In this document: piece by piece, positions 1 to 64,000 of the stretch
How the letters are laid out: each line of letters starts with the position of its first letter
How positions within the stretch are numbered: position 1 is the stretch's first letter
NCBI RefSeq assembly: GCF_002214505.1
Contig: NZ_CP015103.1
Coordinates: 992,001 to 1,056,000 of the forward strand
Direction: 5' to 3'
Source: Thermococcus siculi
GTDB lineage: Archaea; Methanobacteriota_B; Thermococci; Thermococcales; Thermococcaceae
DNA: 64,000 nucleotides
Notes under the pieces: model-generated
The model's input: the letters and a program-made list of their open reading frames with translations, nothing else
The model's database searches: none
What the model was told of the DNA's origin: nothing
Translations under genes and position numbers: made by a program

Positions 1-998
1 ACCGCGGTGGGCTTTCTCCTTTCCGCATCCCTTAGGGCCATGCCGAGGAAGAGCGCCTCGATCAGGCCGAGAATCCCAAAGTCGTAGGCCGGCTGGCCGA
101 AAATTGTGTATGTATAGCCCACGTTCCTCCCGAAGAGGGAACCCACGTAGCCCTTCGGATCGGTTGAGAACAGTATTCCGTGCTTTCCGAGGGGCATGCC
201 CATCTCGAAGAGCCTCTCGTAAACGGTGTACGTAACCCCCGGACGGTAGAGGAGCGTCTCGAGGAAGCCGAGCTTCCAGCCGGGGTAACTTTGAATGGTG
301 ATGTAGTACCTCGCCGCGAACACCCCCAGTAAACCGAGGAGAATTATCCCAACAACGGCGTAGCGCCTGCCCTTTGTGCCCCCGCTCAGCGCCCCCACCT
401 GGAAAAGCTTGAGGAGGTATGCTATGGCAACCGCGAGGCCGATCGTCCTGAAGGTGGAGACGACCGCTATAAGCTCCCCCAGCAGGAATACCCTGAAGTC
501 CGGCTTCACTGAAATCAGGGCGACTGCAAAATAGCCCGCCGCCAGGTACAGGAGCCTGAAAGTCGAATACCTCTCTTGGGGTTTTAGGATGGGGATCGAA
601 CCGGCCGCGAGGGGTATGATGAACAGGCCCAACACGACCGCCAGCAGGACGATGCGAAGCTCCTTTCGCGCGTTCTGGGGATTTCTGGCAACCACGCCGG
701 CCTCGTAGTGTATTATGAGCAGGGTGATTGCCACTATCGCCACCGCGCTGAGAAGTCCCCACCAACCGAGTGCGCCGAGAACCAGGAGGATAACCCCGAG
801 ATAGAGCCTCGTCTTGTGCTCATCCTTAAGCCGGCGGCCAAAGCGGTGTCCAAATAGAACGAACACCAGAAAGATGAGAGCGTAGGCGAGTGGACCCGCA
901 TCTGGGGGTGGGAGGAGATCCGGGTAGGCCAGCTTTGAAATCAGAGCCGCCAGAAGGTATGCTGCTGCGGCCGCCCAGAACACCAGGTTCAGCCTCAT
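1..998 (-). CDS. Wzy-like polytopic membrane protein, C-terminal end cut by window edge
   Basis: Reads open from an ATG at 998 to the left edge (about 332 codons visible, C-terminus missing). The translation is mostly hydrophobic with roughly nine membrane segments and short charged loops such as RRLKDEHKTR. Its last visible part, AYDFGILGLIEALFLGM, parallels YLDFGIFAVIEGFLLGL near the end of the neighbouring gene at 995-1999, so the two are tandem paralogues. The layout fits archaeal O-antigen/oligosaccharide repeat-unit polymerase-like proteins; a role in polymerising a surface glycan is inferred. The start codon overlaps the upstream stop by 4 bp (ATGA), so it belongs to one transcript with the genes at 995-1999 and 1996-2661. 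Confidence 0.7.
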   Translation of the reverse strand, partial: MRLNLVFWAAAAAYLLAALISKLAYPDLLPPPDAGPLAYALIFLVFVLFGHRFGRRLKDEHKTRLYLGVILLVLGALGWWGLLSAVAIVAITLLIIHYEAGVVARNPQNARKELRIVLLAVVLGLFIIPLAAGSIPILKPQERYSTFRLLYLAAGYFAVALISVKPDFRVFLLGELIAVVSTFRTIGLAVAIAYLLKLFQVGALSGGTKGRRYAVVGIILLGLLGVFAARYYITIQSYPGWKLGFLETLLYRPGVTYTVYERLFEMGMPLGKHGILFSTDPKGYVGSLFGRNVGYTYTIFGQPAYDFGILGLIEALFLGMALRDAERRKPTA

Positions 999-1999
999 GT
1001 CCCGACCCCGCTCGCCTCTCTCCTCATCCTCCTCCACCCAACGATTACAACATAAGCCCCGAGTCCAAAGAGGAGGTAAACCGGGAGGTCGAGTATTCCG
1101 GTCTCCACACCGACGAGTCCGTAGGCGAGGGTGCTGTAGTAGAGGGACAGCGTAACCGGGTGGGTGGCCTTCTCTATCATTCCGTAGTACAGCCCGAGGA
1201 GGAAGCCCTCGATGACCGCGAAGATCCCGAAGTCGAGGTACATGCCCCCGAGGAGGGTGGGTGTTATGGTCACACCGGTTCTTACGTACAGGAACTTGGC
1301 CACCAGTCCGCGGGGGGAATAACCTCCGGCCAGGTAGGACTTTATCCCGCTCCACTGGAGGTAGCCGTGGTACAGTCCGTTCCATCCAGCGCGCCAGACG
1401 ATTATGTCCAGCACGGACGTTGAGCTTTGGATTCTAGTCCAGAGGCTGGAAATGCTCTCGCCTCGCATCAGGGTCATACCGAGTCCCAGGACCAACACTC
1501 CACCCACTATGAGCGCGATGTGAAGTGCCTTGATCCTTCCCTCTGCCCTCAGACTCTCGTAATAAGCCGCTCCAAGGGCGATGATGCCAACGAGAACGGG
1601 GGTTCTGTATGCGTAGAGGGCCACGGTGAGAGGATATATGAGGGCGTAGCGTTTCCCCCTGATGAAGAGGTAGACGCTCGAGGGGACGCCGAGGAAGTAG
1701 GTTAGAGCCGTCAGTCTCGGGTTCAACTGGGTTCTTATGGTGGGGTGTAGGAGGGGAACGTCCCGGAGGACGAGGAGCTGGAGGCCAATTATCGCCATCG
1801 CCGTCCAGAATGCCCAGAAGATGTACTTCTCATCTATGTTCAGCCCGTCGTCCCTCCAGTCGATTCCATACCCCCTGTAAATTCCGAGGATTATTGCGAC
1901 GGAGAACACCAGTCCGACCGCTATGGTCTTCGGTTCGGCCAGCCCGACTGCTATGAAGGTCATGAAAAGCACTGGGATCAAAAGGGGCAACCCCTTCAT
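995..1999 (-). CDS. Wzy-like oligosaccharide polymerase-type membrane protein
   Basis: 334 residues, nearly all hydrophobic, with about ten membrane segments; the first (residues 4-22) follows directly after the start. A long loop around residues 190-245 contains conserved-looking polar residues (WTRIQSSTSV, GYLQWSGIKS, GGYSPRGLVAKF), as expected for the large periplasmic-side loop of Wzy-type polymerases. The C-terminal part has YLDFGIFAVIEGFLLGL, shared with the next gene downstream. It overlaps both neighbours by 4 bp and is the middle gene of a three-gene operon. Function as a surface-glycan polymerase is inferred from architecture and tandem arrangement; no catalytic residues are known well enough to check. 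Confidence 0.6.
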   Translation of the reverse strand: MKGLPLLIPVLFMTFIAVGLAEPKTIAVGLVFSVAIILGIYRGYGIDWRDDGLNIDEKYIFWAFWTAMAIIGLQLLVLRDVPLLHPTIRTQLNPRLTALTYFLGVPSSVYLFIRGKRYALIYPLTVALYAYRTPVLVGIIALGAAYYESLRAEGRIKALHIALIVGGVLVLGLGMTLMRGESISSLWTRIQSSTSVLDIIVWRAGWNGLYHGYLQWSGIKSYLAGGYSPRGLVAKFLYVRTGVTITPTLLGGMYLDFGIFAVIEGFLLGLYYGMIEKATHPVTLSLYYSTLAYGLVGVETGILDLPVYLLFGLGAYVVIVGWRRMRREASGVGT

Positions 2000-2661
2000 C
2001 CAGCCCTCACCTCAACTAGCTCCAGGGGGAGGTTCCTCTCCTCCGAGTTCACGTAGAGTATCCCGTACATATAGACCCTGTAGTCGCCGAGGTACTCCTT
2101 TAGAAACTCTATGGGCACCATGTTGGTGCTTATTATCGCGCCGTTGGAGTCCATCTGGTTTATGGTCACCGAGCCGTAGGATAGGTAGTCCGCCTTGTAC
2201 TTGAGCATCCCGAGCTGTATCGGCGTGATGTTGCCGTCTATGTAGATTATACCGCTGAACCTCTCGGAGTATGCCTCAACAGTCAGGTTGTCGACTATCT
2301 CGCCCATCTCTCCAAGCTGCGGCGGAAGCTCGTAGACGTAGACCTTTCCATGATAGTCTATCGTTATCAGCCTCGCTTTCAGGTCTTCCTTTGTTGCACT
2401 TGGGCCGCCGACGCTCAGCACCTTCCCGTCAGAGACTATGTTTATCGTTGAACCCTGGACGCTCAGGAGGGTTCCCGTCACGGTCTCCCCGTCAATGGTC
2501 TCCACCGTGATCGTCACGTTGAACCCCTTCACCAGGAGTCCGTAAGCATGGTTGGCCGCCTCGTATATCTCGCCACCTTGGTAGTGCTGGACGTAGTAGT
2601 TGAGAGTGACCCCCAGCGCGGCTATGATTATGATAATTAGAAGGAGGTTTCTCCTCTCCAT
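1996..2661 (-). CDS. Membrane-anchored extracytoplasmic protein of unknown function
   Basis: 221 residues from the ATG at 2661. An N-terminal membrane anchor (residues 6-24, LLLIIIIIAALGVTLNYYVQ) is followed by a soluble, probably external beta-rich domain with several Asn-X-Thr/Ser sequons (FNVTITV, DNLTVEA, DGNITPI). The open frame extends upstream to 2790, but a TATA-like box at 2704-2713 on this strand lies within that extension, so transcription probably starts near 2682; GTGGTGGGGAAG before 2661 gives a ribosome site. First gene of the operon with two Wzy-like membrane proteins, suggesting a part in surface-polysaccharide assembly. I do not recognise the family. Confidence 0.65.
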   Translation of the reverse strand: MERRNLLLIIIIIAALGVTLNYYVQHYQGGEIYEAANHAYGLLVKGFNVTITVETIDGETVTGTLLSVQGSTINIVSDGKVLSVGGPSATKEDLKARLITIDYHGKVYVYELPPQLGEMGEIVDNLTVEAYSERFSGIIYIDGNITPIQLGMLKYKADYLSYGSVTINQMDSNGAIISTNMVPIEFLKEYLGDYRVYMYGILYVNSEERNLPLELVEVRAG

Positions 2662-2703
2662 CTTCCCCACCACACCGTCCGCTAAATCCCATGCGGTTAC
2701 GCG

Positions 2704-2713
2704 GGTTTTATAT
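2704..2713 (-). promoter_or_regulatory. TATA box of the 2661-1 operon
   Basis: ATATAAAA on the minus strand, preceded by a purine-rich BRE-like stretch. It lies about 45 bp before the ATG at 2661 and decides against the longer frame starting at 2790. The 272 bp between this operon and the subtilase gene (2662-2933) hold this promoter and the divergent one at 2882-2892; I see nothing else there. Confidence 0.6.
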
Positions 2714-2881
2714 GTTTTGGTGTATTCCGCCCTCCAATCGGTGCGGTATTCCTGAAATAACCCCCTATGGTGTTCTGGAACTCTGTCCACTGAGGCTCTA
2801 ATGGTGTTTTCAATGTCTTAAAATAGCCACTGTCGGTGTTACATCGGCATCTAGAGCTTTTTTATTACTTCGGAGAGCGAA

Positions 2882-2892
2882 ATATTTATATC
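2882..2892 (+). promoter_or_regulatory. TATA box of the subtilase gene
   Basis: ATATTTATATC lies about 50 bp upstream of the candidate start codons at 2934 (GTG) and 2943 (TTG), placing the transcript start near 2915 and leaving a short leader. Confidence 0.6.
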
Positions 2893-2933
2893 CATGCGAC
2901 TTTTACAGTATAGGTGACCATTACGATTAGGGG

Positions 2934-5900
2934 GTGTCAGGATTGGGTAAGAAAGTGCTGAGTCTTTTAATTTCGGTGCTAATGGTATTCTCAGTAGTTG
3001 CAGTAGCTTTCCAGGGAGTTGCCGCGGACAATATCAATAACCTTGGAATCACTACCACTGTCCAGAAAGTCAAAGCCGCCCCAGAGAGCACAGAAAAGTC
3101 AACCGTTTCGCCGCTGGAAAAGATAGAACCAACATTGCTGGAGATTTTAAATGGGAAAGAATCACAGGGAACCATCGAGATTGGGGATCAGAAATGGGTC
3201 ATGGTCCATATTTCTGCCACCAAGGACATCAAAACCTCGTTCAAGGAAATTAAAGTTGTCGGAAAGACCAGGTTTATGGACACTGTTGTCTACCTAGCAC
3301 TCGTTCCTGTAAGCGAGGGTAGTGCAGATGAGCTCATAAAAATTGCCTCTCTCCCAGAGGTGGAGGGAATAAGCAGAAGTGTACCTTTCGAGCCAATAGA
3401 CATAAAGAAAGATACAGAAATTCAAACGAAGTCAATACCGCTTCCACACTCGAAATTTGCCTACAGGGCCAAACCTCAAAGGCTTGGGGTAAGAACTATT
3501 GACGAGAAACCGACTATCTCAATCCGGGATGCTATAAAAGGGAGACTGGAGGAACTCCAAAAAGATAGCCCCGCTGTGAATGGAAGGGCTAACATCGAAG
3601 TCCCTGCGGTTCAGCCCCTAGCCGTTGAACCTGGGCCTGATGACATCTTTGCCGTTTACCACCACGGGTCTTACATGACTTGGGTGGACCTCAACGTTAC
3701 AGGTGAGGGAGTAAAGGTCGCCGTTATTGACAGCGGTGTTGACTTTGGAAACCCCGACCTCCAGGACGCATACGCTGTCGACACGAACCCGAATTCTCCG
3801 TACTATGGATGGCCAATCGCCTTTGATGGCAACTCCCTTATCTATTACCTAGCCCTTGGAGCCACTTTTGCGGATGCATACTCTTATACGGGCTATCTCT
3901 ACTCCTGGTACACCCCGACTATAGTTAACGTGACCCCGTATATCTACGGAGGATACTTCGGCATAGGCTACCGTGGGGACTATACGACAGTCTTTACGAG
4001 CATGAGCCTCGCCAACATTCCCGATGACTCTGAGAGAGCTCAGCTGATTAACAACACCCTTCAGTGGATTGGAAACGTTAGCAGCGTCCTCTTGGTTGAC
4101 GATGACGGTGGGGACATATTTGAGGTGCTCTACGAGAACGCCTTAGACGCACTTGGGGTCAACTACACCTACTATGAGGTCCCCAATGAGACTGCAAACG
4201 GTCCTAACGTCACGGTTCTTAGCAGTTATGACCTAGTACTCTGGTTCACGGGAGCGGCTTGGAACAACACTCTAACTGAGTCGGACGTGAGTAACCTTAC
4301 GGCGTACCTTGAGAGCGGCGGGAAGCTCTGGCTAATAAGCGACGATTACATTTATGACGGAGGTCTAGATAACACGACCGTTAAATACAATTTCACCACA
4401 AAATATCTTCATGTGACTGGTGCCTTGGAGGACTTCCCTGTGCCGACGATTCTCTATGACTACATCAGCGGACCATATCATGGCGGGGAGGTCTACTGGG
4501 GTCTCTACGAGAGTCCGACTGACATGTACGCGGACTACATATTCCCCGACAATAATGCCACGCCACTTCTAACTGGATTTACTGCCTATGCTTACGACAT
4601 GCATTACGGTTGGCTCTATACCGACGTCAAGCTTCCACTTAACGACACCTTGGGCGTTCCTAGCACTAGTGGGGTAATGAAGCTTGGTCTCCACCCTGAT
4701 CTCGCTCTCTGGGCAGACTGGTACGGCGGTTTCGTTCTCGTAACCGACCCCAATGCAAACCAGACTTACGACACGGTTTATACAGATGTTGCTCCAGCCA
4801 CGGTCATTGACTTCAACAAGGATGTTGGCCACACGAAAGACAACCCAGTGATACAGCTTGACTTCTGGAACACGTTTGATGGATGGTTTGGACAGGACGG
4901 TTACGCCGACCTCTCTGGAGGCATGATCTACTACATAGCCGACGGAAAGACACCCATCCCATACTCCGATGTTGTCGCCGAGAGGTGGGGACTGCCTCTG
5001 AGAGTACCTGCCAATGGCGAACTTGTGGCCTTCATGATAGGTAACGTCTACACCGCCGGTGGAGACCACGGAACCCTCTGTGCAGCGGCAGTCGGGGCCA
5101 GAGGAAGAACGTTCTTTGGTCTTACATTTGGCAACGCTATAAACGCCAAGATAATTGCTGAGGGTTCGATGTACCAGGGAGGAAGCTGGATTGACTATGT
5201 GTACTTCGCAGTTGAAGGCTATGATGGAAAACCCGGAACGGGGGATGAGGCTCAGATAGTCAGCAACAGCTATGGTGCATCTTCCATCATAAACAAGGGA
5301 TACACGTGGGCCGACAGGTTCCTTTACTACATAACTAGTGTTTACGCCCCAACGACAACGTTCTTCTTCGCCGCCGGTAACGGTGGGCCCGGATACGGTA
5401 CAGTCACCAGTGAGGGTGCCTCTCCGTTCGTGGTTACAGTCGGTGCCGCGGTTGAGTGGGGTTACAGAGGACTGTTCGGTTACGACGACGGTCCGTGGCA
5501 GCAGTTCATGGCCAACTATGGAGACGCTGCTGACTTCTCCAACAAGGGTCCAAACGCCCTCGGCCAGCCTGATCCTGATGTGCTGGCAGTGGGTGAATTT
5601 GCACTCGGCAGTCTTGCCCTCAACTCGGTGGGAGATGGATTCTGGGCAAGCGATCTGTGGAGCGGAACGAGCCTCGCCACCCCAATGGCCTCGGGAATCG
5701 CAGCCCTTGTTTACCAGGCGTACTATGAGGCCCACGGTAGATGGCCAACTGCACAGGAAGTTAAAGAGATACTCATGAGTACTGCTAAGAACGTGAACCA
5801 TGATGTGTTTACCCAGGGAGCTGGATTCCTCGACGCTTACAGTGCCGTTGAGGCTGCCATGAACATAGATGGCATATTAGTGTCTCCAAGTGAATGGGCA

Positions 5901-8582
5901 GCTGGCAAGACGGACTACGAAGGACTTGCCAATGTCATGTACCCAGGAGAGAGCGACTCGCAGACGTTCACCGTCGAAAACATGAACCCCAGCAGCGCCA
6001 AGGAGATCAATGTCTCCGCGGAAGTGTTTGAGAAGATTGGAGAGGTTGAGTTCGATGTTATCGGGAACTCTTGGGCCTACTACAGGATAGACCAGTACAT
6101 ACCACCAGATGCCGACCTTATGAAAGTTACCCTCTACACTTCCTACGACAACTTTGACAACAACAGCGACTACATGTCGGATGCGTACCCATGGTTCAGG
6201 ATATACGATGTGACTTTTGTTGATGGCAACATGACTACAAACCTCCTTCAGCAGTCGGCCAAGGAAGGAAACGTGGTATCCGCCATGCTTGGCAATCCTA
6301 CCCAGAAGTATCACGACATGATGCTCATCCAGATAAGGGACATAATGCGGCTCTACGGCAAGACCAGCACTTATCCCGCGAAGGTCAAGCTTGAATTCTA
6401 CAAGAGAACCCCCTGGGACTGGGTTACCCTCGATAAGGCCAGTCTCACGGTTGGAGCAGGGAAGACCGCTAAGTTTACCGCGAAGATAAAGGTTCCCTCA
6501 GACGCTTCCTATGGTATCTATGAGGGTGCTATATACCTCAAGTACGATGGAAAGGAGACCACCATACCTGTAAGCGTTGTGGTTGCATCCCCGACTCCTG
6601 AGTTCGAGTTTGGAGACAACACTAACGCCAGTGGTCTCTATGATAACGGCAACGTCTACGGCTACTTTGATTGGGGATGGAGGTATGAGAGTGGTGACTG
6701 GAGGCTGTTCTACTTCAACGTGCCTGAAGCCGAAGAGGGGAGCTATGTAATAGCAGACGTCGCATGGGACGGCACGATAACGGACATCAACCTCCACCTC
6801 CTCGGACCAAGTGTTGACGAGTGGAGCATGAAGTATCCGGACGTCATGGGTCCGTACGGCCTGAAGGAGATTGGCAGGAGTGACGATGGATACGTGGGCC
6901 GTGGTCTGTTCCTCTACCAGACCTCAAGCGGTGTCAATGAGGAACTAATAGCGGGCAAAGCGTACGAGGGCCTAAACGCTCTCTGGCTCCACAACGTCCT
7001 CTTCGATGGAAACGCCAGTTACAGAACGTTTTACGGACGCGTTGGCATGGCCAAAGTCTATCCGGAGAGCTGGATTGAATCCCTTGGGCCTAGGATAGGG
7101 GAGAGGACCTTTACAGTGGAGCTCCCCGAGTGGGCTGGTGACCTCACCATAATGGCGAGCGGGTTCAGCACTCCACTAATCTACCAGGACGTAGTTGCCC
7201 CGCCGACCGGTAACTCAGATTATTATACGGTGAACGTCGTGAGTTCCCCGGTACTTGATGTTCAGCTTACCAGTGTGTGGGACGATATTGCAGGGGTTGA
7301 CCTTGACCTGTATGTTTACTACAATGCTAGCGGTACACTTATAGAAGTGGGAAGCTCACTTACATCGACCTCCGATGAACATGTTTCCTTGAGCTTCCCA
7401 TATCCGGGCCAGTACGTCATTGAGGTTTACTCATACAACAACCCCGCCCCAGGAGACGCTACCTATGATATCCAGATAACCACGATTGACGGAAACGAGC
7501 TCCAAGTCAAGAACGTTACTAGCACCAGCTCGGGTTACGTCGTTGACATGATATACAACCTCACTGATGAGCACCTTAACGCTACTGTGCCTCTCAATGG
7601 AATAATCCTCATGGGAACTACGAAGAATCCATTACTCTTCCAGATACCGGTAACTATCACCCCGGTTCCGTACGATGTCGAACTTACAAGCGTCAAGACC
7701 AGCGGTGTTCCCGACATCAACGGGGAGTATGAGGTAACTGCCTATGTCACTAACAACGGACCGTACAATGCCACCAACGTCCAGGTTAACCTCTTCAGAG
7801 ACGATCTGCCCACGGATGTCCAGGCAGTAATCCCGCTTATTCAGCCGGGAGAAGTTTACGAGGTAACATTCAGCATCCCCGTGGGTGACATTGAGCTGCA
7901 TTCATACAAGATTGCCGTCTCTGCTCCAGAGGACGTCAACCTTGACAACAATGAGAAGCTTGTCTATGCGAGGGGAGTCGATGAGAACAATGTACCTTGG
8001 GTCTACGCCTTAGGCGAGAGTGTTGGAACCGCCAAGATAACCAGTGCCCACGACGCAGGCAGGAGAATCTACTATGTTACCGTGGACGGGGAGCACGGGG
8101 TTAAAGTTACTACGCTGATCAAGCTTCCACAGGACACAATCTACTACCATGTCAATGTCGAAGGTGCCACACTGCTCAACGTGACGTCCAGAAGTGTCTC
8201 TGATGGACTGCTATTATACGTAACAACGAAGCTTAACTCTCCAGGCACGATAAGAGTTGAATTCAGGACACAGAGTGACTACAATAGCATCTCTGCGATG
8301 AACTACGTCTGGTACATGCTCTACTGGAGGTACGACCAGAAGTTCGACCTACTCTACCAGAAGGCAGTCGAACTCGGAGTTGACAACGAGACCCTCCAGG
8401 AGGCCATGCACTACAATGAGCTCGCCGACCAGTACTACGAAGATGCAGAGAAGTACATGACCCCAGGAAGAGACGCTCTGGCAGTAGCTGCACTACCCTA
8501 CATGCGCAAGGCGTACATAAACATCCTCGAGGCATACAACATCCTTGAGCAGGCCATCGAGGAGTTCCAGGAGGGGGGCTGA
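2934..8582 (+). CDS. Secreted pyrolysin-like subtilisin-family serine protease with a large insert in the catalytic domain
   Basis: About 1,880 residues. A signal peptide (residues 8-30, VLSLLISVLMVFSVVAVAF) is followed by a propeptide, then an S8 catalytic domain with Asp266 (AVIDSGVDF), His712 (GGDHGTLC), oxyanion Asn816 (AAGNGGPG) and Ser913 (GTSLATP). The Asp-to-His distance is about 446 residues, against under 200 in pyrolysin as I recall it. The insert contains a Rossmann-like segment (about 385-480: VLLVDDDGGD, YDLVLWFTG, LESGGKLWLISDD) resembling GATase1/ThuA-like domains. Downstream are beta-rich domains, a CARDB-like domain (about 1580-1680) and a helical C-terminus without a membrane anchor. 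Start is ambiguous: GTG at 2934, or TTG at 2943 better spaced from AGGGGGTG. Many Asn-X-Ser/Thr sequons fit a secreted glycoprotein. Likely degrades external protein for peptide fermentation. Confidence 0.93.
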   Translation: MSGLGKKVLSLLISVLMVFSVVAVAFQGVAADNINNLGITTTVQKVKAAPESTEKSTVSPLEKIEPTLLEILNGKESQGTIEIGDQKWVMVHISATKDIKTSFKEIKVVGKTRFMDTVVYLALVPVSEGSADELIKIASLPEVEGISRSVPFEPIDIKKDTEIQTKSIPLPHSKFAYRAKPQRLGVRTIDEKPTISIRDAIKGRLEELQKDSPAVNGRANIEVPAVQPLAVEPGPDDIFAVYHHGSYMTWVDLNVTGEGVKVAVIDSGVDFGNPDLQDAYAVDTNPNSPYYGWPIAFDGNSLIYYLALGATFADAYSYTGYLYSWYTPTIVNVTPYIYGGYFGIGYRGDYTTVFTSMSLANIPDDSERAQLINNTLQWIGNVSSVLLVDDDGGDIFEVLYENALDALGVNYTYYEVPNETANGPNVTVLSSYDLVLWFTGAAWNNTLTESDVSNLTAYLESGGKLWLISDDYIYDGGLDNTTVKYNFTTKYLHVTGALEDFPVPTILYDYISGPYHGGEVYWGLYESPTDMYADYIFPDNNATPLLTGFTAYAYDMHYGWLYTDVKLPLNDTLGVPSTSGVMKLGLHPDLALWADWYGGFVLVTDPNANQTYDTVYTDVAPATVIDFNKDVGHTKDNPVIQLDFWNTFDGWFGQDGYADLSGGMIYYIADGKTPIPYSDVVAERWGLPLRVPANGELVAFMIGNVYTAGGDHGTLCAAAVGARGRTFFGLTFGNAINAKIIAEGSMYQGGSWIDYVYFAVEGYDGKPGTGDEAQIVSNSYGASSIINKGYTWADRFLYYITSVYAPTTTFFFAAGNGGPGYGTVTSEGASPFVVTVGAAVEWGYRGLFGYDDGPWQQFMANYGDAADFSNKGPNALGQPDPDVLAVGEFALGSLALNSVGDGFWASDLWSGTSLATPMASGIAALVYQAYYEAHGRWPTAQEVKEILMSTAKNVNHDVFTQGAGFLDAYSAVEAAMNIDGILVSPSEWAAGKTDYEGLANVMYPGESDSQTFTVENMNPSSAKEINVSAEVFEKIGEVEFDVIGNSWAYYRIDQYIPPDADLMKVTLYTSYDNFDNNSDYMSDAYPWFRIYDVTFVDGNMTTNLLQQSAKEGNVVSAMLGNPTQKYHDMMLIQIRDIMRLYGKTSTYPAKVKLEFYKRTPWDWVTLDKASLTVGAGKTAKFTAKIKVPSDASYGIYEGAIYLKYDGKETTIPVSVVVASPTPEFEFGDNTNASGLYDNGNVYGYFDWGWRYESGDWRLFYFNVPEAEEGSYVIADVAWDGTITDINLHLLGPSVDEWSMKYPDVMGPYGLKEIGRSDDGYVGRGLFLYQTSSGVNEELIAGKAYEGLNALWLHNVLFDGNASYRTFYGRVGMAKVYPESWIESLGPRIGERTFTVELPEWAGDLTIMASGFSTPLIYQDVVAPPTGNSDYYTVNVVSSPVLDVQLTSVWDDIAGVDLDLYVYYNASGTLIEVGSSLTSTSDEHVSLSFPYPGQYVIEVYSYNNPAPGDATYDIQITTIDGNELQVKNVTSTSSGYVVDMIYNLTDEHLNATVPLNGIILMGTTKNPLLFQIPVTITPVPYDVELTSVKTSGVPDINGEYEVTAYVTNNGPYNATNVQVNLFRDDLPTDVQAVIPLIQPGEVYEVTFSIPVGDIELHSYKIAVSAPEDVNLDNNEKLVYARGVDENNVPWVYALGESVGTAKITSAHDAGRRIYYVTVDGEHGVKVTTLIKLPQDTIYYHVNVEGATLLNVTSRSVSDGLLLYVTTKLNSPGTIRVEFRTQSDYNSISAMNYVWYMLYWRYDQKFDLLYQKAVELGVDNETLQEAMHYNELADQYYEDAEKYMTPGRDALAVAALPYMRKAYINILEAYNILEQAIEEFQEGG

Positions 8583-8598
8583 AACCCCTCTAATTCCC

Positions 8599-8622
8599 TC
8601 TCTTGTTTTCTGTTTTCTATTT
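8599..8622 (+). terminator. T-rich terminator after the subtilase gene
   Basis: Pyrimidine-rich stretch with repeated TTTT runs just after the stop codon, as in archaeal intrinsic termination. No hairpin is needed or seen. Confidence 0.4.
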
Positions 8623-8669
8623 ACCCAATCCTTTTAAACCCCCGCGCGTTTCTCAACCCGGTGGCGCTC

Positions 8670-8969
8670 ATGATATATGTTAAAATCTACCGAGTTCAGG
8701 GTGAGGTCCTTCTCGCTGCGTGCGACGAGGAACTCCTCGGAAAGACCTTCCGCGAGGGTGAACTGAAGCTTGAGGTCAAGGAGCGCTTCTACAAGGGGGA
8801 GCTGGTTGAAGAGGGCGCTCTGGAGGCCCTCCTTGAGGAAGCAACGATAGCCAACCTGACCGGCGAGCGCTGCGTCTCGAAGGCGATCGAGCTTGGCTAC
8901 GTCGAGGAGGAGAGGGTGCTGTACATAGAGGGAATCCCCCACGCCCAGATGGCGAGGCTCTTCCTCTGA
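8670..8969 (+). CDS. DUF424 family protein
   Basis: 99 residues beginning MIYVKIYRVQGEVLLAACDE, the typical opening of archaeal DUF424 proteins, a small cytoplasmic family without a settled function. An in-frame GTG at 8661 would add three residues, but GGTG at 8660-8663 is better read as the ribosome site for the ATG at 8670. A TATA-like CCTTTTAAACC lies near 8630-8640. It sits directly upstream of the NMD3 homologue, which has its own TATA box, so a link to ribosome or translation function is possible but only suggested by position. Confidence 0.8.
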   Translation: MIYVKIYRVQGEVLLAACDEELLGKTFREGELKLEVKERFYKGELVEEGALEALLEEATIANLTGERCVSKAIELGYVEEERVLYIEGIPHAQMARLFL

Positions 8970-9010
8970 AGGTTTTTAAACTCCCCTTCAATTCTTCCTC
9001 CGGTGAGAGC

Positions 9011-10177
9011 ATGAGCGAGAGGTTCTGTTACCGCTGTGGAATAAGCGAGAGTGAGGGCGGTCCTCTCATAGATGGACTCTGCCAGGTGTGCTACCGGAAG
9101 GAGAACCCCGTGCTGCTCATTGAGGGCGAGATAAACACCGAGCTGTGCCAGAACTGCGGGAGCTATAGGAAGAGGGGCGTCTGGGTCGACCCCAGGAGCT
9201 ACGAACTCGACGAGTTGATATTCGAGGTGGCCGATAACGCTCTCCTGGAGACCTTAGAGGATTCGCTGAGCGAGGGGATCAGGGAGTACGAGGTAGTTTC
9301 AATGGAGGAGCTGGAGGAAATCGATGAGCTGCCCGTGGGGAGGGCGGTCGTGGCCTTTCAGCCAATTGACTGGCACATCGAGTACTTCCCGGCGATAGTC
9401 ACCTACGAGGTCCGCGTTAAAGCGAGAACGCACGAGCTTCAGAGGGAGCTCCACGATGAGAGGAAGACCGTTACGGTCTACGTTCGCCAGACCGTCTGTC
9501 CGAGGTGCTCCAAGTTTTTGGGGGGCTACTTCGAGGCCATCCTCCAGGTTCGCGCCGATGAAAGGCCGCTGACCGAAGAGGAGAGAAAGGCCATCGGAAA
9601 GCTCGTCGAGGAGAAGGTAGATGAAATAATGAGGAAGGATAGAATGGGCTTCATCCAGGACACGATAGAGAAGGAAGAGGGCCTGGACTTCTACATGGGT
9701 TCAACTTCAAGTGCCAGAAAGCTCGCCCAGGCCATTAGGGACCGCTTCGGGGGCACCATAAGCGAGGCCTACGAACTTGTAGGAGTGGACAGGCAGACGA
9801 GCAGGGAAGTCTACCGCACGAGCGTCAGCGTGAGGATTCCGAAGTTCAGGAGGGGCGACATAGTGGCCGACAAAAGGGGCAACGTCTATGAGGTTGAGAG
9901 GGTGGACGGAAGGGGCCTCTCGCTGAGGAACCTCTTGAACAACGAGAGCGAGCACAGGGACTGGAAGACCGTAAGGAGGGACGGGGTGGACACCGTGGAG
10001 CACGAGAGGAGCGAGGCGATGGTGACAAGCATCACCCCGAACGAGGTCCAGCTCATGGACATGAGAACCTACGAGACCTACGAGCTGGAAAAGCCGAAGA
10101 TTTCCCTCCGCGAGGGAGAGGTCTACAACATGGTCGAGGTTAGGGGGAAGAGGTACTTCCTGTCGAGGAAGGAGTGA
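9011..10177 (+). CDS. nmd3: NMD3-family ribosomal large-subunit protein
   Basis: 388 residues. The N-terminus carries paired zinc-binding CxxC knuckles (CYRCG, CQVC, CQNCG, CPRC), the mark of NMD3, which in eukaryotes adapts the 60S subunit for export and in archaea is thought to act in large-subunit maturation or anti-association. The middle part matches the NMD3 core (DWHIEYFPAIVTYEVRVKA, FYMGSTSSARKLAQAIRDRFGG) and a C-terminal small beta domain follows (FRRGDIVADKRGNVYEVERVDG). Start ATG at 9011 has GGTGAGAGC before it; TATA-like GTTTTTAAACTC at about 8971-8982 gives it its own promoter. Confidence 0.88.
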   Translation: MSERFCYRCGISESEGGPLIDGLCQVCYRKENPVLLIEGEINTELCQNCGSYRKRGVWVDPRSYELDELIFEVADNALLETLEDSLSEGIREYEVVSMEELEEIDELPVGRAVVAFQPIDWHIEYFPAIVTYEVRVKARTHELQRELHDERKTVTVYVRQTVCPRCSKFLGGYFEAILQVRADERPLTEEERKAIGKLVEEKVDEIMRKDRMGFIQDTIEKEEGLDFYMGSTSSARKLAQAIRDRFGGTISEAYELVGVDRQTSREVYRTSVSVRIPKFRRGDIVADKRGNVYEVERVDGRGLSLRNLLNNESEHRDWKTVRRDGVDTVEHERSEAMVTSITPNEVQLMDMRTYETYELEKPKISLREGEVYNMVEVRGKRYFLSRKE

Positions 10178-10180
10178 GCG

Positions 10181-10186
10181 TTTTTT
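10181..10186 (+). terminator. T6 terminator after nmd3
   Basis: Run of six T just after the stop codon and before the promoter of the next gene. Confidence 0.35.
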
Positions 10187-10224
10187 GACCTCCCCACTGG
10201 CCGTTTCTGCCCATCAACCTTTTT

Positions 10225-10241
10225 AACCAAAGGTTTAGAAC
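10225..10241 (-). promoter_or_regulatory. SurR-type operator in the sulfur/CoA-disulfide reductase promoter
   Basis: On the minus strand this reads GTTCTAAACCTTTGGTT, an exact match to GTTn3AACn5GTT, the published SurR motif of Pyrococcus furiosus. It overlaps the end of the TATA box (CCTTTTTAACC, 10218-10227) and runs to the expected transcript start near 10247, a repressor position. Repression of the sulfur reductase when elemental sulfur is absent is what is known for P. furiosus nsr. Confidence 0.75.
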
Positions 10242-10258
10242 GTCCTCCGGTGATGGTA

Positions 10259-11584
10259 ATGAAGAAGACGGTGGTCATCATAGGCGGTGGAGCGGCCGGA
10301 ATGAGCGCGGCCTCACGCGTCAAGAGACTCAAGCCGGAGTGGGACGTCAAGGTATTCGAGGCAACTGAATGGGTCAGCCATGCACCCTGTGGCGTCCCTT
10401 ACGTTGTCGAGGGAATCTCGCCGAAGGAGAAGCTCATGCACTATCCACCCGAGGTCTTTATCAAGAAGCGCGGTATAGACCTCCACATGAAGGCGGAGGT
10501 GATAGAGGTCGAGCAGGGGCGCGTTCGCGTGAGGGAGGAGGACGGGGAACACACCTATGAATGGGACTACCTCGTCTTCGCGAACGGTGCCTCGCCGAGG
10601 ATTCCGGCCGTTGAGGGGGCCGATCTGCCTGGGGTCTTCAAGGCAGACCTCCCGCCCGATGCGGTGGCGATAACGTCTTACCTCGAGCAGAACGAGGTTA
10701 ATGACGTGGTCATCGTTGGTGGCGGCTACATAGGCGTCGAGATGGCGGAGGCCTTCTCGGCCAGGGGCAAGAACGTGACGGTCATAGAGCGCGGCGAGCG
10801 CGTCATGAAAAATGCCTTCGACAGGGAGGTAACGGACGTTCTCGAAGAGGAGATGAGGAAGAGGGTGAACCTCCGCACTCAGGAGATCCTGATGCGCATC
10901 GAAGGCGAGGGAAGGGTAGAGAGGGTCGTCACCGATGCCGGGGAGTACAGAGCCGACATGGTCATTCTGGCCACAGGGATAAGGCCCAACGTGGAACTGG
11001 CGAGGGAGATAGGCGTCAGGATCGGCGAGACAGGCGCCATATGGACGAACGAGAAGATGGAGACGAGCGTCGAGAACGTTTATGCGGCCGGAGACGTCGC
11101 CGAGACGAGGCACCTAATCACCGGGAGGCGCGTCTGGATTCCCCTCGCCCCCTCTGGAAACAAGATGGGCTACGTTGCGGGAAGCAACATCGCCGGAAAG
11201 GAGGTTCACTTCCCCGGCGTCCTCGGCACGAGCGTCACCAAGTTCTTCGACGTCGAGATAGGCAAGACCGGTCTCACCGAGGCCGAAGCGATAAAGGAGG
11301 GCTACGATGTCAGAACCGCTTTCATAAAAGCCCAGACCCGGCCGCACTACTACCCGGGTGCAAAGCCGATATGGCTTAAGGGCGTTGTGGACAACGAGAC
11401 CAACAGACTCCTCGGAGTCCAGGCCGTCGGCGCTGAGATCCTCCCGAGGATAGACACGGCGGCCGCCATGCTCACGGCAGGCTTCACCACGAGGGATGCC
11501 TTCTTCACGGATCTGGCCTACGCACCGCCCTTCGCCCCGGTGTGGGATCCGCTTATAGTTCTTGCGAGGGTTCTGAAGTTCTGA
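10259..11584 (+). CDS. nsr: CoA-disulfide reductase / NAD(P)H sulfur oxidoreductase
   Basis: 441 residues. FAD-binding [10 protein letters not shown] (residues 9-18), a redox cysteine at about residue 44 in HAPCGVPYV (single-cysteine type of the CoADR/NADH-oxidase family rather than CxxxxC), an NAD(P)-binding [15 protein letters not shown] in the middle and a C-terminal dimerisation domain ending [12 protein letters not shown]. Such enzymes in Thermococcales reduce CoA disulfide or elemental sulfur/polysulfide with NAD(P)H in the cytoplasm. GGTGA at 10249-10253 supports the ATG at 10259 over the GTG at 10250. The SurR operator in the promoter fits the sulfur-reductase role; substrate preference cannot be told from sequence alone. 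Confidence 0.88.
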
Positions 11585-11614
11585 CCTTCCCTTTCCCGTT
11601 CTTTATCCTCTCGC

Positions 11615-12856
11615 TCACTTCCTGAGCAGTATGATGCTTCCTCCGAGGAGGGCCAATCCAACGCTCAGCGCCCCTCCGAAGCCCGTGCTTGATATTATGG
11701 CCCCGCCCAGGGCGCTTCCGGTTATGTATCCCGCCGAGCCAACCACGTTGTATGTTCCCATGGCGCTGCCCTTCTTCTCTCCCGCCCTCTCGCTCACTAT
11801 GGCCGTCGAAGAGACGCCTATGAAGGTCCAGGAGTAGCCGGCCAGGACGTACGATGCGACGGCCAAAGGCAGGAGAGCGGGCGAGAAAGCCAAGCCGAGC
11901 AGAACGGCAATGAATGCACCGATGCGGAGGAGAAGGCCCTTCCTCAGTGTTCCCTCCTTGTTCTCCCCCATTCCAAGGCTCACGCGGGTGTAGTTGAGGG
12001 CTGCAACGGCAGAGTTCGCTATAAGCGCCAGGTAGATGATCTCCCTGCCGAAGCCGCTCTCGCTCAGGAGGACGGGCATCTGGGGGAAGTAGAGGCCCGC
12101 TGCGATCCAGAACAGGAAGAAGGCCACGTAGAACCTCTTCAGTCCCTCCGGAACGCTGAAGCTGGTGTGGAGTATGAAGGAGGGCATGTAGCGGGCTTTC
12201 TCCACGACGTAGTTTCCAAAGGCCCTGATGGCCCTCCTGTTGAGGTATATCGGGGCCTCCCTTATCATTCTCTCGCCCATGAAGATCGAGGGGACGGCAA
12301 GGGCCGCGAAGGTGAGGAACAGCTGGGGAATAGTGAGGAACCTCGACAGCCCGAAGCCGAGGACCAGTCCTAAGACCCAGCCCCAGCCGGAGATCTCGTT
12401 GAACTTCCCTATGCCGTAGTCCCAGCTGTGCTTTCTGACGCTCCTCAGAACCAAGGCTATGGGGACCGATAGGGTCGAGGAGAGGAAGAAGGCGTAGGCC
12501 GTGTTTATTGCGATGAGCTGACTGGGGGTCTTCGCCAGTGCCATCAGCACCAGGAAAGCCGGAACGCTGGCGAAGCCCAGGAGTATGAAGGGCTTTCTCC
12601 TCAGGGTTCTGTCGCTTATCCTTCCCCAGAAGAGCGCTCCGAGCATTGATGCCAGACTCGCCAAGGCGAAGGCCATTCCGACGGTGGAGGCGTTCCCCCC
12701 GAGTTCGAGGAGGTAGAGGCTAACGAGGGCGGAGCTTCCACCCGTGGCTACCTTGAACGGCACGAAGGAGTAGAACCACCCCGGCATCTTGGGAACGTAC
12801 CTGTAGCGGTTCGATATCGTCGCGTTTCTCACGGCCACGGCAACCCTCTGGCTCAC
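11615..12856 (-). CDS. Major facilitator superfamily transporter
   Basis: 413 residues from a GTG at 12856. About twelve membrane segments; the loop between segments 2 and 3 has GRISDRTLRRKPFILLG, the classic MFS signature. The frame extends to 12943, but AAGGTGAG at 12861-12868 is ideally placed for the GTG, and TTTTTAAA at 12893-12900 is the likely TATA box, so the extra 29 codons are not translated. It is transcribed divergently from the radical SAM gene at 12995. The substrate cannot be inferred; the sequence resembles drug/metabolite exporters of the family only in general. Confidence 0.85.
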   Translation of the reverse strand: MSQRVAVAVRNATISNRYRYVPKMPGWFYSFVPFKVATGGSSALVSLYLLELGGNASTVGMAFALASLASMLGALFWGRISDRTLRRKPFILLGFASVPAFLVLMALAKTPSQLIAINTAYAFFLSSTLSVPIALVLRSVRKHSWDYGIGKFNEISGWGWVLGLVLGFGLSRFLTIPQLFLTFAALAVPSIFMGERMIREAPIYLNRRAIRAFGNYVVEKARYMPSFILHTSFSVPEGLKRFYVAFFLFWIAAGLYFPQMPVLLSESGFGREIIYLALIANSAVAALNYTRVSLGMGENKEGTLRKGLLLRIGAFIAVLLGLAFSPALLPLAVASYVLAGYSWTFIGVSSTAIVSERAGEKKGSAMGTYNVVGSAGYITGSALGGAIISSTGFGGALSVGLALLGGSIILLRK

Positions 12857-12994
12857 TTTTCTCACCTTGAGGGCTTCGGGGGTCGGTTTCGGTTTAAAAA
12901 GGTTCGCGAATGGAAAGCTGCTGTGATGGACGTAAATGTACATTCAAGGGACAAGGCTTATACGCTTTTAGGGCGACCGAATTCCGGTGGTGGT

Positions 12995-13948
12995 ATGATA
13001 GCCTTCGGACCCGTCCCGTCGAGACGCCTTGGGAAGAGCCTTGGAATAAACAACATTCCCGATAAGGTCTGCTCCTTCGCCTGTGTCTACTGCCAAATAG
13101 GAAGGACCCTGAGGATGGAGATCGAGAGGAGGCCCTTCTACGAACCTGAGCTTATATTCGAGGAGGTCTCACGAAAGGTCGAGGAGGCCCGTGGTAAAGG
13201 GGAGGTGATAGACTACCTGACCTTCGTCCCCGACGGTGAGCCGACTTTAGATGTCAACCTCGGAATTGAGGCGGAACTTTTGAAGACCCTTGGAATTCCC
13301 CTCGCGATACTCACGAACTCATCGCTGATATGGCGCGAAGATGTTAGGGCAGACCTTCTTCACTTTGATCTCGTTTCCCTCAAGCTGGACGCCGTCAGCG
13401 AGCCGCTCTGGAGGAGGATTGACAGACCCCACAAAAGCCTGAGCCTTGAGCGTATCCTGGACGGCATGCTGGAATTCCGGGGGGAGTTCCGGGGCAGGCT
13501 CATAACGGAGACCATGCTGGTTGCCGGAATCGACTACGGGGACGAGTTCGAGAGGCTCGCGGACTTTCTCGCGGAGCTGAAGCCGGAGAAGGCCTACATA
13601 GCCGTCCCGACGAGGCCGCCGGCGGAGCCATGGGTAAAACCTGCGGACGAGGAGACGATAAACCGCGCCTTCCAGAGCCTTGCGGAGAGGCTCGGCCCGG
13701 AGAAGGTCGAATACCTCATCGGCTACGAGGGGAACGCCTTCGCCTTCACGGGGGACGTTGAGGAGGACCTGCTGAGCATAACGGCCGTCCACCCCATGAG
13801 GGAGGATGCCGTGAAGGAGTTTCTGAAAAACGCGGGTGCCGACTGGGACGTTATCGAAAAGCTCCTGGAAGAGGGGAGAATAATAGAGCTGGAGTACGGG
13901 GGCAGGAGGTTCTACATGCGCGCCCTCCCGAGCAGGAGAAAACCTTAA
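12995..13948 (+). CDS. Radical SAM protein, Tyw1-like COG0731 group
   Basis: 317 residues. The radical SAM cluster motif is CSFACVYC (CxxxCxxC) near residue 29, preceded by FGPVPSRRLGKSLGINN, the characteristic start of COG0731 Fe-S oxidoreductases; then YLTFVPDGEPTLD and LTNSSLI. The C-terminal 80 residues look like a small winged-helix domain (AVKEFLKNAGADWDVIEKLLEEGRIIELEYGGRRFYMR). GGTGGTGGT before ATG 12995 and a TATA-like TTATACG near 12959 rule out the longer frame from 12923. These proteins are relatives of the wyosine enzyme Tyw1 but shorter; the substrate is not known to me. Confidence 0.85.
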   Translation: MIAFGPVPSRRLGKSLGINNIPDKVCSFACVYCQIGRTLRMEIERRPFYEPELIFEEVSRKVEEARGKGEVIDYLTFVPDGEPTLDVNLGIEAELLKTLGIPLAILTNSSLIWREDVRADLLHFDLVSLKLDAVSEPLWRRIDRPHKSLSLERILDGMLEFRGEFRGRLITETMLVAGIDYGDEFERLADFLAELKPEKAYIAVPTRPPAEPWVKPADEETINRAFQSLAERLGPEKVEYLIGYEGNAFAFTGDVEEDLLSITAVHPMREDAVKEFLKNAGADWDVIEKLLEEGRIIELEYGGRRFYMRALPSRRKP

Positions 13949-13980
13949 TTATCCCGGGATAGACTTTAAACGGGAGGCCT

Positions 13981-15423
13981 ATGTGCGAGTACGTCTACGA
14001 GAACGGCCAAAGATGCAGGCTGAAACCCGTCGAAGGCTCGAAGTACTGTCCGCTGCACATCCCCTACGACGAGGCCGAGAGGCTGCTCGGCGACGATGCG
14101 AAGAGGGTCAAAGAGGAGGCCTTTCTAAGGCGTCTGAAACAGGGGCACACGTATTTTGAGGGCGTTTACCTCTACGACGTCAAGATCAGCGAACTCCAGA
14201 CCGAGAAGCCGCTCGTCTTCAAGAACTCCACCATCAGGACGATGCTCTTCGACTTCGTCAACGTCCCGGGAATAACCTTCTACAACTCCCAGGTGGGCCG
14301 GATAGTTCTCTTCGGGAGCGAGATTGGAACCCTCCTCGTTCAGGGTTCCCGCGTTTTTGGGCTGAACCTTCTGAGGGTGGCCTTTTCCAACTCCGTTTAC
14401 GTCAGGGATTCGAGCGTTCGCTACGTCATGATAAACTCGACGGAGTACGTGGGAACCGGAGAGAAGGGCGAGGAGGAGTACGGGGAGAAGAAGGCCCTCG
14501 GCAGGATAGAGCTGAACGGGTTGAAGGACGTGAGGAGGATTGGAATCAACGTCCGCTATCCCCTCATGAGGCGCATCCTCGAGGAACACGGCATAAAGCC
14601 CGTTGCCTCCTCCGAGAGGAGCGTCAAGGTCACGGCGCTCGTTCTAAGGGACATCGAGTTCGACCAGTCCGCGAGGTTCAAGAGGCAGGTCAGGCTGAGC
14701 GTGAGGCGCCTCCACGGGGGCCTGGTTCTGGAGAACCTCAACGTCTTCGGGCACGCCGAGGTTTTGGCTAGCTGGCTCAGGAACCCCGAGTTCGTTCACA
14801 CGAGGGTCATGGGAAACCTCATCTTCCGGAGGGTTTCCTTCCACGGCGACTTCGCCTGGAACTCCACCGTCCTCCCCAACATACCCGTCGAGCTGAGTGT
14901 GGAAGGCTTCGTGGATGTGGAGAACTGCCGCTTCAGCAGTCCTCGCGCGGCGGAGATATTCTACCGTCTGGCGAGAATAAGCTGGGAGAGGAACGGCGAC
15001 TTTGAGAGGGCCGATGAGTACTACTATCTGGAGATGGTTTCCAAAAGGAACTCCCGGCTGGGCGGCAGGAGAAAGGGCCTCAAAAGGTTCTTCCTTAAGC
15101 TGGAGGCCCTCTTTGAGTGGCTCTTCGCGGACCTGACCTGCAAGTACGGAACAGACTGGAAGAGGCCGATCCTCATATGGCTCGCCGCGGTTAACGTCTT
15201 CTTCCCCCTCCTCTATCTCCTCACGGAGAGCGTTGAGGGTCTTTCAAGTTCGATGGGCGTTCTCGACTACGAGTACTTCAGCATAGTAACCGCAACAACG
15301 CTCGGCTACGGAGACTACCACCCGGTAGGCGTGGGCAGGGCCATAGCATCGGTGGAAGCGCTCTTTGGAATGTTCATGTGGGCGGTCTTCCTGACGGTCT
15401 TCGCGAGGAAGTACATGAGGTGA
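13981..15423 (+). CDS. Two-TM potassium-channel-like pore fused to a zinc-binding, beta-helix-like cytoplasmic region
   Basis: 480 residues. N-terminus: possible zinc site C-x9-C-x10-C-x2-H (MCEYVYENGQRCR, YCPLH). Residues about 50-330 are a series of short beta segments of pentapeptide/beta-helix flavour (FKNSTIRTMLFDFVNV, NSQVGRIVLFGSEIG, VENCRFSSPRAAE). C-terminus: TM1 ILIWLAAVNVFFPLLYLL, pore helix and filter TATTLGYGDYHP (TLGYGD, close to the K+ filter TVGYGD), then TM2 AIASVEALFGMFMWAVFLTVF. So a tetrameric cation channel gated by an unusual cytoplasmic domain is likely. The next gene starts 4 bp after the stop, indicating translational coupling. Confidence 0.8.
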   Translation: MCEYVYENGQRCRLKPVEGSKYCPLHIPYDEAERLLGDDAKRVKEEAFLRRLKQGHTYFEGVYLYDVKISELQTEKPLVFKNSTIRTMLFDFVNVPGITFYNSQVGRIVLFGSEIGTLLVQGSRVFGLNLLRVAFSNSVYVRDSSVRYVMINSTEYVGTGEKGEEEYGEKKALGRIELNGLKDVRRIGINVRYPLMRRILEEHGIKPVASSERSVKVTALVLRDIEFDQSARFKRQVRLSVRRLHGGLVLENLNVFGHAEVLASWLRNPEFVHTRVMGNLIFRRVSFHGDFAWNSTVLPNIPVELSVEGFVDVENCRFSSPRAAEIFYRLARISWERNGDFERADEYYYLEMVSKRNSRLGGRRKGLKRFFLKLEALFEWLFADLTCKYGTDWKRPILIWLAAVNVFFPLLYLLTESVEGLSSSMGVLDYEYFSIVTATTLGYGDYHPVGVGRAIASVEALFGMFMWAVFLTVFARKYMR

Positions 15424-15427
15424 GAGC

Positions 15428-16561
15428 ATGATAGGGCTTATAATCAACCCGATAGCTGGAATGGGGGGAAAGGTGGCGCTCAAGGGCACCGACGGCGTCG
15501 TCGAGGAGGCGATAAGGAGGGGAGCAAGGCCCGTGGCTCCCGACCTCGTGAGGCTCTTCCTTGGGGAGCTGAGCCACTACGGGGAATCCGCCGAAATCGA
15601 GTTCCTTACCGGTCCCGGCCCGCTTGGGGAGGATGTTCTGAGGGAGTTCGACTTTCCCTTCGAGGTTATCAGGCACAGGAAGGTAACCTACCGGACGGTT
15701 GATGGCGTCAGAATTCCGGATACGACCTCCGAAGACACTAGAGAGCTTGCCGGGGCGATGGTGGGGAAGGTTGATTTGCTCCTCTTTGCGGGGGGAGATG
15801 GAACGGCGAGGGACGTCGTGGGGGTTGTCGATGAGAGGGTTCCCGTTCTCGGAATTCCAACGGGGGTGAAGATGTACTCCGGAGTCTTCGCCACCTCCCC
15901 TGAAGACGCGGCGAGGGTTCTCGTCGAGTTCCTCAAAGGGAAGGCCAGACTTGAGGAGAGGGAAGTTAGGGACATCGATGAAGATGCCTACCGACACGAC
16001 GAGGTCAGTGCGAGAACCTACGGAAAGGCCATTGTTCCGGTCGTTGAGACGCTCGTCCAGGGGAGCAAGGAGAGGGTTCCCATAGATGAGGAGGATGAAC
16101 TCGAGGCAATCGCCGAGGCCGTGGCGGAGGAGATACTCGAGAGCGATGGGGTCTACTTCCTCGGCTCCGGCTCCACAGTAAAGAGGATAAAGGACATGCT
16201 TGGAATAGACGGGACGCTACTCGGTGTCGATATTGTCGAGGTTCGGGACGGGAAGGCGCGGCTCCTCGTTAAGGACGCGGCAGAGAGGGATCTTCTGAAG
16301 TTCGTTGAGAGGAACCCCAGGATAGTGGTCACGGTTATCGGCGGGATGGGCTTCCTCTTTGGCAGGGGCAACCAGCAGTTCTCGGCGGAGGTTCTGAGGC
16401 ATATTCCCAAGGAAAACATCACCGTGGTCGCAACGCCCTCCAAGATCAGAGACGGCGTCGTGAGGGTCTACACGGGCGATAGGGAGGTCGACGAAAGGCT
16501 CAGGGGCTACATACGCGTCAGGGTAAGCCCCTGGATGGAGAGGATGGTCAGGGTGGTTTAG
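15428..16561 (+). CDS. ATP-NAD kinase-like protein (COG3199)
   Basis: 377 residues. Opens with MIGLIINPIAGMGGKVALKG and has the NAD kinase/diacylglycerol kinase fold signature LLLFAGGDGTARDVVGVV with GGDGT, then GIPTGVKMYSG. C-terminal half includes GGMGFLFGRGNQQFS. These are the features of the COG3199 group, predicted polyphosphate/ATP-dependent NAD kinases distinct from the canonical NAD kinase. GGTGAGAGC precedes the ATG; the ribosome site overlaps the stop of the channel gene, so the two are co-translated. Whether it phosphorylates NAD, a lipid or another small molecule cannot be decided here. Confidence 0.82.
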   Translation: MIGLIINPIAGMGGKVALKGTDGVVEEAIRRGARPVAPDLVRLFLGELSHYGESAEIEFLTGPGPLGEDVLREFDFPFEVIRHRKVTYRTVDGVRIPDTTSEDTRELAGAMVGKVDLLLFAGGDGTARDVVGVVDERVPVLGIPTGVKMYSGVFATSPEDAARVLVEFLKGKARLEEREVRDIDEDAYRHDEVSARTYGKAIVPVVETLVQGSKERVPIDEEDELEAIAEAVAEEILESDGVYFLGSGSTVKRIKDMLGIDGTLLGVDIVEVRDGKARLLVKDAAERDLLKFVERNPRIVVTVIGGMGFLFGRGNQQFSAEVLRHIPKENITVVATPSKIRDGVVRVYTGDREVDERLRGYIRVRVSPWMERMVRVV

Positions 16562-16618
16562 GCGGACGAACCAGAAGCCGTTTATACCACCTCCCCCTAT
16601 TCTCAACCGGTGGATGCT

Positions 16619-17518
16619 ATGAAGTACAGCCGCATAGCGGTTCGGCTTTTTGAGAGGGAGGGTGAGGACGTCTTCTACGACCCCGTTTATCACGGAAGAA
16701 CCCTCAAGGTCTTTGGCATGGACGAGTGGCCGGGGAAGATCCTCCAGTACTTTGTGGAGCGGTACCGGGAGATAGGCTACGGTACGGTGGTCTTCGACAC
16801 CACGGGAACTTTCCCGGAGGAGGGCTTTGACACGGTTATCAAGGTGGAGGATGGAAAAGGAACCGGCCTCGACCCGCTGGTTCTGGCTTCCGAGGGCATC
16901 ATTGACGGCTATACCGCCGCCACGATAATCCAGACCGTCTACGGCCTCGACAGAACCCTAACCGAGAGACTCTACGCGGACTTCCTCGCCGGGAAGGCGG
17001 GAAGCGTTCCGGAGGCGGCGAAGTCGGAGAACAAGTACGCCGAGGTCATCCTGGAGAGCTACACGCCCCTCGATGAGGCCTTTTACCGGGGCAAACCCCC
17101 CGAGTTCGGAGATAACATCCTGGTGAACCTCGGGGAGACGTACAGCATAACCCTCGCTGGGATGGCTTTTCTGGTGGTGAGTGCCGCTATCAGAAAGAGG
17201 AGGAACGTGATGGTTGGCGTTAACGATGCCGCGGTTCTGGCCTACACGACCGCCGGTAGCGCAGCCGTGCCCCTCATAACGAGGCCACTGAGGCGGAGGG
17301 TAACTGTATTAGCCACGCAGTACGCGGTGGAGTCCATAATGAACCTCTCCGGCCCGAGCCTGCTCCTCTACCATGACCCCGACACTCAGAGCGTCGTCTA
17401 CGAGGCCAATGGTGTTCCCCCAGGTCCGATGAGGAAGCACGTACACAAGGGGCAGGCGGCCTTCATATATCGCACTCCGGAGACGATAGACGTGGAGTGG
17501 GGCGAGATATCTCTCTAG
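16619..17518 (+). CDS. Uncharacterised protein resembling a degenerate HerA/VirB4-like ATPase
   Basis: 299 residues from ATG 16619 (GGTG at 16609-16612 is the ribosome site; TATA-like TTTATACC near 16580). I do not recognise a named family. The order of blocks recalls HerA/VirB4-type ATPases: GMDEWPGKIL where Walker A would be (GK present, Ser/Thr missing), TVVFDTTGTF as a Walker B-like strand, LDPLVLA, then VMVGVNDAAVL and VTVLATQYAVESI (strand with sensor-like Gln) and a terminal GQAAFIYRTP. Key catalytic residues look lost, so a non-hydrolysing paralogue is one reading. It may be read with 13981-16561 but has its own promoter-like box. Confidence 0.65.
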   Translation: MKYSRIAVRLFEREGEDVFYDPVYHGRTLKVFGMDEWPGKILQYFVERYREIGYGTVVFDTTGTFPEEGFDTVIKVEDGKGTGLDPLVLASEGIIDGYTAATIIQTVYGLDRTLTERLYADFLAGKAGSVPEAAKSENKYAEVILESYTPLDEAFYRGKPPEFGDNILVNLGETYSITLAGMAFLVVSAAIRKRRNVMVGVNDAAVLAYTTAGSAAVPLITRPLRRRVTVLATQYAVESIMNLSGPSLLLYHDPDTQSVVYEANGVPPGPMRKHVHKGQAAFIYRTPETIDVEWGEISL

Positions 17519-18714
17519 CCCCTCAGATTCTTCACTATCTCCTCCATGACACCGAGGAAGGTATCGACCTCCTCAACGCTGTTGTAGACGTGGAACGACG
17601 CTCTAACTGTCCCGTTTATTCCGAGCTTCTTCATCACCGGAAGGGCGCAGTGGTGGCCCGAGCGAACCATTATGCTGTGCTCGTCGAGTATCGCCGCGAC
17701 GTCGTGGGGGTGCAGAGTTGGAACGTTGAAGCTGACAACACCGGCGTGCTTCTTCAGGTTCCTCGGCCCGTACCACGGAACCTCAAGCTCGTCCAGCCCC
17801 TCGGTGATTCGCTTCACTAACCTGTGCTCCTGCCTCTCGATTCTGTCGATTCCAATCCTTTCGATGTACTTGATTCCCGCGGCGAGGCCTATGGCACCGC
17901 CTATGTTCGGCGTTCCGGCCTCGAAGCGCTCCGGGGGTTCCGTCAGCTTGTAGGAGTCGAGGCTGACGTCTTCGATGGTGCCGCCGCCTATGAGGGGAGG
18001 CTCGAATGTTTCGAAGAACTCCTCGTTCACGTAGAGAACGCCTATCCCCGTCGGCCCCATCGGTCCCTTGTGGCCTGAAAGCCCTAAAAAGTCGGCGTGG
18101 AGCTTCTTGACGTCCACCTCCATATGGCCGGCGCTTTGAGCTGCGTCAACCACGAATATTGCCCCCTCCTCCTTCGCCATCTTTCCAAGCTCCTCGACCT
18201 CGTGGATCACTCCCAAAGCGTTCGAGACGTGCTGAACCGCTACGAGCTTTGCCCCCTTTATTTTCCTCTCGGCATCGTTCAAATCCAGGTTGCCCTCGTC
18301 GTCCCCCTCTATGAACTCCAGCTTCAGCCCCTTCTTCCTCGCCAGCCTCTGCCAGGGGAGTAAATCCGAGTGGTGCTCGTAGGGGGTGGTTACTATCTTG
18401 TCCCCGGGCTTGAAGAGATGCTCCAGGCCGAGGGCGGCCAGATTCAGGCTCTCGCTCGTGTTCTTTGTGAAGACTATCTCCTCGAACTTCGCGTTGAGGA
18501 AGTCGGCGACGACCTTCCTGCTCTCCTCGTATTTATGCGTCGCCATCTGGGAGAGCCTGTGTATTCCCCTGTGCACGTTGGCGCGGTATCTGAGGTAGTA
18601 CTCGTCCATGGCATCAATAACCGGCTTCGGTGTGAGGGAAGTTGCCGTGTTGTCGAAGTAGATGACCTCGCTCGTCAGAGGGATGTCCTTTCTCACATCC
18701 TCGGGTATTCTCAT
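17515..18714 (-). CDS. sufS: Cysteine desulfurase, SufS/CsdA type
   Basis: 399 residues, PLP-dependent class V aminotransferase fold. YFDNTATSLTP at the N-terminus, PYEHHSDLLPWQ, VDAAQSAGH and the PLP lysine in LSGHKGPMGPTGIG; the persulfide cysteine lies in RSGHHCALP near the C-terminus. Takes sulfur from cysteine for Fe-S cluster or other thio-cofactor synthesis. ATG 18714 overlaps the upstream stop by 4 bp (ATGA), so it is co-translated with the 97-residue protein at 18711-19004; the longer frame reaching 19014 is a readthrough of that gene in another frame. The Suf scaffold genes lie 16 kb away at 34.2 kb. The desulfurase and the degenerate HerA-like gene converge and overlap by 4 bp at 17515-17518. 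Confidence 0.92.
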   Translation of the reverse strand: MRIPEDVRKDIPLTSEVIYFDNTATSLTPKPVIDAMDEYYLRYRANVHRGIHRLSQMATHKYEESRKVVADFLNAKFEEIVFTKNTSESLNLAALGLEHLFKPGDKIVTTPYEHHSDLLPWQRLARKKGLKLEFIEGDDEGNLDLNDAERKIKGAKLVAVQHVSNALGVIHEVEELGKMAKEEGAIFVVDAAQSAGHMEVDVKKLHADFLGLSGHKGPMGPTGIGVLYVNEEFFETFEPPLIGGGTIEDVSLDSYKLTEPPERFEAGTPNIGGAIGLAAGIKYIERIGIDRIERQEHRLVKRITEGLDELEVPWYGPRNLKKHAGVVSFNVPTLHPHDVAAILDEHSIMVRSGHHCALPVMKKLGINGTVRASFHVYNSVEEVDTFLGVMEEIVKNLRG

Positions 18715-19004
18715 GATACCACCTCCAGAACTCCGGCACAGTCGTATATGGCCGTGGCCATCTCCCTTCCTTTCATGGAGTCTTCGAGAAGCTTGATTAT
18801 TATCTTCCCGCTCGGGTAGACGCTCGTCTCGTAACCCTCCATCTCCACGATGAGCATCATACCGGGGATGAGCTTCTTGACGGTGTAGCCCCTCTCCCTG
18901 AGGCACTGGGCCGTTCTCGTGAGGTCTATTTTCACGGGCCTCTCCCAGGAGTAGCCGCTTATGACGATGCCCCTCATCGTCGTACAGGGTTTCGCGATTA
19001 TCAC
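18711..19004 (-). CDS. Small protein resembling one half of TATA-binding protein
   Basis: 97 residues from GTG 19004 (GGTGATGGATT before it; TATA GCCGTATAAG at 19036-19045). An internal ATG at 18977 is a less likely start. The sequence GYTVKKLIPGMMLIVEM, then TSVYPSGKIIIKLLEDS followed by a helix MKGREMATAIYDC matches the pattern of a TBP half-repeat (strand, PG turn, SGK strand, long helix). Overlap by 4 bp with the cysteine desulfurase suggests partnership. A single-repeat TBP-like fold may bind nucleic acid or act as a small adaptor; function is not known to me. Confidence 0.7.
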   Translation of the reverse strand: MIIAKPCTTMRGIVISGYSWERPVKIDLTRTAQCLRERGYTVKKLIPGMMLIVEMEGYETSVYPSGKIIIKLLEDSMKGREMATAIYDCAGVLEVVS

Positions 19005-19054
19005 AATCCATCACCGGTTCGAAATTGAAAAAAGGGCCTTATACGGCTTTCTCA

Positions 19055-19071
19055 AACCGAAGGTTGAGGAC
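19055..19071 (-). promoter_or_regulatory. Near-match SurR operator before the TBP-like/sufS pair
   Basis: Minus strand reads GTCCTCAACCTTCGGTT: GTTn3AACn5GTT with one mismatch (first GTT is GTC). It ends 10 bp upstream of the TATA box at 19036-19045, an activator position like that in the hyp promoters. Confidence 0.5.
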
Positions 19072-19096
19072 AAAAGTGGGAATTCAAAAAAGGGGG

Positions 19097-20107
19097 TCAG
19101 CAGACCCTCGGCACGGGGTCTCCGGCCGGCGGTTCAAGGAACCTCTTTCCGCCTATACCCGTCTCAACGAGAACCCTGCCCGGGTACTTCTCGATGACTT
19201 CCCCTATTATGGCGGCGTTCTTCCCCCTCCCCGTGCCTCTCATGGCCTCAAGGGCCTCCTCCGCATGCTCCCTCGGGACTATCATGACCACCTTGCCCTC
19301 GTTGGCAACGTCGAAGGGGCTTATGCCGAGCATGTCGCTCGCGGCCCTTACCTCCGGCCTCACCGGGACGTCGGATTCCCTTATGAGTATCCCCACGTTG
19401 GCCTTGCTCGCCATCTCGTTGAGGGCGTTGCTCAGCCCTCCCCTGGTGGGGTCCTTCATGGCGTGGATGTTCTCCCAGCCTATCGCTTTTGCCACCGCCT
19501 CCACGACCTCCCATATCGGAGCCACATCACTCTCAAGCTCCGTCTCGAAGGCTATTCCCTCGCGGTGGCTCATGAGCGCTATGCCGTGGTCTCCGATGGT
19601 TCCGCTGACGAGAACAACATCCCCCACCTCCGCCCCGGAGTCGGTTATCGGTCTCTCGGCTATCCCGATTCCAGCCGTTATAACGAACATGCCTATGTTG
19701 TCCTCGACAACTTTGGTGTCGCCCGTCACTATCGGAACCGGCACTTCCCGGGCCGTCTCGTCCATCGAGCGGAGGATTCTCTTCAGGTCTTCCCCGTCGA
19801 AGCCTTCGCCGATTATCATTGAGTTCGCAAGGGCGAGGGGCTTTGCACCCATCACCGCCAGGTCGTTCACCGTTCCGCTCACGGCCAGCCTTCCGATGTC
19901 GCCTCCCGGGAAGAAGAGGGGCTTCACCGTGTGGCCGTCTATCGTGAAGACGAGGTGCTTATCGCCGAAGGGTATCGTGGCCCCGTCGTCGAGGGCATCC
20001 AGACCTATCCCACCCGCGGATTTGAGGGTGAGGCTCTTCAGGATGACCTCCCTCAGGAGTTCCTCCATTATTTCTCCGCCCGCACCGTGTTCGAGTTTGA
20101 TCTTCAT
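19097..20107 (-). CDS. hypE: Hydrogenase maturation protein HypE
   Basis: 336 residues, AIR synthase-like fold with LEHGAGGEIMEELL, DDGATIPFG, GGDIGRLAVSGTVNDLAVMGA and DPTRGGLSNALNE. It ends in PRVC, the conserved C-terminal cysteine that carries the thiocarbamate and then thiocyanate used to make the CN ligands of the NiFe site. It follows hypF on the same strand with 47 bp between, so HypF (carbamoyl transfer) and HypE (dehydration) are probably one operon. Start MKIKLEHGAGG at 20107 is the family start. Confidence 0.95.
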   Translation of the reverse strand: MKIKLEHGAGGEIMEELLREVILKSLTLKSAGGIGLDALDDGATIPFGDKHLVFTIDGHTVKPLFFPGGDIGRLAVSGTVNDLAVMGAKPLALANSMIIGEGFDGEDLKRILRSMDETAREVPVPIVTGDTKVVEDNIGMFVITAGIGIAERPITDSGAEVGDVVLVSGTIGDHGIALMSHREGIAFETELESDVAPIWEVVEAVAKAIGWENIHAMKDPTRGGLSNALNEMASKANVGILIRESDVPVRPEVRAASDMLGISPFDVANEGKVVMIVPREHAEEALEAMRGTGRGKNAAIIGEVIEKYPGRVLVETGIGGKRFLEPPAGDPVPRVC

Positions 20108-20154
20108 CTTCCTCCCCCCGGTTATCGTGTGAATAAACTGAATTTAACCCTTCC

Positions 20155-22473
20155 TCACAGCATCAGATCCTCCCTGCTGAGATAGCCCTCGAGATACAGC
20201 CCCCCGAGGAAGGCCTGGCCGACGTTTATCCCGTTGTCGCCGCGCGGCACCTCGTGAGTGGTGTAGAACTTCAGCCCGCTGGCTTCCACGATCTTTCTCA
20301 CGGTCTTAACTATCGGCTCGTTGAACGCCCCCCCGCCGCTCATCCCGACGTTCTTCACTCCAAACTCCCTGGCCTTTTCCACGGCTATCTCGGCGAAAGC
20401 CCTTCCGAGGGCAAGGTGGACCGAGTAGGCCACGTCCGCCGGGGGTGCCCTCCCAAGAACCTCCAGTGCATCCCGGAAAAGTTCCTCGACGTGCATCAGC
20501 TCGCCGTCGACAGGAACCTCAAACTTGAGGTCGTTCTTGCCGCGCATCGCGAAGCTCTCCAGCTTCATAGCCGGTTCGCCCTCGTAGTGCCTCCTGTAGG
20601 CAACGTTGAGAAGCACGGAGAATGCGTCGAGGACTCTCCCGGTTGACGATGCATAGCTCGTGTTTACCTCCTTCGCGAGCTGGGTGAGGACGACGTTGAA
20701 CTCCACCCTTCCGTACCTTAGGCTCTCTATGGCCTTCGGGCAGCACCTCTCTATTATCCCCTCGAGTTCCTCAACGCCGTAGACCTTGCTCAGTATGCCC
20801 ATCAGCGCCCTCAGCGGGTAGTAGCTCGCCAGGTCACCGCCTGGAAGGGGGTAGTAGTCGATATGGGCGAGTCTCTCCACGTCCTCGTAGCTCAGGTATA
20901 TCACCTCGCCGCCCCAGGTGTTCCCGTCGGTCCCGTAGCCCACTCCATCAACGGCTATGCCTATTACCTCGTCGAGACCGTTTTCAGCCATGACGCTCGC
21001 TATGTGGGCGTAGTGGTGCTGAACCTGGAGGAGTTCAACGTTCATCTCGTTCGCCAGCTCCATCGCCAGCTTCGTCGTGTTGTAGGTCGGGTGGAGGTCG
21101 GCCACAATCAAATCGAACTCCTTAACGCGGAGGAGCCTCTGGAAGTGCTTTATTGCCCCCTCCATGAACTCCAGAACCTCAACCTTGGAGGTGTTTCCTA
21201 TGTACTGGCTCGGATAGACCTTGCCGTTTTTCACCACTCCGAAGGCGTTCATCAGCTCCGCCCCGACCGCCAGGCCGCGGTAGTCGAAGGGTATCCCGAT
21301 TGGAAGCGGTACGAAGCCGCGGGAGCGCCTTATGACTGCCCTCCTGCCGTTGACGAACCTGATAACGCTGTCGTCAGCCCTGTTGAGAATCTTCCTGTTG
21401 TGGAGCAGGAAATAATCGGCCACATCCCTCAGCTCCTCAAAGGCCCTCTCGTTGTCCTTTACCATCGGCATTCCCGGGTAGTTGGCCGAGGTCATGACGT
21501 AGACCGGACTTTTGCTCCAGTGGAAGAGGATGTAGTGCGTTCCCGCGTAGGGGAGCATGACTCCAACCGTGTGCAGACCCGGCGCGAGGTTCTCAGGCAG
21601 CGGGAAGGGTTCCCTCTTGCGGAGCGTCAGTATCGGCCTCCTGTAGGAGGTCAGCTCCTCCAGCTCTTCCGGCGAGATGAATGCAAACTCCTCAACGGTC
21701 TCGACGTCCCTCGCCATTATGGCGAAGGGCTTCTGGGGCCGGTGGGTTCTTCTCCTCAGCTCTGCCACGGCTTCCTCGTTGGTCGCGTCGCATGCCAGAT
21801 GGATTCCTCCGATGCCCTTCACCGCCACGATGTAGCCCTTATCGATAAGCTCGGCCGCCTTTTTCAGCGGGTCGCCTATTATCTCCCGCCCGTCATTGGT
21901 GTAGAGCCTGTAACTAGGGCCGCAAACGGGACAGCAGACGGGTTCGGCATGATAGCGTCTGTTGAGCGGGTCTCTGTACTCGCCCTCGCAGTAGTCGCAC
22001 ATCGGGAACTCTCTCATCGTGGTATTCTCGCGGTCGTAGGGCAGGTCTTCGATTATCGTGAACCTTGGACCGCAGTTGGTGCAGACTATGAAGGGGTAAA
22101 TGTAGCGCTTATCGGTCGGGTTGAAAAGCTCCCTCAGGCAATCATCGCATATCGCTATGTCGGGCGGGATGACCGAGTCCCCCCCTTTGCCCCCCTGGGA
22201 ACTCTTCTCGATGTAAAACCTGTCGAAGCCCTGAGGGGGTATCTCCCTTCTCTCCACCTTCTCGATTCTCGCGAGAGGGGGCTTTTTGGCGTGAAGGTCG
22301 CGGATGAAGGCCTCTATCTCACCTTCTGGCCCCTCGACGACTATCTCAACGCCCGCATCGCCGAGGTTCTTGACGTAGCCCCTCAGGCCATGCTCATGGG
22401 CTATCCTGTAGACGAAGGGGCGAAAGCCAACGGCCTGGACGATGCCCTGAACGTGAAGTCTGTAAGCCTTCAT
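20155..22473 (-). CDS. hypF: Carbamoyltransferase HypF
   Basis: 772 residues. Domains in order: acylphosphatase-like (about 1-90, GIVQAVGFRPFVYRIAHEHG), two zinc fingers with CxxC pairs (CDDCLREL, CTNCGPRF, CDYCEGEY, CCPVCGP, about 105-185), YrdC/Sua5-like domain (about 200-380, KGIGGIHLACDATNEEAV) and the Kae1-like C-terminal domain (HHYAHIASVMAENG, AVDGVGYGTDGNTWGGE, MSGGGAFNEPIV). Activates carbamoyl phosphate and passes the carbamoyl group to HypE. AGGTGAG before ATG 22473 favours it over the GTG at 22482. TATA CCTATAAAGG (22506-22515) with an exact SurR motif just upstream. Confidence 0.95.
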   Translation of the reverse strand: MKAYRLHVQGIVQAVGFRPFVYRIAHEHGLRGYVKNLGDAGVEIVVEGPEGEIEAFIRDLHAKKPPLARIEKVERREIPPQGFDRFYIEKSSQGGKGGDSVIPPDIAICDDCLRELFNPTDKRYIYPFIVCTNCGPRFTIIEDLPYDRENTTMREFPMCDYCEGEYRDPLNRRYHAEPVCCPVCGPSYRLYTNDGREIIGDPLKKAAELIDKGYIVAVKGIGGIHLACDATNEEAVAELRRRTHRPQKPFAIMARDVETVEEFAFISPEELEELTSYRRPILTLRKREPFPLPENLAPGLHTVGVMLPYAGTHYILFHWSKSPVYVMTSANYPGMPMVKDNERAFEELRDVADYFLLHNRKILNRADDSVIRFVNGRRAVIRRSRGFVPLPIGIPFDYRGLAVGAELMNAFGVVKNGKVYPSQYIGNTSKVEVLEFMEGAIKHFQRLLRVKEFDLIVADLHPTYNTTKLAMELANEMNVELLQVQHHYAHIASVMAENGLDEVIGIAVDGVGYGTDGNTWGGEVIYLSYEDVERLAHIDYYPLPGGDLASYYPLRALMGILSKVYGVEELEGIIERCCPKAIESLRYGRVEFNVVLTQLAKEVNTSYASSTGRVLDAFSVLLNVAYRRHYEGEPAMKLESFAMRGKNDLKFEVPVDGELMHVEELFRDALEVLGRAPPADVAYSVHLALGRAFAEIAVEKAREFGVKNVGMSGGGAFNEPIVKTVRKIVEASGLKFYTTHEVPRGDNGINVGQAFLGGLYLEGYLSREDLML

Positions 22474-22522
22474 TCCTCTCACCTGTGTTCTCTTGGTAAT
22501 TTGAGCCTTTATAGGTTTCTAA

Positions 22523-22539
22523 AACCAAAAGTTGAAAAC
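22523..22539 (-). promoter_or_regulatory. SurR operator of the hypF-hypE operon
   Basis: Minus strand reads GTTTTCAACTTTTGGTT, exact GTTn3AACn5GTT. It lies 8 bp upstream of the TATA box at 22506-22515, the position at which SurR activates hydrogenase genes in P. furiosus. Confidence 0.8.
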
Positions 22540-22565
22540 GGGAGGGGAGTTTTGAACCTTTGGTG

Positions 22566-23675
22566 TCAGAACAGTGCCCCGTACTTGTAGAAGATGCTGC
22601 ACGTCCCCTCGTAGGAGACCATACACGGCCCCACTGGGCTTCTGGGGGTGCAGGTCTTCCCGAAGTGCGGACAGTCCGTCGGCAGGGCTAAGCCCCTCAA
22701 GACCGCACCGCAGATGCAGCCCTTTTCGAGGTCCGGAAGCTTGGGAACCTCCGGGTCGTAGTAGGTTCTTATCTCCAGATCCTTCCACTCCTTTCTCAGC
22801 TCAAGCCCGCTGTTCGGTATCGTTCCGAGGGCGCGCCATTTGGCGTCCTTGACTTCGAAGAACTTCTCGATGAGCCTCTGGGCAGTGACGTTGCCCTCGT
22901 ACTTAACGGCCCTGGTGTACTCGTTGACTATCTTGACTTCCCCATTCTTCACCATCTTTATGAGCATCAGGATTCCCATGAGGACGTCTACCGGCTCGAA
23001 ACCGGCTATCACCTGTGGTATGCCGTAGTCCCTGGCCAGGTACTCCCACCCCTTCACACCGATGATCGTGGAGACGTGGCCCGGGTCGATCAGCCCGTGG
23101 AACCTGGTGCCCTGCTTAACCAGCGCCTCAACCGCCGGGGGCGTCAGGCGGTGGACGGAGTAGATTTTGAAGTTCTCAAGCCCCTCCTCGACGACGGCGT
23201 TGAGCATCCCGGCCGCGGGAGCTGTTGTCGTCTCGAAGCCCGGTGAGAAGTGCACCACCGTCCTGTCGGGGTTCTCCTTCGCTATCTTGTAGGTGTCGAA
23301 GATGGAGTAGACGATGCGGACGTCATAGCCCTCGCTCCGCAGGTCTGCGAAGCTCCCGAGGGGCGTTGGTATCTTGTACATGTCGCCGAAGGTCGTGAGG
23401 ATTATCCTCTCCCCCTCCTCGTAGGCCCGCTTCATTATCTCGCGCATCTTCACGATGTCCTCGACGGGCGTTATGCAGACGGGACAGCCTGGCCCGCTGA
23501 CGATCTTGACGTTCTCGGGCAGAAGCGAACGGATTCCGGAGCGGGTTACCGTGTCCTCGTGGGTTCCGCAGACGTGCATGAAGCGGATCTCATCGAGGCC
23601 CTCCGCCTCCTCGTGTATCCTCTTCACGATTCTCTGGGCGATCTCCCTGTCCTTGAACGCTTCAAGCGGCTCCAT
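22566..23675 (-). CDS. hypD: Hydrogenase maturation protein HypD
   Basis: 369 residues from ATG 23675 (GGAGGGTTAAGG before it, just after the hypC stop). Shows the HypD signatures FMHVCGTHEDTV, SGPGCPVC (the CxxC that holds iron with HypC) and HFSPGFETTTAPAA, plus the C-terminal [4Fe-4S] cysteines in KGCICGAVLRG, CPHFGKTC and GPCMVSYEGTC. Assembles the Fe(CN)2CO unit together with HypC. The upstream extension of the open frame to 23711 overlaps hypC and has no ribosome site. Co-transcribed with hypC. Confidence 0.95.
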   Translation of the reverse strand: MEPLEAFKDREIAQRIVKRIHEEAEGLDEIRFMHVCGTHEDTVTRSGIRSLLPENVKIVSGPGCPVCITPVEDIVKMREIMKRAYEEGERIILTTFGDMYKIPTPLGSFADLRSEGYDVRIVYSIFDTYKIAKENPDRTVVHFSPGFETTTAPAAGMLNAVVEEGLENFKIYSVHRLTPPAVEALVKQGTRFHGLIDPGHVSTIIGVKGWEYLARDYGIPQVIAGFEPVDVLMGILMLIKMVKNGEVKIVNEYTRAVKYEGNVTAQRLIEKFFEVKDAKWRALGTIPNSGLELRKEWKDLEIRTYYDPEVPKLPDLEKGCICGAVLRGLALPTDCPHFGKTCTPRSPVGPCMVSYEGTCSIFYKYGALF

Positions 23676-23677
23676 CC

Positions 23678-23902
23678 TTAACCCTCCAGGGCTCTCTCGA
23701 CCTCCGCCCACGCCTCGAGTATCTCAAGGGCGCGCTTTTCATCGAGCCTCTCTATCGCAAAGCCCGTGTGGACTATGACGTAATCGCCCACGCTGACGTC
23801 GGGGAGCAGGTCGAGGCGGACTTCCCTCTTAACGCCGCCGAAATCGACTACCGCAGTTTTTCCTTCAATTTCGATGATCCTTCCGGGAACGGCCAGGCAC
23901 AT
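23678..23902 (-). CDS. hypC: Hydrogenase maturation chaperone HypC
   Basis: 74 residues starting MCLAVPGRIIEIEG; the N-terminal Met-Cys (Cys2) is the residue that binds the Fe(CN)2CO unit with HypD. OB-like beta core with GGVKREVRLDLLPDVSVGDYVIVHTGFAIERL and a helical tail, the normal HypC length. CAGGTGAGAGAAAA precedes the start. First gene of hypC-hypD, with a TATA box TTTAAAAAATC at 23945-23954 and a SurR motif abutting it. Confidence 0.95.
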   Translation of the reverse strand: MCLAVPGRIIEIEGKTAVVDFGGVKREVRLDLLPDVSVGDYVIVHTGFAIERLDEKRALEILEAWAEVERALEG

Positions 23903-23952
23903 TTTTCTCTCACCTGTGACTAGTTCTCCCGGGCCTTTTTAGGGATTTTTTA

Positions 23953-23969
23953 AACCAACGGTTTGAAAC
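23953..23969 (-). promoter_or_regulatory. SurR operator between hypC and mobA
   Basis: Minus strand reads GTTTCAAACCGTTGGTT, exact GTTn3AACn5GTT. It abuts the upstream edge of the hypC TATA box and also lies about 8 bp upstream of a TATA-like CCTAAAAACT (23976-23985) on the plus strand that would drive a leaderless mobA transcript, so it could control both. Confidence 0.78.
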
Positions 23970-24004
23970 CGCAAACCTAAAAACTCCTGATCCAAACTCC
24001 GAAC

Positions 24005-24586
24005 ATGATCGCCGCGGTTCTGGCTGGCGGGACTGGCAGACGCTTCGGAGGGGACAAGTTGCTCGTCGAGGTAGGGGGCAAACCCCTCCTCCTCCACACC
24101 CTGGAGAGGCTCGGCCTGGCGAGGAGGGTCGATGAGATCGTTCTCGTGGCGTCGCCCCACAACGCGGACCGGCTCAGGACGTTCGGCTTCCGCGTCCTCG
24201 TGGACGAGCTTATGATTGGTCCTATCGGGGGCGTCTACACGGCGCTGGAACTCGGGGATGTCTTTGTTGTTGCAGGCGACATGCCGCTCCTCGTTCCGGA
24301 ATTCATTGATTATATAATCGATCGATTCAATGAATCTGGAAGGGAGGCCTGCGTCCCCAGGTGGGGCAACGGCTACCTGGAACCCCTCCACGCCGCCTAC
24401 TCCACTCCATTCAGGGAATCCCTTTGGGGACGTATAAAGGCTGGAAACTATGCTTTGAACCTGGCGATAAGGGAAAGCGACGTCTGCTACATTGAGACGG
24501 AAAAACTCCCCGGGAGCTGGCGCGAGAGCCTCTTCAACGTCAACACGAGGGAAGACCTGGAGAGGCTCAGCCGTATCGTTTTCTGA
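24005..24586 (+). CDS. mobA: MobA-like molybdopterin-guanine dinucleotide synthase
   Basis: 193 residues, Rossmann nucleotidyltransferase with the signature [24 protein letters not shown], then [11 protein letters not shown] and [14 protein letters not shown] (metal-binding DMP). Transfers GMP from GTP to molybdopterin to make the MGD cofactor. No ribosome site precedes the ATG; a TATA-like box about 28 bp upstream suggests a leaderless message. It sits alone on the plus strand inside the hydrogenase maturation island. Its 3' end overlaps the convergent gene at 24567 by 20 bp. Confidence 0.88.
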
Positions 24587-24800
24587 TCCATTTCTTCTTG
24601 AGTTCTGGGTAGTAGGCTATCCCCGCCGTCAGAAAAAAGACCGCCCCGGCGTAGACCTTCCCGAAGTACCACGACAGGAATCCGAGGGCCAGGGAGACGT
24701 CGGCCAGTTTCACGTGGGTTTCGGCCCCCTCCTTGAAGTCAAGGAGAAAGGATGCAAAGGCCAGGAGCGACGTTATGAGCCAGATACCCGAGGGGTCCAT
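24567..24800 (-). CDS. Small membrane protein of unknown function
   Basis: 77 residues with two or three membrane segments ([49 protein letters not shown]) and a basic tail [10 protein letters not shown]. Its ATG follows the stop of the hydrogenase protease gene directly (TGA then ATG), with GGGTGATTGA as ribosome site, so it is read in the hypA-hypB-protease transcript. I do not recognise a family; link to hydrogenase is by position only. Confidence 0.65.
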
Positions 24801-25277
24801 TCAATCACCCTTGTTGAGGAGTTCCGCCAGAGAATCCGCCAGGCTTTTCGCCCTCTGGATTATGATCTCGCTCGGCTCCTGGAAGAGGCCCATAACCTTC
24901 GGCTGGCAACCCACCAGGACGAAGCTCGCATCGAGCTGGCTCTTCAGATAGCCCACGAGTATCCTCAGCGGCAGGCTGTGGGTTGAGACCGCATCGCCGA
25001 GAGTGCCCTCTGGATCGGCGAGGATTATCTCCCCGTGTCCTCCCCCAAAATCGACGGCGTCGATGAAGAGAACCAGATCCGGTTTGAAGGAGGTTATCTT
25101 CCCGGTGTAGCTCTCCGGCACCTCGCCACAGTTCAGAACGAGGACATTGGGGTTGCTGATCAGCTCCTTCAGCCTCTCGGCAACGAGAACGCCGAAGGCA
25201 TCGTCTCCCCTGGCGTCGTTCCCTATGCCGCAGACCACCACGCGCCTGGCGTTTTTAATGAGGTCGGCGAGTTCCAT
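24801..25277 (-). CDS. hycI: NiFe-hydrogenase maturation protease, HycI/HyaD family
   Basis: 158 residues from ATG 25277 (GGGGTGGAAG before it). Family signatures: VVCGIGNDARGDDAFGVLVAERL with the nickel-binding Asp/Glu positions, LNCGEVPESYTG, LFIDAVDFGGGHGE and STHSLPLRILVGYL. These proteases remove the C-terminal peptide of the hydrogenase large subunit after nickel insertion. The gene lies 46 bp after hypB on the same strand and before the small membrane protein. Which hydrogenase it processes cannot be told, as none is in the window. Confidence 0.88.
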   Translation of the reverse strand: MELADLIKNARRVVVCGIGNDARGDDAFGVLVAERLKELISNPNVLVLNCGEVPESYTGKITSFKPDLVLFIDAVDFGGGHGEIILADPEGTLGDAVSTHSLPLRILVGYLKSQLDASFVLVGCQPKVMGLFQEPSEIIIQRAKSLADSLAELLNKGD

Positions 25278-25323
25278 GCTTCCACCCCTGGCGTTTTGGT
25301 AAAAAATTGAGAGAACTCCCCCA

Positions 25324-26064
25324 CTATCCCTCAATTACCTTCCCCGCGACTTCCCTTATCCTGTCGGCGAACTCCGTTTTCATAAGCTCCGCGGGGTTGC
25401 CCACCTTCGCCTCCAGGTCTCTGTACAGCGGGATTCCCACAAGGTAAGGCACACCGAACTCCCTCGCGAGGCCCTCTATGTCCCTCTCCCCGTCGAGCTT
25501 GAGGTTCTCAACCATTCCCAGGATCCTGTAGTCCCTTTCCCTCAGGACTTCGAGGAGCTTCCTAACGACGTTGATGGAGAGCTTCGATGGGGTCGCCACG
25601 ACAAGGAACTCGCCCCTCTTGAGGAAGCGCAGGACGTCGAGGAACTGGTCTCCGAGACCGGGCGGCATGTCTATGACGAGGTAGTCCAGCTCGTCCCAGC
25701 GCGTTATTGCCAGGAGTTCGATGAGTGCATCGCTTATCTCCATGCCCCTCATCGGTGTCGGCCTGTCCTCGGAGTAGTAGACGATGCTCATGAACTTAAC
25801 CCCGTGAACGGTCGGAGGGATGACGCCGTACTCCTCCTCGGGGAACTCCTTCGGCTCGAAACCTAGGATAACGTGGTCGCTCGCCCCGTGGAAGTCGAGG
25901 TCGAGCAGGCCGACCCTGTGACCCTTCTCGGCCAGAGCCAGGGCCAGCGTCGTCGATACTAGGGACTTCCCCACACCGCCTTTCCCGCTCACCACGGGGA
26001 TTATACGCTTCACCTTCTCGAGCCTGCCCTCTATGCCCCTGACGCGCGGGTCTATAGTTATCAT
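25324..26064 (-). CDS. hypB: Mrp/MinD-type ATPase acting as atypical HypB
   Basis: 246 residues from ATG 26064, overlapping hypA by 4 bp (ATGA). Deviant Walker A VVSGKGGVGKSLVSTTLA, Switch I LLDLDFHGASDH, Walker B YLVIDMPPGLGDQF. This is the Mrp/MinD fold, not the GTPase HypB of bacteria; in Thermococcus kodakarensis the corresponding ATPase next to hypA is known to complex with HypA and enhance its nickel binding. No nickel-binding His-rich stretch or CxxCGC is present, as expected for this type. Confidence 0.9.
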   Translation of the reverse strand: MITIDPRVRGIEGRLEKVKRIIPVVSGKGGVGKSLVSTTLALALAEKGHRVGLLDLDFHGASDHVILGFEPKEFPEEEYGVIPPTVHGVKFMSIVYYSEDRPTPMRGMEISDALIELLAITRWDELDYLVIDMPPGLGDQFLDVLRFLKRGEFLVVATPSKLSINVVRKLLEVLRERDYRILGMVENLKLDGERDIEGLAREFGVPYLVGIPLYRDLEAKVGNPAELMKTEFADRIREVAGKVIEG

Positions 26065-26480
26065 TCCCCTCCCTCCTTCTCGATTCTTATGCCGCTTATG
26101 TAGACTCCCCTTCCCTTCAGAACCTCGAAGTCCCTGCTGCCGCACTTCGGGCAGGCGAGGAAGGCGTGAACGACCTCGGGAATGAAGTGTATGTCCTCCT
26201 TAATGCGGTCGTCGAAGTTCTCCCTGACGTCCTTCAGTTTCCACTCATGGCCGCAGTCGCGGCACCTGAAGACTGCCTCCTCCTCGATGAACTCTATCTC
26301 GGCCCCCTCACCGATCGTCCCCTTGAGAAGCTCCTTCATCGCGAACTCAACTATCTCGGCGTTCACATCCTGAAGCTCTCCCAGAACAACCTGGATTGCC
26401 AGGAGCTTTGATGCGCCTTCTTTTTGAGCGTAATCGAGGGCGGTCCTAACTATACCATCGGCGAGTGCCCACTCGTGCAT
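26061..26480 (-). CDS. hypA: Nickel metallochaperone HypA
   Basis: 139 residues starting MHEWALADGIV; the Met1-His2 N-terminus is the nickel site. Zinc knuckle with CRDC and CPKC separated by a long archaeal-type insertion (GHEWKLKDVRENFDDRIKE). Length matches the T. kodakarensis protein as I recall it. GGAGGGGTTAGAA precedes the ATG. TATA GTTTTTAAAGA at about 26513-26523 with a SurR motif upstream; the longer frame to 26609 reaches across the promoter and is not used. First gene of hypA-hypB-protease-membrane protein. Confidence 0.95.
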   Translation of the reverse strand: MHEWALADGIVRTALDYAQKEGASKLLAIQVVLGELQDVNAEIVEFAMKELLKGTIGEGAEIEFIEEEAVFRCRDCGHEWKLKDVRENFDDRIKEDIHFIPEVVHAFLACPKCGSRDFEVLKGRGVYISGIRIEKEGGE

Positions 26481-26529
26481 TTCTAACCCCTCCAGAGGTA
26501 ATATGGGCCAATTCTTTAAAAACGGTGGA

Positions 26530-26546
26530 GTTTTCAACCTTAGGTT
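26530..26546 (+). promoter_or_regulatory. SurR operator of the hypA operon
   Basis: Plus strand reads GTTTTCAACCTTAGGTT, exact GTTn3AACn5GTT, 7 bp upstream of the hypA TATA box. The rest of the 239 bp between hypA and aor contains the aor TATA box (TTTATAGG, 26678-26685). Confidence 0.8.
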
Positions 26547-26719
26547 TCCTAACCATTCTCGGCGGCGTTTTGGAGTTTTTGTGGTGGTAATGGTACTTTC
26601 GTTCCTCAAGTCTGTCCCGTCCCATCAACACTTTCGTTTAACAGTTCGCATTCTGCAATTCTCTTTATTTTCGCCAAAATTTATAGGCATTAATGTCCAT
26701 TTATTTTTTGGCGATGTCC

Positions 26720-28540
26720 ATGTATGGCAACTGGGGTAAGTTTCTGCGTGTAAACCTCTCCACCGGAGAGGTAAAGGTTGAAGAATACGACGAGGAGCTG
26801 GCCAAGAAGTGGCTCGGTAGCAGGGGACTGGCCATATACTTCCTCCTGAAGGAGATGGACCCGAAGGTCGACCCGCTGAGTCCCGAGAACAAGCTGATAA
26901 TTACGCCGGGTCCGCTGAGCGGAACCAGCGCCCCAACCGGCGGCAGGTATAACGTCGTTACCAAGGGTCCCCAGACGGGCTTCATAACCATGGCCAACTC
27001 GGGTGGCTACTTTGGAGCGGAACTCAAGTTCGCGGGCTGGGACGGAATCATAGTCGAGGGCAAGGCCGACCACCCGGTCTACATCTACATCAAGGACGAC
27101 AACGTTGAGATACGCGACGCTTCCCACCTCTGGGGCAAGGTCGTGAGCGAGACCGAGGAGACCCTCAAGAAGGAAATAGGCAGCAAGAGGCTTCACATAG
27201 CCAGCATTGGTCCGGCCGGTGAGAACCTCGTCAAGTTCGCGGCCATAGTCAACGACGGCCACCGCGCCGCTGCTAGGGCAGGTGTCGGAGCCGTTATGGG
27301 AAGCAAGAACCTCAAGGCGATAGCCGTCGAGGGAACGAAGAGGGTCCCGATAGCCGACAAGCAGAAGTTCATGCTCGTCATAAGGGAGAAGATAAACAAG
27401 CTCAAGAACGACCCCGTTGCCGGCGGAGGACTGCCCAACTACGGTACCGCCGTCCTCGTCAACATCATAAACCAGAACGGCCTCTATCCGACGAGGAACT
27501 TCCAGACCGGCGTTTTCGAGCTCGCTGAGGAGCACAGCGGTGAGGCAATGACGGCCAAGTACCTCATCAGGAACCAGCCGTGCTATGCCTGTCCGATAGG
27601 CTGTGGCAGGGTTAACAAGCTCCCGACCGTTGGTGTGACAGAGGGACCCGAGTACGAGAGCATCTGGGCCCTTGGAGCCGACCTCGGCATAAACGACCTC
27701 GCGAGCATAATCGAGGCCAACCACCTCTGCGACGAGTACGGTCTGGACACTATCTCAACCGGTGGAACATTGGCTGCTGCCATGGAGCTCTATGAGAAGG
27801 GCTACCTCAAGCAAGAGGACCTTGGAGAGGAGGCTCCGCCGTTCAGATGGGGCAACACGGAGGTTCTCCTGTACTACATCGAGAAGATAGCCTACAGGAA
27901 GGGCATTGGGGACAAGCTTGCGGAGGGAAGCTACCGCTTCGCCGAGATGTACGGCCACCCGGAGTTCTCAATGAGCGTCAAGAAGCTTGAGCTTCCAGCC
28001 TACGACCCGCGTGGAGCGGAGGGGCACGGTCTTGGCTATGCAACCAACAACCGCGGCGGCTGCCACATTAAGAACTACATGATAAGCCCCGAGATCCTCG
28101 GCTACCCGTACAAGATGGACCCGCACGACATAAGCGACGACAAGATAAAGATGCTCCTCATATTCCAGGACCTCAGCGCGGTAATTGACGCCGCCGGCCT
28201 CTGTCTCTTCACGACCTTCGGCCTTGGAGCGGACGACTTCCGCGACATGCTGAACGCGGCCCTCGGCTGGGACTTCTCAACTGAGGACTACCTCAAGATA
28301 GGAGAGCGCATCTGGAACGCCGAGAGGATATTCAACCTCAAGGCCGGCCTCGTTCCGGAGAGGGACGACACCCTGCCGAAGAGGTTCCTCGAGGAGCCGA
28401 TGCCGGAGGGACCAAACAAGGGCCACACCGTCCGCCTGAAGGAGATGCTGCCGCGCTACTACAAGCTCCGCGGCTGGACCGAGGACGGAAGGGTTACCCC
28501 GGAGAAGGCCAAGGAACTTGGAATCGAGGAGTTCCTTTGA
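26720..28540 (+). CDS. aor: Tungsten-containing aldehyde:ferredoxin oxidoreductase
   Basis: 606 residues from MYGNWGKFLRVNL. Near-collinear with the P. furiosus AOR as I know it, including the tungstopterin regions GRYNVVTKGPQTGF and DPRGAEGHGLGYATNNRGG, the [4Fe-4S] cysteines CYACPIGC plus the distant Cys in AAGLCLFTTFG, and the C-terminal LKEMLPRYYKLRGWTEDG. Oxidises aldehydes from amino-acid and peptide catabolism to acids with ferredoxin in the cytoplasm. Alternative ATG at 26714; TATA TTTATAGG at 26678-26685 implies a leader of only about 10-15 nt. Followed by cmo, as in P. furiosus. Confidence 0.95.
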   Translation: MYGNWGKFLRVNLSTGEVKVEEYDEELAKKWLGSRGLAIYFLLKEMDPKVDPLSPENKLIITPGPLSGTSAPTGGRYNVVTKGPQTGFITMANSGGYFGAELKFAGWDGIIVEGKADHPVYIYIKDDNVEIRDASHLWGKVVSETEETLKKEIGSKRLHIASIGPAGENLVKFAAIVNDGHRAAARAGVGAVMGSKNLKAIAVEGTKRVPIADKQKFMLVIREKINKLKNDPVAGGGLPNYGTAVLVNIINQNGLYPTRNFQTGVFELAEEHSGEAMTAKYLIRNQPCYACPIGCGRVNKLPTVGVTEGPEYESIWALGADLGINDLASIIEANHLCDEYGLDTISTGGTLAAAMELYEKGYLKQEDLGEEAPPFRWGNTEVLLYYIEKIAYRKGIGDKLAEGSYRFAEMYGHPEFSMSVKKLELPAYDPRGAEGHGLGYATNNRGGCHIKNYMISPEILGYPYKMDPHDISDDKIKMLLIFQDLSAVIDAAGLCLFTTFGLGADDFRDMLNAALGWDFSTEDYLKIGERIWNAERIFNLKAGLVPERDDTLPKRFLEEPMPEGPNKGHTVRLKEMLPRYYKLRGWTEDGRVTPEKAKELGIEEFL

Positions 28541-28616
28541 TTCCCTTTCCTTTACCCGTTTTTGTCCAGTAAGGTTTTTATGTCTTCACTGGGCACTCAC
28601 TTTTTAAGGTGATAAT

Positions 28617-28691
28617 ATGCTCTATCCGAACCTCTCATGGCATTCATCGAACTCACCCTGCGGGTTGCAACCTCCGAGTGGGGGCGGTTGA
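28617..28691 (+). CDS. Possible 24-residue leader peptide upstream of cmo
   Basis: ATG at 28617 with the best ribosome site of the region (AAGGTGATAAT) just inside the expected transcript (TATA GTTTTTATG at 28574-28582). It encodes MLYPNLSWHSSNSPCGLQPP plus SGGG and stops at TGA 28689-28691, two bases before the TTG proposed as the cmo start. Translational coupling of a short leader frame to cmo is the simplest reading; a frameshifted cmo N-terminus is the alternative. Confidence 0.4.
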   Translation: MLYPNLSWHSSNSPCGLQPPSGGG

Positions 28692-28692
28692 A

Positions 28693-29838
28693 TTGGCGAA
28701 GGAAGTCGGTAAGGAGTACACCTTCTCCCTGTGGGACGGGAAGGTAATAGTGCGGCCGAAGCTCGACATGAAGTACCTCTACATCGAGGTCACGAGCAGG
28801 TGCAACCTCAAGTGTGAGATGTGCTTCAAGCAGTACTGGGAGGACACCGAGGGGGACATGGACTGGGAGCTCTTCCTCAAGATTCTCGACGACGCCGAGG
28901 AGTTCCCGGACCTCAAGATGGTCTACCTCGGCGGGATCGGCGAGCCCTCTGTTCACCCCCGCTTCATGGACATGGTTAGGGAGGTCAAGAAGAGGGGCTT
29001 CGCTCTTGGAATGAGCAGCAACGGAACTTTACTAACCGACGACATGCTCCGTGAGTTCGCAAAACTCGGCGTTGAGTTGATCTACTTCTCTATGGACACT
29101 GTTCCAACCGCTCAAAACGCCATAACCCTTGGGCACCTCGCCGCCGCCGTGACGGCGGATAAGATAAGAAAGCTCGTCAAGTACCGCGATGAGTACGGCA
29201 CCCACAGGCCGAGCGTTGGCGTTGAAGTGGTCGTCACGAAGGAGAACTACAAACAGCTCCCCGATATGGCGCGCTTTCTGCTCGACCTCGGCGTCGATTC
29301 CATGCTTGTATCGAACCTTCTACCCCTAACCGAGGAGCAGACCAAGGACATCGTTTACGATGGAAGCGTTAATATGAAACCCATCCTCGACGAGCTTTAC
29401 AAGATAGCCAACATGGGCATCTACATAAAGCTCCCATACTTCGAGCTGAAGACCGAGAGACAGTGCGACTTCGACGAGAACAACGTCGCCGTAATCCGGT
29501 GGGACGGCGAGGTCGCGCCCTGCTACCGCTTCCTCCACTCCTACTACGAGTACATCTTCGGTAGGAAGAAGAAGGTCAACGCCTACTCCTTTGGAAACGT
29601 GAGGGAGAAGAGCCTCGCGGATATATGGACGAGCGAGAAGTACACATGGTTCCGCTTCACTATGAAGAACTACATGTACCCCTCGTGCACCGACTGTCCA
29701 CTGGTTGACGCCTGCGACTTCGTCAAGACGAGTGACATCGACTGCTGGGGCAACGAGCCGAGCTGCGCCGACTGCCTCTGGGCCAGGAGAATAGTGCAGT
29801 GCCCGATTCCCCAGCACAACTTCGGGAAGTTCTACTGA
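28693..29838 (+). CDS. cmo: Radical SAM/SPASM protein, AOR cofactor-modifying protein homologue
   Basis: About 381 residues if the TTG at 28693 is used; a GTG at 28678 and the far end of the frame at 28609 are alternatives. Radical SAM motif SRCNLKCEMCFKQ (CxxxCxxC), GGIGEPSVHPRF, SSNGTLLTDD, and a C-terminal SPASM-type cysteine set (CTDCPLVDACDF, DCWGNEPSCADCLW, VQCP). The gene after aor in Pyrococcus is named cmo, for a proposed role in tungstopterin cofactor modification. The start is uncertain because the strong ribosome site upstream serves a different, 24-codon frame that ends at this gene's beginning. Confidence 0.85.
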   Translation: MAKEVGKEYTFSLWDGKVIVRPKLDMKYLYIEVTSRCNLKCEMCFKQYWEDTEGDMDWELFLKILDDAEEFPDLKMVYLGGIGEPSVHPRFMDMVREVKKRGFALGMSSNGTLLTDDMLREFAKLGVELIYFSMDTVPTAQNAITLGHLAAAVTADKIRKLVKYRDEYGTHRPSVGVEVVVTKENYKQLPDMARFLLDLGVDSMLVSNLLPLTEEQTKDIVYDGSVNMKPILDELYKIANMGIYIKLPYFELKTERQCDFDENNVAVIRWDGEVAPCYRFLHSYYEYIFGRKKKVNAYSFGNVREKSLADIWTSEKYTWFRFTMKNYMYPSCTDCPLVDACDFVKTSDIDCWGNEPSCADCLWARRIVQCPIPQHNFGKFY

Positions 29839-29842
29839 CGCC

Positions 29843-30757
29843 TCATTCCTTTGATTTTCCCTTTTTCAGGAGAACCAGGAACGTGAGTATCCCCAGAGGC
29901 GCTATGAACGTAACCCCGTTCAGCTCCAGTATCACGTCGTAGGGGACCAGCCAGAAGGCCAGGAAGCCGAGGTTCAGGAAGTACAGCTTTTTGTCGGTAA
30001 GCACCGGGGGCTGGGAGTAAAAGTGCAGAGCCACCGCGAGGCCGAGGAGGGAAGTTGCCGCCGGTGGGACGCTGGAGTGGGGAAGGGCGGTGAATATGAA
30101 GAAGAGAAGGGCCGAAATCAGGAGGCCATAAATGAAGGAGTGTCTTTCTGCAAAAGCCGAGCGGAGGGGAAGCTCGCCTTTGAGTTCTCTTGCGGCTAGA
30201 ATCAGAACAACGACCAGAAGAACCGTCAGCAGATATTGAAGTAGTGGGGGGACGTATTTCGTCAGGCTTACAGCATAGACGGCCGCGGAGGTTAGAAACG
30301 CTGCCACCACAAGCCTAATTCCCTTAGGACCCAGGAGCCTCTCCGTCCTGAACTCGGGATAGAGGGTGTCGATGAGCATTATCGGAACAGCTATGCTCAT
30401 GAGGGAGTGGAAAATCGTGAGCCAAACGGCCCAGACGGTGTTTATCCCCCAGACCCTTCCGTAGGTCGCGAAGATGCCCAAATCGGCCCAGTTGGGGTCG
30501 AACCACGAGCGTATCACGAGGCCCTCCTCGACGATTCCATAAACCGCCCCGAGGAGCATCAGCCTGAGGTATCCCCTGCCCCATCTCACCCACGCTTCCC
30601 TTGCAAGAAGCACGCCGGAGCCGTAGTAAAGCCAGAGCATGGGGAACGCTAGGGGTTGCGTTGCCACTTCAGTGGGCGGCGTGGAACCGCTGAGGACCTC
30701 CGCTAAGAACGGGGAGAGGAGCGAAAGGAGCAGTGCAATTTTTGTCCCCCTTTGCAT
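29843..30757 (-). CDS. Polytopic membrane protein of unknown function
   Basis: 304 residues, about nine membrane segments, basic C-terminus LKKGKSKE. It has a conserved-looking intramembrane block GIVEEGLVIRSWFDPNW and a second helix with IFHSLMSIAV; an EE...R plus H arrangement slightly recalls CAAX-type intramembrane proteases, but the spacing is not convincing. Convergent with cmo (stop codons 4 bp apart), with its own start near 30757 and TATA-like sequence in AAATTAAATAAAC upstream. I do not recognise the family. Confidence 0.6.
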   Translation of the reverse strand: MQRGTKIALLLSLLSPFLAEVLSGSTPPTEVATQPLAFPMLWLYYGSGVLLAREAWVRWGRGYLRLMLLGAVYGIVEEGLVIRSWFDPNWADLGIFATYGRVWGINTVWAVWLTIFHSLMSIAVPIMLIDTLYPEFRTERLLGPKGIRLVVAAFLTSAAVYAVSLTKYVPPLLQYLLTVLLVVVLILAARELKGELPLRSAFAERHSFIYGLLISALLFFIFTALPHSSVPPAATSLLGLAVALHFYSQPPVLTDKKLYFLNLGFLAFWLVPYDVILELNGVTFIAPLGILTFLVLLKKGKSKE

Positions 30758-30802
30758 GTCGGGAGTACTCGGCGTTGTTTATTTAATTTTCTGGGGGATT
30801 GA

Positions 30803-32518
30803 TCAGCGAGGGGTGATAATCTCGGGTTTCAAGCCCTCCTCAGTTCTGGTCCACGTGGTGTGGAGCCTCTTCTCAGCCGCGACCTCGACCGCCGTGTAGT
30901 AACCCGGCACGTACAGCGTCGGTCCGCGCAGGACTACACTCTCGTCGACCCAGCTGACCTCTGTGAGTCCCCTGGGCTCCCCGTGCTCCACCAGATCCTT
31001 CCAAACGCGTTTGTTAATTATGCACCCGGGGTCGTCGCCGAGCAAATCGAGGGTGTAGTGGTATGCCCTCGCCCGGCAGCCGCCGCAGATGTTCCTGTAG
31101 GGGCAGTTCCTACACTGGCCCGTGAAGTTGTTCCTGTCTCTCAAGAGGTTGAATATCCTGCTTTTCTCCCATATCTCCTTGAAGTTCCTCGTCCTCACGT
31201 TTCCAACCGGCAGCGGCAGGAATACACAGGGGACGACGCTTCCATCCGGTTCTATCCCCGCGTATATCCTGCCGGCGCCGCAGCCACCGATGAACTCTGC
31301 GAGTGTTCTGACGGCGTTGTTCTCACCCATGTAGAAGTGAGCTGGGGTGATGTTCTTCCCCTTGCTTTCAAGGAGTGTGACCCTGGCGTACTGCGGTGCC
31401 GTTGTCAGTATCTCCAGCTTTCTCCTCTTCATCTGGTGGTAGACCTCCTTCATGAACTCCTCGCGCTCTTCTGGCGTTAGGTCGACCTTCACCATCTCCT
31501 CTGCCCTTCCCGTTGGCACGAGGTTGAAGAATATGACGCGCTTCACCCCGATGTTCTCAGCCAGATCGAGGATGTCGTCTATCTCCTGGAAGGTTTCCTT
31601 GTCCATAACCACTGCCATTCCATGGCTTATGCCCAGCTCTACCGCGTTTTCGAGGGCTTTTGTGGCGTGCTCCCATGCCCCCGGAATCCCGCGGAACTCA
31701 TCGTGCTTCTCCGGTTTTGCTGAGTCAACGCTCACCTCGACGTACTGAACTCCCGCGTCAACGGCTTTCTTGAGCTTCTCCATATCCGCAAAGGTCCAGC
31801 CGTTTGTTGCCACTGAAGTGTGGATGCCCCTATCCGCCAGCTCCTTCACGATCCTGAGGAAGTCAGGGTGGATTGTGGGTTCACCGCCGCTTATGGCAAC
31901 GGCCGCAACGCCGGCCCTGTCGAGCTGGTCGACGAGGTTCAGCTTTTCCTCAAGCGAGAGCTCGCTTGGCAGCGGCCTGTCGGCCCTCTGGTAGCAGTGT
32001 TTGCAGCGGAAGTTGCACATGTTGGTGAAGTTCCAGACTATAAGGAACGGGCCAGCAAGGCGCTGTGGAACCGTGACGCCGTACTTCGCTATTCCCTCAA
32101 GGACGACCCAGATGCCGCGTCTTATGTGAGGATCCCTGAGGAGGGCATCCTTTACGGCCTCCTCATCTCCCTTGGCCAGCTTTATGCCCAGCTTGAGGAG
32201 AACTTTGAGGACGTCCGCCTGGAAGCGTATCATCATGGGTTCATTGAGGCTCTCTCCGGCGTAGATGCTCAGCGCCCAGTATAGGGCCGGCAGTTCTCTT
32301 CCGTTTATCTCATAGCGCTTGAGCATTGGTCTTAGGAGCGCCCTTGATAGGGGGTTTCCTAGGATTAACTTGAACGCTGTGAGGGCGGTGGACAGCTGAT
32401 TTCCGCCGCCATTGGACCCGTCAGTTTCTCCTGGAATTGAGTTCATTGCGTTGGGAAACGGATCCTGAATGACGCTCGCGAGGCTATCGACATCGTTATT
32501 ATACCTCTCCTCTCTCAT
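30803..32518 (-). CDS. Radical SAM/SPASM domain protein
   Basis: 571 residues from ATG 32518 (GGTGAGGGGC ahead; TATA GATTTATACAATG at 32549-32560). An N-terminal helical region of about 150 residues precedes the radical SAM core NMCNFRCKHCYQRAD (CxxxCxxC), SGGEPTIHPDFL and SVATNG; the SPASM region has CGAGRIYAGIEPDGSVVPC, CRNCPYRNICGGCRARA and a further GDDPGC. Resembles MoaA/AhbD-like proteins that modify haem precursors or peptides; substrate unknown. Divergent from a small membrane protein and a MarR-like regulator, with palindromes between them that may control both. Confidence 0.85.
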   Translation of the reverse strand: MREERYNNDVDSLASVIQDPFPNAMNSIPGETDGSNGGGNQLSTALTAFKLILGNPLSRALLRPMLKRYEINGRELPALYWALSIYAGESLNEPMMIRFQADVLKVLLKLGIKLAKGDEEAVKDALLRDPHIRRGIWVVLEGIAKYGVTVPQRLAGPFLIVWNFTNMCNFRCKHCYQRADRPLPSELSLEEKLNLVDQLDRAGVAAVAISGGEPTIHPDFLRIVKELADRGIHTSVATNGWTFADMEKLKKAVDAGVQYVEVSVDSAKPEKHDEFRGIPGAWEHATKALENAVELGISHGMAVVMDKETFQEIDDILDLAENIGVKRVIFFNLVPTGRAEEMVKVDLTPEEREEFMKEVYHQMKRRKLEILTTAPQYARVTLLESKGKNITPAHFYMGENNAVRTLAEFIGGCGAGRIYAGIEPDGSVVPCVFLPLPVGNVRTRNFKEIWEKSRIFNLLRDRNNFTGQCRNCPYRNICGGCRARAYHYTLDLLGDDPGCIINKRVWKDLVEHGEPRGLTEVSWVDESVVLRGPTLYVPGYYTAVEVAAEKRLHTTWTRTEEGLKPEIITPR

Positions 32519-32531
32519 GCCCCTCACCGTT

Positions 32532-32543
32532 TTTCATTTGAAA
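32532..32543. promoter_or_regulatory. Palindrome TTTCA-TT-TGAAA in the leader of the SPASM gene
   Basis: Inverted repeat between the TATA box (32549-32560) and the start codon at 32518; a possible repressor site. Confidence 0.35.
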
Positions 32544-32586
32544 CTTTCATTGTATAAATCTTTCTATTGTGATGTATCGGTTATAT

Positions 32587-32598
32587 CTGATATATCAG
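32587..32598. promoter_or_regulatory. Perfect 12-bp palindrome CTGATATATCAG between divergent promoters
   Basis: Lies between the TATA box of the SPASM radical SAM gene (32549-32560, minus) and that of the membrane protein (AGTTTATACG, 32611-32620, plus), upstream of both. A candidate binding site for the MarR-like regulator encoded at 33087-33548. Confidence 0.45.
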
Positions 32599-32664
32599 GA
32601 ATAATCGAAAAGTTTATACGCCCTTTTGCATAGGCCTTATTGAAAATCCCTGGAGGTGGCGAAA

Positions 32665-33015
32665 ATGGTCTCCGCAAAGACCGGAATGTGGACTGCCCTG
32701 ACCGGCGCCCTTTTGATCTTGATAGACGGCATAATGGTGCTGGCCAATGAGACCTTCTACGGCTGGCACTACGGGAGCATCAGCACCGTCGGCTGGGTTG
32801 AGATAATACTAAGCCTGACCATGATGGGCCTGGCTTACTACTACAAGAGCAACAAGAGCCTTGTCGGCTGGAGCATAGCTATCCTGGCCTTGATTACGAT
32901 GCCCTTCGATGGCGGCTTCTGGACGCTGGGTGCCTGGATCGCACTCATAGGCGGTGCAATGATAGCGATCGGCGAGGTTTCTGCCTCATCGACCTCGAGA
33001 CACACCGCAGCGTGA
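32665..33015 (+). CDS. Small four-TM membrane protein
   Basis: 116 residues from ATG 32665 (GGAGGTGGCGAAA ahead). Four membrane segments (ALTGALLILIDGIMVLA, WVEIILSLTMMGLAYYY, WSIAILALITMPF, LGAWIALIGGAMIAIGEV) resembling a generic small archaeal integral membrane family. Own TATA at 32611-32620; followed by a transcriptional regulator 42-70 bp downstream on the same strand. Function unknown. Confidence 0.75.
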   Translation: MVSAKTGMWTALTGALLILIDGIMVLANETFYGWHYGSISTVGWVEIILSLTMMGLAYYYKSNKSLVGWSIAILALITMPFDGGFWTLGAWIALIGGAMIAIGEVSASSTSRHTAA

Positions 33016-33086
33016 ATTCAAAATCTTTTTAAGCCTCTTTTCCTTTCCCTTTTTAAGTGCCTGTCGGAGGGTTGATGGTGGCCGCA

Positions 33087-33548
33087 ATGGGGAAGTCCAA
33101 AAGGTTCGTTGAAATCGTGGCCCAGCTGATGAGCAGGTGGGGATATACCCACACGGATGGCGTTATCTACGCACACCTGCTCCTGAGCGAGAGGCCCCTC
33201 ACGATATCCGAACTAGCCGAGGCCACCCGCTTGAGCCGCTCCTCCGTCTCCGTTTCCCTCTCCCGGCTCACCCGCGACTATCTCGTGACCTATCGTAAGG
33301 AGGGCAAGACCAAGTACTTCTCTGCCGTTCCGGCTTTCCTTGAGAAGTTCCTTCAGCAGCCGAGGGATATCCTCGATCGCGAGGTCAGGCCTCTCAAGGA
33401 GATCGTCGGGCGCCTGATGGAAACCGCCGGTGGTGAGGAAAAAGCCCGCTTCGAGACGATCCTCACGGACCTGTCAGCCCTCGAGTGTGTCCTTGAGAAG
33501 ATAATCGAGCTTGAAGAGAAAGAGAGTGAGTGCATAGATGCCCGCTGA
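33087..33548 (+). CDS. MarR/GbsR-like winged-helix transcriptional regulator
   Basis: 153 residues from ATG 33087 (GGTGGCCGCA); ATG 33075 close after GGAGGG is an alternative. N-terminal winged helix: GVIYAHLLLSERPLTISELAEATRLSRSSVSVSLSRL with wing YRKEGKTKYFSAVPAF, then a C-terminal coiled region FETILTDLSALECVLEKIIELEEKESE, as in GbsR-type members that dimerise through helices. Downstream of a small membrane protein and near the divergent SPASM gene; a local regulator of these is inferred. Confidence 0.82.
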   Translation: MGKSKRFVEIVAQLMSRWGYTHTDGVIYAHLLLSERPLTISELAEATRLSRSSVSVSLSRLTRDYLVTYRKEGKTKYFSAVPAFLEKFLQQPRDILDREVRPLKEIVGRLMETAGGEEKARFETILTDLSALECVLEKIIELEEKESECIDAR

Positions 33549-33663
33549 TTGTGCTTCCCATTACCGCTCCCTGAGCAGCTTCCTGACCTCTGAGCAGGTG
33601 AAAAAGGTCATCGGTGTTACCCTCTACCTGATAGCGTTTAAGACGCTGGTGAACGTCTTCTGA
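33538..33663 (+). CDS. Possible 41-residue small protein
   Basis: ATG at 33538 inside the last codons of the regulator gene, in another frame, with GTGAG about 8 bp upstream. It encodes a 41-residue peptide with a basic amphipathic or membrane-like end (VKKVIGVTLYLIAFKTLVNVF) and stops at 33663, just before the convergent ferredoxin gene ends. It fills an otherwise empty 120-bp gap. Coding status is uncertain. Confidence 0.35.
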   Translation: MPADCASHYRSLSSFLTSEQVKKVIGVTLYLIAFKTLVNVF

Positions 33664-33668
33664 CCCCT

Positions 33669-34097
33669 TCATCTTTTTGGATCCGCCTCGGGCGTTGCCG
33701 TTACCTCCTCCTCGCTCAGATGGTTCTTGGGCATTATCTGGTCGACTATCTCGAAGGCCTTCTTCGTTACGTGGGCCTTTGCGACCCACTTCTTCAGGAA
33801 CTCCTTCGACGGGAACTCTATGGCGTCGCACGGGCATATCATCGCGCAGGTGTTGCAGCCGACCATGCAGTTGTAGGGCCTAGCGACAACGGGTCTTTCT
33901 TTCTCGATGTCCCAGTCAAAGACGCGCCTTCCGCAGGTGACGAAGCATATCCCGCAGCCGGCGCAGACGTCGTAGTTGATTTTTGGATACCACTCTATCT
34001 CCTTCCTGTCAACACCCCACCATGGAATGACGCTCAGATCCTTGACGGGCCTCCCGAGGGCGTCCTTCCCGATGACGGGTGCTTCAACGTTCGACAT
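33669..34097 (-). CDS. Two-cluster [4Fe-4S] ferredoxin-like protein
   Basis: 142 residues from ATG 34097 (GAGGTGGGGGAA ahead; TATA ATTTTAAATG at 34130-34139). Two cysteine sets: CAGCGICFVTC (C-x2-C-x2-C-x3-C) and CMVGCNTCAMIC (C-x3-C-x2-C-x3-C), the second with an extra spacer residue and followed by Pro and another Cys. The N-terminal 50 residues (GKDALGRPVKDLSVIPWWGVDRKEIEWYP) and C-terminal helical tail are extensions beyond a simple ferredoxin. Divergent from sufC with a shared SurR motif, pointing to electron transfer in sulfur or Fe-S metabolism. Confidence 0.83.
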   Translation of the reverse strand: MSNVEAPVIGKDALGRPVKDLSVIPWWGVDRKEIEWYPKINYDVCAGCGICFVTCGRRVFDWDIEKERPVVARPYNCMVGCNTCAMICPCDAIEFPSKEFLKKWVAKAHVTKKAFEIVDQIMPKNHLSEEEVTATPEADPKR

Positions 34098-34156
34098 TTC
34101 CCCCACCTCAATAACTACTAAAAAAATTTCATTTAAAATATTTTTCATATGTTTTT

Positions 34157-34173
34157 GTTCCCAACCCTTGGTT
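34157..34173 (+). promoter_or_regulatory. SurR operator between the ferredoxin gene and sufC
   Basis: GTTCCCAACCCTTGGTT, exact GTTn3AACn5GTT. It lies 18 bp upstream of the ferredoxin TATA box and 24 bp upstream of the sufC TATA box (CTTAAAATA, 34197-34205), so both divergent units may be controlled. Confidence 0.7.
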
Positions 34174-34233
34174 CTGGACAGTTCTGCCCAGAAACCCTTA
34201 AAATAAATTCATATGAGAGCTTTTTTGATAAAA

Positions 34234-34953
34234 ATGCTGTGCCTGAGGAACATCGACTACTCAAAGGACGGACGGGAGATTCTGCGGGCAGTGAACATGC
34301 GCTTCAAGCAGGGGATGAGCTACTCAATACTCGGTCCCAACGGGGCGGGAAAATCCACTCTCGCTTACATCTTAATGGGTGTCGTGAAGCCCACCGAGGG
34401 CAAAGTACTCCTTGACGAGCGAGATATAACCGACTTGAGCGTAACGGAAAGGGCAAAGCTAGGAATCACGCTGCTCTGGCAGGAGCCGGCTCGCTACGAT
34501 GGCATAACCGTGGAGGACTACCTAACCCTCGGTGGGAAGCTCAGGCCGGATAAGGATGAACTTCGGAGGGTTCTTGAGCTGGTCGGACTGCCCTATGAGG
34601 CCTATGCCCACCGTTTTGTGGACAAAAGCCTCAGCGGCGGCGAGAGAAAGAGGGTCGAGCTCGCCTCGCTTCTTCTTCTCAGGCCGAGGTACGCCATACT
34701 CGACGAGCCGGATTCAGGCCTCGACATAACCGCGGGGGAGCTGATAGAGAAGGTTCTGAATTACTTCAAGAGAACCGGCACAACCGTGATTCTCATCACG
34801 CACCACGAGGAGATAGCGGCCAAAACCGACTTCGCATACTTCCTCTGTGCGGGCAGGCTCATGAAGAAGGGCTTCTCGCGGGAGGTTGTTGAGTACTACA
34901 AGAAGACCTGCGGAAGATGCTTTCTGGCGGGGATGATGACGGATGACCATTAA
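34234..34953 (+). CDS. sufC: Fe-S assembly ATPase SufC
   Basis: 239 residues from ATG 34234, about 30 bp after the TATA box, so the earlier ATG at 34213 would lie before the transcript start. ABC ATPase: Walker A LGPNGAGKSTLAY, Q-loop TLLWQEPARYDG, signature KSLSGGERKRVELASL, Walker B YAILDEPDSGLD, switch LITHHEEI. C-terminus has CAGRLMKKG and a Cys pair TCGRCFLAGM. SufC type (DSGLD) rather than a transporter ATPase. Overlaps the SufB/D-like gene by 11 bp; together they form a minimal SufBC-like scaffold for Fe-S clusters. Confidence 0.92.
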   Translation: MLCLRNIDYSKDGREILRAVNMRFKQGMSYSILGPNGAGKSTLAYILMGVVKPTEGKVLLDERDITDLSVTERAKLGITLLWQEPARYDGITVEDYLTLGGKLRPDKDELRRVLELVGLPYEAYAHRFVDKSLSGGERKRVELASLLLLRPRYAILDEPDSGLDITAGELIEKVLNYFKRTGTTVILITHHEEIAAKTDFAYFLCAGRLMKKGFSREVVEYYKKTCGRCFLAGMMTDDH

Positions 34954-35893
34954 ACTTGACCGTGTTAAGGAGTACGAGGCCTTAATAGATGTTTACGAAA
35001 AGGAGGGCCTCGACACATCTCTCTTCGGCGACAGGATAGCCGCGATAATAATCAGTGGGGACAGAATAATAGGCCTCAACAACGTCCCCGGCGTCGAGAT
35101 AACGGGCGAAGAGATAGAGAACGGCGTCAAGGCCGAGGTGAGGATAGCAGATAACGTGAAGCTCCCCTTCCCGATCCACCTCTGCACGGGCTACCTGAAG
35201 AGCGAGGGCTATCAGAAGGTTGTCTTCAACATAACCGTCGGCAGGAACTCGAAGGTTAAGTTCACGTCCCACTGCATCTTTCCCTACGCGAAGGACTTCA
35301 CCCACGAGGCCCTGACCAAGATAAACATCGGGAAGAACTCGCGGGTTTATTACGACGACGAGCACGTCCACGGCGAGGGCGTGAGGATGATAAGCAGGAC
35401 AGAAGTTGAGGTCGGAGAAGGCGGCAGGTACACGGGGAAGTTCTCCCTCACGAAGCACAGGGCGAGGGAGCTGAGGCTTGAGATGGTCGCAAAGCTTGCC
35501 GATGGGGCCGTTGCGGAGCTGACGTCGAAGGTGAAGGCTGTAAAGGATGACTCCGTCGAAATTAAGGAGGTTCTCTACCTCGAGGGCGCCCACTCACATG
35601 GAAACCTGAAGAGCACGGTGATAGCCTTTGACCGCTCAAAAGTCAACGTCGTGAACGAGGCCTACGGCCTCGGGGACTACGCGAAGGGCCACGTCGAGTG
35701 TCACGAGATTGTGAAGGGCGAAGCGGACGTCCAGACGGTTCCTCTGCTCAGGGTCAAGAACGACAAGGCCGAGCTGACCCACGAGGCCTCGATAGGCAGA
35801 ATAAACGAGGCTCAGCTCGTCCAGCTCATGGCAAAGGGATTAGCCGAGGAAGAGGCGGCGGAGCTGATAATCAAGGGGCTGCTGGGGGAGTGA
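34943..35893 (+). CDS. SufB/SufD-family Fe-S scaffold protein
   Basis: 316 residues. Right-handed beta-helix core typical of SufB/SufD with IHLCTGYLKSEGYQKVVFNITVGRNSKVKFTS, GRYTGKFSLTKHRARELRLEM, SKVNVVNEAYGLGDYAKGHVECHE and the closing helical motif THEASIGRINEAQLVQLMAKGLAEEEAAELIIKGLL in pieces recognised from the family. Shorter than bacterial SufB; only one B/D gene is present, as in archaeal minimal SUF systems. Probable partner of SufC, receiving persulfide sulfur, perhaps from the desulfurase at 17515. Confidence 0.9.
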   Translation: MTIKLDRVKEYEALIDVYEKEGLDTSLFGDRIAAIIISGDRIIGLNNVPGVEITGEEIENGVKAEVRIADNVKLPFPIHLCTGYLKSEGYQKVVFNITVGRNSKVKFTSHCIFPYAKDFTHEALTKINIGKNSRVYYDDEHVHGEGVRMISRTEVEVGEGGRYTGKFSLTKHRARELRLEMVAKLADGAVAELTSKVKAVKDDSVEIKEVLYLEGAHSHGNLKSTVIAFDRSKVNVVNEAYGLGDYAKGHVECHEIVKGEADVQTVPLLRVKNDKAELTHEASIGRINEAQLVQLMAKGLAEEEAAELIIKGLLGE

Positions 35894-35937
35894 AAAGCCT
35901 TTTACCCTCTGAAAATAAACCTGTTTGGGTGTGAAAA

Positions 35938-36867
35938 ATGGGGAAGGCCATTGAGGCTGTGAATCTAACCAAGTACTACGGTTCGTTTCTCGCCGTTGAT
36001 GGCGTGAGCTTTGCCGTGAAGAAGGGAGAGGTCTTCGGCTTCCTTGGACCGAACGGGGCCGGAAAGACAACGACGATAAGGATGCTCACCGGGATACTCA
36101 GACCTACGAAGGGCGAGGTCAAGATACTCGGCTACGACATGCTCAGCGAGCGCGAGAAGCTGAGGGCGAGGGAGAGGATGGGCATCGTCCCCGAGATGGC
36201 GAACCCCTACGTGGATCTGACCGCCGCTCAGAACCTCCGCTTGATGGGCGAGCTCTACGGGATGAAGAAGAGGGAGATAGAGGAACGCTCCGCCGAACTC
36301 CTCAAGCTCTTCGACCTCTACGATAAGCGGGACAAGAAGGTGAGGACGTTTTCGAAGGGGATGAGACAGCGCTTGATTCTGGCGATGGCGATGATAAGCG
36401 ATCCGGAGCTTCTCTTCCTCGACGAGCCGACGAGCGGTCTCGACGTGATAAGCGCGCGCATGATAAAGGAGGTAATCCGTGAGGAGAACCGGAAGGGGAA
36501 GACCGTGTTCATCACCACCCACAACATGAGCGATGCGAACGAGCTGTGCGAGAGGATTGGAATAATCAGGAAGGGAAAGCTCATCGCGATAGACACCCCT
36601 GAGAAGCTCAAGAAGCTCGTGAGCGGGCATGTCTCCGTGGAGGTCAGCTTCGACCCGATGCGCTTTGACCCCGCGGCGCTTAGCTCGGCAATCCGGGTTG
36701 AGACGCTTGGGGACAAGGTGAAGGTCTTCACCGACGACCCCGACGCGACCATCAGGGAACTCGTGAGATACGCCGAGAGGAACGGTTTGAAGATAGTGAG
36801 CCTCAGAACGCTCTCGCCTTCCCTTGAGGATGTCTTCATGGAGCTGGTGGGTGGTAAAAATGATTGA
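35938..36867 (+). CDS. ABC transporter ATP-binding protein
   Basis: 309 residues. Walker A FLGPNGAGKTTTIRML, Q-loop GIVPEMANPYVDLT, signature VRTFSKGMRQRLILAMAM, Walker B LLFLDEPTSGLD, switch His in VFITTHNMSDANELCERI. The C-terminal 85 residues (HVSVEVSFDPMRFDP onward, SLEDVFMELVGGKND) are the DUF4162-like extension common in DRA/NatA-type exporters. GGGTGTGAAAA precedes ATG 35938. Overlaps the permease gene by 8 bp; the two make an ABC-2 exporter. Substrate unknown. Confidence 0.92.
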   Translation: MGKAIEAVNLTKYYGSFLAVDGVSFAVKKGEVFGFLGPNGAGKTTTIRMLTGILRPTKGEVKILGYDMLSEREKLRARERMGIVPEMANPYVDLTAAQNLRLMGELYGMKKREIEERSAELLKLFDLYDKRDKKVRTFSKGMRQRLILAMAMISDPELLFLDEPTSGLDVISARMIKEVIREENRKGKTVFITTHNMSDANELCERIGIIRKGKLIAIDTPEKLKKLVSGHVSVEVSFDPMRFDPAALSSAIRVETLGDKVKVFTDDPDATIRELVRYAERNGLKIVSLRTLSPSLEDVFMELVGGKND

Positions 36868-37600
36868 GGTGCTCAAGCGTTCGTTTGCCGTGGCTAAGAA
36901 GGACATGGTCATCTTCTACCTCAAGGGACCGGTCGTTATAATGGGCCTGATATTCCCGTTCTTTCTGTTCCTGGCCTTTCTAATCGGCAGGAACCTCTCG
37001 GGGACCCAGCTCTTCGTGGGGCTAACGGCAATGACGGCCTTCTTCACCTCAACGGCCGTCGGCCCGACCATAATTCCCTGGGAGTGCAGGGGAAGAACCT
37101 TTGAGCGGCTGATAACCGCCCCTGTATCGCTCACCACGGTGCTCCTCGGCGACCTTCAGGCCTCCCTTTACTTCGGCCTGGCGATAACCTTCGCGATAGC
37201 GGTTCCAGCGGTGCTCTACCTCTCGGTTCACATCGCTGCCCTCACGTTCCTGACCGCGACGCTCCTGGCCATCGGCTGCTTCTCCGCCATGACGATCTTG
37301 ATGTCCTCCTATCCGCCAACCGACGTTCCAGCGGACGTTATGATGCTCTCGTCCCTCCTCAAGTTCTCGCTCCTCTTCATCAGCGGCATCTTCGTCCCTC
37401 TCGAAGCCCTCCCCGCTTACGCACGCGGGGTCTCCTTCATCTCGCCGCTGACCTACTACGTTGACGCCCTGAGACACTCTGCCGGTGCGGGCTACCTGCC
37501 TCTCTGGCTCGACCTCGGAATGCTGGTCCTCTTCGGGGCGGGGTTCTTCCTGAGCGGGGTTTCAATCCACAAAAAAGTGCTGGAGAGGAGGTTCACATAA
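36860..37600 (+). CDS. ABC-2 type transporter permease
   Basis: 246 residues from ATG 36860 inside the end of the ATPase gene; the frame's upstream extension to 36824 is only shadow. Six membrane segments; ABC-2 signature region WECRGRTFERLITAPVSLTTVLLGDL between segments 2 and 3 and the late ISGIFVPLEALPAYARGVSFISPLTYYVDALR. Partner of the preceding ATPase. Exporters of this class carry drugs, ions or lipids; nothing local identifies the cargo. Confidence 0.9.
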   Translation: MIEVLKRSFAVAKKDMVIFYLKGPVVIMGLIFPFFLFLAFLIGRNLSGTQLFVGLTAMTAFFTSTAVGPTIIPWECRGRTFERLITAPVSLTTVLLGDLQASLYFGLAITFAIAVPAVLYLSVHIAALTFLTATLLAIGCFSAMTILMSSYPPTDVPADVMMLSSLLKFSLLFISGIFVPLEALPAYARGVSFISPLTYYVDALRHSAGAGYLPLWLDLGMLVLFGAGFFLSGVSIHKKVLERRFT

Positions 37601-37611
37601 TAAATGGAGAG

Positions 37612-38604
37612 TCAATCTAAAATCATGTGCTTGACGGTTTTCAATCCCGTCAGGAGCCACAGCGCAAAGAGGAGCCAGTACAGGGCGAAGCCGAGGGAGT
37701 CTATGGCCCCGATGCCGAAGGCGGTGCCCACGTTGTGGGTTGCGCTCACGTAGGCCCCAAGCGGGAAGATGAAGGCCCACCAGGCGAGGCTGTAGGGCAG
37801 GTGGAGGTTTCTGATGTAGTGCAGGGTTATGGCTATCGCCATGAGGAGCCACCAGAGGCCAAAACCCCAGAGGATGAAGGCGAAGGCCTTGAAGGCTTCC
37901 GCCGCCACCGGCAGCATCTTGGTGAGGTTCAGCAGTGCCACCGCACCAGCCCCGAGCGGTCCGAGGTTTATCCAGACTGAGGGGGCCATCAGGGGCGGTA
38001 GAAGCTCGTGGGTTATGAAGCGCCTCATAACTATGGCGAAGAGTGCCAGATAGATGAAAAAGCCCGCGCCGAAGCCGAAGTAGTTGAGTGCTATGAAGAT
38101 TCCCTTCCACGTTTCGGAGCTGGGGACGAAGGGCAGGGCAGTTAGGGGTATCACCATCAGGCCGACCGGCGGGATAAACCATGCGGGCGTCACGGTCTTA
38201 ACGTCCACTCCCTCGCCTATGAAGAACAGGTACGGTATCAGCAGGGCAAAGAATATCACGAGGAGGCTCCCGAGAATCCAGAGCGGGAGGGCCATGCCTT
38301 TGTAGCCGACCATCGCCAGGTTCATGGCCACTATAGTCATCGCTATGGGCATGGTTCCGTAGAAGTGGCTAGTTACCGGGTGGTAGAGGTCTTTCTTCGC
38401 CTCCGCGGGATACCGAATCCACCTCAGGAGCCACGGTATCAGAAGAAGGAAGAATATGGTGGCGTTTAGGTATATCAGCCCCTTCGAGAGCGTTCCCAGC
38501 CACGTCAGCTTCGATGAGTAGGCTTTGCTCACGAGCGCCAAAGCTCCGGTACCCATAACGCTAGCGAACCAGCTCGGTGCGAAGTCTTTCACGTTCACTC
38601 TCAT
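37612..38604 (-). CDS. TDT (TehA/SLAC1/Mae1) family anion transporter
   Basis: 330 residues, ten membrane segments. Starts KDFAPSWFASVMGTGALAL, the TDT-family opening; later YGTMPIAMTIVAMNLAM, PAWFIPPVGLMVIPLTAL and YFGFGAGFFIYLALFAIVMRR. Members move malate, sulfite, tellurite, nitrate or chloride. AGGTGAAAGAAA precedes ATG 38604. TATA CCTTAAATG (38638-38646) overlaps a palindrome ATGTGCACAT. First of a run of transporters and redox proteins through 46 kb. Confidence 0.87.
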   Translation of the reverse strand: MRVNVKDFAPSWFASVMGTGALALVSKAYSSKLTWLGTLSKGLIYLNATIFFLLLIPWLLRWIRYPAEAKKDLYHPVTSHFYGTMPIAMTIVAMNLAMVGYKGMALPLWILGSLLVIFFALLIPYLFFIGEGVDVKTVTPAWFIPPVGLMVIPLTALPFVPSSETWKGIFIALNYFGFGAGFFIYLALFAIVMRRFITHELLPPLMAPSVWINLGPLGAGAVALLNLTKMLPVAAEAFKAFAFILWGFGLWWLLMAIAITLHYIRNLHLPYSLAWWAFIFPLGAYVSATHNVGTAFGIGAIDSLGFALYWLLFALWLLTGLKTVKHMILD

Positions 38605-38630
38605 TTTCTTTCACCTGTGATGGCGTTCAG

Positions 38631-38640
38631 ATGTGCACAT
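38631..38640. promoter_or_regulatory. Palindrome ATGTGCACAT overlapping the TDT transporter promoter
   Basis: Lies at the downstream edge of the TATA box (38638-38646, minus strand). It shares the TGTGCA half with the longer palindrome before the NifX-like gene at 39143-39156. Confidence 0.45.
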
Positions 38641-38708
38641 TTAAGGTTTTCTGGACGTTCTGTTCAGACCCCCAAATGTCTGGGAAAGCCGTTATGCAAT
38701 CAAGGCCA

Positions 38709-39098
38709 TCAATGCTTGCAGTGTCCCTCTCTTTCCTTCTCCCGCTCTATCTTCTCCTTCCAGTAGGGGTCGACCTCAAGAACCTGCTCTATGAAGGCCT
38801 TAACGACGTCTTTGACGGGGCCGTAGGCACCGGTGACGACCTCGATGCCGAGCTGGTTGAAGAAGCCTATCGCCCTCTGTCCCATGCCGTAGGCGAGCAC
38901 AACTTCCCCGCCGTGCTCCCTCACGAAGTGGGGCAGGTCTCCCGGCCCGTGCTCCTCGAAGGGAACCTTGACCACCTCCGCACCTTTTATCTCGTTGTTC
39001 TCCACGTCCACGAAGACGAAGTACCTGGCCCTTCCGAAGTGGCCGCTTACGCTGCTCTCCAGACCTTTATCATCCTCAGCTGGAATGGCTATCCTCAT
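38709..39098 (-). CDS. NifX/NifB-C-terminal-like dinitrogenase cofactor family protein
   Basis: 129 residues from ATG 39098 (GGAGGTGCAAAA ahead). PF02579-type fold: MRIAIPAEDDKGLESSVSGHFGRARYFVFVDV, GEVVLAYGMGQRAIGFFNQLGIEVVTGAYGPVKDVVKAFI, then a charged tail ending GHCKH with possible metal-binding Cys/His. In archaea without nitrogenase these proteins are thought to bind or sense metal-sulfur species. TATA GTTTATATTTG (39130-39140) with a perfect 14-bp palindrome directly upstream. Confidence 0.85.
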   Translation of the reverse strand: MRIAIPAEDDKGLESSVSGHFGRARYFVFVDVENNEIKGAEVVKVPFEEHGPGDLPHFVREHGGEVVLAYGMGQRAIGFFNQLGIEVVTGAYGPVKDVVKAFIEQVLEVDPYWKEKIEREKEREGHCKH

Positions 39099-39142
39099 TT
39101 TTGCACCTCCATTCACATGAAATTTTTGTCAAATATAAACTT

Positions 39143-39156
39143 TGTGCATATGCACA
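39143..39156. promoter_or_regulatory. Perfect 14-bp palindrome TGTGCATATGCACA
   Basis: Sits 3 bp upstream of the TATA box of the NifX-like gene, an activator position, and just after the stop of the convergent-side regulator gene (39162). Related to ATGTGCACAT at 38631-38640. Confidence 0.5.
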
Positions 39157-39161
39157 TGCTT

Positions 39162-39491
39162 TTACTCTCTGAATATCTCTCCAGTTGCAAGGTCTATGCC
39201 AATTTTCCTAACCTTCAGCTTCCAGAGCTTCTCGGGAGCGCCGCCGCCCTCCTCCCTGTAGCCGGCCATCTCGATTATCCCGGCGTCCTCAAGGGCCGAG
39301 AGGTGATAGTATAGCGTTGAACGCGGCAGATCAAGGCCCCTCTCCTGCAGGCCCTGGTAGATTTCGTTCGTCCCCTTAACGCCGTCACTCAGTATTTTGA
39401 TGATGCTCCTCTTAGGTTCGGCCATCAGCGGCTTCAGGATCATCATGAGGCTCTTCAGGTTTCCCATCTCCCCCATCATCCATCTCGGCAT
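39162..39491 (-). CDS. ArsR/PadR-like winged-helix transcriptional regulator
   Basis: 109 residues from ATG 39491 (GGGTGATAG ahead; GTG 39500 less likely). Winged helix: LMAEPKRSIIKILSDGVKGTNEIYQGLQERGLDLPRSTLYYHLSALEDAGIIEMAGYREEGGGAPEKLWKL. The STLYYHLSALEDAGII recognition helix is ArsR-type. No obvious metal- or redox-sensing cysteines. TATA TTTTATAAGG at 39522-39531; a TGTTAG half-site in its leader (39508-39513) matches the palindrome before the universal stress gene, hinting that it regulates itself and that operon. Confidence 0.83.
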   Translation of the reverse strand: MPRWMMGEMGNLKSLMMILKPLMAEPKRSIIKILSDGVKGTNEIYQGLQERGLDLPRSTLYYHLSALEDAGIIEMAGYREEGGGAPEKLWKLKVRKIGIDLATGEIFRE

Positions 39492-39585
39492 CTCTATCAC
39501 CCTTATCTGTTAGCTCCCAAACCTTATAAAATTACCGCCTTGGGGCAAATTTAACTCGAATATTATAGAAAGCTTTATAAATAAT

Positions 39586-39601
39586 TTTGTGATATTACAA
39601 A
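39586..39601. promoter_or_regulatory. Inverted repeat TTTGT-N6-ACAAA in the leader of the 39626 gene
   Basis: Follows the TATA box AGCTTTATAAATAA (about 39571-39584) and overlaps the expected transcript start, a repressor position. Confidence 0.35.
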
Positions 39602-39625
39602 TTAAGAAAGTTGGAGGTGATTGAG

Positions 39626-39940
39626 ATGCCGTTTGGAACTCCCGGATGGAAGTGGAAGGTTGGAAGGTTCGGCTACACCGTCGAGAAGGAGCCGGACTAC
39701 GAGGAGATGAGGGCCAAGGCCAAGGAAGTCCTCTCAAAGGCAATCAAGGGAGCCGCTTGGAGGTGCCGCTGTGGAAGCCTTCACATCCCCCTCGTTGTTG
39801 AGGGGCAGATAATAGGCGAACTCTGGGAGGACGTTGACCCGAAGGAAGCCGAGGTAGGCGCCTACTGGTTTGGAAGGTGGGGAACCAAGGTTCAGCTCGT
39901 GAAGGACGGAAAGGTTGTGGGCTTTCTCTGGCTCGCCTGA
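39626..39940 (+). CDS. Small conserved-looking protein of unknown function
   Basis: 104 residues from ATG 39626 with a strong GGAGGTGATTGAG ribosome site. Sequence starts MPFGTPGWKWKVGRFGYTVEKEPDYEEM, then WRCRCGSLHIPLVVEGQIIGELWEDVDPKEAEVGAYWFGRWGTKVQLV (shown here in two parts: a CRCG pair and a beta-rich half). The CRCG could bind metal. Between a winged-helix regulator and an anion transporter in the 37.6-46 kb cluster. I do not recognise it. Confidence 0.65.
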   Translation: MPFGTPGWKWKVGRFGYTVEKEPDYEEMRAKAKEVLSKAIKGAAWRCRCGSLHIPLVVEGQIIGELWEDVDPKEAEVGAYWFGRWGTKVQLVKDGKVVGFLWLA

Positions 39941-39943
39941 GCC

Positions 39944-39954
39944 TTTTATTTTTT
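39944..39954 (+). terminator. T-rich terminator after the 39626 gene
   Basis: TTTTATTTTTT directly after the stop codon. Confidence 0.45.
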
Positions 39955-39981
39955 GGCCAGAAATATGAAAAATAAAAAAGT

Positions 39982-41010
39982 ATGAAGATGGTAGAGATGG
40001 ATGTTGTTGAGTTCATGAAGGAGAAGATGGTCTACATAGTGTTCACTCTCATCTTTGCCTCAACATACGCAGGTGTTTACCACCGCGACCTCTTCCTGTC
40101 CCTGAAGGGAACCCTCCCGGTAGCGCTCTTCATGATGCTCTTCCAGCCCATGGTCTTCATGGAGGTAAAGAGGGCGTTCACCGCGAGGACGGAGGTTAAG
40201 ACGAAGTACCTCATACTGCTGACGCTGTTCTACCTCGCGCTTTTCCCCGCCCTCACGTGGCTCCTCCTGAAGTTCTGGCTCGCGGTAATGCCAGGAACAG
40301 ACCCAAGACTGCTCGCAGGTATTGTTCTCATAAGCCTCTCACCGCTCCCCAGCTCGGCACCGGCCTTCACCAACCTCGCCGGTGGGAGGTTTCAGCTGAC
40401 CCTCGTTGGAGTCATATGGACTTTCCTGCTCTCGCTCTTCGTGATGCCGGTCTACGCGAAGCTGATACTTCACGCAGTCATTCAGGTGCCCGTTGATGTG
40501 CTCCTCAAGTCCCTCGTCCTCTACATAATAACGCCCCTTATCATCGGCCAGCTGACAAAGTACGCCGTCCTCCGCTGGAAGGGTGTGGATGCGCTCATGT
40601 TCCTCAAAAAGCCCCTCGTTGGCGTTTCCCTCCTCGGCATGTACTGGATGGTCGTGGTGGTCTTCGGCATAAACGGGAAGGTGATAGTCGAGAGGCCAGA
40701 GCTGATACTTGTGGGGGCCATCATTATGAACGTCTATTTCCTCCTGCGCGCGGCCATAGCCTACTTCAGCGGAAAAGCTCTCAGCTTTCCCTTTGAGCAG
40801 AACGTTTCCCTGGTTTACTCCACCGGCTCCAACATGACCCTGGCAACGGCAATAGCAATAGGAACCTTCGGTTCGCTGGCGGCAGTTGGCACGGCTCTGG
40901 GTGGACCCTTCAGCGACATGCTCCTGATGATACTCTTCGTCAGGTTCTTCAACCTGCTGAAAAAGCGTATATACGTTGAAACCAATATTCCTGCAGGTGA
41001 AGAAACATGA
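39982..41010 (+). CDS. BASS/ACR3-superfamily transporter
   Basis: 342 residues; ten membrane segments. The arrangement and SPLPSSAPAFTNLAGGRFQLTLVGVIW match the bile-acid/arsenite (BASS) superfamily, but the ACR3 cysteine position is Ser here (SPLPSSA), so arsenite is unlikely as a cargo of this copy. ATG 39982 is followed by others at 39988 and 39997; 39997 has GGTAGAG before it. Overlaps the DGC-like gene by 4 bp (ATGA). A second member is encoded at 42031. Confidence 0.78.
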   Translation: MKMVEMDVVEFMKEKMVYIVFTLIFASTYAGVYHRDLFLSLKGTLPVALFMMLFQPMVFMEVKRAFTARTEVKTKYLILLTLFYLALFPALTWLLLKFWLAVMPGTDPRLLAGIVLISLSPLPSSAPAFTNLAGGRFQLTLVGVIWTFLLSLFVMPVYAKLILHAVIQVPVDVLLKSLVLYIITPLIIGQLTKYAVLRWKGVDALMFLKKPLVGVSLLGMYWMVVVVFGINGKVIVERPELILVGAIIMNVYFLLRAAIAYFSGKALSFPFEQNVSLVYSTGSNMTLATAIAIGTFGSLAAVGTALGGPFSDMLLMILFVRFFNLLKKRIYVETNIPAGEET

Positions 41011-41378
41011 CTGACCCTGAGGTCTGCCTCATAACCTGCGGGGAGTCACTCTCCGAGCTGATTGCCGTTGAGGCATTGAAGGAACTTGGGGATGCTGCGG
41101 TGCTGTGCCCGCTCACTGCGATTACAAGGGGAGTCCCTGAGGTCATTGAAAGAATGAAGGCGGCCAGGTACGTTGTCCTCATTGATTCCTGTTCCCTGCG
41201 GTGCGCAAAGAAGACGGCCGATGAACTCGGCATCCACTATGACGAGTACATAAACCTTGAGGAGGAGCTTAACATTAAAACCCCCTGCTACGAGAACCCC
41301 TCAGTGGAGGCGGTTGATGACATAGGGCTTGGGGCCACTCATCTGGTCGAGAGGATAGGGGAACTTCTGAGCGATTGA
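41007..41378 (+). CDS. DGC-domain-like putative zinc-binding protein
   Basis: 123 residues. Cysteines VCLITCGES, AVLCPLTAI, VVLIDSCSLRCAKKTADELG and NIKTPCYENP match the DGC family pattern (Asp-x-Cys-x3-Cys-Ala-Lys; here DSCSLRCAKK with Ser replacing the middle Gly). DGC proteins have no settled function and often accompany redox and transport genes. Co-translated with the BASS transporter before it. Confidence 0.75.
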   Translation: MTDPEVCLITCGESLSELIAVEALKELGDAAVLCPLTAITRGVPEVIERMKAARYVVLIDSCSLRCAKKTADELGIHYDEYINLEEELNIKTPCYENPSVEAVDDIGLGATHLVERIGELLSD

Positions 41379-41494
41379 TGCACATTCCCTAAATCTAGAC
41401 GGCTGTGGGCAACAAATAGAGGTACGTTTAACCTATAGTGCCTCATCCCTTTCTGCTCCTCAGTGCCCACTCTTGGTCAGCAAACTTTAAAACC

Positions 41495-41512
41495 TGTTAG
41501 GTTCGTCTAACA
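41495..41512. promoter_or_regulatory. Operator-like inverted repeat TGTTAG-N6-CTAACA
   Basis: Begins right after the TATA box AACTTTAAAACC (41483-41494) and covers the expected transcript start of the universal stress/ACR3-like operon. Half-site TGTTAG recurs in the leader of the ArsR-like gene (39508-39513). The rest of the 176-bp gap at 41379-41554 shows nothing else. Confidence 0.6.
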
Positions 41513-41554
41513 TGTGAAAAATAACTAAAATGAAAGATATATCAGGTGATAGTG

Positions 41555-42028
41555 ATGTTTAGAAAAATCCTGTTCCCCACGGATTTCAGCGAGGGGGCCT
41601 GCAGGGCGGTTGAAAAGTTTGAGAAGAGCAACGAGATGGCCGTCGGTGAGGTGATCCTCCTCCACGTCGTCGATGAGGGCATCGTCGAGGAGCTGATGAA
41701 CGGCTACTCCATGCTGTACGACGACGTGGGAGTTGAGCTAAACGCCGTTGAAAAGGAGCTTAAGGCGAAGGCCCTAAAGAAGCTCCAGGAGAGGGTGGAT
41801 CGGGTTAAGAAGGCCTTCGGGACCGAGAGGGTGAAGCCGGTCGTCAGGTTCGGCTTCCCCTGGGAGGAGATAGTCAAAGTCGCCGAGGAAGAAGACGTCT
41901 CGCTCATAGTACTGCCCAGCCACGGCAAGATGGGCTTCTCCCGCGAGCTCTTCGGTTCAACGGCCATGCGCGTCCTGAAGAAGACGAAGAGGCCCGTTCT
42001 CATGATAAAGACCCACGAGGAGGGATGA
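41555..42028 (+). CDS. Universal stress protein family
   Basis: 157 residues from ATG 41555 (AGGTGATAGTG ahead). MFRKILFPTDFSEGACRAV at the start, IVEELMNGYSMLYDDVGVELN in the middle and the ATP-binding GxxGx9GS loop LPSHGKMGFSRELFGSTAMRVLKKTKRPVLMI at the end, given in part. ATP-binding USP type. Co-transcribed with the following ACR3-like permease, with stop and start overlapping by 4 bp if ATG 42025 is used. Probably couples a stress or nucleotide signal to the transporter. Confidence 0.88.
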   Translation: MFRKILFPTDFSEGACRAVEKFEKSNEMAVGEVILLHVVDEGIVEELMNGYSMLYDDVGVELNAVEKELKAKALKKLQERVDRVKKAFGTERVKPVVRFGFPWEEIVKVAEEEDVSLIVLPSHGKMGFSRELFGSTAMRVLKKTKRPVLMIKTHEEG

Positions 42029-42030
42029 GG

Positions 42031-43059
42031 ATGAACTGGTTAAAGCTCAAGGAGCACCTGGATAAATACCTGCCCGTTTACGTCACGCTCGCCATGATGG
42101 CGGGCTTCTACGTTGGAACCCACGCGAACCTCAAGCCATACCACAGCACGCTCAAGACCCTCAACATGCTCGTCGTCATCAGCATGATTTATCCCATGAT
42201 GATCAACCTCCGCCTCGGCGAACTGAAGAACAGCGCGAAGCTCGGGAAGCAGCTGGTCATAGCGCTCACGATGGGGCTGGTTATCTCCCCGCTCATCATG
42301 TACGGTGCAATATGGCTCACTGAACTCTTCCATCCCATCAACCACCAGCTGGCACTCGGCCTGCTCCTCGCTGTGGTGGTCCCGTGCTCCTCGATGAGCA
42401 TAGCCTACACGGGCTTCACGAAGGGGAACCTTGAGCTGGCAACAATAGTTGTCGCCCTCAGCTTCACCCTGGCAATAGTCACCGTTCCCGCTTGGCTCAA
42501 GGTCTTCGCCTCCAGCTACCACGTGGGCATCTCGGTCTGGCTCCTCGTCAAGACAATCCTCATAGTCGTCATAACGCCCATGATCCTCGGCGTCCTCACG
42601 AGGTGGTACCTCCTCAACAAGCTCGGAGCGGAGGGCTTCCTCAGGATAAAGCCGGCATTTCCAGCTATCTCACTCCTCGGCATGTACACCATCGTTTTCC
42701 TCATCTTCATGGAGAAGGCGAAGCTCATAGCCAGCAAGCCGAGCATCGTGGGAATAGCCCTAGTCCCACTCGTGCTCTACTACTCGACAGCCCTCCTCTT
42801 CATGACGTTCTTTGACAGGGCCGTTGGGGTTCCTTACAAGGACCACATGGCGGTGACCTTCACCTCAGTCGGAAAGAACGAGGGAACGGCGATGGCGATA
42901 GCCCTCGCGGCGGGGACGGGCCTGATGGCGATAGCACCCGCAATAACCCCAATAGTCCAGATACCGTTCCTCGTCGGCTACGTTAAAGCCTGGAGAAAGG
43001 TTGCGGGGCTGTGGAAGTGCAGGCTTCTGAGGGAGGAAGAGACGGAAGCCCTCTCCTGA
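42031..43059 (+). CDS. ACR3-like permease of the BASS superfamily
   Basis: 342 residues; ten membrane segments. VVPCSSMSIAYTGFTKGNLEL carries the cysteine in segment 4 that is essential in ACR3 arsenite carriers, and SVGKNEGTAMAIALA matches the second conserved block. Arsenite or antimonite export is therefore plausible; other anions are possible. ATG 42031 has AGGAGGG about 6 bp before it; ATG 42025 is the overlapping alternative. Second gene of the USP operon and distant paralogue of 39982-41010. Confidence 0.8.
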   Translation: MNWLKLKEHLDKYLPVYVTLAMMAGFYVGTHANLKPYHSTLKTLNMLVVISMIYPMMINLRLGELKNSAKLGKQLVIALTMGLVISPLIMYGAIWLTELFHPINHQLALGLLLAVVVPCSSMSIAYTGFTKGNLELATIVVALSFTLAIVTVPAWLKVFASSYHVGISVWLLVKTILIVVITPMILGVLTRWYLLNKLGAEGFLRIKPAFPAISLLGMYTIVFLIFMEKAKLIASKPSIVGIALVPLVLYYSTALLFMTFFDRAVGVPYKDHMAVTFTSVGKNEGTAMAIALAAGTGLMAIAPAITPIVQIPFLVGYVKAWRKVAGLWKCRLLREEETEALS

Positions 43060-43064
43060 CACTC

Positions 43065-43070
43065 TTTTTT
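43065..43070 (+). terminator. T6 terminator after the ACR3-like gene
   Basis: Six T just after the stop codon, between convergent genes. Confidence 0.4.
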
Positions 43071-43136
43071 ACAATCTCGCTGTTCTGATGGAACCGTAAC
43101 TGAAGTGAATTGAAAGAAAAAGAGCGGACAGTTCGT

Positions 43137-44966
43137 TCAGAGCCTCCTCCCTACCTCATAGCCTTCCTTCACGGCGCTGGCGATGTTCCTGACAGACTTC
43201 GCGTCGCCTATTATGTGGTACTCAACGCCGTCTATGACGAATGGTACGTGGGGCCTCATGCCGAAGGCTCCGACGATAACGTCGCACTCGATCATCTCTT
43301 TTTCTCCCGTCTCGGTGTTCTCCACTATCGCGTAGCCCTCGCCGGCGCTCACAAAGCGCCTGTTGACGATTATCGGGATGCCTCTCTCCTCCAGCTCCCT
43401 GAGGAGGTAGCCGCGCGTGATCCTCTCCACGTTCGGCAGAACCGCCGGACTGCGCTTGATTATTTTTATCCTGTTGTTGAACTGCGCTAGGTAGATGGCC
43501 GTCTCGACGCCGACCAGACCGCCGCCACCGATGAGGACGCTCTTGTTCTCGACCTTGACTTCCCCGGTGAGGATCTTATCAAAGGGTGTTATCAACCCGC
43601 GCTCCCCGCTGCACGGGAGGAACGGCTTCGCTCCGGTGGCTATAACGACCGCGTCAGGTTTCACGGCCAGGATGTCTTCCTTGGTGGCCGCGCCCTCATG
43701 CAGGTGGACGTTCGGGAGCTCCGCCAGGACGTTCCGGTAGTACTCTATGAGCCAGCCTATCTTCTCCTTCCCCGGCGGAACTTTCGCAAGGACGAGCTGG
43801 CCGCCGAAGGTCTCGTAGAACAGGTGAACCTCGTGGCCCCTCAGCGCCGCGACCCTGGCCGCTTCCAGGCCGCCGGGTCCGGCGCCAACGATGGCAATCC
43901 TCTTCCTTGCCTCTGCCTTGGGTATGTCCTCCTCGTTGCCCACGTTGGCGTTCGCGCCGCACCTTATCGGCCCCTTCTCGTCGTGGACTGCCTTGATGCA
44001 CTCGCTGCAGCCGATGCATCTCCTTATCAGGTGCTCCTTCCCCTCGGCGACTTTCTTCACCCAGTCGGGGTCGGCTATGAGAGTCCTTCCGAGGACTACC
44101 AGGTCGGCCTGAGTCTCAAGAACCCTCTCGGCAACGGCCGGCTCCCTTATCATTCCCACCGCCGCAACCGGGACGGGCAGGGGTCTTATCTTCTCCGCGA
44201 GGTAGGCGCGCCAAGCCTGCGGGTAGTGCATCGGCTCAAGGCGCTTCTCCTTCGGGCCGAGGCCGATATCCGCCTGTATCATGTCGTAGCCGGCCTTTGC
44301 CAGCTCCATGGCTATCTCCCTTCCCATCGTGAGGTTTATTCCGCCCTCGAGGAAATCGTCAACGGCCAGTCTTATCGTCACCGGAAAGTCCCGGCCGCAC
44401 TCCTCGGCTATCCTCTTCCTGACGACCTTGGCGAAGCGCGTCCTCTGCCCCCACTCGTCGTCTCGGTGGTTCGTCAGCGGTGAGAGGAACTGGTTCACGA
44501 GGAGCCCGTGTGCGCCCTGTATCTCCACCATGTCAAAACCAGCTTCCATCGCCAGCCTCGCTGAGTATGCGAACTTCTCGATCAGCTCCTCTATCTTCTC
44601 GGGGGAGAGGTAATCAACGCCGTCCTTCTTCCAGCCCTCGTGGGCAAGCTCTATGGAGAGCTTAACACCCTCGTACTTGTGAACCTCGAAGGCCAGCCAC
44701 TCCCAGTCCTTAAGGACGGCCTTCGAGTCTATCCTCGGCTGGAAGGGCATGTGCTTGCCTTCGGGGAAGTCTATCGAGGTGTTCTCGACTATTATGAGTC
44801 CAACGCCACCCCTGGCGCGTCTCTCGTAGTGCTTGACGAACCTCTCCGTCAGCCTGCCGTTCTCCAGTGCGAAGTTCGTTGATATTGGCGGGAACACTGC
44901 CCTGTTCATGAGTTCAACTTTTCCAATGTTTATCGGCTCAAAGAGCTTAGGGTAATCTTCTTTCAT
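43137..44966 (-). CDS. Old-yellow-enzyme/2,4-dienoyl-CoA reductase-like Fe-S flavoprotein
   Basis: 609 residues from ATG 44966 (AGGTGACCCGA ahead; TATA CTTTATATATCC at about 44997-45008). N-terminal FMN TIM barrel (LFEPINIGKVELMNRAVFPP, IQGAHGLLVNQFLSP), [4Fe-4S] cysteines CIGCSECIK plus RCGANAN, then FAD (IVGAGPGGLEAARVAA) and NAD(P)H (IGGGGLVGVETAIYLA) domains. Same layout as bacterial 2,4-dienoyl-CoA reductase and trimethylamine dehydrogenase; the substrate in Thermococcales is not established. Lies between transporters and an OsmC-like gene. Confidence 0.9.
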   Translation of the reverse strand: MKEDYPKLFEPINIGKVELMNRAVFPPISTNFALENGRLTERFVKHYERRARGGVGLIIVENTSIDFPEGKHMPFQPRIDSKAVLKDWEWLAFEVHKYEGVKLSIELAHEGWKKDGVDYLSPEKIEELIEKFAYSARLAMEAGFDMVEIQGAHGLLVNQFLSPLTNHRDDEWGQRTRFAKVVRKRIAEECGRDFPVTIRLAVDDFLEGGINLTMGREIAMELAKAGYDMIQADIGLGPKEKRLEPMHYPQAWRAYLAEKIRPLPVPVAAVGMIREPAVAERVLETQADLVVLGRTLIADPDWVKKVAEGKEHLIRRCIGCSECIKAVHDEKGPIRCGANANVGNEEDIPKAEARKRIAIVGAGPGGLEAARVAALRGHEVHLFYETFGGQLVLAKVPPGKEKIGWLIEYYRNVLAELPNVHLHEGAATKEDILAVKPDAVVIATGAKPFLPCSGERGLITPFDKILTGEVKVENKSVLIGGGGLVGVETAIYLAQFNNRIKIIKRSPAVLPNVERITRGYLLRELEERGIPIIVNRRFVSAGEGYAIVENTETGEKEMIECDVIVGAFGMRPHVPFVIDGVEYHIIGDAKSVRNIASAVKEGYEVGRRL

Positions 44967-45091
44967 TCGGGTCACCTAAGGGCGGTTCGAGGAGGGATAT
45001 ATAAAGTTTTGTTCAGTTGAGGTCGGGTTTATATGAGAGGTTTTGATGAGTTGGTCTGCGCACAGAACAAAGAGGGGGTGTGTCGGGGAAC

Positions 45092-45505
45092 TTAGGTATC
45101 TCTGACTACCTCCACCTCTCCCCTTATCTTCTCTGCACCGACGGTGTTGAAAACGGTGCCGTACTTCTCTGCAAGCTCCTTAACACGCATTATCTTTTTC
45201 TCGGGTTCGTTTGTGAGGATGGTAATCTTGTAAGTTATCTCCTTCAATTGGGGTTCGTCAAGCCCGCGCCAGCCCCTGACCTCGACCTCAAAGCCCTTCA
45301 CGTCGAGGCGCATCTTTTTGATGAGCCTGCCCCAGTTGACGGTTAAACAGCCTCCGATCGCTGCTAATAGGTACTCCGTCGGATTTGGGCCGGCGTTGTG
45401 GCCGTCGGTGTTCGTGTCTATCCTGAAAGTGAATTCCCTCACCTCCGCGGTGCTCCCCACGTTGCCGTCCCACTCAAGCTCCGCCCTGTACTCGAGCCTC
45501 TCCAT
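45092..45505 (-). CDS. OsmC-family protein with a single cysteine
   Basis: 137 residues from ATG 45505 (CAGGTGGTGTT ahead). OsmC/Ohr fold: PNPTEYLLAAIGGCLTVNWGRLIKKM supplies the first cysteine, but the second, normally in a CPV-NT motif, is replaced (AEKYGTVFNTVG), and no other cysteine exists in the protein. So classic two-cysteine peroxidase chemistry is unlikely; binding of persulfide or another ligand is possible. TATA-like CTATTAAAACC near 45538-45548 with an inverted repeat downstream. Confidence 0.87.
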   Translation of the reverse strand: MERLEYRAELEWDGNVGSTAEVREFTFRIDTNTDGHNAGPNPTEYLLAAIGGCLTVNWGRLIKKMRLDVKGFEVEVRGWRGLDEPQLKEITYKITILTNEPEKKIMRVKELAEKYGTVFNTVGAEKIRGEVEVVRDT

Positions 45506-45519
45506 AACACCACCTGAAA

Positions 45520-45533
45520 TGAAATTGCTTTCA
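45520..45533. promoter_or_regulatory. Inverted repeat TGAAA-N4-TTTCA before the OsmC-like gene
   Basis: Between the likely TATA box and the ribosome site; flanked by CCTG and CAGG that extend the dyad. Repressor-type position. Confidence 0.45.
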
Positions 45534-45628
45534 CAGGTTTTAATAGGTTTTCCGGGAACAGAATAGGGGACAACTGTATGCGCCCGGAGAATAGAATTAA
45601 AAGGGTTGATATCTACCGGTAGGCAGTG

Positions 45629-45961
45629 ATGTCGATGCTGCTTGGGGTTCCAACTTCAAAGGGTGGTCTTGACGATAAAATCCATGAAAGCCTTGTCCGG
45701 GCCGAGACGTTCACACTGGTGGAGCTTGAGAACGGCGAAATAAAAGACGTGGAGGTCGTTGGGAACCCTTACAAGAGCGAACCCTACGGGGCTGGCTCTA
45801 AGGTGGCCCTATTCCTTGTCAACCTCGGCGTGAAAGTTCTTGTGACCCGTGTTGACTGTCCGAAAGGGAAAATGATTCTCGATTCTGCGGGGGTCAAGGT
45901 TATGAAAATTGAGGGAGAACTTACCGTTAGAGAGGTAATCCAAAAGATGTTGAGGGGTTAA
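45629..45961 (+). CDS. NifX-like dinitrogenase cofactor family protein, second copy
   Basis: About 110 residues (ATG 45629 or 45635). MLLGVPTSKGGLDDKIHESLVRAETFTLVEL, VEVVGNPYKSEPYGAGSKVALFLVNLGVKVLVTRVDCPKGKMILDSAGVKV given in parts show the PF02579 fold. One cysteine (RVDCPKGK). Divergent from the OsmC-like gene. Together with 38709-39098 there are two such proteins in the cluster; probable binder of metal-sulfur or oxyanion-derived species. Confidence 0.8.
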   Translation: MSMLLGVPTSKGGLDDKIHESLVRAETFTLVELENGEIKDVEVVGNPYKSEPYGAGSKVALFLVNLGVKVLVTRVDCPKGKMILDSAGVKVMKIEGELTVREVIQKMLRG

Positions 45962-45976
45962 AATAATTGAAAAGAG

Positions 45977-46936
45977 TCAGAGCTCAGCCTCTCCAAGGAA
46001 CTCCAGCAGGTCTATCTGCCTCTGGTCGGTTACCTTCTCAAGGTACTTGCTCACCTCTTCCTCGGATATCTTGCCGTCCTTGTAGAGGGCTATCGCCTTC
46101 ACCGCCTCAAAGAAGTCGGCCATGTCGGGGAACGCGTTTGTGAACATGTCCACGTTGAGGTAGACCGTCTCGAAGTCGTCCTCCAGGAAGAGCTGCCAGA
46201 GGACGTCCATTAGCGAGCCGAAGGCTACCTCCTCGTAGTCGGTTCCCTTCGCGTGGATCATGGCGTAGAGACACTCCTGTAAAGCGGCATCGTAGTTCTC
46301 GTCCTCCTCGAATATCTCCTCGAAGCTGAGGTGAACCTCGACGAGGAGGTCGCTCTTGCCCTGAACCTTCGGGAGCAGGCCGGCGAGCAGGGCCTTGGCC
46401 TCGTAGCTCTCGCCGCTCTCGAAGAGGACGTAGGCCCTGTGTATCTTAATCCTCAGGAGCTGCTCCTCGTTTCCAAGCTCCTCGTATATCTCTATCGCCT
46501 TGTCCATCAGCTCCAGCGCCTTGTCGTATTCCTGGAGTTCCTCGTGGATGAGCGCCATGCTGTAGTAGACCTTCGCCACGTTCTCCACGTTACCCTTCGC
46601 GGTCTCTTCCTCGAGGAGGGTTCTGTAAAGCTCAAGGCTCTTATCCAGCTCTCCAATGAGGTAGTAGAGGTCCGCCAGCTCGAACTTGGCCTCAAAGGTG
46701 TCTTTCTCCTCCGCGAGCTTCTCGAACTCACCCAGCTTGTCGATCTCGAGGAGTTCATGGAAGTAGTAAACGGTGAGCTTGTAAAGTTCGAAGTCCTCAC
46801 ACTCAATGGCGAGCTTTTCGGCCTTTTCGAGGACGTCTTTAAGCTCCTCGTCGCCAAGCTCGTCAATCCTGTGGTACAGAAGGTTTTCAACCTTTTTGCA
46901 ATCCTGTTCTTCGATGGCCTCAAGAATCTCCTTCAT
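45977..46936 (-). CDS. TPR-repeat protein
   Basis: 319 residues, all-helical and acidic. Several TPR units are visible, for example ELADLYYLIGELDKSLELYR, YYSMALIHEELQEYDKALEL and RIKIHRAYVLFESGESYEAK. Such proteins scaffold protein complexes in the cytoplasm; the partner is unknown. GGTGTTCTGAT precedes ATG 46936; TATA GTTAAATAG at about 46970-46978. Confidence 0.87.
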   Translation of the reverse strand: MKEILEAIEEQDCKKVENLLYHRIDELGDEELKDVLEKAEKLAIECEDFELYKLTVYYFHELLEIDKLGEFEKLAEEKDTFEAKFELADLYYLIGELDKSLELYRTLLEEETAKGNVENVAKVYYSMALIHEELQEYDKALELMDKAIEIYEELGNEEQLLRIKIHRAYVLFESGESYEAKALLAGLLPKVQGKSDLLVEVHLSFEEIFEEDENYDAALQECLYAMIHAKGTDYEEVAFGSLMDVLWQLFLEDDFETVYLNVDMFTNAFPDMADFFEAVKAIALYKDGKISEEEVSKYLEKVTDQRQIDLLEFLGEAEL

Positions 46937-47016
46937 ATCAGAACACCTCAGAATAATTAGTTCCGATGGACTATTTAACGCTTTGGCCGGATGCCTGAAA
47001 AATGTAAAGGGAAGGC

Positions 47017-50000
47017 TCAGCGCCTTCTAAAGAGCGCCACCAGCAGTGCGGCAATGACTATTATTCCCGGCCCGCAGGTTCCTCCAGATTCCGTTGGGGA
47101 AGGCTGGGTGCTCGATGGGGTCGTTTCCTGAGCGCTTGGGCCGGTGGTTGTCGGGGACGTTGTTGACGGAGTGCCCGTTTCCGTTTGGGTTGGGGAGGGT
47201 GTTGATGACGTCGTGCCCGTCTCACTCTGTGTCTCTGTGGTTGTCGTGGATGTTGTGGTAGCTTCTCCCTCGGCCACCGTAATCGTAACCCTCTTCACGT
47301 CCTCGGCTCCGCCGTCGTCCCTTACCGTCAACGTTACCGTGTAGTTGCCGGCTTCCGTGAAAACATGAACTGGCTCTGCATCGTTAGATGTCGAGCCGTC
47401 CCCAAAGTCCCAGCTCCAGCTCACGATGTTCCCGTCCCTGTCGGTGGACTTATCGGCGAAGCTCACCTCTTCGCCCGCCTTCGGCTCCTTGGGCAGGAAG
47501 GTAAAGTCCGCGGTTGGGAGGTAGTTCCTCGGCTCGACCTTTATCTCCTTGGTGTAGCTTCCCCTCAGCCCGCTCTCGTCCTCGACAGTGAGCATCACCG
47601 TGTATGTTCCGGGTGTTGCGTAGGAATGCTTGGGGTTCCTCTCGTCCGAGAAGGTTCCGTCGCCGAAGTTCCAGCTCCAGCCTGCAACGCTCCCATCTGG
47701 GTCGCTTGAGCTGTCGATGAAGCTAACATCATCTCCGGCCTTTATCTCTGAGGGGGAGTAGCTGAAGAGGGCGTTGGGCTTTTCGTTGTGCTGGACGTTT
47801 ATGGTGGCACTGCAGCTCGCGTTCGCGTTCCATGGGTCGTAGACGATGAGGTTAACGTGGTAGGTTCCCTCGGAGGTGTAGGTGTGTTCCACAGTGCTTG
47901 CGTTCCCCTCCCCGGTTATGCCGTCGCCGAAGTCTATCTCCCATCTCAAACTGCCGTTCTCCGGGTCGTTGAGGTTCAGGTTTAGGGTCGTACTGAGGGG
48001 TCTCTTTCCAGAGCTCGGTGTCGCCACTATTGAGCACTCAGGCGGCTTGTTCATCAGCTTCAGAACGTTGAGGTTCAGCTTGAGAAAGCCGATGTTTATG
48101 AAAATCGGGCTCTGGTTCCTCTGTTCATAGTACTTCCCCTTGCTCGGCACGTAGAAGTCCAGAACGAGGTGTCCGTCCTCGCTGTCCCTGTAGATGACCC
48201 CGGTAGCGTTGTACCACTTGTCCTTGTCATCTATCCTGTTGTTGTACTTCACGAGGACGCTGGTTTCGTTCGAGAAGCTCATCTTGTGGGTTGTTACGCT
48301 GGTGTGGCCATAGTCTCCCTGGAAATCTATCGACACCGATCCCGTACCAAAACTTATGTCCTCCTTGAGGCCCAGGGAAACCCCGAAGCTTATGGTGTTC
48401 TTCTCCTTCGTCCAGTGAAGCTCTTTTGTGTAGAGTTCGTAGGAGCTTCCAATATTTCCGGCCTCCATCGTGAAGGTTCCAAGGACGTTGTTGATGTCAT
48501 AGTTTTTCAGCTCCGTCGGTCTCGTGGGGTACGTGTTTAGATCCCCAATCTCGTGGAGGTTTGAGTTGTAGCTGGAGAAGTGGACGTTGGGCCTGCTCTT
48601 TGGAACCGTGACGAGTATGTACTGCTGTTCACCGTTTACCACCGCCAACTCCGGCGGGCTTATGATGGGGAATTCGTAAACATCGTAGTCCGTGCTGACG
48701 GTGAGCGCGCCATCCGCCATGTCGGAGGTCATCTCATATTTTATGGTGGTCATGTATTCGTCTCCATGTTCTCTCTCGAACTTTGCCCCGAGGCGGGCCT
48801 TGAGTGATACCTCGCTCTTAATGCCGATGTTGCCTATTTTGCCACCCGTCTTGTACTTAAGTCCCAGCGAGACCTTTACATCGTCCACGGCCTTAACGCT
48901 GGCCACGTAGGTGGTGCTCTGCTTCGAGGTGTACTTAGCGTAGAATTTTCCGGTCTCGTTTATGACGTCGTAGTCCACTGGTGGGGAGTTTATGACGGCT
49001 ATCACGCTGTTAACTACGTTCATCGTTCCTTTCCTTGGCGGCCCGACAACTATGGAGTCGCCGTTCATATCCCCGATTGCTATGCCAGCTCCGTAGGTAA
49101 ACTCCGTCTGCAGGCCGTTCGGCCCGTTGAGGAGGTTCCCGGCGTAGTCGTAGGCCTTAACGTGTCCGTCCTGCGAGGCCCACACTATCTCGTCAACCCC
49201 ATCGGTGTTGGTGTCTCCCACGACTATTCTGTCGCCCTTCTGGAACTGTATAGTGAACGAGTTCACCTCGTTTCCCTTGAACTGTGCCCCTTCCTTTTGG
49301 AGCTTGAAGATGTGGACTCCCTTCTTCCACAAGTCCTGTGTGGCTATGACTATCTCGTCGAGGCCATCTAGGTCGACGTCACCAATAGCCATCTCGTCCC
49401 TGTCTTGGATGTCGAAGGACTCAACTTCGATCGTACCGAGGGAGTTGCCGTTCATGTCGTAGACACTGAGGAGGTTCTCACTGGAGTCCATGTGAACTAT
49501 CTCATCAACCCCGTCTCCATCGAAGTCACCCGCGCCTATAGCGTCGCCATCGGCAAAGTCGTGCACCTTGAACTGGTTCAACAGATTGAAGTTCTCGTCG
49601 AAGATGTGTATCCAATTGTTTCTGTCCGCATGGATTATCTCGTCCTTTCCGTCCCCGTTGAGGTCTCCGCAGGCCAAATCATCGCCGGCCTCGAAGTTAA
49701 CGTCGTGCTTTCCGAGTTCGTTCCCGTACATGTCGTAGATGTAAATCTTGTCGGTGCTCCTGTCACCCTGGATTATCTCCGCCTTCCCGTCACCGTTGAC
49801 GTCTCCCGCCGTGAGCTCGTCCCACTTCTCGTACCCGGTGTGGAACCGGAAGAGGTAGTGGGGATCGGTCTCGTTTTCGTAGATCCAGAAGTAATCCGCT
49901 CGGTCTCCAATGATTATCTCGCCGTCACTTATGACCATACCTGCCGAACCATCGAGCAGGTCCGCCTCCTGAGCCATTGCCCTTGGAACGCCTGTGGTGA

Positions 50001-50052
50001 GTAGTGCAATGCTCATGAACAGAAAAACCAGAAGGATAGACGTTCTCCTCAT
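47017..50052 (-). CDS. CGP-CTERM surface protein with FG-GAP-like propeller and three PKD domains
   Basis: 1,011 residues from ATG 50052 (GGAGGCGAGGTT ahead; TATA CGTTTTATATTTC at about 50133-50145). Signal peptide SILLVFLFMSIALLTTGVPRAMA; residues about 40-360 are FG-GAP/VCBS-like Asp-rich repeats (DVNGDGKAEI, DLNGDGKDEI, DFDGDGVDEI, DVDLDGLDEI) likely forming a calcium-binding propeller; about 375-665 an unassigned beta domain; three PKD domains about 670-930 (WEIDFGDG, WSWNFGDG, WSWDFGDG); a Thr/Ser-rich linker; and the C-terminal CGPGIIVIAALLVALFRRR, the CGP-CTERM sorting signal of Thermococcales. Exported and anchored at the cell surface; a role in adhesion or ligand binding is inferred. 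Confidence 0.92.
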   Translation of the reverse strand: MRRTSILLVFLFMSIALLTTGVPRAMAQEADLLDGSAGMVISDGEIIIGDRADYFWIYENETDPHYLFRFHTGYEKWDELTAGDVNGDGKAEIIQGDRSTDKIYIYDMYGNELGKHDVNFEAGDDLACGDLNGDGKDEIIHADRNNWIHIFDENFNLLNQFKVHDFADGDAIGAGDFDGDGVDEIVHMDSSENLLSVYDMNGNSLGTIEVESFDIQDRDEMAIGDVDLDGLDEIVIATQDLWKKGVHIFKLQKEGAQFKGNEVNSFTIQFQKGDRIVVGDTNTDGVDEIVWASQDGHVKAYDYAGNLLNGPNGLQTEFTYGAGIAIGDMNGDSIVVGPPRKGTMNVVNSVIAVINSPPVDYDVINETGKFYAKYTSKQSTTYVASVKAVDDVKVSLGLKYKTGGKIGNIGIKSEVSLKARLGAKFEREHGDEYMTTIKYEMTSDMADGALTVSTDYDVYEFPIISPPELAVVNGEQQYILVTVPKSRPNVHFSSYNSNLHEIGDLNTYPTRPTELKNYDINNVLGTFTMEAGNIGSSYELYTKELHWTKEKNTISFGVSLGLKEDISFGTGSVSIDFQGDYGHTSVTTHKMSFSNETSVLVKYNNRIDDKDKWYNATGVIYRDSEDGHLVLDFYVPSKGKYYEQRNQSPIFINIGFLKLNLNVLKLMNKPPECSIVATPSSGKRPLSTTLNLNLNDPENGSLRWEIDFGDGITGEGNASTVEHTYTSEGTYHVNLIVYDPWNANASCSATINVQHNEKPNALFSYSPSEIKAGDDVSFIDSSSDPDGSVAGWSWNFGDGTFSDERNPKHSYATPGTYTVMLTVEDESGLRGSYTKEIKVEPRNYLPTADFTFLPKEPKAGEEVSFADKSTDRDGNIVSWSWDFGDGSTSNDAEPVHVFTEAGNYTVTLTVRDDGGAEDVKRVTITVAEGEATTTSTTTTETQSETGTTSSTPSPTQTETGTPSTTSPTTTGPSAQETTPSSTQPSPTESGGTCGPGIIVIAALLVALFRRR

Positions 50053-50255
50053 AACCTCGCCTCCTTTGTTGGAGTTTACAAAGGTCTGCAGAAGAGCAAA
50101 CCTATGCAAACTCATGATACTATTAGACCTTGAAATATAAAACGATTTTCATGGACTCATGTTACGTATTTCAAGGGGAAATGACATGTTTGTCCACTGG
50201 TCTGTTTCGGTTCAACCGGCGGTGGGGTTTTAAGGGGTCGCGGGGAGTATAGACC

Positions 50256-51200
50256 ATGCTTGAAGTCATCTTCCTCGGCACCGGGGGCATAATGCCGACC
50301 AGGGAAAGGAACGTTCCTGCCATAGCGCTTCGCTACAAGGGTGAGATAATCCTCTTCGACGTCGGAGAGGGGACGATGAGGCAGATGAACGCGGCAAAGC
50401 TCAGCCCGATGAAGGTGGAAAAGATATTCATCACCCACTTCCACGGCGACCATTACCTCGGCCTTGCCGCGCTGATCCAGACGATGAACCTCTGGGACAG
50501 GGAAAAGCCCCTCCACGTCTACGGGCCGAAGTACACCTTCGAATTCGTCCAGCACTTCCTCAACAGCGGCTTCTTCCGGCCCGGATTTGATATCCACGTG
50601 CACGAGCTTGGAGAGACGAGGTTGAGGTTCGGGGATTATGAAATCTGGTCTTTTAAAGTCGAGCACGGAATTCCAGCCCTCGGCTACGTCTTCAAGGAAA
50701 AGGACAAACGCGGGAAGTTCCTCCCGGAGAAGCTCAGAGAGTACGGGCTGAGGGAGGGGCCGATCCTCGGAAGGCTCGAGAGGGAAGGTCAAATCGAGTG
50801 GAATGGCAGGATAATCCGGCTTGAAGACGTCACGGGGCCGAGGAGAAAGGGGCTGAAGGTGGTCTACACCGGCGACACTGAACCCTGTGAGAGGGTGAGG
50901 CTCTTCGCTGAGAGGGCGGACTTATTGATCCACGAGGCGACCTACCTTAACCCCGAGGACAGGGGAGAGAGCTACCACTCAACCGTCGAGGAGGCCTGCG
51001 ATGTTGCCAGAAGGGCCAATGTGAAGCTTTTGGCGCTCTTCCACAGGGCCTTCCGCTACACCTACGAGGAATACGTGCGGGAAGCCTCAAAGATATGCGA
51101 GAGTCTTGGGGTGAACTTCGTAATTCCAAGGGACTTCGACGTCATAACCTTCAAATCCGGCTCGTGGGAGCAGGGAAACATTCTGGGGGGCGGGAAATGA
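50256..51200 (+). CDS. rnz: Ribonuclease Z (tRNA 3' processing)
   Basis: 314 residues, metallo-beta-lactamase fold. MLEVIFLGTGGIMPTRERN, the zinc motif THFHGDHYLGL (HxHxDH), LGYVFKEKDKRGKF (tRNA-binding exosite region), VVYTGDTEPCERV, LLIHEATY and ALFHRAFRYT follow the family order. Cuts the 3' trailer of tRNA precursors. Overlaps the TraB-like gene by 4 bp (ATGA). Length is that of the short RNase Z form. Confidence 0.95.
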   Translation: MLEVIFLGTGGIMPTRERNVPAIALRYKGEIILFDVGEGTMRQMNAAKLSPMKVEKIFITHFHGDHYLGLAALIQTMNLWDREKPLHVYGPKYTFEFVQHFLNSGFFRPGFDIHVHELGETRLRFGDYEIWSFKVEHGIPALGYVFKEKDKRGKFLPEKLREYGLREGPILGRLEREGQIEWNGRIIRLEDVTGPRRKGLKVVYTGDTEPCERVRLFAERADLLIHEATYLNPEDRGESYHSTVEEACDVARRANVKLLALFHRAFRYTYEEYVREASKICESLGVNFVIPRDFDVITFKSGSWEQGNILGGGK

Positions 51201-51895
51201 GCTATTTACGCTACGTTAAGCTCATCGGAACGATGCACGTCTCTCCAAAGAGCAGGGAGGAGGTCATGAGGACGATACTGGAAGAGAGGCCCCACGCGGT
51301 TGCAGTGGAGCTCGACAGAACTCGCTTCCTTGCCATGGAGTCGAACAGGGAGATGACCCTTGAGGACGCCCTCCGCTTCGGCAGGAGGGGGCTGATAAAC
51401 TACGCCCTGGCTAAGGTGGAGGAGAAGCTCGGAGAGGAGTTCGGCATGAAGCCGGGGGAGGAGATGAAGGCCGCGATAAGCGCCGCCCAGGCTCTGGGGG
51501 TTCCGCTCTTCCTCATCGACGAGGATATAAACGTCATCCTCTCGAAGATAGCGGCCTCACCGGCGAGGGAGAAGCTCCTGATGGCCCTCGAGGGATTGGC
51601 CGTCTTCCTCCCGATAAAATCCGGCGGAGAAATGCCCGACCCGATGAGCGAGTACAGGACGATGATGATGGAGTTCTCCAGGAGGTACCCCTACCTCTAC
51701 CGCGTCCTCGTCGAGGAGAGGAACGAGGTGATGGCCCGGAACCTGATTTCCATCGTCGAGAACCTCAAGGCGAGGGGTGTAAAGAGGCCGAAGGTGATAG
51801 CCGTTGTGGGCCTCGGCCATAAGCCCGGAATCGAGCACCTCTTGGATAGGGCGAAGGAAAGAAGGCCCGTGAGTCCCTACTGGTTCTCTGGGTGA
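51197..51895 (+). CDS. TraB-family protein
   Basis: 232 residues. YVKLIGTMHVSPKSREEV (GTxH motif), HAVAVELDRTRF (Glu and Arg), then VIAVVGLGHKPGIEHLLDRA (GxGH) as in TraB/PrgY proteins, distant relatives of EreA/ChaN-like putative metallohydrolases. No membrane segments are obvious, so it is the short cytoplasmic type. Translationally coupled to rnz. Function in archaea is unknown. Confidence 0.87.
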   Translation: MSYLRYVKLIGTMHVSPKSREEVMRTILEERPHAVAVELDRTRFLAMESNREMTLEDALRFGRRGLINYALAKVEEKLGEEFGMKPGEEMKAAISAAQALGVPLFLIDEDINVILSKIAASPAREKLLMALEGLAVFLPIKSGGEMPDPMSEYRTMMMEFSRRYPYLYRVLVEERNEVMARNLISIVENLKARGVKRPKVIAVVGLGHKPGIEHLLDRAKERRPVSPYWFSG

Positions 51896-51946
51896 GGCGG
51901 TCGTTACTTTTATATTGGATGTCCCCAAATTAAGGTGGGGATTGCC

Positions 51947-52126
51947 ATGAAGGACAGGCTGGAGAAGATGCTCAACGTCAAAATCCTGGAAATGGAGGAA
52001 CTCGACGACAAAATAATCGTCTACGTCCCGGAGGATCAGGTTAGAATAGCGGTCGGCAGCGGCGGGGCCGCCGTAAAGGCTGCCGAGCTGGTGATTGGCA
52101 AGAAGATCGAGGTCAAAGGCAGGTGA
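51947..52126 (+). CDS. KH-domain RNA-binding protein
   Basis: 59 residues from ATG 51947 (AGGTGGGGATTGCC ahead; TATA CTTTTATATTGG near 51906). One KH type domain with the loop AVGSGGAAVKAAELVIG (GxxG variant GSGG), a NusA/Pnp-like single KH. Small nucleic-acid binding protein. Precedes the site-2 protease by 9 bp. Confidence 0.82.
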   Translation: MKDRLEKMLNVKILEMEELDDKIIVYVPEDQVRIAVGSGGAAVKAAELVIGKKIEVKGR

Positions 52127-52135
52127 CGGCCGGTC

Positions 52136-52708
52136 GTGAAACTCGGTAGGGAGCTTGAGGACCTGACCGTTTCTTTTCTCGTCCTTACACTGCTCTTCGC
52201 GGACTTCGACATTGGGACTATTCCCTACGTTGTCCCCGCCGTTCTAACGGCTTTCGTCTTCCATGAGCTGGCTCACCGCTTCGTGGCGAGGAGCTACGGA
52301 TACAGGGCATTTTACCGGCGCTGGGACACCGGAATCCTGCTGGCGCTTGGCTTGGGAGTCGCAACCAAGCTCCTAACCGGCACGACCTGGATATTCGCCG
52401 CCCTCGGTGCGGTTCAGATCCACGCCCCCTACGCCATCGATGAGAGGGAAGCGTTCGGAAAGATAGCCCTCGCCGGTCCGGCTGTTAACATAGCCGTTGG
52501 GGCGGCTGCCATGCTGCTCTCCAGGATGACGCCCGCTTTCAGCTCGATTTGGTACGTCCCCTGGCTCACCGCCAGGATAAACCTCTGGCTGGCCTTCTTC
52601 AACCTCTTACCGTTTCCTCCGCTCGACGGTTCCAAGGTTGCCCGCTGGAACACCGGAATCTGGGCGGTGGCAATAGGCGTCGCCTACCTGCTCTACAGAT
52701 TTATGTAA
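52136..52708 (+). CDS. Site-2 protease-like M50 membrane metalloprotease
   Basis: 190 residues from a GTG at 52136 that follows the KH gene closely. About six membrane segments. Zinc site FVFHELAHRFVARSYG (HExxH) and the distal NLLPFPPLDGSKVAR (NxxPxPxxDG), both intact. No PDZ or CBS domain, so a minimal archaeal S2P. Cleaves membrane protein segments; target unknown. Confidence 0.9.
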   Translation: MKLGRELEDLTVSFLVLTLLFADFDIGTIPYVVPAVLTAFVFHELAHRFVARSYGYRAFYRRWDTGILLALGLGVATKLLTGTTWIFAALGAVQIHAPYAIDEREAFGKIALAGPAVNIAVGAAAMLLSRMTPAFSSIWYVPWLTARINLWLAFFNLLPFPPLDGSKVARWNTGIWAVAIGVAYLLYRFM

Positions 52709-52722
52709 CACTGCAGGTGATA
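52706..52722. promoter_or_regulatory. Thermococcales glycolytic motif (TGM) before pgiA
   Basis: TAACACTGCAGGTGATA, one mismatch from TATCACN5GTGATA, the site of Tgr/TrmBL1. It lies about 12 bp upstream of TATA-like GTTAAATAG (52735-52743) and begins inside the stop codon region of the M50 gene. Confidence 0.65.
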
Positions 52723-52774
52723 CAAAAGGGAAAGGTTAAATAGCCTCCCCCCGATCTTATTCCGGGTGATGCTG

Positions 52775-53344
52775 ATGGAGTACAAGAACCCGATCGGAGT
52801 TAACATAAACCTCGAGACCGGGGTAATTCCCGGCGCCAAAAAGCTCGTGAGGAGGCTCAGCGACCTTAAGGGCTACTTCCAGGATGAAGAGGCTTACAGC
52901 GAGCTCCTCAAGGACGACCCGGTGGTTTACGAGGTCTACGCCGTTGAGCAGGAGGAGAGCGAAGGAGACCTCAACTTCGCCACGACGGTTCTCTATCCGG
53001 GCAAGGTCGGAAGGGAGTTTTTCTTCACGAAGGGTCACTTCCATGCCAAGCCAGACAGGGCCGAGATATACTACGGCATCAAGGGCAAAGGTGGAATGCT
53101 TCTCCAGACGCCGGAGGGGAAGGCGGAATGGATAGAGATGGGGCCGGGTACGGTGGTCTACGTCCCGCCCTACTGGGCGCACAGAACGGTCAACACCGGA
53201 AACGAGCCGTTCATCTTCCTCGCGATATATCCCGCAGATGCCGGCCACGACTACGGCTCAATTAAAGAGAAAGGCTTCTCCAAGCTCGTCATAGAGGAGA
53301 ACGGAGAGGCCAAGGTTGTCGACAACCCGCGCTGGAAGGAGTGA
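52775..53344 (+). CDS. pgiA: Cupin-type phosphoglucose isomerase
   Basis: 189 residues, the length of the P. furiosus enzyme, and collinear with it. Metal-binding cupin motif TKGHFHAKPDRAEIYYGIKG and second motif PPYWAHRTVN; AIYPADAGHDYG at the end. Interconverts glucose-6-phosphate and fructose-6-phosphate in the modified Embden-Meyerhof pathway. GGGTGATGCTG precedes ATG 52775 over the upstream 52766 codon. Directly before the ADP-dependent glucokinase, each with a TGM site. Confidence 0.96.
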   Translation: MEYKNPIGVNINLETGVIPGAKKLVRRLSDLKGYFQDEEAYSELLKDDPVVYEVYAVEQEESEGDLNFATTVLYPGKVGREFFFTKGHFHAKPDRAEIYYGIKGKGGMLLQTPEGKAEWIEMGPGTVVYVPPYWAHRTVNTGNEPFIFLAIYPADAGHDYGSIKEKGFSKLVIEENGEAKVVDNPRWKE

Positions 53345-53404
53345 ACCGCGGGATTTTCCTTTATCCCCTTGCCCACCGCAACCCTTATTAACTCCAAAGA
53401 GTTA

Positions 53405-54787
<1,383 letters not shown>

Positions 54788-54858
54788 CCTTTCTTTTTAC
54801 GCCAAAGTTAAAAACATGTGCAATGAAGTAGTGGACAGGGATCGTAAAGGTGGTTGCC

Positions 54859-56253
54859 ATGAAGACGCTCATTCTCGCCGGTGGGAAGGGCACGAGGCTC
54901 TGGCCGCTCAGCAGGGAGCTGATGCCCAAGCAGTTCGTCCGCTTCCTCGACGATAAAAGCCTGTTCCAGAAGACGGTTGAGAGGGCGCTTAAGTTCTCGA
55001 AGCCCGGTGAAATCTTCGTCGTGACGAATAAGAAGTACAAGTTCAGGGTTCTCGATGACATCCACGAGCTAGGTCTGGACATCCCGGAGGAGAACATCCT
55101 CCTCGAACCGAGGGGGAGGAACACCCTCCCCGCGATATACTGGGGCATAAGGCGCATCGAGGAGACCTTTGGGGATTCCATCGTTGCCGTCCTGCCCAGT
55201 GATCATCTCATCGACGCCGGGGAGGCCTACGAGAGGGCTTTCAGGAACGCGGAGAGGCTCGCCAGAGACCATCTCGTAACGTTTGGAATAAAGCCGACCA
55301 GGCCGCACACGGGCTACGGCTACATAAGGCCTGGGGAGGCCATTAAGGAGGGTAACGCCCTTCTGGGCTACCGCGTCGCGGAGTTCAAGGAGAAGCCCGA
55401 CCTTGAGACGGCCAAGCGCTACGTTGAGGAAGGTTATTACTGGAACAGCGGCATGTTTGCCTTCGATACGGAGGTTTTCCTTGAGGAAGTCAGAAGGCAC
55501 GCCCCCGATGTCGTTAGGGCCTTCGAGGAGGAAAGCGTGGAGAAGGCCTACGAGCTGGCGCCGGATATCAGCATCGACTACGGCGTCATGGAGAAGACAG
55601 ACAAGGCCGCGGTCGTTCCCCTCAACGTCTACTGGAACGACCTCGGCAGCTTCGACGCAATCTACGAAGTCCTCGAGAAGGACGGGAACGGGAACGCCAT
55701 AAGGATCTCCGGGAAGGACTCCTACCACATCGGGATAAACTCGAGGAACAACCTCATTATGGCCGAGAGGCTCACTGCTACTGTTGGTGTTGAAGATCTC
55801 ATCGTAATCGACACCGACGACGCGCTCCTTATAGCCCACCGCGGTGAGGGGCAGAGGGTTAAGGAGGTCTATAAGAGGCTCAAGGAGAGGAACGACGAGA
55901 GGGCCATAGTCCACAGGACGGCTTACAGACCCTGGGGGAGCTACACCGTCCTTGAGGAGAACGACCGCTACAAGATAAAGCGCCTCACAGTTCTGCCGGG
56001 TAAGAAGCTGTCGCTCCAGATGCACTACCACAGGAGCGAGCACTGGGTCGTGGTGAGGGGAACCGCAAAGGTTCGCGTCGGCGACGAGGAGATACTCCTC
56101 CGTCCCGGGGAGAGCACCTTCATTCCCGCAGGGGTCATCCACCGCCTTGAGAACCCGGGGAAGGTCGTCCTCGAGGTCATCGAGACCCAGATAGGGGAGT
56201 ACCTGGGAGAGGACGACATAGTCCGCTTCGAGGACGATTTCGGGAGGGAGTGA
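54859..56253 (+). CDS. manC: Bifunctional mannose-1-phosphate guanylyltransferase / mannose-6-phosphate isomerase
   Basis: 464 residues from ATG 54859 (AAGGTGGTTGCC ahead). N-terminal nucleotidyltransferase LAGGKGTRLWPLSRELMPKQF, VLPSDHLID, FKEKPDLETAKRYVEEGYYWNSGMF; C-terminal cupin isomerase PWGSYTVLEENDRYKIKRL and LSLQMHYHRSEHWVVVRGTA with metal His. Makes GDP-mannose for surface glycans and mannosyl solutes. Stop overlaps the next frame closely; with the small membrane protein and phosphomannomutase it forms a mannose operon. Confidence 0.95.
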   Translation: MKTLILAGGKGTRLWPLSRELMPKQFVRFLDDKSLFQKTVERALKFSKPGEIFVVTNKKYKFRVLDDIHELGLDIPEENILLEPRGRNTLPAIYWGIRRIEETFGDSIVAVLPSDHLIDAGEAYERAFRNAERLARDHLVTFGIKPTRPHTGYGYIRPGEAIKEGNALLGYRVAEFKEKPDLETAKRYVEEGYYWNSGMFAFDTEVFLEEVRRHAPDVVRAFEEESVEKAYELAPDISIDYGVMEKTDKAAVVPLNVYWNDLGSFDAIYEVLEKDGNGNAIRISGKDSYHIGINSRNNLIMAERLTATVGVEDLIVIDTDDALLIAHRGEGQRVKEVYKRLKERNDERAIVHRTAYRPWGSYTVLEENDRYKIKRLTVLPGKKLSLQMHYHRSEHWVVVRGTAKVRVGDEEILLRPGESTFIPAGVIHRLENPGKVVLEVIETQIGEYLGEDDIVRFEDDFGRE

Positions 56254-56255
56254 TA

Positions 56256-56672
56256 ATGGCTGAGGATAAGAAGGAAGGGAAGGGGGCCAAGAACTGCGGG
56301 GACGAATGGGAGCGGTTCAGCAGTTCCATATCTTCCCTTTCGCTCAGTCTCTTGCCCACGCTGCTCTTTGTGCTCATAATGTCTTACATAATCGTCGTGG
56401 GGCTTCAGAACGCCGATATAACCTTCACCGTTCAGGGCCAGGAGGTCACCATAACCTATCCCCAGATAAACATACCCGTGGACTACTCAGCCATAAAGAA
56501 CGCGGTGATTTACCTCTTCGCCGCGATACTGATAGGCATACCCGTACCCCTGCTCTCGGGTAAGTGGAAGCCGCTGAAGATGCTGGTCTCGCTGATTCAG
56601 GCGGGAGCATTCGTCTACGGGCTGTACATCTTCGTGATGATGATAATCAACTTTGCAAGCTCTCTAATGTGA
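56256..56672 (+). CDS. Small membrane protein between manC and the mutase
   Basis: 138 residues from ATG 56256 (GGGAGTGATA ahead). Charged N-terminus with one Cys (AKNCGDEWERF), then three membrane segments (LLPTLLFVLIMSYIIVVGL, AVIYLFAAILIGIPVPLL, AGAFVYGLYIFVMMIINF) and a polar loop TFTVQGQEVTITYPQINIPVDYS between. Co-transcribed with manC and the phosphomannomutase gene. I do not recognise it; a link to glycan synthesis is positional. Confidence 0.7.
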   Translation: MAEDKKEGKGAKNCGDEWERFSSSISSLSLSLLPTLLFVLIMSYIIVVGLQNADITFTVQGQEVTITYPQINIPVDYSAIKNAVIYLFAAILIGIPVPLLSGKWKPLKMLVSLIQAGAFVYGLYIFVMMIINFASSLM

Positions 56673-56682
56673 GGTGATTTCA

Positions 56683-58053
56683 ATGGGAAAGCTCTTCGGA
56701 ACCTTCGGAGTCCGTGGAACAGCCAACGAGGAGATAACCCCCGAGTTCGCCCTCAAGATGGGCATGGCCTTCGGGACGATGCTCAGGCGCGAGGGCAGGG
56801 AAAGGCCGCTCGTCGTCGTTGGCAGGGACACCAGGGTGAGCGGTGAGATGCTGAAAAATGCCCTGATAAGCGGTCTTTTGAGCACCGGCTGCGACGTCAT
56901 CGACGTTGGGATAGCGCCCACCCCTGCAATTCAGTGGGCGACCGACCACTTCAACGCCGACGGTGGGGCGGTTATAACCGCTTCCCACAATCCACCGGAG
57001 TACAACGGCATAAAGCTCCTCGAACCAAACGGCATGGGCCTCAAGAAGGAGAGGGAGGCAATAGTTGAGGAGGTCTTCTTCAGCGGGGACTTCCATCGGG
57101 CCAGGTGGGACAGGATAGGCGAGCTTAGGGAAGAGGACATCATCAAGTCCTACATCGAGGCGATAAAAGCGAGGGTTGACGTTGATGCCATCAAGAGTAG
57201 AAGGCCCTTCGTTGTCGTTGACACCTCCAACGGCGCCGGCAGTTTAACCCTGCCCTACCTCCTCAGGGAGCTTGGCTGCAAGGTCGTTTCTGTAAACGCC
57301 CACCCGGACGGCCATTTCCCTGCCAGAAATCCGGAGCCGAACGAGGAGAACCTGAAGGAGTTTAAGGAGATAGTGAAGGCCCTCGGTGCGGACTTCGGTG
57401 TCGCCCAGGACGGCGACGCTGACAGGGCAGTCTTCATCGACGAGAACGGCAGGTTCATCCAGGGTGACAAGACCTTCGCCCTGGTTGCCGATGCCGTGCT
57501 TAAGGAAAACGGCGGCGGCCTTCTCGTTACCACAATAGCAACCTCGAACCTGCTCGACGACATAGCGAAGAGAAACGGGGCAAAGGTAATGAGAACGAAG
57601 GTCGGCGACCTCATAGTCGCGAGGGCCCTCCTTGAGAACAACGGGACGATAGGCGGCGAGGAGAACGGGGGGGTAATCTTCCCGGACTTCGTGCTCGGCA
57701 GGGACGGGGCCATGACGACTGCCAAGATAGTCGAGATATTCGCCAAATCCGGCAAGAAGTTCAGCGAGCTGATAGATGAACTGCCTAAGTACTACCAGTT
57801 CAAGACGAAGAGGCACGTTGAGGGGGACAGGAAGGCCATCGTGGCTAAAGTCGCGGAGCTAGCCGAGAAGAGGGGATACAGGGTGGACACGACCGACGGG
57901 ACGAAGGTACTCTTCAACGACGGCTGGGTTCTGGTCAGGGCTAGCGGAACCGAGCCGATAATCCGGGTCTTCAGCGAGGCGAAGAGCGAGGAGAAGGCCG
58001 AGGAGTACCTCAATCTGGGGCTGGAGTTGCTTGAGGAAGTTGTTGAAAGTTGA
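56683..58053 (+). CDS. Phosphomannomutase/phosphoglucomutase
   Basis: 456 residues from ATG 56683 (GAGGTGATTTCA ahead). LFGTFGVRGTANEEITPE, VVGRDTRVSGEMLKNALISG, the phosphoserine loop TASHNPPEYNGIKL, metal loop VAQDGDADRAVFID, sugar loop GGEENGGVIFP and phosphate loop RASGTEPIIRVFSEA are all present. Converts mannose-6- or glucose-6-phosphate to the 1-phosphate, feeding manC next door. Substrate choice cannot be settled from sequence. Confidence 0.93.
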   Translation: MGKLFGTFGVRGTANEEITPEFALKMGMAFGTMLRREGRERPLVVVGRDTRVSGEMLKNALISGLLSTGCDVIDVGIAPTPAIQWATDHFNADGGAVITASHNPPEYNGIKLLEPNGMGLKKEREAIVEEVFFSGDFHRARWDRIGELREEDIIKSYIEAIKARVDVDAIKSRRPFVVVDTSNGAGSLTLPYLLRELGCKVVSVNAHPDGHFPARNPEPNEENLKEFKEIVKALGADFGVAQDGDADRAVFIDENGRFIQGDKTFALVADAVLKENGGGLLVTTIATSNLLDDIAKRNGAKVMRTKVGDLIVARALLENNGTIGGEENGGVIFPDFVLGRDGAMTTAKIVEIFAKSGKKFSELIDELPKYYQFKTKRHVEGDRKAIVAKVAELAEKRGYRVDTTDGTKVLFNDGWVLVRASGTEPIIRVFSEAKSEEKAEEYLNLGLELLEEVVES

Positions 58054-58068
58054 AGCCTCTTCTCCACC

Positions 58069-58074
58069 TTTTTT
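58069..58074 (+). terminator. T6 terminator after the mutase gene
   Basis: CCACCTTTTTT closely after the stop codon, between convergent genes. Confidence 0.45.
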
Positions 58075-58130
58075 AGCAACTAGGTACCGTAATTAAAACT
58101 GCAAGGAAAGTGCGAAAATAGAAGAAGAGT

Positions 58131-58934
58131 TCAGAGATATCCCCTGTCTTCTTCCTCCTGGGTTGAGGGCGGCATCTGCTGTTCTAGCATGGCCCGCTGC
58201 ATCTCCTGGACCTTCCGGAGTATCTCCTCGGTCTCCTTGGCGCGCTCCTCCAGGGCGGTCATGTCAATCTCAAGTCCAAGAACCTTCGTGACGGCAAGGA
58301 GGACGGACTTCGCGGACTTCGCATCGACTATGTAGCCCAGGCTCTCGCCAAGAAGGCTTATGCCGTACATCGAGCGGAGCTTGCCCATGCCGAGCAGCAG
58401 TCCCGCCGCACCGACTATGGCTCCTCCCTCGTCCTCCCTCCATATGACCTCGACCTGGCAGTCCTTGAGCTTCTCCTGGTAGTGCTGAATCAGCTCCTCG
58501 TGGGTTACGGCTGCGAGAACCCTCGGCTCACCCTGGAGTTCCGGAACCTGGTAGCCGCCCATGGTGATTATCTCCCTGACGCCGAACTCCGACACGAAGT
58601 CCAGCATCTTGCCGACGACCTCGTAGTGACCGGGGCTGTCCGTTGGGGCGACCTGCTGGTCTCCGGTGATGATTATGATGTCCCTACCTTTCTCGTCCGG
58701 GTTCTTCCAGTAGTAGAACTCGTTCTTCATTAGCTCGACGATCGAGCCTCTCTTGATGAGAACTTGGTGCATGAAGTGCGGTGAGTACAGCTCTGCGAAC
58801 TTTACAGCCTGAAGCTCCTGGATGAGGTGCTCCGCGGCGAGCTTTCCGACGAGGCCTATGCCCGGAAGCCCCTCGATGAAGACCGGGTCCCGGAGCTGGG
58901 GCCTCTCAAGCACGTGGATGGTTGTTTCCTTCAT
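58131..58934 (-). CDS. Proteasome assembly chaperone family protein (PAC2)
   Basis: 267 residues. PVFIEGLPGIGLVGKLAAEHLIQEL is the PAC2-family opening; IIIITGDQQVAPTDSPGHYEV, ITMGGYQVPELQGEPRVLAAVT and GISLLGESLGYIVDAKSAKSVL follow. A C-terminal charged tail (MPPSTQEEEDRGYL) may act like the C-terminal HbYX-style tail of archaeal Pba chaperones (ends GYL). Last gene of the L44e operon, directly after nop10, as in many archaea. Confidence 0.9.
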   Translation of the reverse strand: MKETTIHVLERPQLRDPVFIEGLPGIGLVGKLAAEHLIQELQAVKFAELYSPHFMHQVLIKRGSIVELMKNEFYYWKNPDEKGRDIIIITGDQQVAPTDSPGHYEVVGKMLDFVSEFGVREIITMGGYQVPELQGEPRVLAAVTHEELIQHYQEKLKDCQVEVIWREDEGGAIVGAAGLLLGMGKLRSMYGISLLGESLGYIVDAKSAKSVLLAVTKVLGLEIDMTALEERAKETEEILRKVQEMQRAMLEQQMPPSTQEEEDRGYL

Positions 58935-58935
58935 C

Positions 58936-59115
58936 TCACTCCCTCCTCGCTATGCCCATCTGCTCGCGCTTCAGCCTGCGCCTGTACTCCCCGTAGGGGT
59001 CCTCCGGTGAAAAGCGCGGCGGGTGGGCAACTTTGGTCTTCTCCCCGCAGACGGGGCAGACCTCCTTGAGGGTGTAGCGCCCGCACCTGGGGCACTTCCT
59101 TATCCTGAAGTGCAT
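58936..59115 (-). CDS. nop10: H/ACA RNP component Nop10
   Basis: 59 residues read directly from the minus strand: MHFRIRKCPRCGRYTLKEVC, then PVCGEKTKVAHPPRFSPEDP and YGEYRRRLKREQMGIARRE. Four zinc cysteines (CPRC, CPVC) and the PPRFSPEDPYGEYRR motif identify Nop10, which with Cbf5, Gar1 and L7Ae guides pseudouridylation. Its ATG overlaps the eIF2-alpha stop by one base (TGATG), and 1 bp separates its stop from the PAC2 start. Confidence 0.95.
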   Translation of the reverse strand: MHFRIRKCPRCGRYTLKEVCPVCGEKTKVAHPPRFSPEDPYGEYRRRLKREQMGIARRE

Positions 59116-59942
59116 CAGCTACCCCTCTTCTTGACCTTCTTTATGCGCTTCTCCTTCCTTATGAGGGTCGCCTCTCCGCCCGCTTCCTTGATGACGCGGA
59201 GGATTTCCTCGGCTATGTCCTCGAGCACCTCTTCGGCCTTGTAGTAGTCTGGGGCGGTGATGTCTATCCTGTAGCGCGGCGCACCTTGGTAGGAGAACTT
59301 GACCTCTATCTCCTTCTCCTCGTTGGCCCTGTCTCTGGCGCGGATAAGGGCCTCCTTGATTATCTCGATGCCGTTCGGCTTCGGGACTGTTATCTCGAAC
59401 TCCGCATCTATCGTAACCGTCGGAATCTCGACGTAGGCTTCTATAATCGGCCTGAGAGCCTCTATCCACTCGTCGCTTATGAGTCCCTTGAGGACGTCCA
59501 TGCCGTTCTGGGCGGCATCCTCGAAGGCGGCATAAACTTCCCCGTACTCCTCCTCGAGCGGGACCCAGACTTCCCTCCAGGCCGTCTCGAAGTCCTTCCC
59601 TATCTTCTCGGCCGCCATCTTGAGAAGGTTCTCGGCCTTCTGGGCGCGCTTGTACTCCTGGAGCTTGGCCTTCCTCTGCTGCTGGTTTACCCTCTTGAGG
59701 CTCAGATCGATGTGCCCCTTACTGGGGTCTACCCTTATCACCTTGGCGACTATCTTCTGGCCCTCTTTTATGTGGTCCCTGATGTTCTTTACCCAGGTGG
59801 ACGCGACCTCGCTGATGTGCATGAAGCCCTCCTTGCCCGGGTACTCGTCGAGCTTGAGGAATGCACCGTAAGGGTGAATGTTCTTGACGGTGGCGACAAC
59901 AAACTCTCCCTCTTCGGGGTACTCCTTGGCTTTCCTCGGCAT
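59115..59942 (-). CDS. eif2a: Translation initiation factor aIF2 alpha subunit
   Basis: 275 residues from ATG 59942 (MPRKAKEYPEEGEFVVATV). N-terminal S1/OB domain (GAFLKLDEYPGKEGFMHISEVASTW, DPSKGHIDLSLKRVN), central helical domain, and C-terminal alpha-beta domain (FSYQGAPRYRIDITAPDYYKAEEVL). Part of the trimeric aIF2 that brings initiator tRNA to the ribosome. Between S27e and Nop10 in the conserved archaeal operon. Confidence 0.96.
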   Translation of the reverse strand: MPRKAKEYPEEGEFVVATVKNIHPYGAFLKLDEYPGKEGFMHISEVASTWVKNIRDHIKEGQKIVAKVIRVDPSKGHIDLSLKRVNQQQRKAKLQEYKRAQKAENLLKMAAEKIGKDFETAWREVWVPLEEEYGEVYAAFEDAAQNGMDVLKGLISDEWIEALRPIIEAYVEIPTVTIDAEFEITVPKPNGIEIIKEALIRARDRANEEKEIEVKFSYQGAPRYRIDITAPDYYKAEEVLEDIAEEILRVIKEAGGEATLIRKEKRIKKVKKRGS

Positions 59943-60020
59943 TACAATCACCTCAAAATTTTCTCTGCCGGGATAGGTTACGAAAAGAGGTATTTAAAGT
60001 TTAGGAGAAGGAAAAGAGGT

Positions 60021-60218
60021 TCACTCGAGAACCTCGAGTATCTTGGCCTTGATGACGCCCTTTCCGCCGGTCGGCTCCACCAGAGTGGCACCGCAGACGA
60101 GGCAGCGGACTTTGGTGGCCGGGTTGCTGAAGACTATCTGCTCGTTGCCGCAGTCTATGCACTTGACGCGGAGGAACCTGCTCCTCGGCATGGGTATGAG
60201 GTTCTTCGGAAGCGCCAT
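60021..60218 (-). CDS. rps27e: Ribosomal protein S27e
   Basis: 65 residues. Zinc ribbon with [27 protein letters not shown], the S27e pattern, and the typical ending [15 protein letters not shown]. Small-subunit protein. Its start lies 3 bp after the L44e stop on the same strand. Confidence 0.96.
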
Positions 60219-60221
60219 TGA

Positions 60222-60506
60222 TCACACCTCCACCAGCTCGAACTTCTTAACCCTGAAGCCCTTTCCTCTGGTGTGGGCCTTACCGCAGACGGTGCACCTA
60301 AACCTGAGGTCGAGCTTCTTGACCGGCTTCTCCCTTCCGGCAGGGTTCGGCCTCGGGAAACCGCGGTAACCCTTCATGATCCTCCTGAAGCGCCTCTGGC
60401 CCTGGCTGAGCTCGCTCCTCGGCCTCTTCTTGACCTTCTCGACCTTGTGGATCGTATGCTTCTTACAGTAGGGGCAGTAAGTCCTTATCTGCTTCGGGTA
60501 CTTCAT
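60222..60506 (-). CDS. rpl44e: Ribosomal protein L44e (eL42)
   Basis: 94 residues: [60 protein letters not shown], with CPYC and CTVC zinc pairs. Large-subunit protein near the E site. First gene of the operon. Its GGAGGT ribosome site lies in the loop of a hairpin (60507-60525). Confidence 0.96.
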
Positions 60507-60600
60507 TCTCTCACCTCCAGAGAGAGGCCCGGTGGGTTCCTACTCGGGCTTTCGGATACCCCCGAGCCGTGAGGCATGATAGTGCCTGCAGGCATCGGTA
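60507..60600 (-). promoter_or_regulatory. Structured 5' leader of the L44e operon
   Basis: After the TATA box (ACTTTTTTAAAGCC, about 60609-60622) about 85-90 nt of leader can fold repeatedly: palindrome TGCCTGCAGGCA (60583-60594), hairpin CTCGGG-N12-CCCGAG (60543-60566) and TCTCTC-N7-GAGAGA (60507-60525) that puts the GGAGGT ribosome site in a 7-nt loop. Suggests translational control of ribosomal protein synthesis. Confidence 0.5.
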
Positions 60601-60687
60601 GTTCGGAGGCTTTAAAAAAGTTTTTGCGGTTTGACCGAAATTTTTAAAATACAAAATGTTACTAAAACGTTCTGGGGGGTGAGGGCG

Positions 60688-61248
60688 ATGGAGAAGATGA
60701 TCGATATCGTCAAGGCCGCCAATAATGTGGAGACAACCGCTGAGAAGGAGTATCGGAAGATTCTGAAAAAGCTCCGGGATCCCGAGTACGCCGATCTCAA
60801 AAACCTCTTCCTCAGGATGGCCATCGACGCGGTGTTTCACAGACACCTGATGGAGGCCCTGGAGAAGGCCTATCACGACGCCGTTGAGCTTGTCAAGGAG
60901 TACGGCGGCGAGGGGGTCGAGCAGGAAATAGCCCTTATACCCGGCGTTCCAACGATAGCCCTGCCCCTCGGCTTCGGAAGGATTGGCGCCAGAATTCCTC
61001 CGGATGAGATACTGGAGGAGTACTTCAGGGAGTTTCCCGAGGAGGTCGTTGTACCCGACGGTGGGGAGAGCCTCGCGAACCTGCTGAAGAGATACCTGGA
61101 GCTTGAGGGCGAGATGAAGGAACTCTATGAGAAGCTCTCCGGTAGGGCTTTCCATCCGGTCGTGAGGGAGCTGGCGAGGGAGATAAAGAGGAACGAGGAA
61201 CAGCACGAGGCAATACTCAGGAAGCTCGAAAGAAAGTATGGGGAGTGA
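60688..61248 (+). CDS. Ferritin-like/rubrerythrin-like helical protein
   Basis: 186 residues from ATG 60688 (GGGGGTGAGGGCG ahead; TATA AAATTTTTAAAATAC about 60636-60650). Helical; carries paired Glu and ExxH-like positions, VETTAEKEYRKIL, MAIDAVFHRHLMEALEKAYHDA and REIKRNEEQHEAILRKL, like a diiron ferritin-like four-helix protein, with an inserted segment ALIPGVPTIALPLGFGRIG. Diiron oxidase or peroxide/iron handling is inferred. Convergent with a small winged-helix gene whose stop abuts its own. Confidence 0.65.
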   Translation: MEKMIDIVKAANNVETTAEKEYRKILKKLRDPEYADLKNLFLRMAIDAVFHRHLMEALEKAYHDAVELVKEYGGEGVEQEIALIPGVPTIALPLGFGRIGARIPPDEILEEYFREFPEEVVVPDGGESLANLLKRYLELEGEMKELYEKLSGRAFHPVVRELAREIKRNEEQHEAILRKLERKYGE

Positions 61249-61428
61249 TCACCCCGCCGGAGCGTAGTAGCAGCGCTTCGGTGAGACTATCTTCCCCTCC
61301 TTCTTGAGGACTTTTATGGCCTTGTCGACCTCCTTCTTATCTATGCCCGCGAGTTCGGCTATCTCCTTGCTCTTGAGCGGCCTTCCCGCTTCTTTCAGAA
61401 CCTTGAAAACGAGTTCGACCTCTGCCAT
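61249..61428 (-). CDS. Small winged-helix DNA-binding protein
   Basis: 59 residues from ATG 61428 (GGGGTGATTAGA ahead). A minimal winged helix: [43 protein letters not shown] with a short wing [11 protein letters not shown]. Resembles small archaeal MarR/ArsR-like HTH proteins. The target is unknown; the divergent side holds LysO. Confidence 0.8.
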
Positions 61429-61493
61429 TCTAATCACCCCGATGGTTTGTCATAGAAACTAAATGATTCGAACTTAAAAGTTTATTGGTTCGC

Positions 61494-62075
61494 TCAGAGT
61501 TGAAGGATGAAGGGTACCACGAAGGGGACTACCGCAGTCAGCACGAAGCCGTGGACAAAGGCTATCAGTGCCACCTCACTCCCCCCGAACTTCGTTATCA
61601 CCGGCAGCGTCGTGTCCATCGTCGTCGCTCCACCCATTGAGACCGCCAGCTCCTTGGGAATCCTCCTGATCGTCACGGGATATAGGAGCACGGTGAATAT
61701 TTCCCTCGTGAGGTTGGCGAGGAAGCCCAGCGTTCCATAGACTGCCGAATACTGTCCTATGAGTGGACCTGTGAGGGAGTACCAGCCACAGCCGGCCGAG
61801 ATCGCCAGGCCCCACTTGAGTTCAATCCCGAGAAGGAGAGACGCCGCCAATCCACCAAGGAGCGAGCCGACGAGAGTCGCCACGGGTAGCTTCACCGCCA
61901 GTCTTCCGAGCCTCTTGATCTCCCCCAGTCTAAAAGTCTGCCCCAAGTCGATTCCGATGATGAGGATGAGAATGTAGAGCATGATCTCGTAGAGGTTGCC
62001 GAAGTTGGGGGCGTTGGAGTGCCCGACCGCCATCCCTGCAACGAGAGATGCCAGCACGTAGATCAGAAACCTCAT
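61494..62075 (-). CDS. LysO-like exporter, C-terminal half
   Basis: 193 residues from ATG 62075, overlapping the preceding gene by 4 bp (ATGA; ATG 62081 is an alternative). Five or six membrane segments: IMLYILILIIGIDLGQTFRLGEIKR, KWGLAISAGCGWYSLTGPLIGQYSAVYGTLGFLANLTREI, GGATTMDTTLPVITKFGGSEVALIAFVHGFVLTAVVPF, quoted in short pieces of the LysO family (PF03956). LysO exports lysine and thialysine in E. coli. Here the protein is split in two genes. Confidence 0.82.
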   Translation of the reverse strand: MRFLIYVLASLVAGMAVGHSNAPNFGNLYEIMLYILILIIGIDLGQTFRLGEIKRLGRLAVKLPVATLVGSLLGGLAASLLLGIELKWGLAISAGCGWYSLTGPLIGQYSAVYGTLGFLANLTREIFTVLLYPVTIRRIPKELAVSMGGATTMDTTLPVITKFGGSEVALIAFVHGFVLTAVVPFVVPFILQL

Positions 62076-62317
62076 CTCCATCCCCCCATCAGAAGGGCCA
62101 TTCCAACGCTTCCGATTATTGTGAGGGCGGCGAAAACGAGGGAAGATACGAGGAGCCACCCGGCGTCTATTTTGATCTTCCCTGCCTCAACGCCCATGAA
62201 GAATACCAGCAGGAGCAACGCGGCGCTCATGGGAAGGTCCGTGCTGAGCTTTTTCCCTCGCTTTCTGAGGAGGTATCCCACAAGAACGCCCGCCAGCAGG
62301 GGGATGAATATGTTCAT
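62072..62317 (-). CDS. LysO-like exporter, N-terminal half
   Basis: 81 residues, three membrane segments: MNIFIPLLAGVLVGYLLRKR, LPMSAALLLLVFFMGVEAGK and LLVSSLVFAALTIIGSVGMALL. Matches the first part of LysO (DUF340), separate from the larger half at 61494 and overlapping it by 4 bp, so the two are co-translated to form one carrier. Confidence 0.78.
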   Translation of the reverse strand: MNIFIPLLAGVLVGYLLRKRGKKLSTDLPMSAALLLLVFFMGVEAGKIKIDAGWLLVSSLVFAALTIIGSVGMALLMGGWR

Positions 62318-62357
62318 GCAGCGAGATGGGTCTGAATGTTAATAAAGCTATCGAGGG

Positions 62358-62421
62358 GCTCGGAGGGTGTTCACGTCATCATTCGTGAGCCTTCAGTTTG
62401 CTTGCTAATCGTCATCGCCCG
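62358..62421 (-). ncRNA. Candidate degenerate C/D box guide RNA
   Basis: Minus strand order: GCGATGA (box C-like, 62412-62418), CTGA (D', 62393-62396), ATGATGA (C', 62376-62382), CCGA (D-like, 62360-62363). D' and C' are canonical; the terminal boxes each differ by one base. The C'-D spacer is 12 nt, typical of archaeal guides, and the C-D' spacer is 15. Lies in the gap between LysO and alanine aminotransferase. Weak without a target match. Confidence 0.25.
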
Positions 62422-62510
62422 CCGTGAGTTCGAAACCTCCCCCTTTTAAACCTGACCCGCAAGGCCAAGGTTTTTATGATGAACCTTTCCTCATTCAAAT
62501 GGTGGTTGAC

Positions 62511-63710
62511 ATGATCCGCGCATCGGAAAGGGCCATGGGAATTGAATATGCAATAAGGGATGTGGTTCTCCCCGCGAGGGAGCTGGAAAAGAAGGGGGTC
62601 AAGGTCATAAGGCTAAACATAGGTGACCCCGGTCAGTATGACTTTCAGCCGCCGGAGCACATGAGGGAGGCCTACTGTAAGGCCATTCAGGAGGGCCACA
62701 ACTACTACGGCCCCAGCGAGGGCCTGCCCGCTCTAAGGGAGGCCATCGTCCAGCGCGAGAGGAATAAGAATGGCGTTGACATAACCCCCGACGACGTCCG
62801 CGTTACCGCCGCGGTTACCGAGGCGCTCCAGTTCATATTCGGCGCTCTCCTCAACCCCGGTGACAACATCCTCGTCCCCAGTCCTAGCTATCCGCCATAC
62901 ACTGGTCTGGTCAAATTCTACGGGGGAATCCCGAACGAATACCTGACTGTTGAGGAAGATGGTTGGCAGCCGGATATCGACGACATCAGGAAGAAGATCA
63001 ACGAGAGAACCAGGGCCATAGCCGTCATAAACCCGAACAACCCGACGGGGGCACTCTACGAGAAGAAGACCATCAAGGCGCTCCTCGACCTGGCGGGTGA
63101 GTACGATCTTCCTGTCATAAGCGACGAGATATACGACCTCATGACCTACGAGGGCAAGCACGTCTCGCCCGGCTCTCTCACGAAGGACGTCCCCGTCATA
63201 GTTATGAACGGCCTCTCGAAGGTCTACTTCGCCACCGGCTGGCGCCTCGGCTACTTCTACTACGTCGACCCGGAGGACAAACTCGCTGAAGTGAGGGAAG
63301 CGATAGACAAGATGGCCAGGATAAGGATATGCCCGAACACGCCCGCCCAGTTCGCGGCGATAGCGGGCTTAACTGGCCCGATGGATTACCTCGACGAGTA
63401 CATGGCAAAGCTCAGGGAGAGGAGGGACTACATCTACAGGCGCCTCACGGAGATTCCGGGAATAAGCACCCAGAAGCCGCAGGGGGCGTTCTACATCTTC
63501 CCGAAGATCGAGGAGCGCTCCAGGTGGAAGAGCGACAAGGAGTTCGTGCTCGACGCCCTCAACGAGGCCCATGTTCTCTTCGTCCACGGTTCGGGCTTTG
63601 GGTACGCGGGTGAGTGGCACTTCCGCATAGTCTTCCTGCCTCCGGTTGAGATCCTCGAGGAGGCCATGGACAGCTTCGAGGCCTTCATGAAGAAGAGGCT
63701 CGCCGGGTGA
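62511..63710 (+). CDS. alaAT: Alanine aminotransferase
   Basis: 399 residues from ATG 62511 (GGTGGTTGAC ahead; TATA GTTTTTATG at about 62470-62478), which excludes the upstream frame from 62424. PLP fold type I: LNIGDPGQYDFQPPEHMREA, ITPDDVRVTAAVTEALQFI, NPNNPTGALYEKKT, VISDEIYDLMTYEG and PLP lysine in NGLSKVYFATGWRLGY. Close to the P. furiosus alanine aminotransferase as I know it. Makes alanine from pyruvate, the electron-sink product when sulfur is short. Confidence 0.93.
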   Translation: MIRASERAMGIEYAIRDVVLPARELEKKGVKVIRLNIGDPGQYDFQPPEHMREAYCKAIQEGHNYYGPSEGLPALREAIVQRERNKNGVDITPDDVRVTAAVTEALQFIFGALLNPGDNILVPSPSYPPYTGLVKFYGGIPNEYLTVEEDGWQPDIDDIRKKINERTRAIAVINPNNPTGALYEKKTIKALLDLAGEYDLPVISDEIYDLMTYEGKHVSPGSLTKDVPVIVMNGLSKVYFATGWRLGYFYYVDPEDKLAEVREAIDKMARIRICPNTPAQFAAIAGLTGPMDYLDEYMAKLRERRDYIYRRLTEIPGISTQKPQGAFYIFPKIEERSRWKSDKEFVLDALNEAHVLFVHGSGFGYAGEWHFRIVFLPPVEILEEAMDSFEAFMKKRLAG

Positions 63711-63751
63711 ACCGGCGTTTTCTCTGTCCCTTTTGCTCCCATTTTGCCGGT
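63711..63751. terminator. Inverted repeat between convergent alaAT and MoaD-like genes
   Basis: ACCGGC and GCCGGT flank a 29-base T-rich stretch (runs of four T) between convergent stop codons; a possible two-sided termination region. Confidence 0.35.
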
Positions 63752-63769
63752 AAAGAAACAATCAGAGAA

Positions 63770-63973
63770 TCATCCGCCCGAGACGACCGGAATGACCTCC
63801 ACGTAGTCTCCATCTTTGACGTTCTCGTCCTCCAGCGCTACCCTTCCGTTGAGCTTTGCTATGGCGCTCTCCGTGTTGAACCCGACCTCGCGAAGCACAT
63901 CGGCGACCTTCATGCCCTTCCTCCACTCGATCTCCTTCTCAATGCCCCTTCCGAGAACCTTGACCCTGATCAT
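63770..63973 (-). CDS. MoaD/ThiS/SAMP-like ubiquitin-fold protein
   Basis: 67 residues from ATG 63973 (GGTGGTAGAG ahead). Beta-grasp pattern MIRVKVLGRGIEKEIEWRKG, VADVLREVGFNTESAIAKLNG, DGDYVEVIPVVSGG with the terminal GG that is activated as thiocarboxylate or adenylate. In archaea such proteins supply sulfur for tungstopterin or tRNA thiolation, or tag proteins. The long helix and ending resemble ThiS/SAMP2 more than MoaD, but this is not decisive. The last 27 bases of the window hold no feature I can support. Confidence 0.88.
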   Translation of the reverse strand: MIRVKVLGRGIEKEIEWRKGMKVADVLREVGFNTESAIAKLNGRVALEDENVKDGDYVEVIPVVSGG

Positions 63974-64000
63974 CTCTACCACCGGAGGCCATATCCCTCA

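Follow-up and report, generated by a model that had tools for sequence, protein, structure and literature searches.

To our knowledge, the best-known K+ channels carry their gating domains after the second transmembrane helix (TM2), in the form of RCK, cyclic-nucleotide-binding or Kir domains, or are gated by voltage sensors. KefC–KefF, a system for K+ efflux, includes an adjacent oxidoreductase; KefC is antiporter-like and has a C-terminal Rossmann domain. HalA, the effector of the Hailong anti-phage system (structure 9nyi; profile NF051894), is built from a cytoplasmic N-terminal domain, helices and a C-terminal two-TM pore, and it pairs with the nucleotidyltransferase HalB. Passages of two papers (PMC13275509 and PMC12265719, both citing Tan et al. 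2025) describe HalA as being blocked by the poly-dA product of its partner.

Here we describe a channel gene of Thermococcus siculi, located in a 64,000-nucleotide stretch of DNA (the window) that covers positions 992001–1056000 on the sole contig of the complete 2.03 Mb genome. The encoded protein has its pore and filter in common with the two-TM K+ channels KcsA, Kir and KirBac. The C-terminal cytoplasmic domain of Kir and KirBac, however, is absent: the protein stops 35 residues past the filter and its sensor is N-terminal. It differs also from RCK-gated K+ channels, with no match to the TrkA_N/RCK domain at E values up to 1. As in KefC–KefF, a K+ pathway stands beside an NAD(P)-linked enzyme, a likeness of general description rather than of compared sequences. 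The arrangement of its parts is that of HalA, whereas its partner gene encodes an NAD-kinase-like protein in place of a nucleotidyltransferase. We propose that the protein forms a tetrameric two-TM K+ channel that is gated through TM1 by a cytoplasmic solenoid and is functionally linked to the kinase, a reading that, taken whole, we regard as evenly balanced. Considered separately, it is very probable that the protein is a K+ channel whose sensor is a cytoplasmic solenoid, and a functional link between channel and kinase is probable.

The channel–kinase locus

The two genes that flank the channel gene encode a radical SAM protein (upstream) and the NAD-kinase-like protein (downstream) (Table 1). 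The channel ORF is not a chance reading frame, since Thermococcales genomes almost all contain a homolog (90/94). The adjacent gene was correctly recognized in the preliminary description as NAD kinase-like and 4 bp away: both ORFs are present on the plus strand with that spacing, and the downstream product passes the profiles PF01513 and PF20143 (70 and 53.5 bits, against cut-offs of 25.5 and 23.7, respectively). The GGTGAG sequence over the channel stop codon suggests that translation of channel and kinase may be coupled.

Table 1 Features of the channel–kinase locus, in window coordinates
Feature	Position	Strand	Basis
Channel gene, 480 aa	13981..15423	+	Ion_trans_2 over cut-off; homolog in 90/94 Thermococcales genomes
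Putative zinc site C2/C12/C23/H26	13984..14058	+	Invariant in 18/18 full-length orthologs; weak zf-C3Hc3H match below cut-off
N-terminal helix, residues 29–53	14065..14139	+	AlphaFold2
β-solenoid, first part, residues 58–152	14152..14436	+	AlphaFold2 pLDDT mostly >90; fold matches to pentapeptide solenoids and right-handed β-helices
Disordered insertion of variable length, residues 160–171	14458..14493	+	pLDDT <50; alignment gaps
β-solenoid, second part, residues 175–316	14503..14928	+	AlphaFold2
Helical hairpin linker, residues 321–361 (RLARISWERNGDFERADEYYYLEM)	14941..15063	+	AlphaFold2; paralogs and the bacterial and haloarchaeal relatives have a similar segment
Amphipathic slide-helix-like segment before TM1, residues 367–390	15079..15150	+	Helix in AlphaFold2 model (367–388); role inferred
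TM1, residues 394–416	15160..15228	+	AlphaFold2 model; hydropathy
Pore helix and TTLGYGD selectivity filter, residues 427–445	15259..15315	+	PF07885; ortholog conservation; AlphaFold2 model
TM2, residues 451–480, last element of the protein	15331..15420	+	AlphaFold2 model; hydropathy
GGTGAG, ribosome-binding-site-like	15419..15424	+	Sequence; overlaps channel stop codon, 5' of kinase ATG
NAD-kinase-like gene, 377 aa	15428..16561	+	PF01513/PF20143 profiles; GGDGT invariant in 13/13 aligned

Pore and cytoplasmic region of the channel

The pore was placed at the C-terminal end in the preliminary description, as a TLGYGD motif with two TM helices, and the analysis bears this out. The Ion_trans_2 profile (PF07885) matches residues 400–478 with 49.7 bits (cut-off 22.5), strong membrane segments are seen by hydropathy at residues 393–421 and 448–479, and the selectivity filter, VTATTLGYGDYHP (TTLGYGD), is followed by 35 residues only. 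A marginal hydropathy stretch at residues 108–126 falls within the predicted solenoid. By profile and by its TM1–filter–TM2 succession, the channel is a member of the K+ channel pore family, and K+ conduction is predicted.

AlphaFold2 models were built with 18 sequences, for the full chain and separately for residues 1–362. Mean pLDDT is 85.5 for the full chain and 91.0 for residues 1–362 alone, and residues 160–171 are the sole stretch with pLDDT below 50. The elements are predicted to follow one another as helix, two-part β-solenoid, helical hairpin, slide-like helix, TM1, pore helix and TM2, and the strands of the solenoid recur about every 10 residues in both of its parts (58–152 and 175–316). 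The region earlier viewed as a β-helix-like sensor is thus predicted to be folded rather than disordered (pLDDT 91). The accompanying estimate of about 390 cytoplasmic residues of short β repeats needs revision: the β-solenoid is there and folded, but residues 29–53, 291–304, 321–361 and 367–388 are helical in the model.

Several positions are invariant in all 18 full-length orthologs. They include C2, C12, C23 and H26, the C/C/C/H site already noted at the start of the protein, the zinc role of which is putative; D384, C387, Y389 and G390 of the slide-like segment; and C316, together with C387 and much of the pore. The hairpin linker between the solenoid and TM1 is conserved among the orthologs.

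Fold comparisons and the relation to HalA

A Foldseek search of the PDB with the full channel model returned one match under an E value of 0.001, HalA with oligodeoxyadenylate (9nyi; E = 3.4e-4). The alignment extends over 348 columns with a TM-score of 0.37 by target length and an rmsd of 10.5 Å, so the domains of the channel and of HalA do not superpose as one body. With VIA-align and the same model, the tailspike of phage Sf6 (Z 16.6, rmsd 3.4, 255 aligned) and the pentapeptide protein HetL (Z 15.6, rmsd 3.0, 217 aligned) were ranked along with other β-helices; the pentapeptide-type solenoid of HetL and tailspike β-helices score alike, and HalA is absent from the best 50 rows. For the N-terminal domain alone, the top Foldseek rows are pentapeptide-type solenoids (designed β1 variants, MfpA, AlbG and QnrB), the best of them being a designed solenoid in a loop-variant form (E = 4.8e-3). 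HalA is not in the best 50 Foldseek rows for this domain, and a sequence search for a solved relative of it gave none better than E = 0.45.

The HalA profile (NF051894; cut-off 250 bits) matches linker and pore, with 14.5 bits for the window channel and 32.6 bits (E = 4.6e-8) for its paralog L060 (residues 266–435 against 166–335 of 338), both scores being far too low to pass. The linker and pore of the channel are therefore probably homologous with those of HalA; a common N-terminal fold is not established. An identification of the window channel as HalA itself was rejected on account of its score and of its partner, which is NAD-kinase-like instead of a nucleotidyltransferase.

The same two observations, HalA as the best fold match and the profile match to the linker and pore of a close paralog, could be taken to mean that the channel is a Hailong-like defence effector, which a nucleotide signal keeps closed as a guard until infection opens it. 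We consider this very improbable, given the low HalA score, the lack of a nucleotidyltransferase among the flanking genes and the near-core distribution of the gene. Nor do the surveys carried out support a mobile gene or a role in defence: PADLOC gave no match for the 7 proteins submitted, and no relative of the channel was found in 52 viral-contig pattern matches or in phage records.

A wider channel family

The preliminary description knew of no channel family with such an architecture. That claim has to be withdrawn: the layout recurs in Thermococcus paralogs, in varied form in Aeromonas and Haloarchaea, and in HalA. Among the matches listed, further Thermococcales paralogs combine a CCCH start, a solenoid-type region, a hairpin linker and a C-terminal pore; we use class names of our own for them. 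Class 2 paralogs start with MCKMAHFGNCDPET... and their pentapeptide repeats score over the Pfam cut-off, and class 3 paralogs, of about 390 aa, have ADL/ANL-type repeats and a TTVGYGD filter. All four elements are found in a bacterial ORF in an Aeromonas caviae plasmid record (L110:3620–4582). Linker and pore are found in three haloarchaeal plasmid proteins (WP_255152795.1, WP_247995655.1 and WP_227357293.1), which RefSeq labels ‘potassium channel family protein’ or ‘pentapeptide repeat-containing protein’; their repeats were scored by Pfam for the Halorarius protein only. The strict CCCH pattern occurs in 10 of 13 sampled members, the three haloarchaeal proteins being those that lack it.

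The window channel resembles these unnamed pentapeptide-repeat K+ channels in its solenoid-type repeats, hairpin linker, slide segment and TM1–filter–TM2 end, and its CCCH site is present in the Aeromonas ORF and in Thermococcus classes 2 and 3. It differs in two respects: its repeats do not pass the pentapeptide profile PF13576 (11.9 bits; cut-off 27), whereas those of the paralogs do, and pairing with the kinase is confined to its own class. Protein searches recovered relatives in Thermococcus and other Thermococcales and, at greater distance, in one Archaeoglobaceae and one Aciduliprofundum MAG. With the full N-terminal sequence of the window's class, matches were obtained in 82 of 115 genomes of a phylum sample, all 82 being Thermococcaceae and some of the matches being paralog fragments only. 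Literature searches found no paper on this family of solenoid two-TM channels. The window channel thus belongs, as a divergent representative that is near-core in Thermococcaceae, to a wide and uncharacterised family with HalA among its relations.

The NAD-kinase-like partner

The GGDGT motif of the NAD-kinase-like protein is invariant in all 13 aligned sequences. The NCBIfam equivalog profiles for NAD kinase are not passed (best score 23.9 bits against a cut-off of 309), and a sequence search found no solved relative. The genome encodes a second NAD kinase of canonical appearance (L055:1096–1932), with GGDGT and the NE motif that is typical of NAD kinases; between it and the NAD-kinase-like protein only 64 columns align, around GGDGT. 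In view of this short alignment and the missed NCBIfam cut-offs, NAD is no more than a candidate substrate of the putative enzyme. A literature search on NAD kinases yielded general papers only. The presence of the canonical-looking kinase may leave the NAD-kinase-like partner free for another role.

Conservation of the channel–kinase pair

Pairing was surveyed in 94 Thermococcales genomes, with one best place taken per genome and ortholog places collated by hand. A channel ortholog is present in 81 of the genomes and the kinase in 91. The kinase lies directly downstream of the channel, on the same strand and with a gap of at most 67 bp, in 76 of the 81. The gene pair singled out in the preliminary description is thus kept in relatives. 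Adjacency spans four of six genera (g1, 49/50; g3, 9/9; g4, 11/12; g5, 7/7; g2, 0/2; g6, 0/1). Two neighbouring pairs served as yardsticks. Of 76 genomes that contain both the kinase and the gene that follows it, 48 have the two side by side; for the channel and the radical SAM gene upstream of it, the figure is 25 of 69. Of these three pairs, channel and kinase hold together best, and their adjacency survives where other neighbours have been lost.

In all five non-adjacent genomes, the channel and kinase genes are on different contigs. The channel match of G082 starts 13 bases from a contig end and G003 has a fragment only, so that the clear separations are limited to G001 and G093, and perhaps G045. 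In G001 and G093, channel and kinase are each present without the other as a neighbour. In ten genomes the kinase occurs but a channel ortholog does not; 8 of them keep the kinase and its downstream gene as neighbours, which marks the channel as the dispensable partner.

Beyond this class, no kinase neighbour was seen by annotation in the Halorarius, Halocatena and Haladaptatus loci read, none was seen in Archaeoglobaceae L021 or Aciduliprofundum L022 (with Pfam run on some of the neighbours), and no kinase match occurs in the class-2 or class-3 paralog loci. A literature search for a paper on a Pyrococcus channel and NAD kinase found none. The channel–kinase pairing is real and is specific to the window's class.

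What the pairing means can be read in several ways. The gap is 4 bp in 18 of the 76 pairs and 10 bp in 28, although the choice of start codon may account for part of the 10-bp values. Spacing this tight would suit a kinase-like protein that is an ancillary subunit docked on the solenoid, its nucleotide-bound state, and not a free ligand, setting the gate by analogy with KefF on KefC; binding to proteins is a property of MfpA, Qnr and similar pentapeptide solenoids. The 10 genomes in which the kinase stands alone argue against this arrangement, and we hold it to be distinctly improbable. The main rival to our proposal is that the operon reflects shared regulation only (for example, in salt, heat or redox stress), and that the channel senses an unrelated stimulus, for instance membrane tension, ionic strength, or zinc or the oxidation of thiols at its CCCH site. 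The invariance of C2, C12, C23 and H26, the similar site in the kinase-less paralog classes and Aeromonas, and the 10 genomes with the kinase but without the channel are all consistent with this explanation. It fits less well with the fact that this pair outlasts the other neighbours, and we rate it as possible, if rather unlikely.

CoA-disulfide reductase neighbours

Paralogs of class 2 were found at 27 or more loci (a minimum, from the matches listed, and not a census). In 23 of the 27 among those matches, the paralog is upstream of a gene for a CoA-disulfide-reductase-like flavoprotein, on the same strand and within 2 kb, and in 13 of the 23 the distance is 60 bp or less. Most of these 23 are probably one inherited locus and not 23 independent events. 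The flavoprotein scores 358 bits with TIGR03385, below the cut-off of 578.8. No such neighbour was found at any of 11 class-3 loci or of the 5 remaining odd paralogs.

The window contains a CoA-disulfide reductase gene of its own (10250–11584; 592 bits, over the NCBIfam cut-off), 2.4 kb upstream of the channel. Of the 78 genomes that have both genes, 33 carry the reductase ortholog on the channel's strand and no more than 5 kb upstream of it, and in 9 the distance is at most 300 bp; in the genera g3 and g4 the two genes are not close together. This neighbourhood is weakly suggestive of redox coupling. A bolder extension would be a Thermococcales family of two-TM K+ channels in which the β-solenoid is gated by the pyridine-nucleotide/thiol redox state, and the enzyme next door, NAD-kinase-like in the conserved class and CoA-disulfide-reductase-like in the hypervariable class, senses that state or sets the ligand, with HalA as a specialised offshoot of a larger family gated by metabolism. 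We think this extension quite unlikely.

Proposed mechanism

In the mechanism that we favour, the channel protein would be one subunit of a tetramer, with the solenoids forming a ring beneath the membrane and sensing a cytoplasmic signal. Movement of the slide helix and TM1 would open and close the pore. Because there are no residues after TM2 to pull it, gating is assigned to TM1 together with the slide segment, or else to the filter. The kinase-like enzyme, whose gene shares the operon, would act in the same process as the channel. In the most likely version, a pyridine nucleotide or a phosphorylated product, at a level set by the kinase, would be the signal or report it, and K+ flux would track NAD(P) or redox state.

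Several results speak for this mechanism: the pore profile and canonical filter; the predicted folded solenoid; HalA, the best fold match, which is a nucleotide-polymer-gated channel with its parts in the same order; the conserved adjacency of channel and kinase; the GGTGAG sequence over the channel stop codon; the reductase neighbours of class 2 and of the window channel; and the canonical-looking second NAD kinase. Against it count the solenoid, in which no nucleotide-binding site was identified; the missed NCBIfam cut-offs of the kinase-like protein and its short alignment with the canonical enzyme; the 10 genomes with the kinase alone and the two clear separations; the other classes and non-Thermococcales relatives without a kinase neighbour; and the genera g3 and g4, where the reductase lies elsewhere. 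That the gating signal is a nucleotide of the NAD(P) type is a guess, and an unlikely one.

Implications

Channels related to the one described here are widespread and generically named, and the one encoded in the window may be responsive to the metabolism of the cell. Literature searches found no described mode of gating by a β-solenoid that acts on TM1, the cytoplasmic domain of HalA apart. If the kinase sets the ligand, the supply of NADP would be tied to K+ flux in hyperthermophiles. HalA would then be placed in a wider family, the ordinary role of which would be open to study in a genetically tractable archaeon.

Genes flanking the channel and kinase

The CoA-disulfide reductase gene of the window passes its NCBIfam cut-off. 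Among 78 genomes, 9 have its orthologue immediately 5' of the channel gene, at a distance of no more than 300 bp. The ORF downstream of the kinase is present in 79 of the 94 Thermococcales genomes and adjoins the kinase in 48 of 76; Pfam and NCBIfam profile searches with it returned no match at E values up to 1.

Coordinates of the features discussed
Feature	Position	Detail
CoA-disulfide reductase	window 10250-11584	592 bits (cut-off 578.8)
ORF downstream of kinase	window 16610-17518	302 aa
Split channel	L021:1080-2208	Archaeoglobaceae MAG
Locus without the channel	L074 (G015:C1:83326-83588)	
Tandem channels	L149:3366-6285	G074
Altered filter	L115:2975-4972	GYGD wholly lost
Altered filter	L126:1213-2607	SLGYSN
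Altered filter	L128:3592-6456	TTGSYGD

Atypical channel loci

The split channel, a pentapeptide protein resembling class 2 (our label for Thermococcales paralogues with scoring pentapeptide repeats), is divided between two ORFs, the first encoding the repeats and the second the pore. The genome with locus L074 has lost the channel and retains short radical SAM remnants directly upstream of the kinase; from the sequence, it is as if the channel had been removed by deletion or decay. The tandem pair consists of paralogues of different classes on the same strand, one of which has the CCCH start of the window type. Three paralogues have altered selectivity filters, and the TTGSYGD one carries a long repeat region N-terminal to the CCCH site, in the same frame as the channel.

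Class-2 paralogues

The class-2 paralogues (L061-L070 and L113-L130 among the matches listed), several of which are interrupted copies, have conserved ends and a solenoid that is hypervariable across species. In the 16 of 24 members that have the start motif, mean identity is 72% over the first 70 residues and 22% over the solenoid, which ranges from 90 to 619 aa; over the last 110 residues it is 61%, calculated for all 24 members. Judged by these sequence comparisons, the class-2 proteins look like a rapidly evolving sensor mounted on a constant pore.

Follow-up and report, generated by a model that had tools for sequence, protein, structure and literature searches.

Eleven genes lie within 8.3 kb of the window, which is the whole stretch of 64,000 nucleotides that was analysed, and the question is whether they belong together. 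The earlier note proposed that all of them form one system for the transport and reductive handling of a toxic oxyanion or thio-anion. The window is part of a closed, Thermococcus-type genome of 2,029,167 bp (2.03 Mb), which was compared with 93 other Thermococcaceae genomes (94 in total), and the gene surroundings of the matches were inspected in about 50 loci. All eleven genes were found among the open reading frames and with Pfam and NCBIfam profiles. The profile matches agree with the assigned identities, namely an SLAC1/TDT transporter, two NifX-like proteins, an ArsR/HTH_20 regulator, two SBF carriers, a DGC protein, a Usp protein, an Fe-S flavoprotein and an OsmC protein, the last of which indeed contains a single cysteine. 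As judged from the DNA sequence, the genes make up several small, independent modules in an island of variable content, and three of the modules seem to possess a conserved DNA switch of their own. The non-random grouping is limited to the core genes encoding ArsR, CRCG and BASS1. The core operon and its control region comprise the following features:

39162 to 39500, minus strand: ArsR/HTH_20-type regulator, 112 amino acids, no cysteine, with a winged helix of the ArsR type (Pfam HTH_5 and HTH_20 above cut-off)
39574 to 39583, plus strand: TATA box TTTATAAATA of the CRCG operon, conserved in 21 loci
39585 to 39601, either strand: putative operator TTTTGTGATATTACAAA, the sole such site in the genome
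39626 to 39940, plus strand: CRCG protein, 104 amino acids, found in 18 Thermococcaceae genomes
39982 to 41010, plus strand: BASS1, an SBF-family carrier lacking the ACR3 cysteine (profile match), lineage-restricted
41007 to 41378, plus strand: DGC-domain protein with five invariant cysteines (Pfam, 45 bits)

The core consists of the cysteine-less ArsR-like regulator and, divergently oriented, the CRCG-BASS1(-DGC) genes. CRCG is present in 18 of the 94 genomes, and the regulator gene stands alongside in all 18. BASS1 occurs in 14 genomes (in one of them as a remnant), each of which also has CRCG, and the four genomes that have CRCG but not BASS1 all carry another protein of this type, BASS3, behind CRCG. 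The co-occurrence of ArsR, CRCG and BASS1 gave Fisher p values of 1e-12 to 1e-17, without correction for shared ancestry. Most relatives have a TauE/SafE permease gene (Pfam, 82 bits) between the regulator and CRCG genes, as the first gene of the cassette. No orthologue of this permease was found in the genome of the window, which thus carries a shortened cassette. Moreover, the regulator-CRCG pair recurs at other loci and on a plasmid of T. peptonophilus. BASS1 had no match at E <= 1e-40 beyond the Thermococcaceae in 115 genomes of the phylum. The DGC protein scores 45 bits against a cut-off of 27 for PF08859, and its five cysteines are invariant among nine orthologues; no DGC match was found on plasmids, and a literature search on DGC and arsenic gave nothing relevant.

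The divergent region between the regulator and CRCG genes contains the palindrome TTTTGTRATATTACAAA directly downstream of the TATA box. A block of 45 bp in this region shows a mean column identity of 92% in 21 loci, compared with 71% outside. Exact copies of the 17-mer are present in 17 of the 94 genomes, and every copy is located at the regulator-CRCG locus, which in one of these genomes (G051) is truncated by the contig end right at the site. The window's genome has this one site only, and no similar sites (up to three mismatches) precede the TDT, NifX1, USP, flavoprotein or OsmC genes, so that the regulator is likely to act locally. Given the position of the putative operator next to the TATA box, the regulator would be a repressor. 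Regulation by SurR was rejected, as no double GTTnnnAAC-type site was found inside the cluster.

The remaining genes flank the core on both sides:

37612 to 38604, minus strand: TDT/SLAC1-family anion transporter, outside the ArsR operon (Pfam SLAC1 256 bits and TIGR00816 298 bits, above cut-off)
38709 to 39098, minus strand: NifX1, Nitro_FeMo-Co (Pfam, 77 bits); the ATG at 39098 was chosen as the start, the reading frame extending to 39116
39143 to 39156, either strand: NifX1 promoter palindrome TGTGCATATGCACA, conserved before nifX1 in relatives
41497 to 41510, either strand: promoter element of USP, TTAGGTTCGTCTAA, differing at one position from TTAGGN4CCTAA, conserved beside the TATA box
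41546 to 42028, plus strand: universal stress protein (USP) of a separate module (Pfam Usp, 97 bits)
42025 to 43059, plus strand: BASS2, an SBF-family carrier with a cysteine at the ACR3 position (profile match, alignment)
43137 to 44975, minus strand: OYE-type Fe-S flavoprotein reductase (Pfam Oxidored_FMN and Pyr_redox_2; CIGCSEC motif)
45092 to 45505, minus strand: OsmC neighbour (profile match)
45626 to 45961, plus strand: NifX2 neighbour, Nitro_FeMo-Co (Pfam, 50 bits)

Most genes had been thought to possess palindromic operators. This applies to three promoters that are conserved across species (CRCG, USP and NifX1), but in the cross-species comparison no conserved palindrome was seen before TDT, OsmC or NifX2. 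The palindrome TGTGCATATGCACA has two perfect copies in the genome, both before nifX-family genes. The second copy (L147, 1501-1514; G000, C1:1766237) is flanked by another nifX gene and, in divergent orientation, by a DUF364/DUF4213 'heavy-metal chelation' gene, and the two sites may constitute a two-site NifX regulon. The element of the USP-BASS2 module, TTAGGNNNNCCTAA, lies next to the promoter in 15 of 18 loci if one mismatch is allowed. Searched for by pattern alone, with two mismatches allowed, it does not exceed its chance frequency in the window, and the case for it therefore rests on position and conservation. BASS2 was found in 23 genomes, 14 of which lack CRCG. The flavoprotein, whose gene is preceded by a conserved block that is not palindromic, is accompanied by BASS2 in 14 of 15 genomes. 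It was the sole basis for the proposed reductive handling, and its distribution follows that of BASS2, not that of the core.

As to the USP-BASS2 module alone, it is conceivable, though on balance doubtful, that an unsaturated organic acid is taken up through BASS2 and then reduced by the flavoprotein. Besides the linkage of the two genes, this would fit the nearest curated models of the flavoprotein, which are enoate, bile-acid and bilirubin reductases. Its domain order and cysteine cluster motif are those of OYE-type Fe-S reductases such as 2,4-dienoyl-CoA reductase, BaiCD and bilirubin reductase. However, unlike these enzymes, the flavoprotein scores far below every curated cut-off and is encoded beside a BASS carrier. 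Furthermore, it is missing in 9 of the 23 BASS2 genomes, and several genomes have a radical-SAM/B12 gene or AOR genes after BASS2 in its place.

The idea of one oxyanion-handling system does not survive this comparison. Different parts of the region are under at least three operators that are unrelated to one another; the USP-BASS2, flavoprotein, TDT/NifX1 and OsmC/NifX2 genes are present in genomes without the core, and several of these neighbours are missing where the core is present. A single oxyanion regulon is ruled out by the single ArsR operator in the genome together with three unrelated conserved promoter motifs, since three unrelated promoter elements imply that at least three regulators are likely to be at work. 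Co-conservation was thus found for ArsR, CRCG and BASS1, but not for the other genes. The suggestion that the cluster is not a known named system holds; part of it is co-conserved, and it is built of anion-carrier families. The best reading is that the USP-BASS2 genes with the flavoprotein, NifX1, and the TDT/OsmC/NifX2 genes are separately controlled neighbours of the cassette.

To what the core responds is suggested by one genome of the set, G019, which we take to be that of T. gammatolerans EJ3. If the genes are counted from the Fe3+-dicitrate ATPase (tg0819) onwards, BASS1, CRCG, TauE and the regulator correspond to tg0838, tg0839, tg0840 and tg0841, respectively, and a second HTH regulator to tg0849. 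The anchor tg0857, which encodes a potassium uptake protein of the TrkH family, is off by at most one gene. The same counting places the CzcD-type transporter at tg0830, in agreement with a published study, in which tg0841 and tg0849 are termed ArsR-related, fitting the counted positions (PMC3407056). The window regulator stands in the same gene order as tg0841 (PMC3407056), with about 83% identity, and is probably its orthologue, the tg numbers being well anchored. Since these numbers were obtained by counting, the tie between the published induction and the window locus is one that we infer. The tg0841 gene was reported in 2012 to be induced 39.4-fold by Ni, 13.1-fold by Cd, 3.0-fold by Zn and 2.7-fold by gamma rays (RT-PCR; PMC3407056). 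For tg0841, the main text of that study reports expression alone and gives no target, operator or function, and the Cd-regulated transporters it names do not include tg0838 and tg0840 (PMC3407056), a point against the explanation preferred below. The expression assays described there included no oxyanion, and the study gives GSE13546 as its GEO accession (PMC3407056). If the gene mapping is right, the known inducers of the orthologue are thus limited to Cd, Ni, Zn and, weakly, gamma rays. The induction by Cd and Ni could be indirect, for example through depletion of sulfide or thiols. A literature search on TGAM and PH locus tags yielded nothing relevant. In the locus assigned to T. gammatolerans (L049), TauE and TDT genes form a second pair near the cassette (15890-18247). 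An HTH regulator of its own accompanies this pair; it is tg0849 by the same counting, and tg0849 is likewise reported as Cd-regulated (PMC3407056).

The gene surroundings of the regulator's relatives also point to metals and metalloids. Relatives adjoin ArsC-like and ACR3 genes in four loci (L043, L056, L058 and L114), one is located on the same strand beside ACR3 (L136), and others adjoin P-type ATPases (L059-L061). In L139-L143, distant relatives with 46-58% identity precede a permease that is split into two adjacent ArsP_1-matching genes. Like ars operons (ArsR-ACR3-ArsC, ArsP), the window has an ArsR-family regulator beside a BASS-superfamily carrier, and in some relatives canonical ACR3 and ArsC genes stand next to the cassette. 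Unlike in ars operons, the regulator of the window has no cysteines, the carriers remain under the ACR3 cut-off, and the CRCG and DGC genes are additional. The cluster contains neither an arsenate reductase nor an arsenite efflux gene, so that it does not qualify as an ars operon; the locus is an ArsR-type operon with non-standard carriers.

Our preferred explanation, to which we assign a probability of about 0.45, is that the core is a metal-stress-responsive, locally regulated efflux cassette for an anion or metalloid within a variable island that also holds unrelated modules. The observed basis is gene content, synteny, co-occurrence, and the conservation and uniqueness of the operator; the published basis, tied to the locus by gene counting, is that Ni, Cd and Zn induce the regulator gene. 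This explanation draws together the co-inheritance of ArsR, CRCG and BASS1 or BASS3, the conserved 45-bp block, the unique palindrome, the tg0841 data, the regulator relatives beside metal(loid) export genes and the five invariant DGC cysteines. The repressor would block transcription by binding to the palindrome, which adjoins the TATA box on its downstream side, and metal or metalloid stress would release it directly or indirectly. BASS, together with TauE/SafE where present, would then export an anion or metalloid that is toxic or has been displaced, while the cysteine-rich DGC protein, possibly with CRCG, may handle a soft cytoplasmic metal(loid). Repression, release by metal, direction of export and substrate class are thus all predictions. 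Besides the limits of the tg0841 data given above, it counts against this explanation that the DGC gene is missing from several cassettes, and that the regulator sequence contains no recognised metal site and, with zero cysteines, none of the cysteine sites typical of arsenic or cadmium sensors, although a site made of other types of ligand is conceivable.

Sulfite exporters occur among the TauE/SafE and TDT families, and these archaea reduce sulfur. It could therefore be argued that TauE/SafE, TDT and BASS remove sulfite, thiosulfate or a similar anion and that metals act indirectly via sulfide chemistry; the TauE-TDT pair near the T. gammatolerans cassette, with its Cd-regulated second regulator, would suit this idea. 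As in operons of TauE/SafE (TSUP) sulfite/sulfonate exporters, a TauE-family protein comes first in most relatives' cassettes, but the window's operon has no such permease and hence does not count as one of them. Moreover, both the cassette TauE and the second TauE have been lost from the window's genome, the ArsR operator is absent before TDT, and the carrier families are broad. Sulfur-anion export is thus an unlikely explanation.

An arsenic system, in which arsenite, thioarsenite or an organoarsenical leaves the cell through BASS1, BASS2 or both in place of ACR3, is less plausible still. The regulator relatives beside ACR3, ArsC-like and ArsP_1 genes would be in line with it, as would the ACR3 cysteine in BASS2 and the genome of the window, which has no ACR3 and no SBF proteins other than BASS1 and BASS2. 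Both carriers, which had been described as ACR3/BASS proteins, indeed belong to the SBF superfamily, and the TM4 cysteine of ACR3 is present in BASS2 and absent from BASS1, but neither is an ACR3. Against the ACR3 model (TIGR00832), they reach 76 and 108 bits, respectively, compared with a cut-off of 282.8 and about 390 bits for true ACR3 proteins of relatives. Beside the cysteine, ACR3 has a second functional residue, a conserved glutamate needed for As(III)/H+ antiport (PMC9671657). This glutamate is not in position in either carrier, being one residue off in BASS2 in an ungapped reading. The low scores and the misplaced glutamate rule out an ACR3 identity of the BASS pair. Furthermore, canonical ACR3 is not associated with the cassette at the genome level (4 of 18 CRCG genomes versus 14 of 76 others), the regulator lacks cysteines, and BASS2 is controlled by a different operator. 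Finally, a chance neighbourhood, in which an insertion hotspot gathered transporter genes without any functional cassette, would fit the highly variable island content and the frequent remnants (truncated regulators in L102, L108 and L114, damaged BASS genes in L057 and L058), but is very improbable in view of the strict ArsR-CRCG-BASS linkage, the operator private to the locus, and the regulator-CRCG pairs elsewhere and on the T. peptonophilus plasmid.

The CRCG protein, which had been described as being of unknown type, belongs to a family of about 104-109 amino acids. It matched nothing in Pfam and NCBIfam, its sequence had no match in the PDB, and a structure model (mean pLDDT 77) had no PDB fold match at E <= 0.001. 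The eponymous motif is not conserved, being replaced by RNPRG, IGKWG or NFWG in relatives, and a cysteine metal site is ruled out as a general rule by the loss of the cysteines in several orthologues. A Met-rich form is encoded beside the same regulator family in L059, L060, L061 and L138, together with a SHOCT protein and genes resembling cysteine synthase/CBS and cystathionine gamma-synthase; in L059-L061, P-type ATPases of the copper type are nearby, and one Met-rich copy is located on the T. peptonophilus plasmid. In Hyphomicrobiales (L066, 9923-10315; L067, 9414-10297), relatives with 41-46% identity to the window protein have an N-terminal stretch resembling a signal peptide and adjoin nuclease- and phospholipase-like genes, and one genome has two tandem copies. 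It seems improbable that the cysteine-less ArsR regulator and CRCG make up a new kind of pair for the response to metal(loid)s, in which the two stay together while the efflux partner changes. BASS/TauE carriers would then go with the Cys form of CRCG and P-type ATPases with the Met-rich form, and CRCG would bind metal as a co-sensor or chaperone.

The comparison defines a putative operator that can be tested. T. kodakarensis, which is probably represented by one genome of the set, is genetically tractable; the cassette is apparently missing from this species, and it could act as a clean host. The most interesting element of the locus is CRCG, an undescribed family without a Pfam entry that is present in Hyphomicrobiales as well, where it is apparently secreted, and BASS1 defines a lineage-restricted BASS family. 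The strongly Ni- and Cd-inducible regulator gene of T. gammatolerans would, provided that the gene mapping is correct, thereby gain an operator and an operon.
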